A DNA stretch of 64,000 nucleotides from Copromyces sp. CBS 386.78. Its lineage: Eukaryota > Ascomycota > Sordariomycetes > Sordariales > Sordariaceae. Positions 1 through 64,000 of the stretch are shown here, in pieces. A program made the translations under genes and the position numbers. The first letter of the stretch is position 1. Each line of letters starts with the position of its first letter. The stretch lies in contig MU839121.1 of NCBI GenBank assembly GCA_030685235.1, forward strand, positions 186,001-250,000. Reading direction: 5' to 3'. The notes beneath the pieces are model-generated. The model worked only from the letters and a program-made list of their open reading frames with translations. It was not told where the DNA came from and made no database searches.

Positions 1-1790
1 AAGAAGAGAAAATTAAAAAGGTAGTTGAAGAATATCATCGTATCCGTTTTAAAGAGGAGGCTAAGTAATAAGAGGAGGTTAAATAGTAAGAATATAAAAA
101 GAAGGAAATTGTTTATATTGTAGTTAAGAAGAAAATAGACAATAAGAAGGAGGTTATTCGTATTATTAAGGCTATTCGTATTAAGGAGGCTATTCGTATT
201 ATTAAAGTTGTTCGTATTATTAAAGCTAATCGTATTAAGGAGGTTATTCGTATTACTAAAGCTATTCGTATTATTAAGGTTAAGAAGATTACTCCTAATA
301 AAGAGGAGGCTATTTATATTACCTTTGCGGAAACCCTAGTCTATAATATAGATAAACGTTCTATATAATTTGGTACCCTAATTTAAGATATAAATAAACC
401 CTCTATATAATTTGGTACCCCGATTTAATATACGGGTAAAAATAAGTATATACCGCCGCTAATAATATAAGTAACCTTAGTACCGCTTCTAGCATTGGCT
501 ATTATAAGCCGTAAATTTCGATTTAGATTATTATTACTAAACTTTGCGAATTTAATAATTACTTTAAGTACCCGTACTATATTAATAATTTGTACCGTAT
601 TAATAATTCGTATTACTTCAGTAAATTAAATTATATTTATATTAAATAGAAGTAATTAATACTAACCCCGACTTAAAACCCTAATTGTTACCCTTAACTT
701 ATATTATATAATAATACAGTTACGTCGTAGGGATTTTAATACTAGCTCTAATACTAGCTCTAGTACTAGTTCTACTATTACTTTTACTATTGCTTTTAGT
801 ACCGATAATATAATATTAACGGATATATTTAGTATACTAGCGGTAGTATTAGTATAGTTCGTTGTAGTTGTTATCGGGGGGGCTACTCTAATTTCTATAA
901 ATTCTAGAATAATTACCGGTTCGATACGTATATTTATAATATAAATAATAATAAATCCTTTAATAATAGCTCTATTAATTCTTCGGACTATTATACTAAG
1001 TAAATCGCTTTCTTTAGAGCGGGCTATTATTAATAATATAGAAATATAAGTAAATTACTTTTACTAATACGCTATATTACAATTATTATTACTATTTCCG
1101 GGGTTAACGGTAATTATATATATTTATTCTTATATTTAGTATAGATATATTCGCGATAGGATTACCCCGGAATTCGGTAATATTTATATATAATATTAGA
1201 GCTTTAGTATATTATATACGAATAGAAAAAAAAGGATTGTCTAAAAATGGTTGTAATTTTTTTATTGTATTTATTATAGGTATATTTGTTGTGTTGTATT
1301 GTGTTGTGTTATATTATATTATATTGTATTGTATTGTATTATATTGCGTTCGTACGATTTCGTAATGGCTTTAAATTCTGTATTTCTATAGAGGCGACGA
1401 CGGGGTTTCGGGGTTGGTAGTCTGTACGTACGTATTTAATACGGTGCTCGCTATTTTATTCAATATTAATATTAACGATTATATTATTTAGGGGCTCGGT
1501 TAAAATAGTTAGCCCATACGTTTCGAAATATATTTACTATAAGTCTTTACTATAGTATTTAACGTTAGTAAAGTTTTTAGCGTATATAGGGAGGTTCGTT
1601 GTAAAGATAATTGAAAAAACCTATTTTAATATATACTTATAAGGGTGAAAAGAGTCTAACTAATAAGAAACTTAATTCAACAAGTAGCTTACTTCAATTG
1701 GGTAGGCTACTTCTCTGTGGTAGGCTATAATAGCCCCAGGTAGCCTACTTTAATTCCTGATTTTTCCACTACGGTAAATTTATCATCTAA
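1..1790. repeat. AT-rich RIP-like relic
   Basis: Very AT-rich DNA with long runs of TA, ATT and AAT. CA and TG dinucleotides are scarce while CG remains (many CGT/CGA words), which is the signature expected from repeat-induced point mutation, where CpA is changed to TpA. No open reading frame of useful length is present. Positions 120-300 hold degenerate tandem repeats of a 'TATTCGTATTATTAAGG'-like word. The right edge (about 1,660-1,755) has several short GTAGGCTAC/GTAGCCTAC words in both orientations, possibly a transposon end. The original repeat family cannot be named. The composition change near 1,760 marks the boundary with ordinary sequence. Confidence 0.75.
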
Positions 1791-1794
1791 TGAG

Positions 1795-2060
1795 CTAAGA
1801 ACGTTGTCCACTTCTACACTTTTTTTCCAGTGTTTCCATCCAGGTTTGAAGATCAGCGTCGTTATCTTCTAGCTCTTTGGTGCGGCGTTCAAAGTCGGCG
1901 TTGTGTTTGAGTACTTTTTGCAATAGGATACTAATTTCTTCACCTGGTCGATTGGGAGAGACTAGTAGTTGTGTCGGTGATGACCAGCGAATCCCAGGTG
2001 CTGTATATCGAGTTCTTTTTGGCACCTTGTTCTCTTTCAGCAGCAGCTACATCATCATTT
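1795..2060 (-). pseudogene. Short coiled-coil coding remnant
   Basis: A minus-strand open stretch encodes about 76 residues ending TAA/TGA-style at 1,795, with heptad-like charged residues (ERRTKELEDNDADLQTWMETL) typical of a short coiled coil. In another minus-strand frame the same DNA reads YSTWDSLVITDTTTS, and that frame and segment recur at 10,878-10,923. No start codon or partner exon could be fixed. It lies beside RIP-like DNA and downstream, on the same strand, of another coiled-coil remnant. It is best read as a broken piece of a lineage-specific gene; a real small gene cannot be excluded. Confidence 0.35.
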
Positions 2061-2324
2061 TTGCTAGCAATGTTGTGCAAGGCTGCCCTGCCCCAGGGGG
2101 GACCAGAATCTACGCTGGCGTCCAGTTACAGGGGCATTTCGACGTACATCAACTTGCGCGGCGACTTCATACTTGTACGGTATGACATGCTATTCAACAA
2201 GACGAGGCGGATCTGGTTATCAGGACAGGTGCACACAGAGAAAGGCGTCTTTGAATTGGCGCCCAGAAGCCCTACACAGCTCGACCAAACCCTCCTCCTG
2301 CTGCCCCTAAAGTCACCTGCTTCC

Positions 2325-3188
2325 TCATTCCCGTGGCCGTCGCCTACAATCTTGTACTTCGTCTTTCCACTTGTTCACAAGCTCCCGTCTCGTTGCCGCG
2401 CCAGACGCGTGATATATGACGGTACGCAGCGGTTGATCTATTAAATACTCTATTACCCACACCATCTCGTACGAATCAGCAGCCATCACCGCCGGACAAA
2501 ACCTCGCCTGAATATCTTGCACCGCAGCATAAACTGAAGTCTCGACAGGCAGATGAGCCTCGGAATAAGAACGAGCAGCGCGAAGCGACGTTCCATCCTA
2601 ATTCCCATACGCGTTCTTCAACCCCATCGTAATCCTCTCCAATACTTCTTTCGCCATTTGATCTTTCACATCATCCGTAACCCGCTCGACGATCTCATCC
2701 CGGAATTCGCCATCCATCCTATAGCGCTCGACTTCAAGTCGATACGCCATCTCCTCTTGGACTTGCATCGCGACCGAGTCATCGATACGTTTGCAGAGGC
2801 TATCCTCCTCGTCTGAGTCGTATCGGCAGTCAGTCTGATTATTGAGCCGTGCGTTAAGCTCTTGGATGCGGGTTTCAAGTTTGGCGGTGCGTTCGGCTTC
2901 TTGAACAACACGTTCGAGAGTGGTGGTGTGTCGGTCCTCTAACTCTTTGATGCGGTGTACGAGGCGTTCGCTTTGATCGACCATCTTGCGGAAGACGCGG
3001 GCGACGTCTTGGAGGGTTGGGAGGAAGCGGGTCTCTTCTAATGCGCGTTGGCGTCCCTCTAGATTGCGGAAGGCGAGGATGAGGTCTTGGAACGTTTCAG
3101 GAGATGGTGGCTCTGATGTGCGTTGGCGTTTTCGGTCTAGGGGCCTGTTAGGAGCGACAAAATACTGGTAGCAAGCAGGCGAACATAC
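2325..3188 (-). pseudogene. Coiled-coil protein gene with premature stop
   Basis: A minus-strand exon starting near 3,144, after a plausible intron (GTATGT donor at 3,188, CCTAACAG acceptor at 3,145), encodes a charged helical protein. It has a basic RKRQRTSEPPSPE segment, then about 150 residues of heptad-rich coiled coil (RLVHRIKELEDRHTTTLERV). A TAG at 2,598-2,600 ends it. The same frame stays open for another 90 codons to 2,325 with protein-like composition (AVMAADSYEMVWVIEYLIDQ), so the TAG looks like an acquired nonsense mutation. CAG to TAG on the coding strand is a CpA-to-TpA change, as RIP makes, and RIP-like DNA lies 0.6 kb away. The first exon upstream of 3,188 is uncertain because two frames are possible. 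No family recognised. Confidence 0.5.
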
Positions 3189-3227
3189 CAGATGGAGTGG
3201 GGGGTTGTGCCGGAGTCTTGGGGCCAC

Positions 3228-4297
3228 TCGCTAAATCGATAGATGGACCACTTTCATTAATGCCTTCCTGATCTACATAACAGGGCAACGGGTCGCTAGA
3301 GTGTCGACGCTTGCAGTCTAGAAAAAGAATGTTGTGGTAGTAGTGGTGGTGGTAGTAGTGATAGTAACGCGATTTGGAGAAGGTGGTTGTATAGGGAGCA
3401 GTGGGAAGGTATTCCAGAAAAACGCGAGTGAGGAAAGCACGAGTATGAAGATTGTTTTGTCATTTTTCAAGCGAGTAACTGTGCTAGGTAGTGATAATGT
3501 GTGTTGTCCGTGCCCAACGGCGCCAAATACCGCCGGGAATTCGCGTATAACGCCTATAACTTTCGGAAATCACGCGCAATTTAGTCGCTAACAATGGGAA
3601 TCGCATATTCTGAATAGCTTCAATTGATTGACATAGTTGCATGAAATTGCACGAAAAGACAGTCATATTATTGCGTTATATCGCGCCGATGTATTTATTC
3701 TTGTCGCGCATTGTATTTCCGTACGCGCAACTAATAAACTACATGTGTTAGAAGTCCGTGCCCTGGGCTGCCTACCTATTCACTGGGCCTTGCCGGCACA
3801 CGCCTTCCAGGTATTTAGGCCGCCCTGGTTTCCGTTTCTCCTCCTCCGCTAGACAACTCCAATCAAACCCTTTTCGTTGTCGTCTTTTCCAGTCTCCAAC
3901 AACATGTTAATTGATTTTTTTCGACATTTTTTCTGGCGGGAGCCGGTCACGAGTCTGGGCGCTTGGGCTGACCAGGGACGTGGTACGTACTTTTTTGTCA
4001 GTCTGTTACGCAACGTCGGCCTGAGGCCTCGCATCACGAATTGGGATTTGGCGTGAGATGAATTGAGGCTTAATCTGAAAGGGGCACCTCCATTGGCTCA
4101 TTAGCATGCATCGCCACCGCCATCAATGGCTAGTCTACTCACGTCGTGTGCCCCGCCAGGGAGCCAGGCTCCCAGGTTGGGCATTCAAGGCGTCGTGGAA
4201 TCATGCGACGTCTGGTGCATTCTCTTCCCCAAACCCATCACCTCCAACATTACCATTCCTTCCGCCAGAACACCCTGAGCTTCTCAAGGGAGCCGAC
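3228..4297. other. Intergenic, simple repeat only
   Basis: No supported gene. A GTGGTA/GTAGTG-type purine-rich simple repeat occupies about 3,331-3,368. The last 190 bases before the HET start contain an in-frame upstream ATG (4,106), but the residues it would add are unlike the family's normal N-terminus and are taken as leader. The region 3,230-3,310 may contain the first exon of the broken coiled-coil gene on the minus strand. Confidence 0.5.
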
Positions 4298-6555
4298 ATG
4301 GACAGCAACTACGGCAGCGTAAGCTACTACCAGTACCAGCGAATCGACTTGTCCACCGATGCCATTCGACTTGTTCGCCTTTTCAGTGGATATCGCGAAG
4401 AGCCCATCCAATGCGAACTTGTCGAAACATTCCTCCATAAGGTGGACGGCTTGCCTTATGAAGCCTTGTCATATGCCTGGGGCAAATCTTCCGACGAACA
4501 TACAATATTCATCAATGACCAGAAGGCACTTGTTGGGGAGAACCTTCACATGGCCCTCCTCGCTTTACGGCAGCAGTACGAGGACAGGCTGCTGTGGATC
4601 GACGCCATTTGTATCGACCAGGGGAATCGCAAGGAAAAGGGCCATCAGGTCGGGCAGATGAGACAGATATACGAGCATGCCCAAAAAGTCCTCATATGGC
4701 TTGGCCCCAGCAACCCCGAGATTGATCTTCTCATGAACATGGCTGGGATGTGGGATTATCGAACAAGACAAGGCCCGGGAGCCCGCCACGAACAGACTTG
4801 GATCGATTCCTGGAACAGTCTCACTTCTAACGAGACCGGTCTTTACAAAGAGGAGGTTACTACTCGACGTCGCAATTCCTTGCAAGAGATACTGAACCGA
4901 CCTTGGTTTCGGAGAGTCTGGATCATTCAAGAAGCTGCTAGCGCAAGTAGGGCTACGATCCTGTGCGGCTCCAAAGCATTGTCCAGCCAAGGCTTCAGCC
5001 TATTGCCCTACTTACTAGGACTCGAACTGGATTCTTCTACCCAAGCAATCCTTGACATCCTTCCAAGCTATCGTCGGCAAAAGACTTGGTGGGGTGAAAA
5101 GAACAATCTCGAGACACTTCTCATGAAGTTTTCAGCAAGTGAAGCGACTGATCCTCGGGACAAAATCTATGCTTTGCTTGGCATTGCTTCAGACGCTCGC
5201 GCCAGCAACACCCTTCGCCCAGACTACGAAATATCGCTAGATCGCGCGATATACAATACCATCTCATTCTTGCTCTTTCAGGAGATTCACGAGCCTTCCT
5301 CTCTTCCGCTTCCAATGCATCGAAACATCGACGATTTACATCAGTTTCTTCCCAGGCTGCGGGAGTACGTCGTGCTACAGCGACAGCTGTTATTCCACAA
5401 CTTACCGACATCACCAAACTCCCAAATCAGTTCTCTATACAAGACTTCGATGCCTACTTCTGCCCTTTTCGACATCTGGTTGTCCATGTGCTAAAAGAAA
5501 AGGTTTCTTGTTCACATGGCTACTCAATTCGAACTGCATTCCAGCAAGATGGCACTGCCATTAACCCCAGGGAACTTATACCTCTCCTCTTGGCACACAC
5601 AAAGGTCGGGAACTTAGAGCTCGCCAAGTTCATACTTGCCCCTGAGCTTCCATGCTGGGAAATCCAAGACATGGAGGATCTTTTATTCAATGTGGCAAGT
5701 CTCGAGCTCCACTCGTTTCTCATGTTCAATGACCTTTTTACCTTGTGTAAGCCTCTTGTTTTACCGCTTGCGTCTCAAACTATCCATGCTGTGTTCAAAG
5801 AGGCAGCTATTCTTTGTGGTCGACTCAACCGTCTTTCCTGGCTTTCCCATCGACGAAACGAGTATTCAGTATTGAAAGTGGAAGATGAGTCATGGCGCAT
5901 GGACACTACCCCTGGGTGGATGGTTGAGTGGCTTGATGGCCTCAAACCCGGTGGGAAAGAGGACCACTCAAAGAGTAACACCCGCGATACTGGTCCCGAA
6001 AAGGAAATGGAAAAAAGGGACTCCGTTGGCAAGCTCTACCACGAGTTGTCCAAATACAAAGGGCTCCGTCAAGCAAATTACCTTGAGTTGGTAGTGGCCG
6101 CTTTAACCTTTGAAGAAGCGGGGATCAACATGTCTATCAACATGATCCAAAAATACGGTTTTAAAGACGAAGCCAATCCATATAAGCTGCCCACTCAATG
6201 GCCACCAAGCAAATTTCTTTTGAGGCTTTCGACCCAACCCTATACGTGGGGTGTCTCGCGGATTGACGATAAGCGGCTCCGCCTGGCGAGAAGGGACTTT
6301 CAAAACCAAACGTATACTCGACCAAAGACCGAAGCACCTCCTGAGTTGGTAACGAACATGGGGTTAGACGGAACGACCTGTACAGACCAGGCTGATAAAG
6401 CTTTGCAACAAGACTGTACAGACCAGATTTTTGAAGCTTTGCAACAAAAGGTGGACGTTGTTATTCTACGTCAGATGGGGGGACTTGGAAGATACATTTC
6501 GAAACTCCAAGCTTGGTGGAAATTCTTCACGTCAAGGGCTTGGAAGGCTGCCTAG
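4298..6555 (+). CDS. HET-domain heterokaryon-incompatibility-type protein
   Basis: Fungal HET-domain proteins mediate or resemble mediators of non-self recognition and programmed cell death after hyphal fusion. The HET signature is clear: YEALSYAWG near residue 60, LLWIDAICIDQ near 105 followed by QMRQIYEHAQKVLIWLG, then RPWFRRVWIIQEAA and DPRDKIYALLGIA. I chose the ATG at 4,298 because the family homology begins shortly after it. The frame is not continuous: the HET part runs in one frame to a stop at 5,494, while the C-terminal part (to 6,555) is in another that is open from about 5,145. A 59-nt intron at 5,372-5,430 (weak donor GTGCTA, acceptor AATCAG) would join them as REYV|FSIQDF; otherwise a one-base frameshift must be assumed. 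Near the C-terminus an 11-12-residue unit is duplicated (CTDQADKALQQ / CTDQIFEALQQ). The C-terminal region has no domain I recognise. Confidence 0.8.
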
Positions 6556-6957
6556 TCGCTCAAGAGATCACTGCAGCTTTGGCCTCATGGGCAATGATAA
6601 CAGGATGCTGGCTTTATAGATTCTGATGAGATTAGGTACTAAATGATGATGTTGTTTGAACTCCAACACAGACGGCATTGTGGGCACCTACTCTAGCGCA
6701 GAAGTTAACGTCAATTGATTACCTCAACTGGGTACAAGTCCTCCGCACACAAGCACAGGGAACCAGTACTACGTAAATCACGTCTTCTGAAAAGAGCAAG
6801 CACATACCTAGGTATGTAGATACCTACTAGTGTAGCTAAGGAGAGGATTGCGCTCTTTTGGAATGTTCCTCAATGATGACATACTCTATAGATAAAGCCA
6901 TACCTTAGTATTGAACGCACTCGATAGAGGTGATGATGGACAACTACCTTTAGAAAG
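6556..6957. other. Intergenic, nothing recognised
   Basis: Spacer between the HET gene and the inverted-repeat element. It includes an ACCTAGGT-type palindromic word near 6,808, a word that recurs in several other spacers of this window. No gene, RNA or longer repeat seen. Confidence 0.5.
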
Positions 6958-7444
6958 AGTATTCCTACCCACACACACCCTCAATCTACATACACACACC
7001 GTTCTTAACAAAACCCTTAGCCTGACAGCCCGGGTTCCACCTATGACACCTGCATGAAAAATCCCCGTTTTACCCGCGAAATTTCACACTTTTGATGCAC
7101 GTAACATTTCGCTAAAATTTCTGGATTGCTGGGGTCACCCAGAACCAACACCAGCGGTAGAAATTACTATGTATATAAAGAGATAGGATAATAGCAAGAT
7201 AGCAAATTCGTTACGTGTATTGCGTATGTGTAGCTAGATATCGAGGTTTGGAGGGGGGGATTTACAATACTATGAAAGTATCACGACTCTGGCAATCTCA
7301 ACTTACTTGTTAAATCGAGTAGGGATGGTATATGATACGAGAAAACTGGATTTTACCATACACAACGATAATATTTCAATGTCAGCTGTCATATGGGGGG
7401 CGGTGTGTGTATGTAGATTGAGGGTGTGTGTGGGTAGGTTTTCT
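6958..7444. mobile_element. MITE-like element with 38-bp terminal inverted repeats
   Basis: A 487-bp non-coding unit. Its ends carry perfect 38-bp inverted repeats: 6,964-7,001 reads CCTACCCACACACACCCTCA... and 7,401-7,438 is its exact reverse complement. Six more bases at each end match partly (AGTATT versus AGAAAA). The unit is bounded on both sides by the same 10 bases in the same orientation, CTTTAGAAAG (6,948-6,957 and 7,445-7,454), which look like a target-site duplication. No transposase reading frame lies inside. A 9-10-bp duplication with long inverted repeats resembles Mutator-like non-autonomous elements, but the superfamily is inferred only from this. The right-hand copy of the 10-mer contains the stop codon of the neighbouring minus-strand gene, so the element landed exactly at that gene's 3' end. 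Confidence 0.75.
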
Positions 7445-7446
7445 CT

Positions 7447-8415
7447 TTAGAAAGGAGGGATGCCGCCCTCATTCCTCATTGCACGTTTCTCCGCCATGTC
7501 AGCACGTATCCTTTCTAACATCTTCGCGTCTGAGGCAGTCAAAGGACCATGCGTGCGCCGGCTATGGCTCCGAACCCACTCCCTCTTTTCGTCTATCTCG
7601 AGTGGGTTCGAACAATGCAGGCGCAAGTCCACCATCCATGTGTCTTTCTCCGGCGAATCACCATAATACGGCATCTGACGTGAGACAATCTTCGCTTTGA
7701 AGATATCACCGCGCAAGCTCATAAGCCAGGGATGAACAGCTAAGGTCATAGTTAGTAGAGCCGAAGCTAATAGTTGGACAAGACACGATTACTTACCGCT
7801 AACAAAGTCACGCACCGTGACAAAATCTTCGCTGCTAGCCGTGACTACCAATTTCGGGTCTGGGTTCCGAAGCGGTCTGTCCTCTCCACAGCACTTAATG
7901 AGAAACTCCTCGCCCGAGTCCTCCGTCCAGCTGCCGTCCTTCTTTTGTAAATCCCACTTGCACCGGACGTCGTCGTTAAGATCTCCGTATTTGATCCACT
8001 CTTGTTGACCGCAGATGGGTGCACGGGCATCACCACCATGACGCTTATGCCAGTCCGCATAACTGGACTCATAGGTTGCGCCATGATGGTCATGCCACTC
8101 CGCCCAATCGAGTTCCCATTGTGGTCCTTCGAGGTCCAAAACTGAAACCTCAAGAGACGAGGTCTTTGGTTTGGTGAAGGGCAGCTGCGAGATCTCGTGC
8201 CACGTGCCAGTGTCTGGATTGAAGAATGGTTCCAGATCGTCCTTTGCACCCTTCTCATCCTTCATGACGGAAATGGCGGTAGGGAAGACACCATCGAACT
8301 CCCAATAGAGTCGCTCGGCGGCGGGAGTGTAGATGACACGTACTCCCTTGTTTTTAAGCTCTCCCAACGAGAGGTAGGGAGGCTCTTCTGACTGGCCTGA
8401 TTGCGAAGTCTCCAT
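7447..8415 (-). CDS. Hypothetical protein, two exons, 303 aa
   Basis: Exon 1 is 8,415-7,797 and exon 2 is 7,739-7,447, with a 57-nt intron (donor GTAAGT, branch CTAACTATGAC, acceptor CCTTAG) that keeps the frame. The ATG at 8,415 (METSQSGQSEEPPYLSLGEL) is preferred over an upstream open stretch because the earlier residues are low-grade and lack an obvious function. The protein is soluble-looking, with no signal peptide or membrane segment. It is rich in Trp, Asp and Lys, with a WHDHHGATYESSYADWHKRHGG stretch around residues 115-140 and a basic, helical C-terminus. I recognise no family. The stop codon TAA lies inside the 10-bp direct repeat flanking the MITE-like element, so everything 3' of the coding region is transposon DNA. 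Confidence 0.75.
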
Positions 8416-9141
8416 TGTTATGTAGGATGATTGAGGTTGCGAGATTGGGCTTGTCGAACCACAGTAGTGAGGATCCAGTGAGCACTTGGTCTGGTGTGCA
8501 AAGTGGATTGGGAATCGGAAAGTCTGTGTGCTTGGTGAGAGGCGGTCCACCGGAGGGGAAAAAGTGGCTGACAATTTTGGGAACGCCTGTCATGAGAGAC
8601 TTTGTCTCAAGCTGTCTTTCCAGTGTTTTTCCCGGACATAAAAAGCACATTTACGAGCAGGATGCTTACCAAGTATTTATTACCCTGTCACGTGGTAATT
8701 GAAGTGTGCCGTAGGTTGCAGGTGATACTGTGGCTGGAAAAGTTTGTTCGGCACGGCCCGTATGCAACCAGGATTCCACTTGGCGGGGCCGAAGCAGTCA
8801 TGGCCAGAACACAAATACTACCTTCCTCCTAAATCACCAGCGTGCCTTCGAACTTTGACCTCATGGACACAATGCATTATCGCACGCCTTCCCATTGAGG
8901 TTGGTGCCTTGTCGCTGTCGGTCTTGCAGGGCAGGTAGCAAAAACATATTTGGTTCTACAACCCAAACAACCAAGACCGCAAAAACAAGATCGACTGTCC
9001 ACAGCCTCGATCAACTGGCAAAAAGGCCGTAAGCATCATATTGTTACATAGGTTATCTCTCGCCTTGGTTGTCCAATCCTCAACTGACGAAAACAACTCG
9101 CCTCTGCCAACTTCTCAAGTCATTCATTCCTCCGTCACCAC
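8416..9141. other. Intergenic, nothing recognised
   Basis: Spacer between the start of the hypothetical gene at 8,415 and the end of the exonuclease gene, both on the minus strand. It would hold the promoter of the first and the 3' untranslated region of the second. Short ORFs here lack protein-like composition. Confidence 0.5.
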
Positions 9142-9972
9142 CTAGTACCAGACGTTTCTGCCAAACCCCGAGCCCCAAGGTCCGAGCCGCTTTTTCTCAG
9201 ATTGAGGCACGTACGCAGGGCCGCAAGCTTCGACCACGCGACGTGCGCTCTCATCCATAGCTTTCCCCAGCCATCCGCTGCTAGTAATACGCTTGGCGTA
9301 CAGGTTGTGGAGTGCAGGCAGGTGAACGACATCGTTGACGCAGTACTGCATCGTTTTGGCGTCCAGAGGGCGGCGGGAGAAGATGTCGTTCTCCATCAGA
9401 GCCCGCACCACGTTCTTGGTATTGACCCAGCGCTGCTTCTCCGTGAAACCCAGCCCAAGATCCCTCTCGACACATCTGTCGAGGCCGTAGAGGTACGTCT
9501 TGTTGCCGACGCGGGATGCGTTCTCAAGCAGCTGGACGTCCGTGACACCCGCGAGACGGACCTTGTGGTGCGCCCAGAGGGCGTCCGCGTCATTGCGTAC
9601 GTCCCAGAAGTATTTGGGAGTGTTGGCATCTTCGAGGATGGTTTTCAGGGTATTCCCGCCTTCTGTGCCGGGAGTGGTGAAAGCGGCGTCGCCGAGGGTT
9701 TGGACATCAACAATGCTTGTCGCCCGCGTGGGAAGGACGAGTATTGTCAGGAGGGTGAGCGTCCCATAGCGGCTGAGACTTTTGCCCTCAAGGTCCAGAT
9801 AGAATGTGCTGGACGGAGGGATCGAGGAGAGGAAGACCTGGAGGTCTGGAATGGATGAGATCAAGGTTGGGGTCGCCATACTTGACTTGGGAAGGGTGCG
9901 CTTTGCCGATGGTTTGATATGTCGAAGGGAGTTTGCTGCTGTCCCAGAACGCAACTTCAAACTCAAATGCAT
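9142..9972 (-). CDS. DEDD-type 3'-5' exonuclease domain protein
   Basis: A single-exon 276-aa protein carrying the RNase D/WRN-like 3'-5' exonuclease fold, which removes nucleotides from RNA or DNA 3' ends using two metal ions. The first acidic pair is in the YLDLEGKSLS motif near residue 60 (D-x-E). The second acidic site fits WDVRNDADAL near 125, and the last fits YCVNDVVHLPALHNLY near 225, where the tyrosine is the usual DEDDy residue. The protein is little more than the domain, as in the fungal EXD1/egalitarian-like group. The first ATG (9,972) gives a basic leader without acidic residues that could be a mitochondrial presequence. A second ATG at 9,879 (MATPTLISS) gives a plain cytosolic form. 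The sequence does not decide between them. The exact substrate is unknown. Confidence 0.85.
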   Translation of the reverse strand: MHLSLKLRSGTAANSLRHIKPSAKRTLPKSSMATPTLISSIPDLQVFLSSIPPSSTFYLDLEGKSLSRYGTLTLLTILVLPTRATSIVDVQTLGDAAFTTPGTEGGNTLKTILEDANTPKYFWDVRNDADALWAHHKVRLAGVTDVQLLENASRVGNKTYLYGLDRCVERDLGLGFTEKQRWVNTKNVVRALMENDIFSRRPLDAKTMQYCVNDVVHLPALHNLYAKRITSSGWLGKAMDESARRVVEACGPAYVPQSEKKRLGPWGSGFGRNVWY

Positions 9973-10139
9973 GGTGCTAAAATCGAACTGGTTTGGGTCA
10001 GATCATCTACTTAAATCAAGGCAGACACGTCGGGCCTCATGAATACTTTGAGTAGGACTGGAGGCTGCTAGCATCTGATCTTAGAGCTGTGGTTGGCTCG
10101 TCGCTCTCGACGCCGCCGTCAAGCTCTGGGCCTACGTTT

Positions 10140-10223
10140 GTAGATGAGTCGATTGGCTGAGAGAGCAGCATGCGCTGTCAATCGACTCATCATGCTGCTC
10201 TCTCAGCCAATCGACTCATCTAC
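10140..10223. repeat. Perfect 33-bp inverted repeat (hairpin)
   Basis: The left arm 10,140-10,172 (GTAGATGAGTCGATTGGCTG...) is the exact reverse complement of the right arm 10,191-10,223. They are separated by an 18-base loop that itself contains CAATCGACTCAT, a copy of part of the right arm. Beyond the arms, CGTTTGTAG words on both sides extend the symmetry imperfectly. No reading frame or TSD was seen. It could be a very short foldback element or a product of template switching at a replication fork. Confidence 0.85.
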
Positions 10224-10877
10224 CTACCTTACAAACGGAGGTATTGGTGGCTGCGCCGACAGGATGTTTGCAAGCCAACCACCATGTTTATGTTCCCGAG
10301 CTCAAACGTCTTGACGTCCAGCTGCAAATTCCCGAGTTGAGCTTCCCTTCCGACAACTTGGTGGCAAACGGACCTTCGAGACGAAAGGAACAAAACTTCA
10401 TCTGCCTGTATCTGCAGTCCACCAGATCAGCAGATACCAGAAGTCTGATTGTCGTCCTTCGTTTCGAAGGCCCGTTTGTCAAAAGTTGTTGTTACCTCAA
10501 TTCTCGGGAAGTTACAGCGGGAACTTACTCAACCACCAAATGTGCCAGCCACATTACGTTCACTGTCCGGACACTCGGCATTTCTTCTAGGAGTTGGACT
10601 GCGCAGCCCCGATCCCATTATAGGAGCACACCGTGGACTGGACTTGGAACCTTCCGCAGGAGCTAGTTGCTCGGTGAAGTTAATTTTGTGCTCATGCCAA
10701 CCCAGTTATGGAAGGATGTCGCAAAGCAAGGCCGGCTCACCATTTCGGAAAACATGGAAAGTACACCAAACTTGTTTTATAGGTCAGTGTTTTGCGGCTA
10801 GTGAGTACATACGGCCATAGATAGTGGAAAACTCGGGATCCCGTCCGCTCTCCCATAGATAAGCCACTAATCGCCTG

Positions 10878-10923
10878 ACTAGTAGTTGGGTCGGTGACGA
10901 CCAGCGAATCCCAGGTGCTGTAT
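10878..10923 (-). repeat. 46-bp copy of segment at 1,961-2,006
   Basis: The two 46-bp segments differ at only two bases and lie about 8.9 kb apart in the same orientation. On the minus strand both read in the same frame as YSTWDSLV(V/I)TD(P/T)TTS. The similarity stops sharply on both sides. It suggests two decayed members of one lineage-specific gene family. Confidence 0.8.
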
Positions 10924-11035
10924 GTTTTTTCTTTTTGACTTTCCTTTCTCAACCTTATTCCCCCCATTTTTATTTCCCCTGGCATGAAACGATATTTCCA
11001 TTGAACATACAAGAGCCATTCTTACCCGAACTATT

Positions 11036-13567
11036 CTAGTCAGACTCCAAGGCCACAGTCGCCGGTTTGAACCTTTTCCAAAAACTTGGGTTGGCCACCA
11101 CGCTATCAGCGAGTGATATACCACCATTTGCTCCTCCTTCCGTTCCTGAACCCGGCCCAGTATCATCATCGCATGTATGCGTCCCTGGCTCGACAACATC
11201 ACCCTCACGGTGATTCACACACTTCGTCGGCGTGGCCCTACCCTGCGACTCAAAGAAGAAGCGGGACACCTCGAACTCGTGGTACTTGCCTGGCCCAGTG
11301 CACATCTGCCTCACCTTGAACGTTTCCAATTGCGGCAAACATTCATCGCACCAGTGATATCCCGGGCAGTGGTCCGACTGGTTCTTCTTGGCCCGGCGCA
11401 AGATCCTGCCACACAGCTTATTCGAACAGCACACGGTCTCCGGCATGGCCGGCCAGTCCTCTCTGAAGACCGGGCTGCCCATCCCGTCCATCTCGGCAGC
11501 TAGGCCCTCGCCGCTGCTTTTTAGCCCCAGCTTGTGGCACAGCAGGTTGCACTCGTGGAATGCGAAGAAAAGGAGGAACCCTTCGGACCCCAGGTTCGTC
11601 CCGGACAGCTTGAACCGCTCCGGGTCCAGCGTGTGGATGGCCGGGTCCGTCATCATCTCTCCGACGCCTTGCAGATCACACACGAGGAAGCGGCCCCGTG
11701 AGCGCTCAAACGTAAAGTGCGAGAACGCCTGCGCCGCCAAGTGCGACGGGTTGGTGCCGAGGTCCTCGTTGACGTAGCCGGCGTTATTGTTGTACTTGAC
11801 GAATTTGCCGTCGAGGTACCGCTCGATGGACATGCACCCCTCGCCCGAACACGCAGCACTACCGCCGCCCTTGAAGCACGCCGTCACGACAAAGTCGATC
11901 GAGTGTTCGTGGCTGTCATCCAGAATCGCGTTGAACTCAAGCGCAAACGCCTTGCATAGAGCCTGGCACCGCATGTCCTCGGCCAAATAGGCGAGGCGCG
12001 AGTGGTGGCTGTCCTTGAACGTTTTCACAACGTAGCGGTTTGTGGACGCCTCGGTGCGGGCGTACGAGGCCACGCGCAGCGCGCCCTGCGCAAAGGGGGT
12101 CTTGTGCTTACGCAGCGTGAGCTCGAGCGTGCTGACGGTGATGTTGCTGTCGCGGTCCATCATGGCGTTGAGAGCGTTGCAGCCTTGGGCCATAACGTCG
12201 AGCGAGAAGCCCTCGACAGTGTAGGTCTCTTCGAACCAGTCAAGGTTGGACCACTGCGCTGGAACTTCTTCCAGCGGCATGCTCTCCCCGGCATCTGTGG
12301 GCTCTTCGTCTCCTTCGCCGATAGAAGGGAGGGCCGTGCCACCACCTCCACCAGGCCGTGGAACCTTGGTGCCCTTACGGGTGCTACAAGTTCGCGTAGC
12401 GGTGCGGGATGCGGAAGCTGTAACGGCTCTGACGACAAGATGCTGCAGCGCGTGGTAGGAGATGCCGATTTCCGCTTCGCGGAAGAGGAGCCCGCCTGTG
12501 GCACTGTTGTTGTAGAGCCCCTTAACCTTGCTGAAATACCGGTTTGTCTCTGCCAGCTTGCAATCGCCATACGCCCTCGCATACTCTTCGAGGAATACGA
12601 ACGCCATCTTGTCCGTATGCTGGGTGATGCGGAGCAGAATATAGTTGACCTTGAGCCCTATCATCTGCTCAATGAGCGGAGGGTATGTCAACCTGTGCGG
12701 CTCACTACCAGGATTAGCATATCCATCCATGGTATCGCCCAGGTCGTGCATCGAGCGGCCATGTGCTGGCGCGTCGGCGATGTGGATAATACATCTTGTC
12801 TGGTGTTTCCATGACGCATCAAGAGCCCTTCGGATGCCCCCGAGCACGTCCTCGGGCATATCCCCTCCGCCATCAGCTGTCAAATTATTGATAAAGCGGC
12901 GAACCTGGTCCGTCGACTCTGTGAAGTCCAGAAACTGAAGATGTCCCGCATCAAAATGGTCCTTGTAGCTTACCACAGCGATGCGAATACTGGCTCGGTT
13001 GAGGAAGGCCTTTCCGATGCCGTCAACGATGCTCTTCATTTGGTTCTTTGCAGCCTCAATGTATGGACCCATCGAACCAGTCGTATCAATGAGAAACAAC
13101 AGATCAGTAGAGCAGACGGCCTTGAAGAGACCGTTTGTGGATCTCCGCGGTGCGGTGGCGGCTGCCTCCCGTTCTTGTTGTCGGAGCTCTTCGGTGCGCC
13201 GGCGACGCTCTTCATCCACGGAAATCCCTCGACTTGTTGGCTTTTTCTTGTCTGCCTCGAGCTTGAGTCTCTCGAACTCATGGGAAACGGCCGTTGAAGA
13301 GCTTGAGAAGGTCGACCCGGTTGGCGAAGGGGGATCCGCAGACATGGAGCTGAGCGGCTGAGGTGACGACCGAGGTTGGCAGCTCTTCTTTGCCTGCAAC
13401 TGGGCACGTAGCAGCGCTGCTGCGTCCGGCATGCCTCCTTTCTGGTTGTTGCGGTACACGGTGCCGGACGGCGGCCGGCCCACGTTTGGAGGTGCCGGAT
13501 TCATGTTGCAACAAGGTAGACCGTGAACAACAATGGGATGTGTCGAGTCTCTTGGTAAGGTAAACAA
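11036..13567 (-). CDS. vWA plus alpha-kinase protein (VwkA/eEF2K-like)
   Basis: An 843-aa atypical protein kinase. Residues 155-340 form a von Willebrand factor A domain with an intact MIDAS start, DLLFLIDTTGSMG (D161). Residues about 480-700 form an alpha-kinase domain: YVVKTFK supplies the ATP-contacting lysine, FLVCDLQGVGEMMTDPAIHT matches the conserved DLQG/TDP segment, GTNLGSEGF the glycine loop, and FHECNLLCHKLGL the zinc-binding H-x-C-x3-C motif. A further Cys/His-rich segment (CCSNKLCGRI...HWCDECL) near 735-775 may bind metal. The layout matches Dictyostelium VwkA and fungal relatives; family substrates include myosin heavy chain and elongation factor 2. The N-terminal 150 residues are low-complexity and charged. 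The start could be 13,567 or the ATG at 13,504 (MNPAPPNVG). No intron needed. Confidence 0.92.
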   Translation of the reverse strand: MFTLPRDSTHPIVVHGLPCCNMNPAPPNVGRPPSGTVYRNNQKGGMPDAAALLRAQLQAKKSCQPRSSPQPLSSMSADPPSPTGSTFSSSSTAVSHEFERLKLEADKKKPTSRGISVDEERRRRTEELRQQEREAAATAPRRSTNGLFKAVCSTDLLFLIDTTGSMGPYIEAAKNQMKSIVDGIGKAFLNRASIRIAVVSYKDHFDAGHLQFLDFTESTDQVRRFINNLTADGGGDMPEDVLGGIRRALDASWKHQTRCIIHIADAPAHGRSMHDLGDTMDGYANPGSEPHRLTYPPLIEQMIGLKVNYILLRITQHTDKMAFVFLEEYARAYGDCKLAETNRYFSKVKGLYNNSATGGLLFREAEIGISYHALQHLVVRAVTASASRTATRTCSTRKGTKVPRPGGGGGTALPSIGEGDEEPTDAGESMPLEEVPAQWSNLDWFEETYTVEGFSLDVMAQGCNALNAMMDRDSNITVSTLELTLRKHKTPFAQGALRVASYARTEASTNRYVVKTFKDSHHSRLAYLAEDMRCQALCKAFALEFNAILDDSHEHSIDFVVTACFKGGGSAACSGEGCMSIERYLDGKFVKYNNNAGYVNEDLGTNPSHLAAQAFSHFTFERSRGRFLVCDLQGVGEMMTDPAIHTLDPERFKLSGTNLGSEGFLLFFAFHECNLLCHKLGLKSSGEGLAAEMDGMGSPVFREDWPAMPETVCCSNKLCGRILRRAKKNQSDHCPGYHWCDECLPQLETFKVRQMCTGPGKYHEFEVSRFFFESQGRATPTKCVNHREGDVVEPGTHTCDDDTGPGSGTEGGANGGISLADSVVANPSFWKRFKPATVALESD

Positions 13568-14595
13568 CGGTCAGCAAATCAGTTACCACCAACAACAAAG
13601 CGCATGGATGGGCACATACCTAGGTACAGACCTTATCCAAAAAGAGGATATCTGACAATGTAGTCAAAGTTGTCAAGGACAAGGTTCGTGGACGAGCCTG
13701 ACAATGGTATGGTAGAGAGGTGAAAATGTGAGTTGTGTCCTACACTCTGCTGTAACACCCTTCGTTTCGAGCCTCTCTCGCACTTATTATATCACAGAGC
13801 CTTCCTCATACAGCAGTCCGCGATGAACCGCAGAGCCTCATTGTGACTTTCTACGTGGCTTACCGGCACTCAGCGTCTTGAGCTGGACACAGTGACGTGG
13901 CCGTCGGCGAGGCTGTGCTTATCGAGGATATGCTTGACTGCCCAACCCAAAGCCAATAGCAGAGACATATTGACAGAGAGGCTTAGATGTGATAATCCAT
14001 TGGTGTTTTTCTTTGAACAGAGCTCAATGTCCGAAAACTTGCGTTCTCGGCGTAAGAACTGCTTGATGTATGGCCAAGACTTGGCACGATACGACTGGTA
14101 CCATTCATGTTGGTGCCCAAGGAGGTGATCGCGGGGGTATGATCGAGTTCGCCGGCAGCCTTGAGGTCTTTGAAACTCGAAGTAAACACGCCAAGTCTAG
14201 ATGCAGATAACTGGCGCCTTTGGAAGCCTTGGAAGGATAACTGAGTTGAGCCAAGGTATACATCAGCCCTGGTTTGATTGTTAGCGTGGTACTTGCAGAG
14301 GGCACTTTCACCACGTTCAGGCTGCTGGATAGGCGGGACTTCTGGCCTGAGAAGCCTCTGGTTCGTTATTGCCCGCTGGGAATGGAGTCAAGTTTTGGTG
14401 CATCTTCTTGGCCTGTTCTTGGGGTGGTTTGGGCCAATAGGAGCGTCGGAATCCCTTGTATTTTGAGGCTCTGCTCGACAACGCAACACATTTTTGCGGG
14501 GAATGTCACATGTTCTCGGTTGTCTTTGCCTTGAATGGGTTGTGGTTGCAGTGAGGAAGGATGGATCATAAACACCGAAATCAGAGGTGATTGGA
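13568..14595. other. Intergenic, nothing recognised
   Basis: Upstream region of the alpha-kinase gene and spacer before a duplicated relic. An ACCTAGGT word occurs near 13,618. Small ORFs in several frames show no family features. Confidence 0.45.
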
Positions 14596-15093
14596 TTACT
14601 CCCATACCACCTTGAAACTGTTTTGAAGCGGTGCAGGTAGGCAGCAGCCTGGTTGGGCATCCGCGAATGCAAAGCGCAGCTGTTGTCCACACCTCCCTCC
14701 AAGTTGGTGTGTACGTTTTCCTGCCCGAGAGCAAGCGTGGTCAAACGTGACCCGGGAGATATGCCAATAGATCCAACTGGGCGCATCGGGAGTGCCGATC
14801 TTTCTGGGCAATACATTCTCTTGGGTCCCTAAAAGGTCTTCGATTCCGACAAGGAATCAGCTGAATGGTGGGACGTCCTGGGCGAGGGTTTCATTGACAG
14901 TGGGAAGCTGAAAAGTGTCCAGCCAGACCTTTCTGGGCAATACATTCTCTTGGGTTCCTAAAAGGTCTTCGATTCCGACAAGTATCCAGCTGAATGGTGG
15001 GACGTCCGGAGCGAGGGTGTAATTGGCAGCGGGAAGCTGAAAAAGTGTCCAGCCAATCGGCCCATCAGTGGTGCTAGAACATGAAGTTCCCAA
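14596..15093 (-). pseudogene. Coding relic with 43-residue tandem repeat
   Basis: A minus-strand frame is open from 15,093 to 14,596 apart from one TGA at 14,857. Within it a 129-bp unit (14,929-15,057) is followed by a second copy (14,800-14,928). 129 is exactly 43 codons, so the repeat preserves the frame: both copies read FQLP(A/T)xNxTLAxDVPPFS then LVGIEDLLGTQENVLPRK. The first copy in reading order has TGG (Trp) where the second has the TGA stop. After the repeats comes a 60-residue Cys/His-containing tail. I do not recognise the family. It is probably a decayed gene; a short functional 78-aa product ending at the TGA is possible. Confidence 0.45.
14800..15057. repeat. 129-bp tandem duplication, two copies
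   Basis: Copies at 14,800-14,928 and 14,929-15,057 start with CTTTCTGGGCAATACATTCT and share most bases, including CCTAAAAGGTCTTCGATTCC. They differ at scattered sites, so the duplication is not brand new. Confidence 0.85.
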
Positions 15094-15414
15094 CCAACAT
15101 CAATCAGATAGAGACAGAAGGACATGTGCACCAGCATGGCGGCCTCCAGTCATGATCTGGTATCTCCAGACATGGCCTAGTGGAATCCTATAAGATCCAA
15201 GAACGTCGAATCTGAAAAAAAGAGAAGTTGTCGTGTCGGATCTTGGGCAGACTGGAACGGACAGTGACAATCCGAGAACTTACCTAAAAAAAGTGTGTAA
15301 GTTGTCAAGTCCAGTACATCTCTTAGCCCAGCGGCCACTGAATTACTGACATAGGAGTATCCAGGGCAGCGCCAGTATTATATCGGACAAAAAACGGCGA
15401 GCAACATCAGGAAG
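15094..15414. other. Intergenic, promoter side of FAD oxidase
   Basis: About 320 bp of upstream sequence for the oxidase. No recognisable factor site or transcript feature was identified. Confidence 0.4.
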
Positions 15415-17229
15415 ATGGCCGAAAAAGCCGTCATCGCCAACTTCATCTCCCAAGGAATACCCACCTTCACGCCCTCCGGCCCCAAACCCAGCGAGTATGA
15501 ACGCTCCGTCGCCAACGCCAACCTGCTCTACCGCTTCACGCGTCCAGCCTGCGTAGTCCAGCCCGAGACCAAGGAGCAGGTGGTGGAGGTAATCAAAGAA
15601 GCCAAGAAAAAAAGCGTGCCCGTAACCATCAAATGCGGCGGCCACTCGTACGCCGGCTTCTCCACCACCAACGAGGGCATCCTGCTCGACCTGGTGCGGA
15701 TGAAAAAGGTCGACCTGGACGTAGATAATAACGTCGTCACGCTGCAGGGCGGCGCCCTATGGGGTCATGCCTACAAAACGCTAGTTAACGGCCGGCACAA
15801 CGGCATTATTATCAACGGCGGGCGCTGCCCTACCGTGGGCGTCGGCGGCTTCTTGCTCGGCGGCGGACTCGGTCCGTTCACGAGGAGCTTCGGGATGGGC
15901 TGCGATACGTTGAAGGAGGTCACGCTCGTGACTGCCGATGGGCGCATCGTCACCGTCAGCGACCAAGACAAGGCGAACTCGGACGAGGGAAGGCTCTTCT
16001 GGGCGCTGCGTGGCGCGGGAGGTGGTAATTTTGGTGTCGTTGTCGAGTTCAAGATGTACCTCTGCAAGCTGCAGAACGAGGAAGGCCTAGTGGTGGCCGG
16101 CAGGTACACATGGCTTCCTAGCCCAGCGGCCAAGGCCATGGGCGAGTTCATGAAGACGATGGAGCGGTTCTACACAACCGACTGGCCGGACCAGATCACC
16201 ATCGACAGCTCGTGGCTTTGTGACCTCAAACAGACCGGCGGCAGCGAGCTCGGCGTGCGGTTCCTCGTCTACTACGACGGGACCAAGGAGGAGTTTGACC
16301 AGCTGATTGAGGACAAGGTGAAACAAAAGGACCTTGCGAAGCAGCTCAAGCGCCGATCCCTAGCCGAGAAGTCGACGCGTTTTCTGCACGAAACCCTGGC
16401 GTCCCAGTGGTCCGAGGAAACCATCAAGGCCTTCCCCTCGGGCTCCGAGATTTCACACAAGCTCTACTCCTCCTTCGTGTTCAAGAACGACGCTTCCACA
16501 ATCAAGGACGTCATCTCCATCATCCGCAAAGAGATGGCCGCCTTCCGACGCGAATTCACCGGTGAAAGCGGCCTGCTGCAAGTCACCTGGATCCACTCGG
16601 GCGGGAAGGCGAGTGCGAAGAAGCGGTCGGAGACGGCGTTCCGCTGGCGTGACTGCACGTACCACGCGTACATCATGCTGGAGTGGCAGGAGAAGTGGTT
16701 GGAGATGGACATGCGGGGGTTCTTGCAGAAGTTCAAGGAGAAGCTGAGGCCGTTTTCAATGATGGGCCGTGCCGCCTTCATCAACTTCCCCGATGCCGCC
16801 GTCCAGTCGAACGCCAGCGAGAGAGTGTACTACGGAAATAATCGTCAGAAGCTGCAGCGCATCAAGGAGATCTGGGACAGGGACAACTTTTTCCAATGGA
16901 ACCAGGGGGTTCGCCTTCCGCAACCCCAAGGCAAGACGGAGATCCCGACGTTCAACCTAAAGGCAGCGCCGAGGTCTCTTCCAGCCGATGGGTTACTTGT
17001 GGCATCCAGTTTTGGGATCAACTCGGCATCGCCACCTTCTCCCCTTGGTGATGGCGGCGATGATGACGGCGGTGATGAGGGTGATATCGTGGACATCGAC
17101 GAGCAACTGCTTACGGATGTGAATGCATCACAACAGTGGGACAGTTTTGATCACCCAGCGGCGAGCGGGCAGATCAACTACAGTGCGCTTGGCAGGGGTA
17201 TCATCGACTTGAGTGCCTTGGGATTCTAG
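15415..17229 (+). CDS. FAD-linked oxidase, berberine-bridge type
   Basis: A 604-aa intronless flavoenzyme of the BBE-like (FAD_binding_4 plus BBE) family, which oxidises sugars, alkaloids or polyketides and passes electrons to oxygen. TIKCGGHSYAGF carries His77, the usual 8-alpha-histidyl FAD attachment site. GGRCPTVGVGGFLLGGGLG carries Cys138, the second (6-S-cysteinyl) attachment site, so FAD is expected to be bicovalently bound, as in glucooligosaccharide oxidase. The C-terminal BBE motif is present around YYGNNRQKLQRIKEIWD...FFQWNQGV. There is no signal peptide, unlike many secreted relatives, so it should act inside the cell. After the BBE motif comes an unusual tail of about 100 residues with a PSPLGDGGDDDGGDEGD acidic patch. 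No biosynthetic cluster surrounds it, so the substrate is unknown. Confidence 0.88.
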   Translation: MAEKAVIANFISQGIPTFTPSGPKPSEYERSVANANLLYRFTRPACVVQPETKEQVVEVIKEAKKKSVPVTIKCGGHSYAGFSTTNEGILLDLVRMKKVDLDVDNNVVTLQGGALWGHAYKTLVNGRHNGIIINGGRCPTVGVGGFLLGGGLGPFTRSFGMGCDTLKEVTLVTADGRIVTVSDQDKANSDEGRLFWALRGAGGGNFGVVVEFKMYLCKLQNEEGLVVAGRYTWLPSPAAKAMGEFMKTMERFYTTDWPDQITIDSSWLCDLKQTGGSELGVRFLVYYDGTKEEFDQLIEDKVKQKDLAKQLKRRSLAEKSTRFLHETLASQWSEETIKAFPSGSEISHKLYSSFVFKNDASTIKDVISIIRKEMAAFRREFTGESGLLQVTWIHSGGKASAKKRSETAFRWRDCTYHAYIMLEWQEKWLEMDMRGFLQKFKEKLRPFSMMGRAAFINFPDAAVQSNASERVYYGNNRQKLQRIKEIWDRDNFFQWNQGVRLPQPQGKTEIPTFNLKAAPRSLPADGLLVASSFGINSASPPSPLGDGGDDDGGDEGDIVDIDEQLLTDVNASQQWDSFDHPAASGQINYSALGRGIIDLSALGF

Positions 17230-18582
17230 TGTCGTCCGGGTAAAAGAATAATTCGTACACCAGAAAGGAATGCCAGTGAATCGGGAGCCTAGTAAAGAGA
17301 AAGAGAACCCAGGGCATCCGACAAAAAAGCAGCCTGTGAAGATATAGGCACTGGACATGAGTAGGGTAGGTAAAATGCGACAACGGATTTCACGAGATGA
17401 TTCGGTAGGCGGACCAGCTGTGGTGTGGGCAGACCGTGAGGTATGAGGTATGGAAATCAAAGGAGAAAAAAATGTTGATGGATTGGTTGTCTGGCTGAAA
17501 CAGAATCGGAACGGGGACCTGTGTAAGAGTGGTTGAAACCAATGGGGAGAATTGATGGTTTGATTGGTCTAAGGAAGAAAGGGAAAATCCCAAGGAGCTG
17601 CCCGGTCCTGAACCTAAATACCCGAAAGTCGAAGAAGAAGGTGGGGGACGAATCCGCTGATCTCAAGAGGCACTGGACATGAGTACGTAAAACGCAACAA
17701 CGGATTCCACGAGATGATTCGGTACAGTAGGCAGACCGTGTCTGAGGTATGAGGTGATGGAAATCAAAGGAGAACAAAATGTTGATGGATTGGTGGACTG
17801 GCTGAAACAGAATCGGAACGGGGACCTGTGTAAGAGTGGTTGAAACCAATAAGAATTGATAGTTTGATTGGTCTGGGGAAGAAAAGAGAAATTCCCAAGT
17901 CTGAGGTCTGCCAGTCCTCTAGCTAAATACCCAAAAGTCGAAGAAGAAGGAAGGTAGGGGACGAATCCACTGGTCTCACCTGGCCAAACACACCTGGAAT
18001 ACCCGCGAAGAAAACTACCCTAGGCTGGGTGACGACTTCCCAATGTAATGTTAACGTGTGTTGCGCCTAGTCGGCCTACCTTAGTCAGGAAGGTGCGACA
18101 CCTAGATAACCAGAGAAGCTAGGCCGATGCTTACCGCGAGGAAGGAAGACAGGACCTACCTAGTAGCATTCAAGTTTCAGAATTTCCATTCGTTCTCATG
18201 GAAAGCACGACTGACCCAGTAGATGACAGCATGTGAAGAAGCATTGGGCATGTAGTCTAATGTGGGTTATATGCCATCTCCGCGAGCTTCAGTTCACAGG
18301 CAGGCGAGTTAGGCAGGTAGGTAGTGCTAAAAAGACTCCGACTCGAGGTACCGTACACACGGGCTCACCAAACCCCAGTTGTACCTACTGTTGGTTTGAC
18401 ATCGCCTGGCGGGATAATAAAACCAAGCAACACTCTGTAATACTTGCAACAAAACCGATGACAACATAGGCGGAGGAACATCTGCCCAAATCCAAAAACG
18501 CTTCATTCAGTTCGCTATATTCAACCATTACCCCACCCATCATCCATCCCACTTTCGTCCACTTTCATAGACTCTAACCCAT
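17230..18582. other. Intergenic with tandem duplication
   Basis: Spacer between the convergent oxidase and AVL9 genes. Most of the first 750 bp is the tandem duplication listed separately; in the remainder (17,990-18,582) I see no gene. Confidence 0.5.
17347..17985. repeat. 322-bp imperfect tandem duplication
   Basis: Unit 1 begins GGCACTGGACATGAGTA at 17,347 and unit 2 begins with the same word at 17,669. Shared blocks include CGAGATGATTCGGTA, AATGTTGATGGATTGGT and GAATCGGAACGGGGACCTGT, and both end in GTCGAAGAAGAAGG...GGGGACGAATCC. The copies differ by several short indels and many substitutions. There is no reading frame conserved between them. Confidence 0.85.
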
Positions 18583-21406
18583 CTATTTATCCCAAACCTC
18601 CCTCGCCTTCGCCGCCTCCCCAGCAGCCACTATAACCGCCGGCGACTGAAGCGGTGAGAGTGATGGCGATCGGGATTTGGACCGTGACTTCGATCTCTCC
18701 TTTTGTGTCTCTGTAGTCTCTTCAGTCGCCGTCGTGATCGTTAAAGGCGCTGGTACCGGTGCTGGTGCTGGTGCTGGTGCTGGTGCTGGTTCATTCTTGA
18801 CTTGTTCGGTAGAGGTAGCCGGTGCTGGTGCTGTTGCTGGGGTGGTGTCGTCGAGTGAGACTTCCTCCAAGCCTTTATCGTCCTTATCCTCCTTCTCAAC
18901 ATCATCCTTCGTTGCCGTCGTCGTCGTCGTCATCGTCGTAGTCTTCACCACCTCCGGGCTCGCGACACTCATCAAATTCACACTTCCAACAGTCCCAGCA
19001 GTCCCAGGTCTTGACCCTAGCCCGGCACCACTACTACCAACCGGCTTCCTCGCAATACTCCCCACCCTCTCCCTCACCCTCTCCGGACTTCCAAACTCAC
19101 TCCCTGAAAATCCGTCCTCACTCCCCGCCGCATCCAACATACTCTCGCCGCTCAACGCCCTCCTCCTAAACGCTCTTGACTGCCCGCCACCACCAGTGAT
19201 ACTACTATTTCCCGTCCTACTACTTCTCGTCGAATCCGGACTACCCGTCGCTAGCGGAAGAGCCGCATACGCCCCGTTACGCGTAGGAGATTGGGGCATG
19301 AACGTTTCTCTTTCTTCTGACGAACCGCCGCCGCCACCGCCGAGAAGGACCGAGGTGCGGTTCTTGAGGGCTTTGGACCAGCCCCAGCCTCCTTTCTTTT
19401 CCTGTTCTTTTTCTTTCTCCTCGTCTTGTAACTGGGTGGATCCGGTCTGCGAAGCGGTGTCGGATAAAGTCGTCGTAGTAGTAGTACCGGTGGGAGGAAC
19501 AGGCGTAGTCTCGGTAATCGGTGTCGTCGGCGCCGAACGGCCCCATCCTTTCCTCTTTTCGCCCGCCCAGGCCGTCCAGCTACTCACAAACGCGCCGGCT
19601 TTGCTACCTACCGTCGCCACGGCGGTCGATGCCGCTGCGCCTTGTCCTTGCGCGTTCCCATTCCCGTTCTCATTGCCGCCCTTCTCGCTACCGTGTTGTC
19701 CATTCCCACCAGCTGCCAGATCAGCCTGTCGTTGCTTCTCCGCCTCCTCCGCCGCCCTCCGCCTCTGTTCCCTCAAGGCCTCCATATCCGCATACAACTT
19801 GTTGAACATCGTGCTCGCCTTCTCTTTGCCCGCCTGTAGATTCCTTCCCAAAACCTCCTTGCCGACAGCAAACCTTTCGTCCAGATGCAAATCCTGCACC
19901 TGCTGCGCTATGCGTCTCTGCACATCATCAATCGTCAGCCCGCCGGCGCAGGGGTGCTTAGGCTCGACGATGTCGAACAGGTGCGAATCCGTGTGGCCGT
20001 CCCAGATGCGGTAGTTCTCCGTGCGCTTCCAGGCTTCGATGAAGTCGGCGTTGAAGTCGAGCGATGGGTCGCCTTCGATGTGTGGGAGCAGCATGCGGGG
20101 GTTTTGGGCGTGGATGGCGAGGTGGTTGTGGTATTTGACCGAGGAGATTAGCGACAACAGGTACTCTTCGAATTGCAAGCGGATAAACTCCTCGGAGCCG
20201 ACGTAGCCCATGGTCTTGGGCATGCCCGGGTTGGCGTCGTCCCACGTGTCGTTGACGTTCTGCGTGATGAAGTCGATCCAGCGGCGGTCGGGGGTGGACA
20301 GCGCCAGGGCGGATTTGAGGCTGGTGGAAGTAATATTAATGGAATTCTCGTCGAGGTTGATCAGAATATCAGAATAACGGTCCTTTTGCTGTAGAAGCAG
20401 CGAGTTGGTGCTGCCGACGATGTACGACTTTGTTCCAAAGTCGGCGAGGACGTCCAGCTGCTGAAGGGGTGTGTACGGCCCGAACAAACTTCCCTTGCCG
20501 AAGATCTGAAGCGGTAAGCCCATGTACGCCAGCAGCGAGTTGCGGTCACTAGTTCGCAAGCTCGTCGGCCGCTGCAGCTTCTTCTCGTAGTTATCCAGCT
20601 CCGGGCCGGCCGAGTCTTGCAGGTTCCTCAAAAGCCCCGGGATCAGGCTGATGAGCGAGAACTGCATCATGCACAGCCGCTCGCACCGCGACCCGAAGAA
20701 CAACATCTTGGGCTGGAGCAGACAGCACTTGAGCAGCACCAGCGTCTGCCACCGGAACTCGCGCACCAGCTCCCGCAGGCTCATGCCGAGATATAAATCC
20801 CTGTCTTCCTCCTTCTCGCCCAGCAGGGTGCCGCGCGCCTTCTCGTCCGCCAGGCTCTCCTGGAAGCGGCGGAGGATCTCGACGTCGGTGAACTCGCGCT
20901 GGGCGAACCAGGCCTTTGTGACGACGCTCAGGCGTTCGCGCAGCATGCCAAAGTACTGAGGCGAGTCGGCGATGATGACGACGGCTTTCTGCACGGTCGA
21001 GCGGGTGACTTCGGCGGGGCGGTTGAGCAGCTGGGCAGCGTCCATCTGGCGGGTGCACGAGATGCCGAAGAGGGAGGTGGCTTCAGGGTCGGAGGCGGTG
21101 GCGGGCCGGAGAAGGGTGAAGTAGGAGAAGTCTTCTGTTGCGCTGTGTCGTCGTCCCATGCGTCAGTCATCATGTCTTGCATCGAGGGTAGGAGAGGAAT
21201 TGGGGAAGAACGTACGCATGAGCACCATCGCTCAAGGCCATGAACGGTAGCAAGCCCCAGTCATACTCGGCGGCTGGATCGCTGTCCTCGGGCACGCCGA
21301 ACCATGTCTCGACCTCGGGGCCGCGCGCATGGTGGAAGTCGACGACGGCGACAAGCGGGGTGAAGCCCGGCTTTCTCTCTGTTGTCGGTGTAGGCGGGAC
21401 GGACAT
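18583..21406 (-). CDS. avl9: AVL9 family late-secretory protein
   Basis: Exon 1 (21,406-21,216) and exon 2 (21,142-18,583) are joined across a 73-nt intron (donor GTACGT, branch CTGAC, acceptor CACAG), giving 916 aa. AVL9 proteins carry an N-terminal DENN-related domain and act in exocytic transport from the Golgi and in actin polarity. Supporting blocks are PLVAVVDFHHARGPEVETWF at the start, LLPFMALSDGAHA|ATEDFSYFTL across the splice, and LFGISCTRQM, KAVVIIADSPQYFGMLRERL and FGPYTPLQQLDVLADF. From about residue 480 the protein is low-complexity: Gln/Asn/Gly- and Thr-rich, with Ala-Pro repeats (about residues 850-870) encoded by a GGTGCT tandem. The long plus-strand ORF over this gene is a shadow. 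It ends with a KSRSKSRSPSLSPL tail. Confidence 0.9.
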
Positions 21407-23159
21407 TGTCTAGGTAGGGGGGGATCCGGGATCCGGGAGTTGCGACGGGTATGATGTATGTGGTATGGCGGTAGAAGAAGTGAATCCGATGCTTCCACCG
21501 AAAGCTACCGCGCGCTTCGCTATATGACTCGAATGTTTCTCTCGCGGTCGTCGATTCAAGATATCTCCATAGGTAGGTGTATATAACAATGGCGACGAAG
21601 AGAATGGCGGAACTGATGTTGTTCAGTTGAGTTGGTATAGTCGTGGGTTGCGGAGGTAAGAAATGGCGGCGTAATAGGCGGGCCAAGCAATGCCAATGCC
21701 AGGAGGTACGTTGTGTATAAACAATTTCTTGACAATTAACGTCTTGTTCCTATAAACACCGAAACATTTCTACACAGTCCCCGGTATTGTCTTTTGAGAG
21801 GGAACCAAGGAAGTTTGTGTTGAAGAGGATGGGAGGATTGGAGCTTCTCCCCGACAATCCGACGAGCCGCGTTCGTGACAATGGCTGGGCTCCCACCGCC
21901 TGGAGACGGGAACCCACAGCGCTGAACAACACCTCATCAGTGGCTGCGATATCTTGATGAGATCCTGCGGGGTGGCAGCCTCCAATTGGCCGGCCTTCCA
22001 TGGGTTTGCATCGCCGAGTCCAACAACACATCTTTTTAATCTATATCTATCTGTACAGTAAGTATCTCGATGATGGAAATCCCATAATGTTTGCTCCTTT
22101 ATCCCGTTCTTGTTCCTTTTTTTTTTTTTTTTTTTTTCGAAGTCAGTACCTCATGCAACTGCAAGGACTCAACCTAAGATGCCCTGCGGCATCGCATCGG
22201 AATGGCATTAAACCGTCTAACCGTGAGGCTTGGCATGCTGGTGAGAACGACATCGACGGCAACCATGGTGATGATGAACCAAACACCCGCATTTATTTCC
22301 CTTTCCCATCCGCCGGCCCGAGCTATGAGTTCTGGGTCAACGGTCATCAAGGGGACAACTATCCCTCACCATCCGCCCCGGCTTTGACCCTCACCCGCTC
22401 TTCACCCCCTTTTCACAACCCCTGAGCCAAGACTCTGATCTTGGCGATCTCCGACTAAGAATGTATATTGCAAACCCATTAATACTCCGAGGTGACTTGG
22501 TATTACAAGAAAGTCTATCATGTACTCGAATTGATGTAGAATCTCAACTCTATCCGCAGCGACCCCCTTCCCGGTCGACACACTCGTCCTTCTTGCACCC
22601 AGCTACTTTCCCTCCATAGCAATACAGTCCGTTTGTCCAACATCACCTTCTTCAGCCGAATCGGAAAGTAGCCGTCTCGAGGAACATGTTTGTCCCTCTC
22701 CCAAACGCCACGCATGCCCAAGCTTTCCATCATTGGTAAAATCGGTCGCGGTTCGACAGTCAACAAGCGCAAGCACCCTCTTTCGCATCCTGTTTTCTTT
22801 CACTTCTTTGTCTTGTTTGATCCTAATCCCAAATGACGCTTGTGCCTGTGTACGTGTATTCGCCATGCATGCCTCCCTCTCTCTAGGACATACTCAATTG
22901 CAATGCCCTCTCCCTTTCTTTGAAACTTCCCTAGTACCCGGGTCCTGAATACAATTTTCTCATGTGTATCCGCTTCCCCGCTCTTCAAACATTGTAGAAA
23001 AAAACAAACTCGGTAAACACCCAAAAAGTCGACCGCAGAAAAGTGGATTATGACAGTAAGAAAACATGTGGCATGATGTCGTGGTATCATGAAGCCAGGG
23101 GACTTCTACCCCTGTATCGAAGATTCGGGGTCATATCTCGACCCTGCCGTTGCCGTGTT
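21407..23159. other. Intergenic, 21-nt poly-T tract
   Basis: Holds the upstream region of AVL9 and the 3' side of os-2. A run of 21 T lies at 22,117-22,137. Short ORFs occur on both strands but none shows family features. Nothing else recognised. Confidence 0.45.
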
Positions 23160-24644
<1,485 letters not shown>

Positions 24645-27600
24645 TGTGACGTGTGGTGTTTATGACTTGGAGGTGTCGTCGAGTTTTGCGGATTAGAGAA
24701 CAAAGGATGGGGTGAGGATTGCTGGAAGACTAAGTAGCCCGGTCTTTGGTGGGAGCGCGGGGCAAGCTTGGCCGAAGTGTCGAAAACGCAGGTCAAACGC
24801 GGCGTCTGATTCAGTGGCGACAGTGAAGGGATCCGGTGATCGGGCGCTTCGTGTTTTTGTGTAACGAAGAAGAGACGACGTCGGCTGGGTGGTCGGATGT
24901 TGGCTGCGTGGTGCGCACAACGATGGAATCGTGTAAAGGCTGCTGAAGGCGAACCCAAAGCTTTGGTGTTGTCTTGGGAGAAAATAAAGTTTAGCTTGGG
25001 CACCGAGAGCAAAGTGGAAAAGTTAAAGGAGAGCGAGTGGGAAAGAAGTGGACGCAATGACAGAAAAAGGAATCCATCCCACTCCCACTTCCCGTCCCAG
25101 CGCAACCTGGGCAGCTCACTGGCAGCGGGCAAGTTAGTGTGCGCCAGGCAGTTGCCAGGGCGGGGAAGTGCGGAGGGAATTGGCCTCTAGTGGTGGACCT
25201 TGTTTGGTGGGGATCCGCCCGCTTACCTGCAGTATTTCACTAACAGAACTGGGCCTTTTACCCAAATTGAATTCGGATACGAGGGGCAGCGACAAGTGGT
25301 TGGCAGGTGCGTGCTTCGGCTCGGATCTCGATCGGGATTGAGATGCTGGCGCCGCAACTACTTGTGTCCTACTCGATATGGAACGATTTTCCTCGTGTCG
25401 TCGTGTAAGTCACGGTTTTGGGGTTGTCGGACAGTTGGTGAGAATTGTTGTTGTTGTTGTTGTTGTTGTAGTGTTGTTGTGAACGTCTTTTTTTTGCAAT
25501 CCAATAACAATTTGAAGTTGGAACCGATGGCCCCGCACTTTCCGATGCTGGACTGCTTTTCTGTAGTTGCACCTACCCGCACACTTGGCGAGTCTACCTA
25601 GTCAAAGCTGAGGTCGAAGTCGGACTCGTTTTAACCGAGGAATATCACGATGGGGGTTTGGTTGGTGGGTGGAGGCTAGAATAGGCCGACTGAGGGAAAA
25701 ACACGCAAGGCGAGGATGGTATCGCAGATGTCGCAAGAAGCACAACGTAGGTTTGAAGAGGAGGAGAAGCAGAGGAGGGACCTAGGAGGAAGAGAAGGGG
25801 CGACAGCGCAGGTGATAAAAGGGAGAGGAAAAGAAGGATCTACGATCAGTAAATACCAAGTCAAGACTTTCCTGCACCTGCACCTGAACCTGAGCACCCG
25901 ATGAGCCAGGCAAGGGTGGGTGAAGATGCAGCACAGAGGATGGAACGGGAGGCCGGGCAAGGAAGTGGGAGAAACCGTGACAGCTCAAAACGGTCAAGTT
26001 AAGGCGCTACCAGCAGGGGCCGGCAACTTCCAATAGGGTTGACTGACAAGATCCCCGACCTCGGGACCGGGAACACGACGCCGGGACTGGAGAACAGGAT
26101 ATGTTGAATTCCCGTCTTGTTCAAATTCCATGCTTTGGTTCATCCATTTTTCGCTTTCTTTTTGTCGTTGGTTGGGTACCTGTACCTGCCCCCTCCCCCT
26201 TGAAGTTCGTACCCCTAGTGTGTCTCGTGTGTTTTGCATGTACACCACCATCCTATACTAACTGCTGGCATCCAACAGGATGCTGTATCTGATACATGTT
26301 GTTGACTGTCTCTTGTTACTGCAGGTTGAGATAACCTCAATGGATGCCATGTTGATGTCCATGTTCTTATGTGCAGCTTATTCATGTCTGTACAAGTCGA
26401 GCAATCTTCCCTGCCATCTGCTTGCTCATTGTAGGTGTGAAGTGTGTTTATAACACTGCAACTTGGACTTAGATTCTCGGTTTCCCATAAACGTTGGGTT
26501 TTTGTTGTTGTTAAGGTACCTTCAACCCTCGGTCAAACACGGACCACCACATCCGGCCTCATCAACAGAAACTCATCTGATAGTGCATACATGTGGAAGC
26601 GACATATGGTGTGTGTGGTAGGACTGGCCAGACGAGGGGGAGGAGGCTATGACGTAGTTGATGGGTGGGACTCACCAGCGTTATAAGCAGAGCGCTAACC
26701 ACGACCCCTTGTCGCCGAGACATGTCAAAAGGCCCACTCCCGCTCGGCCTGGCAGGCAATCGCAGGCCATCGCAGGCCATCGCAGGCCATCGCAAACTGG
26801 CACAGCCGCACAGGGCCAATCCGGCGGGTTGCGTTGCTGAGCCCCTCCAATTGCTCCAAATCGCGAATTTGGGCGCAATCGGACTCTGATCGAGCATTTC
26901 AGCCAATTGTTCGATCTGGCGGTGACCCGTTCCTAATTGTTTTCCTTGTAAGTGAGAACCGGCCGTTCCTCCGACTGCTGTCAACCAACCGAGCATTCAA
27001 CCGCAGTCACGCGCGGCTTCCCCCTCCCGAAGTATCACTTCATCTTTGACTGACTTCAAGGAAAAGGGAAGCCATCATTGTCACATCGACATGAAGGGCA
27101 ATACGTAAACAGGTTGTCAGAAAACGCGGCTGGAAGAAATGCTCCGGTTTGGGGAACACGAAGGGGACACCACATTTGCCATGAGGTTAGAGATAATATT
27201 CATCGGACCAGCTGAATACCCTGGCAGCCTGGATTCAAGATGCTTTTTCTAGCCAAGCCAATATCAAGCTCACTGCTAGGAAGAAAAAAAAGAAAAACGA
27301 AAAAGACGAAACGGCTAACAGCATGCTTTGCAGACACTCAAAGCTTGGACCATCCTCCACACATCCCACCGGCATGGACTTTTCCCAGCGCTTAGAGTCA
27401 GCACTCATGCCGGATATCTTTTTGACTTTTTTCAGCCTCCCATGAGTCGGCTCGAAACATCAACCACACATGGTCACTCCACCATTTTACGATAGGCGCG
27501 TCATTGACCACGGTTCTTCTTCCTGGCAATCACCATTTCTCAGTCTTGTCATTCTTGTCCTTGGACTTTTCAAGTTGCCTCGTTTGGGTATCAACCAGCT

Positions 27601-30600
27601 GGTATCAACGCAAATGGCACGCATTCTATAGTGTCGTCGTGGTTGTGTACAAGTGCAAGTCATTCACACCACCTACCTCTGGCCATCTCGATGACACCCC
27701 AAGACCCTCTCAAGAGCCTCCAACGACCCTGGCTCGGTCTCATCCACAAACCACTCACAACTCCCCACGACTGACGATCAGACCCCCCTCGGCGGCCCTC
27801 TCTTTTCTCATTCTACCCCTCCATGATCGGAAATCGGGAATCTCTCTCAAGTCATTGCCAAGAAGCGGTCATCACGCAACCCTCGGCAACCCTCCTTGTC
27901 AGGGTCCTGCCGAGACTCCCACTTCCCATGCCTTGGGGGCCCCCAACCTCCATCCATCCACATGAAGCCCATCACAATCAAATCAGCTCACCTCCTAGCG
28001 TTCCCCTCGCTAGCATGTGTCCGCTGCCCTGGTGATTATTGATTGATATTCACCTGCCACGCCTGCCTTCAGAGCAGCACGTGTCGCAGACAGTCTCACC
28101 GTTGTGTACCGTACAAGTTGCACGGATCACGGATCTTTCCCGTGATCATCAGGGACCCATGGGTGAGGTTTACCGTCCGGTTTCCTACCCATGGATACTG
28201 TTCTGTTTTTTTTCATCTCATCTTTCTTTTTGTTCCCATCTCCGAGCTGTTAGGATCACAACCTTCACATGATCTGCGTGCTACAGCAAATCCCAGATCA
28301 AATCATCATCTTATCTTGATCCAGACCCCATATCACTCACGATACACATTAATCCTCCTTCAAATCAGCATATATCTCACCTTGCCCTCGGTGAATTATA
28401 GCTTCAGCACATACAAAACCACCCCCAACAATTCCAGACTGCGTACCGAGAAAGTGCGGAATCGGAATGCCGTCATAACCAGAGACCCCTGGTCCATTGT
28501 TCCGCTGTCCCTGTTATCCAAGCCGAGGGAAATTCAACCACCAAATAAATGGACGTCGATTGGTACCCTGCATGTTGAAACGGCGCTATTGATGACCATC
28601 CCCGTCACGAATACTAGGCAACTATTCCCAATCCATCCTAGCCTTGTCAATACCCAGCGGGGCCGAACGGGGAAGCTTCCAGGCCCGTTTTATGCATGAT
28701 GACGTCGTCGGGGTATGGCGCAGCTAGTGTAGCTACCCGCGAATTGTACCCATCCAGGTCCAGGACGTTCTCCCTCCTTCCCGCATGACACCCATAGGCC
28801 CCGTTGGAACCCTGGATTCAGTCACACGAGACCTAAGAACCGGGAGGAGGATAGTCCCCTCAATTTCTGATAGGGTCCACGACACACGAGACTCTTTGCG
28901 ACTGCTGCTACTGCTAGTATGCAGATGCACAGGAAAAGCACGTTTTTCAAGGCAGAAAGCATGTCAAAATAATGGCCATCGTGTGTTGGCTTAGTTCAAT
29001 CTTTTATAATATTGACCAATTGTCAAGGACATGCAAGTGTCTTGTCATCGAATCCACTGCACACGTACATTAACACACTGCGCTACACGGGAATGCCATC
29101 CATCTATCTCTGCATCGCAGCCAGGGCCCTTCATGCATATTGCAGCAGGCCCAGCAGCCGGAGATGCATACTCACATTCCTCCATGCCCATCGACAGCTG
29201 AACTTCGGTGGGGATAGAAGCGTCTAAATTCTTACGCAACGCATCTCGCTTCCTGTATTTTGCAACGGAACAAGGAGCGTTTCCCCGCTACCGTTGAGCC
29301 ATGGGCTGTGAGCCATAATTACGTTAGCACGGAAGCGATGCATATGGACGAAGTGATCCGTCAGAAAAAGAAGTGAAGCTGTCAACACCCACGCTGCCAC
29401 CGGTAGGGTTACAACCCTGTGCTGACAGATCCAGCTCACAGCTTCCCTCCTGGACGCCAACACCGGAAGCTACACGACATACTGTATGCTTGTATGCAGT
29501 CGATCACTTCCAGCTTCCCCCAGGGTAGGGTCAGTACATATCCTCGGCCTGAATAGGAACCAACCAGACGCTTGAGCCAAGTGTGGGATATGCAACTATT
29601 CCCACCCTCGTCACCCCCTGACCCCCTTTGTCCATCCACGTCTCCCCCCTCGTTTCCCGTTTTGAGCCTCCATGCCTCCATCCACCACTCCTTGTCTCTC
29701 TCCTTATCAATCTCCGGTCTGTCCGGTCTAAACTAACGGCAGCAGGGATACCATGGGAAACAGATCACCCTTCCTTCCTGCCATCGACTTCTCATACTGT
29801 ATCCATCCCGTCCCCATCGGGGAATCGGGCAAGCGACCACCAGGGCATGTCCATGTCCCTGGAGCAAGTCCCATCCGTCCATGGTCTCCATCAACGAACC
29901 AAAAAAACACAGATTCGTGTGACAAACAGTTCCCTGCCAAGATGTTGTACGACTCGGCATGCTTAACACCGATGGGGTGCGACTGTGGGACCACAGGAAG
30001 GTGAAGCTATCGTCGACTCCGGATGGCACCTCCTGGCACGCCGACACTCTGACACGCTCACTCACTACATGTAGCTAGCACGCTGGCTGATGGATTAAGT
30101 CTAGATGGATGCTCAAATTGGCTGAATGGAGGCTCCGTGGCTGGCCAGTCAATGGAGCTTCGGCGATCCGCAACGGTGATCTGCAAACTTCAGTCGAGAT
30201 GTCCTGTTGCTCAACAATACCGTATGGGATCGCCGGTTCGGCCCCTCGGAGAACTGGGCCCCTGAGACCCCTTAACCCGGTCGAGGTATCCCATTGTGAA
30301 ATCCCATCATACTTACTGTACTTACACTACCTATCTGCAGTGCCTAACTACCTACCCGATTCACAATTCCAATATCCACACGCCCGGCACTTTCAGCTGC
30401 CGACATACATAAGAGCCAGACTGAAAAAGTTTTTCGATAAGGAGGCTCTACCCCAAACTCTCCAAACTCCCAAAACCCTTGCTGAGTGGCAACAGCCCTA
30501 CCGACACTGCATTGCACATAAGTACTAACAGCAACATAGTGACACAGCAGAAGTCAGGATGGCCTAGAAGGTCCCTTGTACTTCCAACTTTACAGGCTCA

Positions 30601-31416
30601 GCTGTCACAAGGCTGTGCCTACCCATCTAAGGTATCTACCCATTATTTCAGGGTACGGAAATTGCAGAAAGGAACTCAAAGCTACCTCTACCCATCATGA
30701 CGCTGCACAAGGTATGGGGTACAGACCACTTAGATTATGTACTGAAGTGCCACGGGAAAGGTGAGTGTTTTAGTCTAGGCACACCCAACTCTAGTTCTAA
30801 CATCAACCTGCGCACAAAAAGAGTCTTGGACAACCGACGATCAGGTCTGGAATGTTCTCTGTATCCCACTTATACCTCACCTCACTTAGGTACCTACGCC
30901 CAGTCAGTCAAATACGAGAGGCTATTCTACATCAGGAGAGGAACTCAGACACTCCGTCCGTCCTCTTTGCACCGCACCAGATTCCTTCTAGAACATTGAT
31001 TGACAACTTCCATTCACGTTCCACAACTTCCGTCCTTGTACATGGAACGCCTCGAACATCCATTTACCCCGTGTTCCATCTACCCCGTGTTCATCTACAC
31101 AGTGGTCGTTCACGAAGCAGCTCTCCAAAGGACAGCATGTGGATATGACAGCGACGAATACCCCGAGAGCCTGGCTTACAAAACCAAAACCGAAAGACGA
31201 CAGACATCAAGGGCAGGGGATGGCCAAGCCGCTCGATACCAAACATACCTGCGTTCCGAACGGAGACGCCGTTATCGAGTTTTGTCTCGGTGTTGGCTGT
31301 TCTCGCGCTACATCCACCGTCCAAGCTAGGTACACACTCGGTAAGTAGTTCCTGCAAAAAGCCTAACATGGGACGGGCATGGTCAGGTTGTACTAAGTCT
31401 TTAGCTAGCTAGCTAG

Positions 31417-31660
31417 CTACTTACCTACGTGCCTGCCTACCTACTTACCTACCTACTTACCTACCTACCTACCTACCTACCTACCTACCTACCTACCTAC
31501 CTACCTACCTACCTACCTACCTACCTACCTACCTACTTATACCTACCTACCTACCTACCTACCTACCTACCTACCTACCTACCTACCTACCTACCTACCT
31601 ACCTACCTACTTACCTACCTACCTAAATACCTACCTACCTCCTTACCTACCTACCTACCT
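31417..31660. repeat. (CTAC)n microsatellite array
   Basis: About 240 bp of CTAC/CTAC units with a few CTTAC and TTATACC interruptions. The 65-residue ORF across it (YLPTYLPT repeats) is a by-product of the repeat. Flanking DNA contains more ACCTAGGTA-type words. Confidence 0.95.
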
Positions 31661-31921
31661 AAGGGCCACCTAGACTAGACGTTAAACACCCAACAAGACA
31701 ACTGAAGCCATCCATCACATCCGTCACTGCAATCAATCGGCTGCAATGGGATTGAATGTACATACATACATATATACATACATACATACAGTACTCCTGA
31801 AACTCCCCAAAAAAAAAAGAACAGAACACAAAGGGTCAAAACTATGGACAAAGTTTTTATTTTTGAGAAGAAACTGAAATGAAATATAAGGGTTATCTAC
31901 CTACCCTTGCGTCTAGGTATT

Positions 31922-31945
31922 GAGAGAGAGAGAGAGAGAGAGAGA
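31922..31945. repeat. (GA)12 dinucleotide repeat
   Basis: Twelve uninterrupted GA units in the gene-poor region between os-2 and gpn. Confidence 0.9.
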
Positions 31946-32684
31946 CACAGATAAGGAATAGGATAAATAGATACATAGATAGTATATGTATAGGAAGAAA
32001 TTGGAATCAGTTAAATAAGTTGCGCACCTAGGTGTCTCACTACTAGGTACCTAGGTATGTAGGTATGTAAGTATGTAAGTATGTGGGTATATGTCAGATA
32101 GGCAACTCTAAAGAGTGGCTGGATGGAGGGAGAAGGGAAAATAAAGTGTTGGTGAACAAAATCCCAAAGAAAAAAAAAAAAAGAAAAAAATTATTAAAGG
32201 AGAGTTAGTGAACACTTATAAACGTGCCCAGAAAAGGAGATAAAGAGACAGTGAGTGAAGAATATTCGGTTCCCTCCTACGTGTCAGCTTATCGAGTAAA
32301 GATCCAAGGTTGTTGACCAACACTACCTCTACGTAGCCGGTGTACAGACATCTCCGTCAGGGGAATCCCCTTGTCTAGAATTTGGAGCATCAACCACATG
32401 ATAACTTATAGCCACTTCAGCGTGTCATATTCGGTATTCACTCTCACCAAGGATGCAAATGGCGAGTGACATAGACAGTTGTACAAGTCACAAAATTTGT
32501 ATTCAAATAGGTGCCATTCCTCAATAGGTTCATGATTCGTAACGGCGTAATCAAGAAGGTAAGTCATCAACCCCGTCCTCCCCCTCCCACTCTCCACTCC
32601 AAAGACTATCCATGAATGTTATAGGCATCCTGCTTCCCCCTTTTCATCTTCCACTCCCCCTTTCCCAGTTTGGTTTTGGACCCC

Positions 32685-35514
32685 TTACTTCTGGTCCTTG
32701 ATAGTCAAAGGCTCAAGGTTCCAGATACCCTCGGCATACTCGTTGATGCAGCGGTCCGAGCTGAAGAAGCCCATTCTCGCCACGCTCTCAATGCTCTTGG
32801 TGATCCAGCCCTCCTGGTCGCGGTAGGCCTTGTCAACAAGCTCTTGCGTCTCAATGTAGCTGTGGAAGTCATCGGACACGAGGTAGAAGTCACCGTGGTC
32901 GCGGACGGCAGAGATCATGCCCATGAAGTCGTTGGGCTCGCCGAAGGTGCCCTTCTCAATAGCCTCGAACACCTTGGTAAGGTCGGGGTCGACAGTGTGC
33001 GAGCCGTAAGTGTGGTTGTGGCGGATGTCCTCGACGTCCTCGGCGAGGTTACCGAAGAGGAAGATGTTCTGTTCGCCGATTTCGCGGGTGATTTCGATCT
33101 GATAAAAGGTTAGTAAAAGGTCATATGGCATGGAAGAGAGTTTTGCTTACGTTGGCACCATCGCATGTTCCGATGATGAGACCACCGTTGAGGACGAACT
33201 TCATGTTACTGGTACCAGAGGCCCTGTTATTGGTTAGCGAATAGTATTCACACTAGGGACAGCGGAAAACTTACTCGGTACCGGCAGTCGAGATGTGCTC
33301 GCTGAGATCCGAAGCGGGAATGATCATCTCGGCCTTGCTGACGTTGTAATCCTCGAGGAAGATGACCTTGAGAAGATCACCAATCTCCTTGTCGTTGTTG
33401 ACAACGGCGCCGACAGCGTTGATCAAGTGAATGATCTGCTTGGCCATCCAGTAGCCAGGGGCAGCCTTTCCACCAAAGATGGAGACTCTGGGCTGGAACT
33501 TCTTCCTTTCCTCAGGCGAGGCTGCCTTAAGGGTAAGATAACGGTGGATGACACCGAAGATGTTCATCTGTTGGCGCTTGTACTCGTGAATACGCTTGAC
33601 CTGGACGTCAAAGAGGGCAGAGGGGTTGACGTCGACATCGGTGGTCTTCTTGATGTGCTTGGACAGGCGGACCTTATTGGCGTACTTGATCTCGGCCCAC
33701 TCCTTGCGGAAGTCCTTGTCGTCCTTGTAGTGCTCAATCTTGGCCAGCTCAGTCAGATCCTTGAGGTAGTTCAGGCTGCCGGTCTTGCTGGCGATGAGCT
33801 CCGAGAGGCGAGGGTTGGCCTGGTGGAGCCATCTGCGGGGAGTGATACCGTTGGTGACGTTGGTGAACTTGTCGGGGCCAAAGACCTCGACGAAGTCCTT
33901 GAAGATGGTGGTCTTGATGAGATCGGAATGCAACTCGGCAACACCATTGACCTTGTGAGAACCAACAATAGCCAAGTGAGCCATGCGGACCATCTTGGGC
34001 TGGGACTCCTCGATGATGGAGACGCGGGCAAGCATATCGCGATCCTTGGGGAACTTGCGCTCGACGGTCTGCAGGAAGAACAGGTTGATGTCGTAGATGA
34101 GCTGGAGGTGGCGGGGCAGGAGATGTTGGAACAAGGGGACGGACCACTTCTCGAGAGCCTCGGGAAGGACCGTGTGGTTGGTGTAACCGAAAGTCTGGGT
34201 GACGATGTTCCAGGCCTCCTCCCAGTTAAGGCCCTCGAGATCGACGAGGATACGCTGGAGCTCGACAACAGCCAGAGTCGGGTGGGTGTCGTTGAGCTGG
34301 ATGGCAACCTGGTCGGGGAACTCCTTCCATGCGCGCTTGGACTTTTTGAAACGGCGGACAATGTCGTAGAGGGAGGCGGCAACCCAGAAGTATTGCTGCT
34401 TGAGACGAAGCTCCTTTCCGCGATCGAGGTTGTCGTTGGGGTAGAGCACAGCACTGATGGTCTCGGCACGTTGCTGGTCCGCGACCGAGTTCTCGTAGTC
34501 GCCGCTATTGAACTTTTGGAAGTCGAACTCTCCGCTGGCAGCCTTGCTGGACCACAGTCTCAGGTTGTTGGTCGAAGGCGTGGCGTAGCCGGGAATGGGG
34601 ACATCGAAAGCGACGGCCTTGACGATCTCGCCGCCCTCCCAGGTGGCGATGGTCTTGCCGTTGTCATCGGTGCGCTTGGTGACATGGCCGTAAAACTGGA
34701 TATCGACGGTGACGTCGTGACGGGGGAACTCCCAGGGGTTGAAGTCGAGCCAGTAGTCTGGCACCTCGACCTGGTAGCCGTCGATGATCTCCTGCTTGAA
34801 GATACCGTAGCGGTATCTGAGGCCGTAACCCCAGGCCGAATAGTTGAGCGAGGCCAAACTGTCGAGGAAGCAGGCAGCGAGACGACCAAGACCACCGTTT
34901 CCGAGAGCAGCATCGTGCTCCTGTTCGATGACATCCTCGATTCTGAAGCCGAGGTCGGCGAGACCAGCCTTGGCCACGTCCTTCTGGCCGATGTTGAGCA
35001 TGGCATTGTCGAGGGCACGGCCCATGAGGAACTCTAGGGAGAGGTAGTAGACACGCTTGCTGTCGGCGAAGGTCTGGCGCTGCTGAGTGCGGTTCCACTC
35101 GAGAATGAGACGGTCACGGAAGGCCAAACTGCAGGCAGCGTAGGCGGCGTGTTCGTCGCAGTTGTACAAGCTGCGGGCAAGCGTGGTCTCGACATGGCGG
35201 ACAACCTCCTTTTCGAAGCCGTCCTTGTCCTTGAAGCCGCTGGTCTGATGTTCGAGCCAAGCCTTGCGCTGGGGCTCGGGGATAGAAGCTGGTTGAAGAC
35301 AGATGTTAGTGCTAGTCCATAAATTTGTGTTGAGGGGGGCATCCATACCTTCGACGGTCTTGATATCTCCAGCACCGAAGCCGGTAAGGGTTCTCTTGTG
35401 CTTGGGGCGAGAGACACCGGCGGGAGCAACACCTCCCTGGATATCGACGAGGGGAGCGCCAACGGATGGCCTCCTTTCTCGGAGGGGAACACGCTGCGTG
35501 GTAGTGGAGGCCAT
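32685..35514 (-). CDS. gpn: Glycogen phosphorylase
   Basis: Releases glucose-1-phosphate from glycogen using pyridoxal phosphate. Four exons (35,514-35,349; 35,288-33,275; 33,223-33,151; 33,098-32,685) give 888 aa, the usual fungal length. Landmarks are [20 protein letters not shown] written here as [87 protein letters not shown] and, across intron 2, [15 protein letters not shown], which holds the cofactor lysine. Intron 1 is 60 nt, has no stop codon and a length divisible by three, so an unspliced message stays in frame. Fungal phosphorylases are regulated by phosphorylation near the N-terminus (RRPSVGAP and RTLTGF are candidate sites). It sits downstream of nothing co-transcribed; its 3' end faces the gene-poor region. 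Confidence 0.96.
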
Positions 35515-37554
35515 TGTGGGAGATGGATGGACGGGGTTGCTGGATACGAGGATCAGAACGTCGGCAGGAAGCGTTCGGAGATGGAAAGAGAGAGAAGGGA
35601 GACCCAGTCCCTTGGGGACCGGAAACAGATATAGCTATCAGAGCCATGACATGCCATGCCATGACATCCGAATCTTTATTAGGGTGTCCGAGGTTGGGCT
35701 GACTGACAGTGGTTGCAGTGGAAACATGGTTGGAGACAGACGAGCAAGTGGGGCAGCACCACGTACCTTGATGGGCTAGAGGCGCTTAGCGGCACTACTA
35801 CCAAGTAAATCGACCCCGCGCGAAGCTACTGGAGCTTCCCGTACCTCTGTTGGCTGGCGATTGGCTGTTAGTGGAATGCTGCACCGTGACTGGTGCAGAG
35901 CTGTTGGAGGATACGCGGGTTGTGTGAGTTTTCAAGGTCCAGAATCGAGGTGATTTCGATTTCTTCCTTCTTGTTGTGGGTCGGATCGGATGAGGTTTGT
36001 TGTTTTGGAAGAGGGGGTGATGGTGTGAAGAGACCGAGTAAAATATAAGAGAGCGGGATACCCAAAAACCAACAAGATCCAATATGGGATGTGATACTAC
36101 CACTTATAACTGACTCGAGGCGAAGCGGGGAGCGGGAAGAGGGGGAGGGGGATGCCAGATTCAGCAGCACTTGCTTCGGTTGATTACCTCACATGCTCAT
36201 TGTGATCTGTCGGTGTCAAAGCTGAGCTCATTGCACGCTCTTGGGTGGTAAGAGCGATGGGCAACAACCACTGACGAGCTTCCCCTCTTCTCTTGCTGCA
36301 GCTTTCGTCAGTCGTTACTCTTTCCTTTCATTGGTCTCTCCGCCTTTCTCCTTTTTACTCTAGACACCCTTCAAGTTGGCCTGGACGTATCAAAATCGAA
36401 CCCGTTCCGCATCCGAGTTAGGTTGCGCTGGGAACTGGAGCCCAACCGTCCTACAAAGAATTGAACCTTCAAGCCAACGCTATGTCTTGAAATTGGGCGT
36501 GGCATCTGTTCGTCGGCATGGTTACTGCCCAAACACTTGGACAGTGCAGCCTGTCATGGACTGTCCTGGAGGTCAGTGATTGTGATTTCGTGACATGGCA
36601 CGGCACGGCAGAGGTCTGAGAAGAAGAGTTCCATCCGGGTTGGCGTGGACGGGATTGTTTGGAGTCGCGGTTTTCCTTTCGATACCTACCTATGCAACTC
36701 GAAGAAAGTGGAAGCACGAAAATGCCCCGCCATCGTGAGGAGCCGCGTTCTTCATTTTCACCATCTCACCCCTGTCTAGCGCCTTGACCCCACTTTCCAT
36801 AACTGATGGTGGGGCTCAGGCACGCCAAAAGGAGGGTTCCCCTGTCCAATCAGCTGCTTTCTCCAATGATTGACATCATCACCTTTGCAGCTACAACGGT
36901 CCTTTGTGAAACGTTTCTCTCCTTCTCCCATTCGACAACAAGGGGCAAGAACGTTCACCGGCGACCGTGAGCAGCCAAGCCACTCCTTCCTGACATCTGC
37001 AAATCATTTGGCTGGCTCTCCCGTCGTCCTTGAAACAGCGCGATTCCAACTTCAACCGATATACCTGAAGAGCACGACATTGCCGATGATCCGGACGCGT
37101 CGGAAAACATCTTTGCCGAGACACTCTTCCGCTTGTTCGGACTACACCCGGCCCCGGTCCCGACCTCAACATCGTATTCATTTCGAAGAGCTCTCCACGT
37201 GCCTTTCACGGTCACCATTAAAGCCACTATACTCCATAAACGTGGTTTACAGTTCGAGTATCAAGTACACTGGAGCTGTAACTCCAGGCGCCAACCAGCG
37301 TCGTCTACGGGATACCGTGCTCTCGCGGCTCTGCCATTCCTGAAGCTCAAATCCAACGACGGGTCGCTTCATGACAAGATCACATCAGGGCATGAGTTGA
37401 TGGGTGATTACATTGGCATTCCAGTATGCTACAGTAGCGTACAGCCATGGCTACAAGTGTGCGCTTCTGAAACAAGGACCCCTTTCCATTCATATCCTCA
37501 CATCCACCTTCTTCCTCATCACACATCACCCCATCTTTTCCCCTCACATGGCCA
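35515..37554. other. Intergenic upstream of gpn
   Basis: About 2 kb with short ORFs on both strands. The best (36,870-37,343 plus, 157 aa) is not protein-like beyond openness. No RNA gene or repeat recognised. Contains the gpn promoter. Confidence 0.45.
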
Positions 37555-38200
37555 TCAATAGCCCCCTTCGTTGTTGCAGCCATTAGGGCGGTTAGACAGG
37601 CACTGAGTGGTGCAGGTGCTGCCGAGCAACGTGTCATAAGACTTGCCCGACACCCATCCCTCATTTGTACGGCATTTGTTGAGGATTCCCTCGGCGCCAT
37701 TCTGGAGATTATAGTAATGGCCGTTTAACAAGTTGTCGGCCCAGCTGGTGCAGCACCGGCTTCCCATGTATCCACCGATGGTGGAGCACACAGAGCGAGG
37801 GCGGATCGGGATGTGGCTGCCACTGGTAAGCATGCCGTTGAGCAAAGCCTCGCACGTCAATCCATACGCCTGGTAGCTACTGTAGCACTTGGGCATGTTG
37901 GAACCGCAACGACGAGAAAGCGAGGGCGTCTCAACTAAGTTGGTAGTGGAGTTGGCAGTGCTGGCCGAGTCGGCATCACCGTACCTAGCGAGTTCACTTG
38001 TTAGAGACAGCCTTATGGTTGGTTCAGCACTTTCGAGTTAGTTAGACTCACCAGACCAACTGCACGCCGGCAGACTCAGTGACCGCCATGATCTTGAGTC
38101 CCTCGGGAACGTCAATCTCAGTGGCGCTGGTGCTGGTGGGAGCAGCGGTGGAGAGGGCAGCAAGGAAGGCTCCGGCCACGAGGATCTGCTTGGCCAACAT
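37555..38200 (-). CDS. Small secreted cysteine-rich protein (WD-like fungal type)
   Basis: Exons 38,200-38,052 and 37,984-37,555, joined over a 67-nt intron (GTGAGT...CTCGCTAG), give 192 aa. The N-terminus MLAKQILVAGAFLAALSTAA is a clear signal peptide. A possible dibasic (Kex2-type) cleavage site, SLSRR, precedes the first cysteine of the mature domain. That domain has ten cysteines, enough for five disulfides, with the pattern RRCGSNMPKC...LTCEALLNG...SVCSTIGG...SRCCTSWADN...NKC...STCTTQCLSNRPNGC. The CCxSW and QCLSNRP blocks resemble the fungal 'WD-like' secreted-domain family from memory; I am fairly but not fully sure of that assignment. Function of the family is unknown. Secreted proteins of this type are candidates for cell-wall or interaction roles. 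Confidence 0.85.
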
Positions 38201-38786
38201 TTTGAGTGTTTGTTGTGTCGAAATCTACTAAGTGCAGGATATCACGAGGGTAGGCGAGGTTGATATGATTAAGAGAAGGAAGAAAAGGAGGGGTAAGGCC
38301 CTCCATTTATACCGTTGGATATAAGAGTTGAGGACACATATCTGAATTGATATGCAATGCAGGAATATTCTTCATGCCTACAGTTGAAATGATGCTAATG
38401 ATGCTTTTTCAGAACACCTCGATGGGGATGCCTCTCGCCTTTCAACCTCTCCGTCCCGCCACAGTCTTCCACTCGGGACTCATCAGATGCTGTTTCGGTC
38501 CCTCAGCTCACCAAGTCTTCCAACATCCAAGTAAACAACTCCGAGATGCTTCGGCCTGGCTTTGGATGCCTCCCTTCCCTTCCACTTCACATCGACTAAT
38601 GGCCCTCACTAACATAACATATCTACCCGTAGTGTCTTCCAGGTATAGGTCATCCGCCCGTCTTCCCGACTCCCACCTTCGCAGCCATCACATGTTTGGT
38701 TGTGCATTCTAAACTACATACTACCTCCCCAACCCGCCATCATAACCCCTCCAAACGGCGCCGACTTCCAACAAGATCATCAATAC
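38201..38786. other. Intergenic, nothing recognised
   Basis: Promoter region of the small secreted protein and leader of the tRNA pair. No gene seen. Confidence 0.5.
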
Positions 38787-38877
38787 GGGCGTGTGGCTCA
38801 GTTGGTAGAGCGTTCGCTTAGCATGTTTCCCTCTACGAGCATGCGAAAGGTCCTGGGTTCGATTCCCAGCTCGTCCA
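38787..38877 (+). tRNA. tRNA-Ala(AGC), intron-containing
   Basis: The 91-nt gene folds to a standard cloverleaf after removal of an 18-nt intron one base 3' of the anticodon. The acceptor GGGCGTG pairs with CTCGTCC and includes the G3:U70 wobble pair that identifies tRNA-Ala. D-arm GGCTCAGTTGGTAGAGC, anticodon arm TTCGC-TTAGCAT-GCGAA (anticodon AGC) and T-arm CTGGGTTCGATTCCCAG are intact. The intron is TGTTTCCCTCTACGAGCA. Confidence 0.95.
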
Positions 38878-38923
38878 ATTTCTCGATCGTCGTCAATCTT
38901 TTCTTCTCCAGTCCCACTTTCTA

Positions 38924-39014
38924 GGGCGTGTGGCTCAGTTGGTAGAGCGTTCGCTTAGCATACCTCCCGTCACGGATATGCGAAAGGTCCTGGGTTCGAT
39001 TCCCAGCTCGTCCA
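38924..39014 (+). tRNA. tRNA-Ala(AGC), second copy
   Basis: Same orientation, 46 bp after the first copy. All exon bases are identical to copy one, while the 18-nt intron (TACCTCCCGTCACGGATA) differs at many positions. Acceptor with G3:U70, anticodon AGC and the internal A and B boxes are intact. Confidence 0.95.
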
Positions 39015-41266
39015 AAACTTGGGAGGGTGGTTAGATGGTTCGAGATTCTTTTTTTGCTTCATTCTTGCGTGTCTTTTTTGCTTTTGGGTTTGTCGTCGTT
39101 GTTGTTCTGCTGCGGTTGGACTTGAGATATATATATATACAAGCTTCTTAGGTTTTGATTCGTAGGTAATATAACTGGCATCCATCCATCCTTCTTCAAC
39201 GTCCGCATTGCAGTTCTATAGCCGATAGAGATACGACCCCTCTTTTTGATGATGGCACGTACGGACAGACAGGCAGATAGTATCTTGTCACTAGTCGACA
39301 TGACAATGGACAAAAACATCTCTCAAATGAATTCCATTTCCATCTATGACTTGCAACCAACCCAACCCATCACGCTCATTCATATCACTCCAACTCACTA
39401 GAGGTAGTTCGGAGCAATCCTAAATAAATTACGCGGGGTATGTCATTGTCGCAGGTAGCTTCGTGCGTCCATAGTCGTCAGTTCGTTATTTACAAACTAT
39501 ATATAGTTTTGCTCTCTACCATCTGTTTGTTCCGTTCAGTCAGTTCGCGTAGAAGTGACCGGGCAGCCTTAATTCTACTAGACCGGTATGCATGTATGTA
39601 TATAGGTATGTATGTATGTAGTAAATGTTAGCCACCTCTTATCTATCTATATCGAGGAAGAAAAGACTATTATCGGAAATATGAAAGTCGTCGAACTAAG
39701 ACTTTTTTTTGAGTTTTCCACCATCTATCGCCATGTGTGTTTATAGCTATCAAATCACTAACTAGCTTATATCTCAGATACGTACGTAGGTAGGTAGGTC
39801 CTGCAGAGCTTTAGTTGTGATGATCGTGAAGCGAGCGCTAGGTATGTGAACTTTCAGTTCAAGCTGTGGTGGACCGTGGAACTGAACGGTGGGAAGTAAC
39901 AGACATAGACTGTAATTCTGGAGAAGATACGTAACCTCCCCTATGAGTTCGATTAATGAATATTATTGAGGTGGTTGGGGTTCCTTCAGTTCCTTATAAC
40001 TTTCTCGAGAGCTCTTCCAGTCTTCCTCCCTTTCTGTCATTTTCATGCACCACCCTTTTCCTCATCGAGGACAAGCACTTAAACGACTACCGGTACCACG
40101 CGTTTCTAAAGTAACAACAAAGCATGGTATCGTCGTCCCGTCACCATTGGCACCAAAGCAGGTACACATGGTACACAAGATATGTATTATCTGTTCCGTC
40201 CCACTATAATATCGTATCGTATCACTGTCTTTGGTCTGTCTCTCTCGTGTGCCTGTCTTCCTCTGCCCAATGCCAAATTGCCAGCGTGTCGTTATCCACT
40301 TAATCAACTCATTAGTAAAGTAGGGTAAGCACCTGCTTGTTTGTTCAATCCTACTTCATCAGATAGGTAGTATCCTGTGTGACTGACTGACTGACCAGAA
40401 AGACGTCTAGACAGCTTTCATCTCCTCCGACTCTAAGCCTGCGCTGCCTGCCTTCAAACGGCGGCGGCTCGCTAACCGGGGGGAGAAGGAATTCGTGAAC
40501 ATCATGGCTTCTTTCTTCTTCTTCTTCTCCTTCTTCCATCTCCCCTTTCTGTTTCGATGAGCCTCGGACTATGGACTGACTGTATTGTAATGTCGGATCG
40601 AAACCTCACTGGGAGGTGACAGACCACGGGACTCCTTCCCACGCGGTTTCCATCTCACATCTCTTCCTTTTTTTCCTCCAGGCTCCTTCCATGACAGTGA
40701 CAGCGACAGCGACACCACACCTTTTGACATGTCTCTTCTCCAGTTTTCGTTTTCCTTGCGATGCGGTTTGAAAAGGAATGTACAAAAAAGCAAGGACTGC
40801 TCAGTCGAGCCAGTCGCCGTCGTGAAAAGTGCTGTTCTGCGTCGGGGCAAAACAAATGGTGTGTAAACAAAATTACAATAAGTTCCATGTGGTATGGTAA
40901 GGTTGCGATAAGATATGATGTGTTGCACACTATCATGATCACAATGTTCATGATGTTGTGAATAACGCGCGCTGCCCGTCGCTCAGATAAATGCAATTCT
41001 GATGAAAAGAGAAACTGATTGGAAGCAAAGCAAACCTCAGGTTGGCAAAGGTCCAAACGCGTGTGAACCTGGATATGGTGGAAACAACAACCGTCGCCTC
41101 TGTGCTGTCACTGCTGTGCTTTTGCTAACCGGCCAGCCAGACAGCCAACCACCCCTATAACGCCGAGTCATGCAGGAAGAGAAACTTGGTAACATTCTGA
41201 ACGCTTGTGCGAGAGAGAGAGAGAGATGGAGGGAGGAAGAAAATGCGTGAGCAAAAAGGTCTTTCA
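39015..41266. other. Intergenic, nothing recognised
   Basis: 2.25 kb between the tRNA pair and the gna-3 stop. It is AT-richer than the coding DNA, with TATATA (39,127-39,140), GTAGGTAGGTAGG (39,785) and a TTCTTCTTC run near 40,510. No supported gene. Confidence 0.45.
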
Positions 41267-42615
41267 TCATAGGATACCAGAGTCTTTGAGGGCGTTGTTG
41301 AGAATGGTCTCCTTGACGGCAGCAAACACGAGACGGATGTTGGAGGTATCGGTGGCTTGTGTCAAGCTGTGACGAATGTTAGCATAACCGCCTATAAACC
41401 AGGACAAGACACAAATGACATACTGAGGATACAGGTTAAGGTGAGCCCTGTTGACCTGGTTAAACCGCCATAGTAGGTACTTGGCAGCCTTGTTGACGTC
41501 GTTTCCACCGGAATAATCCGGAAAGTAGTTCCCTAGAGGTGACCGCCCCAACTTCTGCTTGAAGATGTCGACCTTGTTGAGAAACAGGATGATACTCGTT
41601 CTCATAAACCACCGCGAGTTGACGACCGAATCGAACAGCAGCAGACTTTCCATCATGCGGTTCTGTTACAAGTCAGCACAATCTCTGTACCGAGGGTGAC
41701 GTGGTGGGCATACCTGACTGCTCTCCTCGAGCAACACTTGGTCGTACTCGCTCAAGGCAACACAGAAGATGATGGATGTGACGTTCTCGAAGCAATGAAT
41801 CCACTTCTTGCGTTCACTACGTTGCCCACCCACATCAAACATGCTAGGTCATTGTGTGAGCTGAGGGCACGAGTGTAACACATCTTCATGAGGCACTTAC
41901 TGGATACTGAGCTGTCCCATCTTGAATCTCGTTTCGTAGATACCCGTCGTCTTGGTTCTGGCGCGAAGGACATCCATCTCATTCGGTCGGTAATCTTCGG
42001 CAACAATCCTCATGACCTCGGTGAAGAAACTGTGGCAAGTCAGCATACGTGAATTGTTGGGGGAAATGAATGGACACGCACTATTCTGCAGAGTCCATAA
42101 GGTAGAATTCTGTTTGCCTCTCCATGAGTAGGTCTTTTGCTGGATCGTTCCATAGCGCCTGGATAGCTGTGCCAACTTTGGGATCGATGGGCTGCCCTGG
42201 TGGACACCCCTCCATGTTGTACTCTTGCAAGAATTCGACATAGGGCCGTAGCGACGGATCTGTCGGCTGAATATCGAACTGGTGCATAGCATTCACAACC
42301 GCCTTTGCGCATTCCAACAGGTTCTTGTAGACTGTTGGTCGGTAGTTTGTGAGCTCCTCGTCCGAATAGCCCTTGAGATGTATGATCTTCATCTGCTTCA
42401 CAATCGTCGATTTACCGCTCTCGCCGGAGCCTGTACGCGTGTTAGTATGAACGGAAAAGGGAAGGGAAAGAAAGGCAACAGGAATACCCACCGAGAAGTA
42501 GAATCTTGCATTCTTTCCGTAGTTTCTTGGAATCCTCCTCTAGGTCGCGATCGATTTTCTGACTCCTCTTCTTCTGCTCCGTCTCCTCATCATTCGTGCT
42601 CATGCACGCGCCCAT
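41267..42615 (-). CDS. gna-3: Heterotrimeric G-protein alpha subunit, class III (GNA-3)
   Basis: Couples receptors to adenylyl cyclase; in Neurospora GNA-3 controls cAMP, conidiation and maturation of perithecia. Six exons (42,615-42,492; 42,430-42,082; 42,029-41,901; 41,843-41,714; 41,662-41,424; 41,366-41,267) give 356 aa. MGACMS at the start supplies the Gly2 myristoylation and Cys4 palmitoylation sites. The P-loop GSGESGKST is split by intron 1. Switch II is [14 protein letters not shown] with the catalytic Gln, NKVD is FLNKVDIF, and TQATDT is the TCAT-type guanine contact. The C-terminus KDSGIL lacks the Cys of the Gi class, consistent with group III. The ATG at 42,615 is chosen because only it exposes the MGxxxS lipid signal. 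Intron 5 (57 nt) is stop-free and in frame. Confidence 0.96.
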
Positions 42616-45600
42616 CTTTATCATGAATCCCTTTCGGCTGCGGTGGCTAGATGAGGCAGTCGTCGAAGATGGCGGGGAATTTTGACTTGGCGGATAAGTG
42701 GGTGCTCGTCTGTTCACGGGTTTATTCTAGAAAACCATGAAGACGACTTTTCCGGCGAGTATTGAGGTGGTGTGCAGTTGAGCTTCGTCGCTCTGACAAC
42801 CTTTCCTAGGCCTTGACTTTTGTCGACCAGGGGCAGATTTCGTCGTCGCCCGTCAATCGCTCGTAGTAGCGAGAATCACCGAGAATGGGCGACGAGAACA
42901 ATGCGGGTTCAAGATGACTTGGTCGACGGTCGCAATTGGTGGGGCGATGTGGGATGGTGAGTTTGGCGACTTGACTTGACGGGAAGTTCTCCTGGTCGAC
43001 ACAGCAGGGACCACGGGTGGTTGGGTTTTAGTTGTGACGTCTTGAGTGGATGCGGCGCGAATCGTGAATCGTTTACCCGTCGCCTCTCTGGTTGGCAGCC
43101 TCTTTTCGCTGGCAGTCGTTGAATGCGACGGTTGGTTGGTGTACACGCGCGTTGTTGGTCGACGGTTCACAAGGGTCGCCGACAAAGAAAAAGGCCCCGA
43201 AAATGATTGAAGGGCGAGATGGGTTGTTGTTTGGTTGGTGTCGGAATGATTGACGACGGGAGGGAAGCTAAAGGCAAGGTGAAGGCAGGCAGGCAGTACC
43301 TTTTGTTAATCTTGCGGGAAGGAGATGGGGCCCACGAGACAAAAAACGGGGGGTGGCCTTTGGGTGCTGGGGTCACTGTATCCCGAGTGTTCCAGGTTGC
43401 CCGGCCAGTGTGAAGTCGTCCAGGTTCGTGCGAGGACGAGCCCCCAGATGTGTGTTATTGTCGCCGACAACCCGGTCAAAAAGGCGCAGTCCCGACGACT
43501 CGATGCGATGGTGAATTGCCAGGTCGCTGATTGATTGATGCCTTTTGCTGTCGGGTTTGGATGATTTTGAAGTCGCAGACTGCAGAATGCAAGAGGTACC
43601 TTTGGACCGTTGACGTGCAGTGAAGTGCCTGTGTCTGGGAGTCCCTGCGCGGGTACAGACGAAGCAGGTGGATGCAGTATGCAGTGGATTGATGAATCTT
43701 CAGAGACACGTTTCGTTGGCACGGCAGAACTGGACAGACAGCAACGACAAACTCGAAGTGGAATATTGTGAGATGATGCAGCGAAAATGGAGGAGAGTAA
43801 GCCGAGACAGACGAGGCAGTCAGTGGCAGAGCAAAGCGACAGAATTGGGAAGGCTCATTTGGTTGGAACTGCGGAAGGCTTGAAGAGGCCAAGAGGCGAT
43901 TTAGCCAATGATGTTCCCCGGGTGTGAACAGCAGATCCACTCTGTACCCCTGCTGGCACTGTCTGTTTACCTGTACTTGACGTACCCGACCAAAGTGCCC
44001 TCCTGATGAGCGTAAGCCGCGATTGTGCTATCAAAGTGCCGTATGCACAAGGCTAATTAACTGAATGAAACACCACTGTTTGGGACTTGTAGGAAAGCGG
44101 AGAGTAAAAGGCAACTTCTTATTGGACGTAATTCAGCAAGGTGCCGGCCGCAGAACGCAGTGGGGGAAGGAGCTGGCTAGCAAAAATGACGCTAGTACTG
44201 ATGCGGTAGTCTTGTCACTGAGGGGAAAGGCGCCAATGTATGGAAGGAGCCGCTAAACGTGAGCGACCGAGGAGCAGCGCAGGGACCACATCTTTCGGGA
44301 GCCAGCTCCACCAGTTATAAAAACCACCAGTCCCGTCGTTTCTCCTCATGGCTTCCGGGGTCTTTTTGCTTTCACCACGCCGATCTCACTCCACTGCTAT
44401 TAATCCTTAGCGCGAACCATGGCACTGGCAAGAGACATGTTGTGGTCCCCGAAGACGACGACGACAGCTACGACCCGACGATAGTTCGGATTTCCCGATC
44501 GGTACCCGAATTGTTGGATCACGCGCAGACACTACACCATAATCCCGCCGGGTCATTGGTTGTGGGCTGTGGGTTGGGGTCCGTTTGGGGGGTCCTTCAG
44601 CTCTGCCGCAAGGCTACATGGAAGATGGCTCGAGGTAAAAGGGGGGCGCCGGTTTTTGTCCGCTTCAGGTTGTCTATCTCACGCAAATGCGCCGGGTTAT
44701 CATGAACTTTGCCCCCTACGCCGCCTTGGTCAGAGAACAGGCAGGCAGACACGGCCTTGTCCCTAGTTAAAAGAGCCATGTTGGCATTGTCAACACACGG
44801 CCGTGACGACATTCGTGTCTCAAGACTCTCTCTCTACACTCAAAACACTGAGCAGATCGATACAGGGATCAAAAGAGAGCCGGTGTCTATCGCGTAACTG
44901 CTTTTACTCCCTTGGCGGCTGACAGTTTGCGGGCAAAAGCAATGATTGTCAACGGTTATCAATCTTGAAAATCTGCGTCTAGTGCCCGATCAAAAGGCCA
45001 ACGGTCTTCAACTCGTAGCAGTCATTGCTTACTACACTTTCTTTTCCCGAGACGTTCTGCTCTTCAACTGTACAGCAGTCATGGGATACATACCTTCTAT
45101 CGTCAAAGCTGTCAAAGCTGTCAAAGCTCCCCCGATTTGAGATGGTTCGTGCACCCCGCTCCCGGAAGGTACGTTTCGAGGCCAGGAAAAGTGGATTCTT
45201 TGGAGATTACTGAACTCCGCTTTTCCTTCCCAGGAGCTCATCCGTACTCCGCGGATTTCCCTTCACTCTCCTCCTCGACTCCTTGACGGTGCGGACGGGC
45301 GACCATCACCACTTTTGGCGGGTATTCCCACCTCGCTCATTTCCACTGTCCGGGGAAGCCCCTGATTGCTTTTTCACACCTTTTCCAGACTCATTTCGCC
45401 CACTTCACACCTTTGCACCTTGTGCGGCGTCCGAGTACGGGCAACGCAAAGAGGAACTGCATTTCGGATTCGTGAAGGCTGAAGCTCGAGTTTTTCTCTT
45501 CTCTTCCGTGCGTCTCTTTGGGCAAAAGGCCGTTGGTTTTACGTGTTAAAGCAACACAGTACTCGGTCACCCAAGCCACTGTCGCACTGATCAGCACTGG

Positions 45601-48600
45601 CTGCTCACTCCACGTGTTTCCATTGTCAAGACATGTTCAAGAAGGAGACAACCATGATGAGACCAAACACTGGCTGCTCAGCATCTCAAACACTCCCTCT
45701 TGCCCATCTCTTTATGCAGACAAGAATAGCATCAGCGATGCTACCGGACATCGAACTCGGAGTTCGTCATGGCCATCTTTCCATCCATCGATGCAACATC
45801 ATACCCATCAGCCTGACATCCATCTCACTTCATCACAACCCACCACTCATTGGAAACCCAGATCCATCATCCAAGTCTCCCAGATCCCCGACCCTTGGAC
45901 CCCCGACCCAGCCAAGCTATCACCACGTGTTTTCGAGGAACCATTTCTGGCACTGCTATGTAAAAGCTAGGACAACCTGGGTATTAATAGCAGGGGGCCG
46001 TTATGGTGATGAATCAGCCAGGGGCTTTGGATGGAACCCTCCAGGTACATAACCCTCCCTCCAGCGAACGGAATACATACCAGATTCCATTGACTTGGAA
46101 CGTGGACCTTTGGGGATCCCGAGCTGGAAAGAGGCGAGAAAGAACCCATCGCAAGATCCCGGATTCATAATGCCATTGTAATACGGTACATACTCAACGG
46201 AGGCGGCTTTTATTAATATCTGCAACAAACATGGCCATTTACGGAAAGTGGTCTGGACTCTCCTCGACTGTTCGGTTGTACCATGTTCACAGAGAACGTT
46301 GAATTTACGATCTGCTGCTACTCTGCGTCTACAGTCAAGACAATCATGCGTTATTTGTACATCCGTCACAGTATACATCACAGACTCCAGCAACTTACAA
46401 TCAACCGGACATGCTGAACTGTTCTGGAGACTGGTCACGCTACAGTGTAGCTACCAAAATCACTCACTTGTCGATTTTCGGCTTTTGGTTCCTTGCAACC
46501 TTTACCCCTGAATGTCACCACGAGTCCGGGGAAAAAAGAAACGAGGCATCAAGACCCTGCTTGCTTTGCTTTTGCTTGGCCTGTCTAACTGCATTCAGAC
46601 TATCCTAATTACTGGTACATATCCTTCCGCACTTTCCGCGCCCTGCCAGGCGAAGATCAACAGTTTCATGTCACCGATCATGGACTTGATCGTTTTTTTT
46701 CAGGTATTGGTCAAGACTATTCATCCACAACCGACAACAAACTGGCATCCCCTCTACGTAATTAAGCCAGGACTTACACAAGTTCATCACACCACACCGT
46801 ACGTCACTCAAGATCGTCTCTCTGCAGTTGGATGGATGGATAGGATGTGACTTGCTGTGCGTTCGGATTGTTTTCCGATGGATGGCTTGTGGTGGTCACA
46901 CACACACGGCACCCACGCGGCACACACCACACAGAACAGACGCGAGCGCCGCTGGACGGCTCACGGTTGACGGTTGTTGCGCCACTCAGCCTCTTTTGTT
47001 TCTCGCTTTCTCTTCCCGGTTCGATTTCCCATCCTTTACTCATGTGGGTCTGGAGGCGTTTCGAGCCCGGACGAGTATTTGCGGAGTCATTGCTTGGTGC
47101 ACGGAATGAGTTGAGGCCTTTTGGCTCTGGCTCTGTTTACACCTTTACACATCTCACTGCGGTTGGGTATGTATGTCATTGGCAAATCAAACCTGATTAC
47201 TGAATTCGCCTTGTTACGGTAGTTTGATGATACATCAAATCCGGCGTTTACGGTTTCCAAATAGGGAGTACCTTACCTATCCAGCAGCCAGCCAAACACT
47301 GTCCCTACTATTAACACGGTACTGCCTGCAAACTCAACGTTCGTAAATCTTGATTAAGCAGGACTCGTCATCTTCCCCTGGACTCGAGTCCAACCAGGGG
47401 CAACGAACAAGCTAAGTAAGATTCGCTTGAATACGCTTAGAGGCAACCAGACCGGCATCGTCGTTGAAATGTCACACCGGTGAACAATCACTGGAATGGC
47501 CATTTACTGATCACGTCTGGGGAAAAAACTGGAATAGGAAAGGGGTGATGGTTATTGGACATGAATGTCTTACGGCCTTTGGAGGTACTGTACCTCCTTG
47601 CCTGCTTATACGTATATCCAATATCTGTAACACGACTGACTGGGTCGTACGCAGAACAAAACCTCCGTTTGGGTACCCTCACTTCCACACCAACAGCCAC
47701 ATACAACGAACAGTGTGCCAACAACATACATAAATATTTTAGCAGGTTTTTTTGACAACTAGCTAATACAATAATAGTTTACATTTCGGGAGACTCTCTC
47801 ACCTTCGACACTTACTTGGACAGATATTACACAAAGCATATCTGTCAGTGAGTGTTCGTGCTCACTCAATCACTCACTCACTCACTCACTCACTCGCTCA
47901 CCAATCTCATTAGGTACCTACGTACAAAATTTCGTCCTCTCAACAGGAGCATTTCTCGCTTCCACTCCACGACACACATTCCTCTCGCCAAATGGAACCC
48001 ATTATGCGGTATGCCCCAGGATTCGTCCGTCCGTCCGTCCGTCAACAGACCAACCAAGCTCAAACTAATCTATCCATCCATCTACCTACCTACCGAGTCC
48101 AACAACAACAAAATCCAGGGCGGTCGTCAAAGTACCTGTACCTAGAGGTAGGTAGCTAGGTAAACCGAAGAAGACTCGGTCGGCACTGTGCCAAACGCAC
48201 AATGACTGACTGACTGACTGACTCACCCGCCTACAACTACCTACCTAACTACCTACCAATCGAGCTCCTACTCCGCCACCGTTACGACAATTTTCAATAA
48301 CAATAATCGTATGAACATCGTTTTATGGATGGGGACGGAGGGACTCGTCAGCACTCCTAGGTATGGGGCCCATCAAATGACTGATGGGTGGCATATCGGT
48401 TCGTTCGTTCGTAATGATATAATTGATTCAAAGGGTTGGCTGGTAAGCAAAGCTCCAAGGTGAGCTATAAACAAACAAGCCTTGGATGGCACCGACCGAG
48501 GAAGATCCAGATCTGAAATCCAGCACACACACACGCTCACTCACGACGTCCGGAACTCCCGTCCAGATAGATGAAAAGAAAACCATGGGCAGGCAGGGAG

Positions 48601-49037
48601 ACTGCGATACCAAAGTTCAGCGAGACATGACGAAACGAAACCACATCCAGGGGATAAAGGGCATATATATAGTAAGTATGTTTTATATATGGTATTCGTC
48701 ATTAACTCGATCTTCCATTGCTCCTCCTCTCGTCGACTTCCACTTCAATCGCCCCCAGCCTTCCGAGCCAGCACCTTCCATCACCTGTGTCAATTCATCG
48801 ACACCAGCCGCACGCAAACAAAGCAACAAAGCACGCTGATTGTCACTACCGGTATCGATCTATCATGACTAGTTTGTAACTTTTTCCCGCTGGGTTTACA
48901 ATTGATTTGTTTCCCTCGCCTTTCTTTTTTTCTCTCTTCCTATGTCCATAACACCCCATCGTCCGTGGTTCGTGGTCATGCTATGTACCAAAGCTCCTTC
49001 CGTCCTCAGCCACACACACACACACACACACACACAC
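42616..49037. other. 6.4-kb gene-poor region upstream of gna-3
   Basis: No ORF here has domains or convincing splice structure; the longest (45,518-45,970 plus and 43,476-43,940 minus, about 150 aa) are low-complexity. Seen repeats are three GTCAAAGCT units at 45,101-45,127, an ACTC tetranucleotide run at about 47,863-47,900, TCCGTCCGTCCG near 48,026 and TGAC units near 48,202-48,222. The region may contain the long leader and control sequences of gna-3. Confidence 0.5.
49011..49037. repeat. (CA)n repeat abutting the cul-1 stop
   Basis: Uninterrupted CA units run to the base before the TTA that is the reverse complement of the cul-1 stop codon, so on the cul-1 message a (GU)n tract follows the stop directly. 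Confidence 0.9.
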
Positions 49038-51672
<2,635 letters not shown>

Positions 51673-53139
51673 GTCGGTGTGTTTGTTTTGTGTGTCGTTC
51701 GAAGAGAGCGATAGCTCGCCGGGAATCGAAGAAAGAATACGATATTGGCAGTCAAACTCTTGACGTCGAGATAATTATGGCTGACAAGAGACGGACGAGG
51801 CGCGCACTCCGTCAGAGAACCGAAGTCGACCTGGCCGTGTCGGATCGCGTGTGTTCTGTCCCGAAGCTGTCGGGGGGGCAAGGACGAGTTTGATCTAGCG
51901 ACCGGTCGTTCTGATGGTTGGCTGGAAGAGCGTTGGCCGCGACCGGTGACGAAGGGTGAATGGACTGAGTAGCAGCCAGAGGAGTAGACCCTTCGTCGAC
52001 TCCCGACTGAGCGATGGGGCGCGCAAAGGTCTGGAAGGTTGGATGGGTCACCGGTGCGTCGCAGGGGGGTTGTTGCTGGGAGAGAAAGATGGAGGGGACC
52101 GTCAGCAGAGCAGGCGGGTTAATCGGATATTGTAAACGGACGCTCCAACGTGGTCGGGTGAAGGAAGGATCGGAGAGTATGAGGTCGCAGCCTCGTGGTG
52201 CGGTTGTTCAGGTTTCTGTTCTGGTAATGAAATCGAAGAGTGAAGTTTCCAGTTCCAGGCTGCCCCCGATGATAGAGCGATGCCGTCGTTGACGGTTTTC
52301 AGGCTGCAGCGTGGCAGGCATCGATTGACACAGTGACAGCAGACAGGCGGGCAGGCTCAGGCTGCGCGCTAGGCTCCAGAGCACTGTCCAGTGAAAGATC
52401 ACCGCGAACCGCAAAATTGTGGGGAAACCACAAAGTGGCGGGGAAACGATGCGACGGGGATGCGGGACGGGCAACTATCCACATCCCGTCACTAACATTA
52501 GGGGCTAACAGATTTGGTGCTGGTACGTACAGTAGATTGATAATATGCCATGTTTCTCTTCTTGAATTTCAGCAGTTAGTGTACGTGAAGGTATTTGAAT
52601 GTGTGAATGGCATAGGTATATGTACACCTAAATACGGTACTTCACGGGTTCAGAGAACGGGAATGAAAGCCAGTGACAACGGAGCTGCTAGTAAACCGTT
52701 TACGACCACGTTAACCGTTGGTGTTAAGAATATGACACCATTCATGGTCAGCATTTTGATTAGGTGCATGTACCTTTCCGCGGCAGGCAAGATGATCTTC
52801 CCTAAACATTTACTATCCGTACCCCTTTTCTGTACCTGGTCCTTCATCGAGTAATAAACAATTGGCATCCATGTTTCTCCTGTCAGGTATTCCTTGTCAA
52901 CATCACCTCCCACAGATGTGAACTGATTAAAATAGACTAATTGGTATCGCTTTATGCTAAAATGCTAATTCAAAAACCCTACCAAAACAAAAAGAGACAG
53001 AGATGTGCTGAGGTATCAACAAACCATAAAAATATGCGACTATGCCACCATGCGAGCTGTTTGTTGCCGTTAACCACCTCCCCATATTTTTTTTCCCTTT
53101 CCGCTTTCCTTCCGGACTTGGGACTCACGATAACCGTCA
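51673..53139. other. Intergenic, nothing recognised
   Basis: Upstream region of cul-1 and 3' side of the SRF1-type gene. The ORFs present are short and lack family features. Confidence 0.45.
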
Positions 53140-54453
53140 TCACCTCCCCCTCTGATTCTCCAAATCATCTCCACCTCCCAGCTTCACCACCAACCTGAAC
53201 ACATTCACCGTAAAGTTGGTCAGCCAGCCAATCAGCCCAACGAGCTGAAACCCGGCCAGTGCCTGGCTATAATTGTCCGTAAAGCGATCTTTGCTGTTAT
53301 GATAGACCAGCACCTCGAACGCCAACGCCGTGCTGGCCGCCTTGAACACGATGAAAAAAACATCCATCAGCACCAATGCACTCTTTTGCGTTACCGGTCT
53401 TAGTCCAAGAGGTCGACCGGTGTACTCGTCCCAGAGCATGTACCCGATGTAGGGAATCGCTATGGTGTCGACCACAATCGCTACTATCGCTTGGGTCCGT
53501 TCTGACGACCCGCGGGGGATCTGTTTTATCAGGGAAAGCTCTTGGGCGACAACGTGTTCGTAGCTGGAGCTGGCGACAGCATGCAGTGCTCGTAAGCTGT
53601 CAAGGATCTGGTTCTGTAACTCTTGCTGGTTGGAGCGCCGTTGGCTTTCAAGCTGGAAGATGCGAATGGCGAGGGCAAGGGCGCAGATGGACGTGACGAG
53701 AACTAACGTCCGGAAGAGTAAGGGGACCAAAGGGTGGCGGAGGACGTGCTGCCATAGCCGCTTGTACAGGGCTGACCTCCTCCCCGGACGACGGTTGTTG
53801 GCGTCGTCTGCTACGTGCAAGTTGGCGGGCGAATTAAGGTTTGGCTGTAGCTTCTCGAGTGTTTGGTAGTCGACGACTTCCGAGTGCTCATTCGGCATAT
53901 GGCCCCACAGTGACGAGCGGATAAAGTCGGACCAGGGCGAGTTGGACGTGTAGTGTGCATGTCGGTGGAGAATGACGGGTTCAGCGGTCCGGAGGTGGTC
54001 CCATCTCCGGCCGCGCTCCGAGCCGTCCCCGCGCTTTAGAACCCGCCGTAACTTGATCTTGGAACCGTTCCTCCGCTCCAACCCATCCGGTTCGTACACA
54101 AATCCATCTTTTGATATCCTTCGTGGTTCGGCAGGCGTGCTGTTGTGTTGTGGCTGTACTGTGCGTGGAGGTGGTCGGTTCAAGATTCCAGGCTGGCCGG
54201 TAGGCGGTTGTCCATATCTCTCCTCATAAGAATCGATCCATGCTAGATGACTCGAGTTAGAATTCGGCACAACAGATGACTAATTTTTACAGAATGGAAA
54301 GATGAATTTTGGAGGCTGTTATTCGGGGATCATACGAGGCAAAGTCCTTGGCTTGGGACGCAAAGGCGGAAGAGCTAATGCGTCACCGTCATTGTTCTCG
54401 GGAGAAGGAGTGGATTCGTATGAGCGTGGAGGAGACGGGTCCGCGGCCGTCAT
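53140..54453 (-). CDS. srf1: SRF1-type membrane protein (phospholipase D regulator)
   Basis: Exon 1 (54,453-54,336) begins MTAADPSPPRSYES and exon 2 (54,242-53,140) follows a 93-nt intron (GTATGA...CATCTAG); the splice gives KPRTLP|PWIDSYEERYG, the typical start of this family, for 406 aa in total. SRF1 in yeast is a transmembrane regulator of phospholipase D (Spo14), and filamentous relatives share the SKDGFVYEPDGLER block seen near residue 90. RWDHLRTAEPVILHRHA follows. Four hydrophobic segments occur in the second half (around HPLVPLLFRTLVLV, AIVAIVVDTIAIPYIGYML, LVLMDVFFIVFKAA and FQLVGLIGWLTNFTV), with DEYTGRPLGLR in the second loop. The first apparent start at 54,270 is GTG and lies in the intron. 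Functional role is inferred from family resemblance. Confidence 0.82.
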
Positions 54454-56519
54454 GCTGGCACTAGACACCAATTGGTATTGCTGTTTGCCGAGCCGGCGGC
54501 ACTGATGGCGGCGTGAAACAGACTTCCGAATGTTGCAATATGGATGGATAGTGTTGACGTGGTAATCGGTAGCTCGGGATGTGCAGTCGAGGTCACTCTG
54601 GATCGGCCGTAGAGGTGTTGGTCACAGAACGGGAAGTGGAGTGGGTCGGGTCACTGCACCACAAGCAGGGCACTCAGGTGATCGGAGTGGTCGGGGAGCG
54701 ACAGCAGCAGTAACAGCCGCGCATCAGAGGATTGGCGAAAAGATCGATGTTGGTCTCGGATGAGCAGCCCAGAGGATTCGATGTCTATCAGCTATTGGAG
54801 AGCAACGGAGACTCTAATAGACGAGGAGGAGCTGGAGGACGATGTGTTGGTGTTGGATGAAGGCGGCAGTGCCAGTGACAGTGCATAGCGGTGTGGTTTA
54901 GCGATTGATGTTAGGTGCTTGATCATGCAATCTCCTGGGGGCTCTCTAGAGGCGTCGGCTTCGCGTCGGCATTCGGACAAGGTCAGTCCCGTTGTTGGTT
55001 GGCGATTCCAGTGTCTCGTGGGTTGGGTGTCTGTCGCGGCGTCAACCTCAAGAGGTCGGTCCCAACGAGATGGGAAAAGGGCACAGAAAGAGAAAAGCAC
55101 GGATGAAGTGAAGAAATGGAAAAAACCAAAAAGGTGGAAATGGCTGGGGAATCGTCGTCTCTTTACAGGTTTGTTAGCTGATCCAATCTCCCTGCCTCCC
55201 AGGGGCTGCCCTTGTCCCTGCCCGGTCCGGCGGCTGCTGAAGGTGAGGGGGTGATGCCCAGCCCAGGTGCCGATGGCCGCGAATACGTACCGTAGGTAGG
55301 GAAGCCCAGCGCTATAACGGGGGCTTAGCACGCTTAACAAACACCGACCGGCCTGGACTGGCTTGCCCTGGTTTTGTGGCCCTTTGTTAGTGTATCTGTT
55401 AGTGCAGGGCCTGCAGGCAGCGGGCTATTCCCTGCTGCCCCACTAGAGGTAGCGAACCGCCCAGGAACAGCAATGACGACACTGGTTCACGGGAGAAAAG
55501 CTGGGGTGGAGGGGACCCGTTTCCCATTTCCCGGTTATCGATCAATGTCTTTAACACGTGCCTTGCCGAGACGTTGTCGTGCAGCAGTAGAGCATCTGGG
55601 AATCCCCTCATGCATGAAATATGAAGGTAACCTTGGCTTATCTCAGAGAAGCTCTAGCCAAGGGTGGTGGCTGTCAACATTTTTCTGTGACACTCGGCAT
55701 GAGACTGGGATCCTTCTTGAACAGGGACATTGCGATACACATGACAGGAGTGTTGCTCAAACAAGGCTTTGTTGCGGAAGCTTATCAAAGTCAAGCTTCT
55801 TTTTTAAACATGCAACTCCCGTGTGGAACTGACCGAAGAGAAAACATCATATAGGTTGGTCGGGCTGAATCGCATTCCTAAGGTACCCCCGCCACTTGGA
55901 CGGGCCGTCCTTCTCGCTGTCGGGCCGGTGAGTTCTAGGCCCATCCCGCCTTCCCACCTGGAATCTCGTCCCAAGTGCCGGAGCGGGACTGAATGGGAGG
56001 CCTGGAATTCTGCCTGCCGGGTCTCCATTTGTTGCGTCACTGTTTCTTTCCCGCTAGCTTCGGTTCACAAACCATCCAACGAAAAATCATAGCTTCAATC
56101 CAGGAACATGATGACCATAAGCACTTCTGCAGGCCGCCAACTTCTTCTCAAAAATCTCCCAAATCTCCCGTCCCCAGCCAACCCCTCCGATAGTTTTGTT
56201 TCTGTTCGCTATCGCCAGTTTCACCATTAGCGCCCTTGTCACTTTATACCCATCGATATCCCAGCCATTGGATCCCAGTTCACAGCTAGTTCTGCTTCCA
56301 ATTTGCCTTCGAAGCTGCTGCGCCCGGAAACAGAGGCCTCACGATCCAGAACGCTTGCGACGCGGGTGGCGACAGAGTCAGAGTCCCAAGACTACAAAAC
56401 CCGCCGTATTTGTGCATTTTCCGAACCCGAACCAGAACCATTGTCAACCCCACGCCGACTACCTTACCTACTCGACCACCCCCTCGCGCGTTTCGTAACG
56501 CGCAACCACCCTCTTCGAA
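54454..56519. other. Intergenic between divergent genes
   Basis: 2 kb separating the minus-strand SRF1 gene and the plus-strand mitochondrial gene, so it contains both promoters. A CT-rich stretch and an AGGAGGAGCTGGAGG purine block (54,820-54,840) are present. No gene supported. Confidence 0.45.
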
Positions 56520-56630
56520 ATGCGCCTCTACCTCCTCCCAATCTCCACCCGACGCACTCTCCTCTACTGCCAAAAGCTCCAACCTCCATCAGCCTCGGCA
56601 GCCTCCTCTATCACCGCCGGCTCTTCTTCT

Positions 56631-56682
<52 letters not shown>

Positions 56683-57717
56683 AGCAAAAGCAATCATGGG
56701 GCGACTACATCCAAACCAAAGCAGCCCTGACCTGGGCGTCCTGGGAGAAGAAGGAATCAGGCTGGCAAAAGTCCGTCGTCGGATACGGCAACCACCTGCT
56801 TAGGAAGCTACCCTACGAAGAATGGGCGTTGAAGAGCGTGCCACCCTTGACAAAGGCGCGGCAACGACAGCTTGAGGCGCTCGTGCAGGAACAGGCACAG
56901 GAGCAAGGAGGTTTCAAGATGGCATCAGAGGAAGCGGAGAAGGGAGGCAAGAGGGGGAAGGTGGACATCGGCAAAGTAGAGGTCGTGTATCCCGCTGGAC
57001 TGATCACCGAGGAAAGAGTGCCGAGGATACTGCACAAGCTGGCGACAGAGAGGGAGGGTCATCATAAGAAGTGGTTCTGGTATTGTTTGGTGGGAATGCC
57101 CATTACTCTTCCTATTGGTATCCTACCGTTGTAAGCTTCTCCCTGTCCCCCCTTCTACCTTCCCAACAAACAGTTACTAATACACACCCCTTTTTACAAA
57201 CAGAGTCCCGAACCTCCCCTTCTTCTACCTCTGCTACCGCGCCTGGTCCCACCACCGCGCCCTCTCCGGCGGCAAACACCTCGCCTACCTCCTCCAACAG
57301 CCCTCCCGCCTGCTATCCTTCCACCCCTCGCCCATCCTCGACGAAGTGTACTCCACCCAGCGCTTTCCGCTCCCATTCACCCCCGAGCCGACCACCGGCC
57401 CCGAAGCCGAAACGGTTAAGCACCCGGATCCGGTCAAGGTTGTCAAGGCAATAAACGCTACGGAAAAGACGGGTGGGGTGAACTTGGGTCACGTCTTGGA
57501 AGAAGGAGAGGTTGAAGATGGCGAAGTCATGTTGCTGAGCCAGGACAACGCGAAGAAGATGGTCAAGCTGCTGGACGTGCCGGAGCTGGAGGTGGAGCTG
57601 GAGAGAGCGATTTGGCAGGTTGAGACGGCGGTGGAGAAGAAGAATAAGGAGATTGGGGCCGGGGTTAGGGTGAATGCGCCGACGGTGGATGATACCAAGA
57701 AGGAGAAGGCGCAGTAA
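56520..57717 (+). CDS. Mitochondrial K+/H+ exchange-related protein
   Basis: Exons 56,520-57,130 and 57,204-57,717 join across a 73-nt intron (GTAAGC...AAACAG) to give 374 aa. The family (Mit_KHE1, PF10173-type; yeast YDL183C) has been linked to mitochondrial potassium/proton exchange in the inner membrane. The start MRLYLLPISTRRTLLYCQKL is a basic, hydrophobic presequence. KALTWASWEKKESGW-like and KLPYEEWALKSVPPLTK blocks follow, then VEVVYPAGLITEERVPRILHK and a hydrophobic pair of segments across the splice: WYCLVGMPITLPIGILPL|VPNLPFFYLCYRAW. A run of about 17 Thr (residues 38-54) between presequence and domain is encoded by (AAC)n at 56,631-56,681. The C-terminus is acidic and helical. Confidence 0.85.
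56631..56681. repeat. (AAC)17 coding microsatellite
   Basis: Seventeen or so AAC/ACA units inside the coding region, read as poly-threonine in the gene's frame. Likely length-polymorphic. Confidence 0.9.
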
Positions 57718-58784
57718 GTGCGTTGGGGTGTATGTAATATGAGAGAGGCGAGAAAGAAGGTGTTATGGTCCGGGCAAAGGCGTATATGATTGTGTATAAT
57801 GCGAGATGGAAGATGATGAAATGTACCATTTGTATTACTATAGAGAGATTGTCAGCGAGCGAGCGAGCGAGCCAAAGCAAGCAAGGAGTTTATGTAGAGG
57901 GTTAGAAGTCCAAAGACGGTTCACGAAGAAGACCAAAAATGACAAGATTTTGATGCCACTCCGATTATTCTGTCCTGTTATCATCTTTTCGCGGCTTCAA
58001 AATGTACAATATGGACAACAACTTACAACCAACATTGACATATAGTATCTGGAGTGGTGTCTACCATAGTCTCCGAGTACATAGTTCCAAGAACAAAAGT
58101 ACCATGGGAGTATGAGATATGCTCTGTGATAACGGCAACTCGCCGCTTCATCCCCTTCCATAGAGGTAGGTAGATGGTTCCATCTCATGGACTTAGGTAT
58201 CCCATCCTCTCTAGCTTGACCAAAACAATGGCCGGGCATGATCCGCAAACAAAACAAATAAATAAATACCCAATCCTCAGCCTACCTCGCTCGACCTAAG
58301 AGCTTGAAAAGTTTTCATCAACACCCATTTTTCCTTTTCCCTGCCACGGCCAATTTAACGTCATTTGGATAATCTGATGACTTCTTTTGGTTTTTTTCTT
58401 TTTCCCTTTTCCAATCCTTATCCTTCCACATCGATATCCCTTCATCTCCCATATCTTTCCATTTCCCACATCCTTTCCATTTCCCATTCACTCGGTCGTG
58501 CCGACAAGAACCGAACGGCGGCGCAATCCACGGCGGATCTCCATCCACCCTTTCTCACAAAACCGGAAGGAAGCCATGGCTCTTCTTCTTCTCCTCGCGT
58601 TGTCTACTTCCTTCGCCCACAATCACCACACGACAATCGTTGGGCAGTGGGCTCCGATGATGATGATGATGATGAATTGAGTCGGTTCGAAAAGCCAACG
58701 ACTTTCTTCGTTAACGGTTTGATGATCTCGGCCTTGGCAGCAGTTTCCGCAGATAGAGGTACTGTTGTTCGGCAATCCGGACGA
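57718..58784. other. Intergenic, ATG-repeat only
   Basis: Between convergent genes. A CGAG run (57,857-57,871) and an ATG trinucleotide run (58,658-58,675) occur. A plus-strand frame from 58,500 to 58,805 has protein-like composition in part but no start, splice support or family. Confidence 0.4.
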
Positions 58785-59348
58785 TCAGCTCCTAGGAGAT
58801 GTTGATTTCCAGTGCGGTGGTCCAGGTCGTGAGGCTCGATATTCTCTCCATTTCCGCTGTCGGGCTTGCGCCCTCTTTATAATGGCGGCATGATGACTCC
58901 CCGAGTCTCTGCCGCTTGAATGACCACCTCCGGACCGTGACCCCGTAGTAGACACAGTCATCATCTTTTGTACTTGGTGTGCTAATCGGGCCAGTTCGAG
59001 GACGTGGTCATATACCTTTTTGGCCTTTTTTCGAAGGAAGCGCAAACGCAGAGAAGGCTCCTTTCTGCCATACTTTGCGACAAGGTGTTTTGGTTTGGTG
59101 GTCAGAGTAGTAGGGTTTGACGGTGATGCTGCTGATGCCTGCCGGGAAACTGAAAGTGTCGACCATCGCCGCCGCCGTGCACACGGGCCTACCCGGCCTT
59201 GCAGTGGTGACGACAATCGGATGGGGGAATATGATGTGTTGTTGGTGTTTCCGGGCAAAGGACAGCCCGAGTGGTCAAAGTAGCGACGGGGTTGGATGTA
59301 ACCCAGGGCGTCATAGTAGAACCCTCCCACCTTGAGGGGTGAAGACAT
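58785..59348 (-). CDS. Small basic hypothetical protein, 187 aa
   Basis: Single exon from the ATG at 59,348 (MSSPLKVGGFYYDALGYIQP). The frame is open upstream to 59,489 without an earlier convincing ATG. The protein is Arg/Lys/Ser-rich with a basic stretch KYGRKEPSLRLRFLRKKAKK near residue 90 followed by a predicted helix and a Ser/Gly/His linker. No signal peptide, membrane segment or family recognised. Its coding character is moderate; the length and single start make it plausible but unproven. Confidence 0.5.
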   Translation of the reverse strand: MSSPLKVGGFYYDALGYIQPRRYFDHSGCPLPGNTNNTSYSPIRLSSPLQGRVGPCARRRRWSTLSVSRQASAASPSNPTTLTTKPKHLVAKYGRKEPSLRLRFLRKKAKKVYDHVLELARLAHQVQKMMTVSTTGSRSGGGHSSGRDSGSHHAAIIKRAQARQRKWREYRASRPGPPHWKSTSPRS

Positions 59349-60039
59349 TGTGAGTTGTCGTTTATATCTCTGTTGTTTGACCGTGGTACGGGATTGGGTT
59401 GTTGGGTGGAGGCTGTGAAGAGAGAGAGAGAGAGACATCAAAGTTGAGACACAGCGATGAGAATAGTTTCCTTTTATTTCTTTTCTCATCAGCTGACAGT
59501 GGCAGTTTGAAGTGAAGGGTTGGTTTTTGGCAGTTCATGTGCAGCCATATGCAGTGTTGCCGGTTGTCAACTGGTTTTTTTACCGGCCCCGACATGTTGC
59601 CGACATATTCTGGCGCGACTGACTTGAATTATGGTTCGATTGTTCATTTTCATCATCCCAGATTGAATGAGACTTTGGCCAAGAAGAGTGAGAGAATCTT
59701 TGACGTTTGCACCTGGTGGACTTTGTGTGATGGTAAGCGAGCAGGATGAATAAAGACAGGGCTTGGATTGGTGAAGACCTGGCCAACTCGGTTTGCAACG
59801 GAAATATGCGGACCTCCAAGGAAGAGGTAGTTAGGAAGGAGCGATCAGAGACATATTTCCGGAAAATTCTGCTGGTTAAAAATCTCAAATCATGATGGGT
59901 TGGGAAGGAGCGGGCGACATGGTGCCTGAAGAAGTGAGGTGGAGGCTTCAACTCAAGGTATGGCAAGATCCACCATTTCGGTTCGTTTTTGACGAGCTCC
60001 GTAACTTGCGCGAGGCTTCGATCGGCTCCAATGGGTGTC
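59349..60039. other. Spacer at the left inversion junction
   Basis: Contains a (GA) run at 59,419-59,434. A minus-strand frame is open from the junction at 60,039 down to 59,580 and includes a protein-like stretch (LAQVTELVKNEPKWWILPYL). It may belong to a neighbouring gene that was cut by the same rearrangement; see the findings. Confidence 0.45.
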
Positions 60040-62000
60040 CTCCAACCGACCATATTGCGCCAACGATGACGTCCTCGCACTAAACGCCCTCCTCCCTTCA
60101 CATTCCCCTTTGGCGTCACTTGCCCTTCTCTTTGGCGGCAACCCCAACTTTTCTCTTAGCTCGTTCTCATTCGTCACCGACATGCCCACCGTCGACCGTC
60201 TCGAGTGCTCTTGATGCCGCTTGAGGATTTTGTCAGCCGAGATGTTGGCGACGAAGCGCGTGATGCTGGAGATGACAAGACCGAGAAACAGGAGACCGAA
60301 GGTTTGGAAAGGTACGAGGAATGCCCTGCCGGCGGTTGTGGCGGGCGCGAAGTCGCCGAAGCCGACTGTTAGGATTGTCTTTTCTTCATGGTCAGCCTTT
60401 GAGGGAACAGGGGCCCGGATAAGCTCAAGGACCGACCGCCGCGCAGTCGTCAAGCCAGGGACCCTTCATTCGCTTGATCTAAGAAGCGTAAAAAGAGAAC
60501 AAAAAAAAAAGTTTGCTGGTGGCCAACGATACCCCAAGGTCATCACCCCTGAAAGGTATCCCCTCATGTTCGGTCACAGCTCGACCTCGTTTGCCCAGTT
60601 GAAGGCACATGTTGTGATCATATAGATCATAGGCTCGCCTGAGCAGAATGTCGTGTCGAAAGCTGCCGCCACGGGAATCGAACCCGTTGCCTTTTGAGCG
60701 GGTATAGGATAGGAGGTGTGCTGTGCGCAACACCACCTGCCGCTCGACCAACCAGCCGGTTTGTGTTGGGAACTTGGACCGGACGAATGGGTTATATGGG
60801 GCGGGGCGGGATAGAGAACGATGGCGCATTGCTGCCTTGGATGATTTTAGAAGGAAGGTACGGGTGAAGGCCTGGCTTTCATCCGATGTTCGGATGTTGG
60901 GCCTGAGGCTCCCCTCGTCCCGAACTTTGAGGTGACAAAGGGAAAGTGACGAGATGGACAACTGGATTGGGTACATGGGGAAGGTTGAAAAGGACTTACA
61001 ACATCACGATAATACAATCCATCACAAAAGCCCCCAGGCCAGTCCTCCAACCACGCAAACACTGCCCCTCCGCCCGCCAACCAAACGAAGAAAAGCATGG
61101 TCTGCAAGATCAACGTCCTCTGGTCGTCGTCGAGGTCGAATTGTTGAGGGTAGTATCCCCTCAGGTATCCGAGCATGTTGATCGCCAACAACACCGCCCC
61201 CAGGGCGTAAAAGAAGGCCGAAAAGATAGCGTGGTAGTAGCCTTGGGAGTAAACCTCTGGCCAAGCCGGCGGCGAATGGATATACATGGCCAGCAAGATC
61301 GCAACCAACTGTCACTTTTGTCAGCAGCTCCGCTCCCTGTCTCCTCTCACTCAGTTCAAGGAAAGGGACAGCTCACAATCCGCGAACTAAACACCCACGC
61401 TCCAACCGCCGCGGGAATAGCAACCACATACCTCACCCTTCCGGTAAAATTCAGCAATAAAAAGAAATTACCTGCAAACCCACATATCAGCGAGACAATG
61501 TTGGCATTGATCTCCCACTTGGGGTCCGGGATACCGACCCCATTGTCATCTTTGCCATCGGGCAAGATGCCGGAGTTGGGAAGAGTCGCTTTCCAGGTAG
61601 TGACCAGGGAGGCAATGGACAAAACGTGGGACAGCGGACCGATGGTGGCGACTATGAGGGGGATAGCTGTCGAGGCGGGCCACCATTTTCTGTGAGAGGG
61701 GCAGAGAGGGTGTTAGTTGAGGTAGTGTGGAAAGTGAATAGGGTGAAAGAGGGGAAATAGAGAGTGGATTACTGAGGTAGATTGTCATTTCTACCGGGGA
61801 GTTTGATGTGCCCGCTCAAGACGGTTCGGATTCCATTGTTTGGTGTTGGCTCTTGGGAGGAAGAGGTCGGATTGAGCCGTGGCCTTGATTGGATGGGATG
61901 TGGAAAAGGTGAAGATTGATGTTGGGCGGTCGGAGTTTAGACGACCGCCTCTTCCAGCACCGGACGAGGATGACGGTTGTCCCATTTTTGACTCGGCCAT
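60040..62000 (-). pseudogene. TOK1-type K+ channel, N-terminal half (inverted)
   Basis: TOK channels are fungal plasma-membrane outward rectifiers with eight transmembrane segments and two pore loops. Four exons encode the first half: 62,000-61,795, 61,689-61,377, 61,308-61,000 and 60,378 to about 60,040, joined by introns of 105, 68 and 621 nt that keep the frame (about 389 codons). ATG 62,000 gives MAESKMGQPSSSSG. Membrane segments are in exon 2 (IPLIVATIGPLSHVLSIASL; NIVSLICGFAGNFFLLLNF; VVAIPAAVGAWVF), exon 3 (AIFSAFFYALGAVLLAINML; LILQTMLFFVWLAGGGAVF) and exon 4 (FGLLFLGLVISSITRFVANI), with pore 1 as RDV|TILTVGFGDFAP. After SSLAQYGRLE the homology ends abruptly; the frame then runs 29 codons into unrelated DNA and stops at 59,953. 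Pore 2 and the C-terminus are missing here and lie on the other strand at 62,497-63,834. Confidence 0.85.
60663..60757 (-). tRNA. tRNA-like sequence within the TOK intron (degenerate)
   Basis: On the minus strand, inside the 621-nt third intron, 95 nt carry a good A box (TGGTCGAGCGG, 60,740-60,750) and B box (GGTTCGATTCC, 60,674-60,684) with a sound T-stem ACGGG/CCCGT, and the length and variable region of a class II (Leu/Ser-like) tRNA. The acceptor arms (GGCTGGT against GGCGGCA) pair poorly and no normal seven-base anticodon loop can be drawn. It is probably a tRNA pseudogene, or an intron-containing tRNA I cannot fold by hand. Confidence 0.4.
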
Positions 62001-62490
62001 GGTTGTGCGACCTCTAGGACTAACGTGAGGAGGGAATGTGGGGAAGACACTCGAAACGCAAGAATCACAGTCGAGGCAGACTGGGCTTTCGGTCTTTGGG
62101 GGGAGGAGATTAAGGAGCCAGGAAGAGAAGAAGAACGAGATATACATTCAAGGCTGTCCGTATTCCATAGAGGCGACAGGTTAGCACTGACCAAGTCGAT
62201 GATGGGCAGTCTCAGCAACTTGTCATGATCATCGCCAACAACAGCGTGATGGCATGAAGCAGTACCAAGGGGTTTCAGTCCCGGAGGACACTCGGAATTT
62301 AAGACGCCATCTGTGATCGCGTTGGGAAAAGTTGCAATGTTACCGGGACTTTTGGCATGATCTCTGTGGGATGTTGCCCTCTAGCCGAAGCTGTAGTACC
62401 TTGACTTCGACATCAACGGTCTAGCATTAATAGGTATTTTGGCATCGACGGTTTTCCTTCTGAAGAAGACAAAACCACATATCTGGATGA
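62001..62490. other. Promoter of inverted TOK half and right junction
   Basis: Upstream DNA of the inverted N-terminal half, ending at the right junction near 62,496. A plus-strand frame from 62,405 to the junction is open with protein-like composition (GIDGFPSEEDKTTYLDDER) and continues, if the inversion is undone, into the frame at 60,039-59,580. Confidence 0.5.
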
Positions 62491-63834
62491 CGAGAGGTTG
62501 CGGGTAGATTGGTCACTTTTCGGCGGCACTCTCAGGCTGGGCCTGGTGGTGGAAGTGAAAACACTCCAGGCGACGGGGCCACTCAAGGCGGAGAGGGAGA
62601 TGGACAAACGCAGAAGGGGACAAAAGAAGAACAGTCTAGGCAGAAGATGCTCAAGTTTGACTTTGGGAATGAGAAGGGGAAGAGGCCCGAATCAGCTGCT
62701 GCGGGTGATGGCGGAGAGAAAAGTTCCGAACAAGGCAAGAGAAAAGAAAAGAGACAGAAGCTATTGCTTTTGAAGGAAGACAAGGATCGGTTTGATGCCA
62801 TGAGGCAGATCCAAGGCGAGACAAAACGGTGGAAGCAGTGAGTTCACCAGCTCCCATATCCCTTCCCCTTGTCTCAGTAGCTGACATGTCGACAGATACT
62901 GGGCCCTCGCTATGGCCTTCTTGGCCTTCTCCATTCTGTGGGGGTTCGGTGCTGCCGTCTTCATGCTCACCGAAGCGCGAATTTCCAACCTGTCGTATTT
63001 TGACTCCATGTACTTTTGCTGGGTGTGGCTACTTACTATTGGGTTTGTGCCCTTTTTTTGTCCCTTCCTAACTGACCAAGACTGACCGCCGGATAGGTAC
63101 GGCGACATAACTCCCAAGTCCAACATCGGCAAGCCATTCTTCATCGTCTGGTCTCTCATTGCTGTTCCCATCGTTACCGTCCTCTTTCAAGAGATGTCGT
63201 CCACCGTCGTCAGTGCAGTCAACCGTGGTGCGTTTAAGGTAGCTGACTGGACCATCATGCCGACGTCAAAACGTGGAGTGCTGGACAAGTACATCCATAA
63301 ACACGCCTGGTTGAAGAGATTCATTCGTAAAATGTCGGACGCGGAAGAGTGCGCAGTTCAAGCCAGCGGGGATGCTGAACAGCCAAGAGACCTAGCCAGG
63401 TCGCCCAGGGTGCTAACGACCAGGAAGAACACCTCCCGAATCTCGTCTCTCAACCAATCAAGTCCATAGCTCATGACCTCCGCTTCTCCCCACGCAAGCG
63501 CAACTCATACGAGGAATGGCAGCTCTTCACCAGGCTAATTCAGTTTACCCAGACACACGAGGAGGTCGAACATGACGAACCGATGGCATGGGACTGGCTG
63601 AGTGAAGATTCTCCTCTGCTGGCGGATATCACCGAGGCGGAATGGGTGCTGGATCGTTTGTGCGAGTCACTTGACAGATATACGCGTTCCAGTCCCCGTC
63701 AAGAGCCACGCCCGCGAGAGGATTATGATGGGCAGGTTGAGGACACAAGTCCGGGGCCAGATTCTTTGCGTATTGAGAGAGAGCCGGGGCCGCTTGATGA
63801 CGTAGAGGAGGACCGGGAAGTCTCACCACACTGA
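62491..63834 (+). pseudogene. TOK1-type K+ channel, C-terminal half (no promoter)
   Basis: The frame is open from 62,491 but lacks a family start. Exons: to 62,837; 62,896-63,042; 63,097-63,348; 63,396-63,834, with introns of 58, 54 and 47 nt (the last one, GTGCGC...CCTAG, is needed to reach the C-terminal frame). It encodes the basic linker (QKLLLLKEDKDRFDAMRQIQ), a membrane helix (ALAMAFLAFSILWGFGAAVF), pore 2 as WVWLLTIG|YGDITPKS, a final helix (FIVWSLIAVPIVTVLFQEM) and a cytoplasmic tail ending EVSPH. Splice sites and reading frame are undamaged, so separation from the first half looks recent. The first in-frame ATG is at 62,647; if transcribed from a new promoter it could give a two-helix, one-pore protein. 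Confidence 0.85.
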
Positions 63835-64000
63835 CCAAGCTGACCAAGATGTGTCAAAAGCGACGCATGTTTCAGGGTTGGTGTTGTCGCGAAGGAGCAG
63901 AGGGTGTAAACAAAGACAGTTATCATCTTTCCCCTGCTTGGCTATTCGGAATCCGGGCCCCTGCATTCCCAAGTTGCGGCGTGAACTCAAAGGGCATTCA

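Follow-up and report, generated by a model that had tools for sequence, protein, structure and literature searches.

Probable loss of a TOK potassium channel gene in Copromyces sp. CBS 386.78 by a small inversion that took up DNA at a join

The window analysed here (64,000 nucleotides, bases 186,001-250,000 of contig C43 in an assembly of 49.8 Mb and 273 contigs) contains a gene for a TOK K+ channel that lies in two halves on opposite strands and is most likely a dead relic. The explanation that best covers the observations as a whole, and that we hold with good confidence, is that a piece of ∼2.46 kb was inverted by end joining with filler at the joins, leaving a TOK pseudogene.

Fungal TOK channels have an eight-segment layout. 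The N-terminal half of the gene lies at 60040..61985 on the minus strand, as determined by tblastn with the Sordaria macrospora and N. hispaniola proteins (P0001 and P0003) and by splice-site letters, and comprises exon 1 (61985-61773), exon 2 (61689-61377), exon 3 (61308-61000), and exon 4 (60378-60040). Pore 1, TVGFGDF, is in exon 4, which closes the minus-strand series at 60,040 with ...SLAQYGRLE. The C-terminal half lies at 62497..63834 on the plus strand, as determined by tblastn, splice-site letters, and Pfam PF07885, with exons at 62497-62837, 62896-63042, and 63097-63834; it begins at 62,497 with VAGRLVTF and contains pore 2, TIGYGDI, the coding letters of which are interrupted by an intron. 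This exon map agrees with an earlier sequence-only reading of the window, which had placed the TVGFGDF half on the minus strand and the TIGYGDI half on the plus strand, head to head. The ion channel pore domain PF07885 was detected in both halves, and the best PDB match of the N-terminal half was to solved TOK channels (E 9.5e-43). Indeed, the gene resembles the two-pore fungal TOK outward rectifiers (PDB 9pik and 45il) in the sequence of both halves, in both pores, and, after the flip, in the order of its parts, and the two pore domains with TxGxGD filters that define a TOK channel are present (TVGFGDF and TIGYGDI). However, unlike in those channels, no single frame continues over both pores, because the halves are on opposite strands and carry frameshifts, which classes the locus as a TOK pseudogene. 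As a separate observation, intron 3 of the N-terminal half contains a 283-bp repeat (60490-60772) with three listed relatives at ∼75% identity on contigs C85, C84, and C97. The repeat has what we take, judging by eye, to be tRNA-like boxes; no tRNA or Rfam family was detected in the intron by ARAGORN or Rfam, one of the two runs having used bacterial-code settings.

Turning round ∼60,040-62,496 restores the TOK order of the Sordaria and Neurospora proteins. The S. macrospora protein (P0001) reads SLAQYGRLEVAGRLVTFRRHSRAG unbroken over the join with 0 residues missing there, and GRLEVAGRL stands at the join position in both P0001 and a Neurospora sp. protein (P0002); in N. hispaniola (P0003), which reads GRLVVAGRL, the join position is likewise continuous with one residue changed. 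In the window, the exons are in order on each strand, and every residue at the join is accounted for by tblastn. Among the matches listed, the C-terminal half is closest to S. macrospora P0001 (82% identity), Neurospora sp. (68%), and N. hispaniola (58%). Both of the Neurospora models are without some exons, away from the join, and the search for relatives of the C-terminal half covered proteins up to ∼742 aa, so the missing Pseudoneurospora TOK there is no evidence. The sequence-only reading had proposed an inversion of ∼2.46 kb that reunites GRLE with VAGRLVTF, continuous in fungal TOK channels, and had suggested alignment to Sordaria and Neurospora proteins as a check; that alignment revealed one continuous protein in the nearest relatives, running straight through the join, and together with the conserved flanking genes it gives the proposed inversion good support.

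The genes on either side of TOK have stayed where they would be expected. The left neighbour (approximately 56685..57717, plus strand) is related to mitochondrial K+-H+ exchange (PF10173) and is 97% identical to P0241 of Pseudoneurospora amorphoporcata, itself a member of the Sordariaceae; the right neighbour is the NMA111 protease gene, 99% identical (822/834 residues) to that of the same species. Thus, this fungus is a close relative of P. amorphoporcata, in which the two genes are both listed on a contig of 235,740 bp. Other Sordariales also have both genes close to TOK: Cercophora sp. LCS_1, for instance, numbers its loci 13052 (left neighbour), 13051 (TOK), and 13047 (NMA111), the first two being consecutive. 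Among the named species present in both lists (best 120 rows each), TOK and the left neighbour fall on one contig in 8 of 9, and TOK and NMA111 in 8 of 10, although several of these contigs span megabases and the same-contig counts are therefore weak taken alone. Because the PF10173 gene and NMA111 are near TOK elsewhere in the order, the locus looks to be in its original place, and the conserved flank order indicates that the event was probably a small, local inversion inside the gene, a conclusion that the sequence comparisons support well.

The left join contains foreign DNA. A filler of 69 bp (59969..60037, plus strand) is identical at 69/69 positions to C77:47142-47210; it is certain to be filler, with that contig as its clear donor. 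Its source lies inside a 694-aa open frame, and the exon next to this frame encodes a dual-specificity phosphatase domain (E 9.5e-15); hence the join carries a copy of an unlinked locus with the original retained and its frame open, as in a templated insertion. A single base at 60038, to which no strand is assigned, separates the filler from TOK and comes from neither source. As a control, 32 kb of the window was searched in two pieces, and none of the 88 matches listed elsewhere was exact over >33 bp. This control is partial (45 rows with 37/38 candidates scored for piece 1; 43 rows with 39/181 scored for piece 2), and the self-match was listed in neither piece. The window also holds several dispersed short repeats: those at 10804-10956 and 17520-17671 (∼130-150 bp) have many listed copies genome-wide at 88-98% identity and are perhaps MITE-like, and two more families, at 31402-31661 and 38757-39054, have several to many listed copies.

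The right join ends in a stretch (62366..62497, plus strand) related to contig C29, with 95% identity over 62432-62497 and 81% over 62366-62428; this stretch is probably, though less certainly than on the left, captured filler as well. The two pieces are adjacent in the window, but on C29 they are separated by ∼420 bp that include a fragment of a multi-copy repeat; 14 other scattered relatives of this fragment were listed, 10/14 with stops, and the three examined were AT-rich. Also on C29, positions 5300-5568 of locus L011 belong to a dispersed repeat of ∼270 bp with about 20 other copies listed, adjoining AT-rich DNA that looks RIP-mutated. The C29 match terminates within GAGG (62494..62497, plus strand), bases that are common to the C29-related stretch and the TOK break point and are also found at the other TOK end; GAGG could be either a 4-base microhomology or the fill-in of a staggered break. 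Thus, the proposal of the sequence-only reading that the breakpoints share GAG at a microhomology-type junction held in part: the TOK ends do share bases, one more than proposed, but plain microhomology is an incomplete account of joins that carry 69 bp from C77 on the left and a C29-related stretch on the right. We also considered whether C29 could hold a copy of the ancestral arrangement and rejected this. Beyond the two pieces, its homology to the TOK upstream region and left flank was no better than that of shuffled sequences (local scores reached by 23/100 and 34/100 shuffles; opposite-strand controls, 12/100 and 70/100), with one weak 34-bp match to the left flank (76%, E 0.006).

In the most plausible sequence of events, two double-strand breaks would have occurred, one in the TOK linker between the pore domains and one upstream of the TOK promoter, and the 2.46-kb piece between them would have been rejoined in reverse by end joining. 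At the left join, repair would have captured the copy of the C77 coding piece and a further single base; the right join probably took up a short C29-related stretch and closed on the 4-base overlap. The N-terminal half would then continue through 28 new codons to a stop, and the C-terminal half would be severed from the original start of the gene. These joins would be accounted for by Ku-type end joining in which small fragments were captured, and Ku domains were found at two loci in this genome. No Pol theta was seen in a six-frame search, which may overlook genes divided by introns; a mitochondrial exonuclease domain accompanies the one family A polymerase match, making a role for Pol theta unlikely. 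According to PMC9779921, fungi lack Lig3 and PARP1, two factors of importance to the theta pathway; the review also describes insertions as rare in yeast after microhomology repair, a point that counts against our explanation. In PMC11724301, inserts at yeast and human breaks are mostly about 50-300 bp, and those in yeast rad27 mutants are nearly all <100 bp with a median of 88 bp; the size of the 69-bp filler fits this yeast range, which supports its origin as a repair insert. We tentatively suggest, at somewhat less than even confidence, that one repair event in a fungus in which no Pol theta was found patched both flipped ends from two unlinked loci. If so, the locus would be a small-scale natural counterpart of the multi-donor rearrangements of cancer cells and yeast replication mutants.

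The halves themselves are damaged. Past GRLE, the N-terminal half reads through the join and filler (59953..60042, minus strand) for 28 new residues before a stop. Its exon 1 is read in two frames by tblastn, the part matching N. hispaniola residues 1-28 being in a different frame from the part matching P0001 residues 2-34, and the latter frame has no ATG before an upstream stop at 61,939. In the C-terminal half, homology to P0001 moves from frame +2 to +1 at ∼63,406 (residues 591/592), the first of these frames running into a stop at 63,469. GT...AG letters were present at all five TOK introns checked, as the sequence-only reading had stated, but its claim that all frames were intact failed on this frameshift in each half. 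Long clean frames nearby (879 aa and 644 aa) make a general sequencing error unlikely, and with one frameshift per half, the locus no longer encodes a full channel. Neither an intact copy of the split gene nor a second copy was found in this assembly. A distant TOK paralogue on C30 (L037 1-2730) has an open frame of >900 codons and is 34-42% identical by piece.

An assembly error, left open by the sequence-only reading, would mean that TOK is intact and collinear in the strain and that the inversion was produced by the assembler. The assembly does consist of 273 contigs; however, it is hard to see an assembler setting an exact copy of C77 coding sequence, the donor of which is open elsewhere, one base from the break. 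In addition, each half has its own frameshift. Flanking inverted repeats were examined as a route to such an error and set aside, the inverted arms near both breaks being short and imperfect (the longest 19 nt at 84%, and 14 nt). We consider an assembly error very improbable. Still more remote is that the halves work as separate genes. The head-to-head halves do have one upstream region in common, and an in-frame ATG at 62,647, before the membrane segments and pore of the C-terminal half, makes a shorter protein possible on paper. Yet the closest relatives encode a single unbroken protein, the C-terminal half directly follows a stop codon, has no ATG for 52 codons and is frameshifted in its tail, and the channel frame of the N-terminal half has no ATG before its upstream stop.

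A more substantial alternative, which we nonetheless regard as unlikely, is a two-step history in which TOK was already decaying, with its frameshifts and the C29-related stretch upstream, and the inversion and 69-bp patch came later without selection. The two junction stretches do differ in divergence: 3/66 and 9/60 aligned bases, plus a gap, differ between C29 and the window, compared with 0/69 for the left filler (Fisher P 0.11 for the first pair and 0.009 with both C29 pieces pooled). Their ages may therefore be unequal, or the direct donor may be a sequence other than C29. Moreover, the S. macrospora gene model starts just past the place of the exon 1 frameshift, and that lesion might be shared. 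Against this, both stretches end within a base or so of the breaks, which favours one event, and little time for a long decay is suggested by conservation. When 113/120 listed proteins (those of at least 480 aa) were aligned, with 110 as reference, the window departed at 7/99 sites that are at least 99% conserved and S. macrospora at 5/99, only 2 departures (L964V and Y983N) being confined to the window. Relaxed constraint on the window gene was not adopted on this comparison, which is a weak signal. Window-specific and Sordaria-specific changes stood at 5:3 in the N-terminal half and 25:16 in the C-terminal half with P0002 as outgroup, and at 15:5 and 19:14 with P0003, the 15 apparently taking in a misalignment over exon sequence missing from the P0001 and P0003 models. 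The 0 differences in 69 bp cap divergence since copying at about 4.2%, which allows the event to predate or postdate the split from P. amorphoporcata; the event may be recent, as the sequence-only reading had suggested, but its age is only loosely bounded. Overall, a real pseudogene created by a break-and-patch inversion is the reading that we favour with good confidence, the frameshifts having possibly arisen on either side of the inversion.

Both elements of this history have precedents. Templated insertions at breaks in yeast (PMC11724301) and in humans (TSIPs, PMC5110952) are likewise short copies of unlinked sequence of <100 bp with the donor kept and little microhomology; in contrast, the present case arose naturally in a filamentous fungus and sits at inversion joins. 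In Fusarium graminearum, gene-breaking inversions likewise have breakpoints inside coding sequences, and the accessible part of PMC11152077 does not describe filler at their joins. We found no published report of this TOK locus in the open-licence literature. As gene-breaking fungal rearrangements and templated insertions are each known, their combination here is a good specimen and not a new kind.

In conclusion, one TOK channel has most likely disappeared from this lineage, which retains a distant paralogue. The locus suggests that breakpoint filler can help to separate a real inversion from an assembly error, and that genes of wild filamentous fungi are also broken by short templated insertions, which have been studied in yeast mutants and tumours; here this occurred without a detected Pol theta. 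The Sordariaceae include genetic models such as Neurospora, and this TOK locus would represent, within that family, a natural instance of a gene lost through inversion, with DNA taken up at a join.
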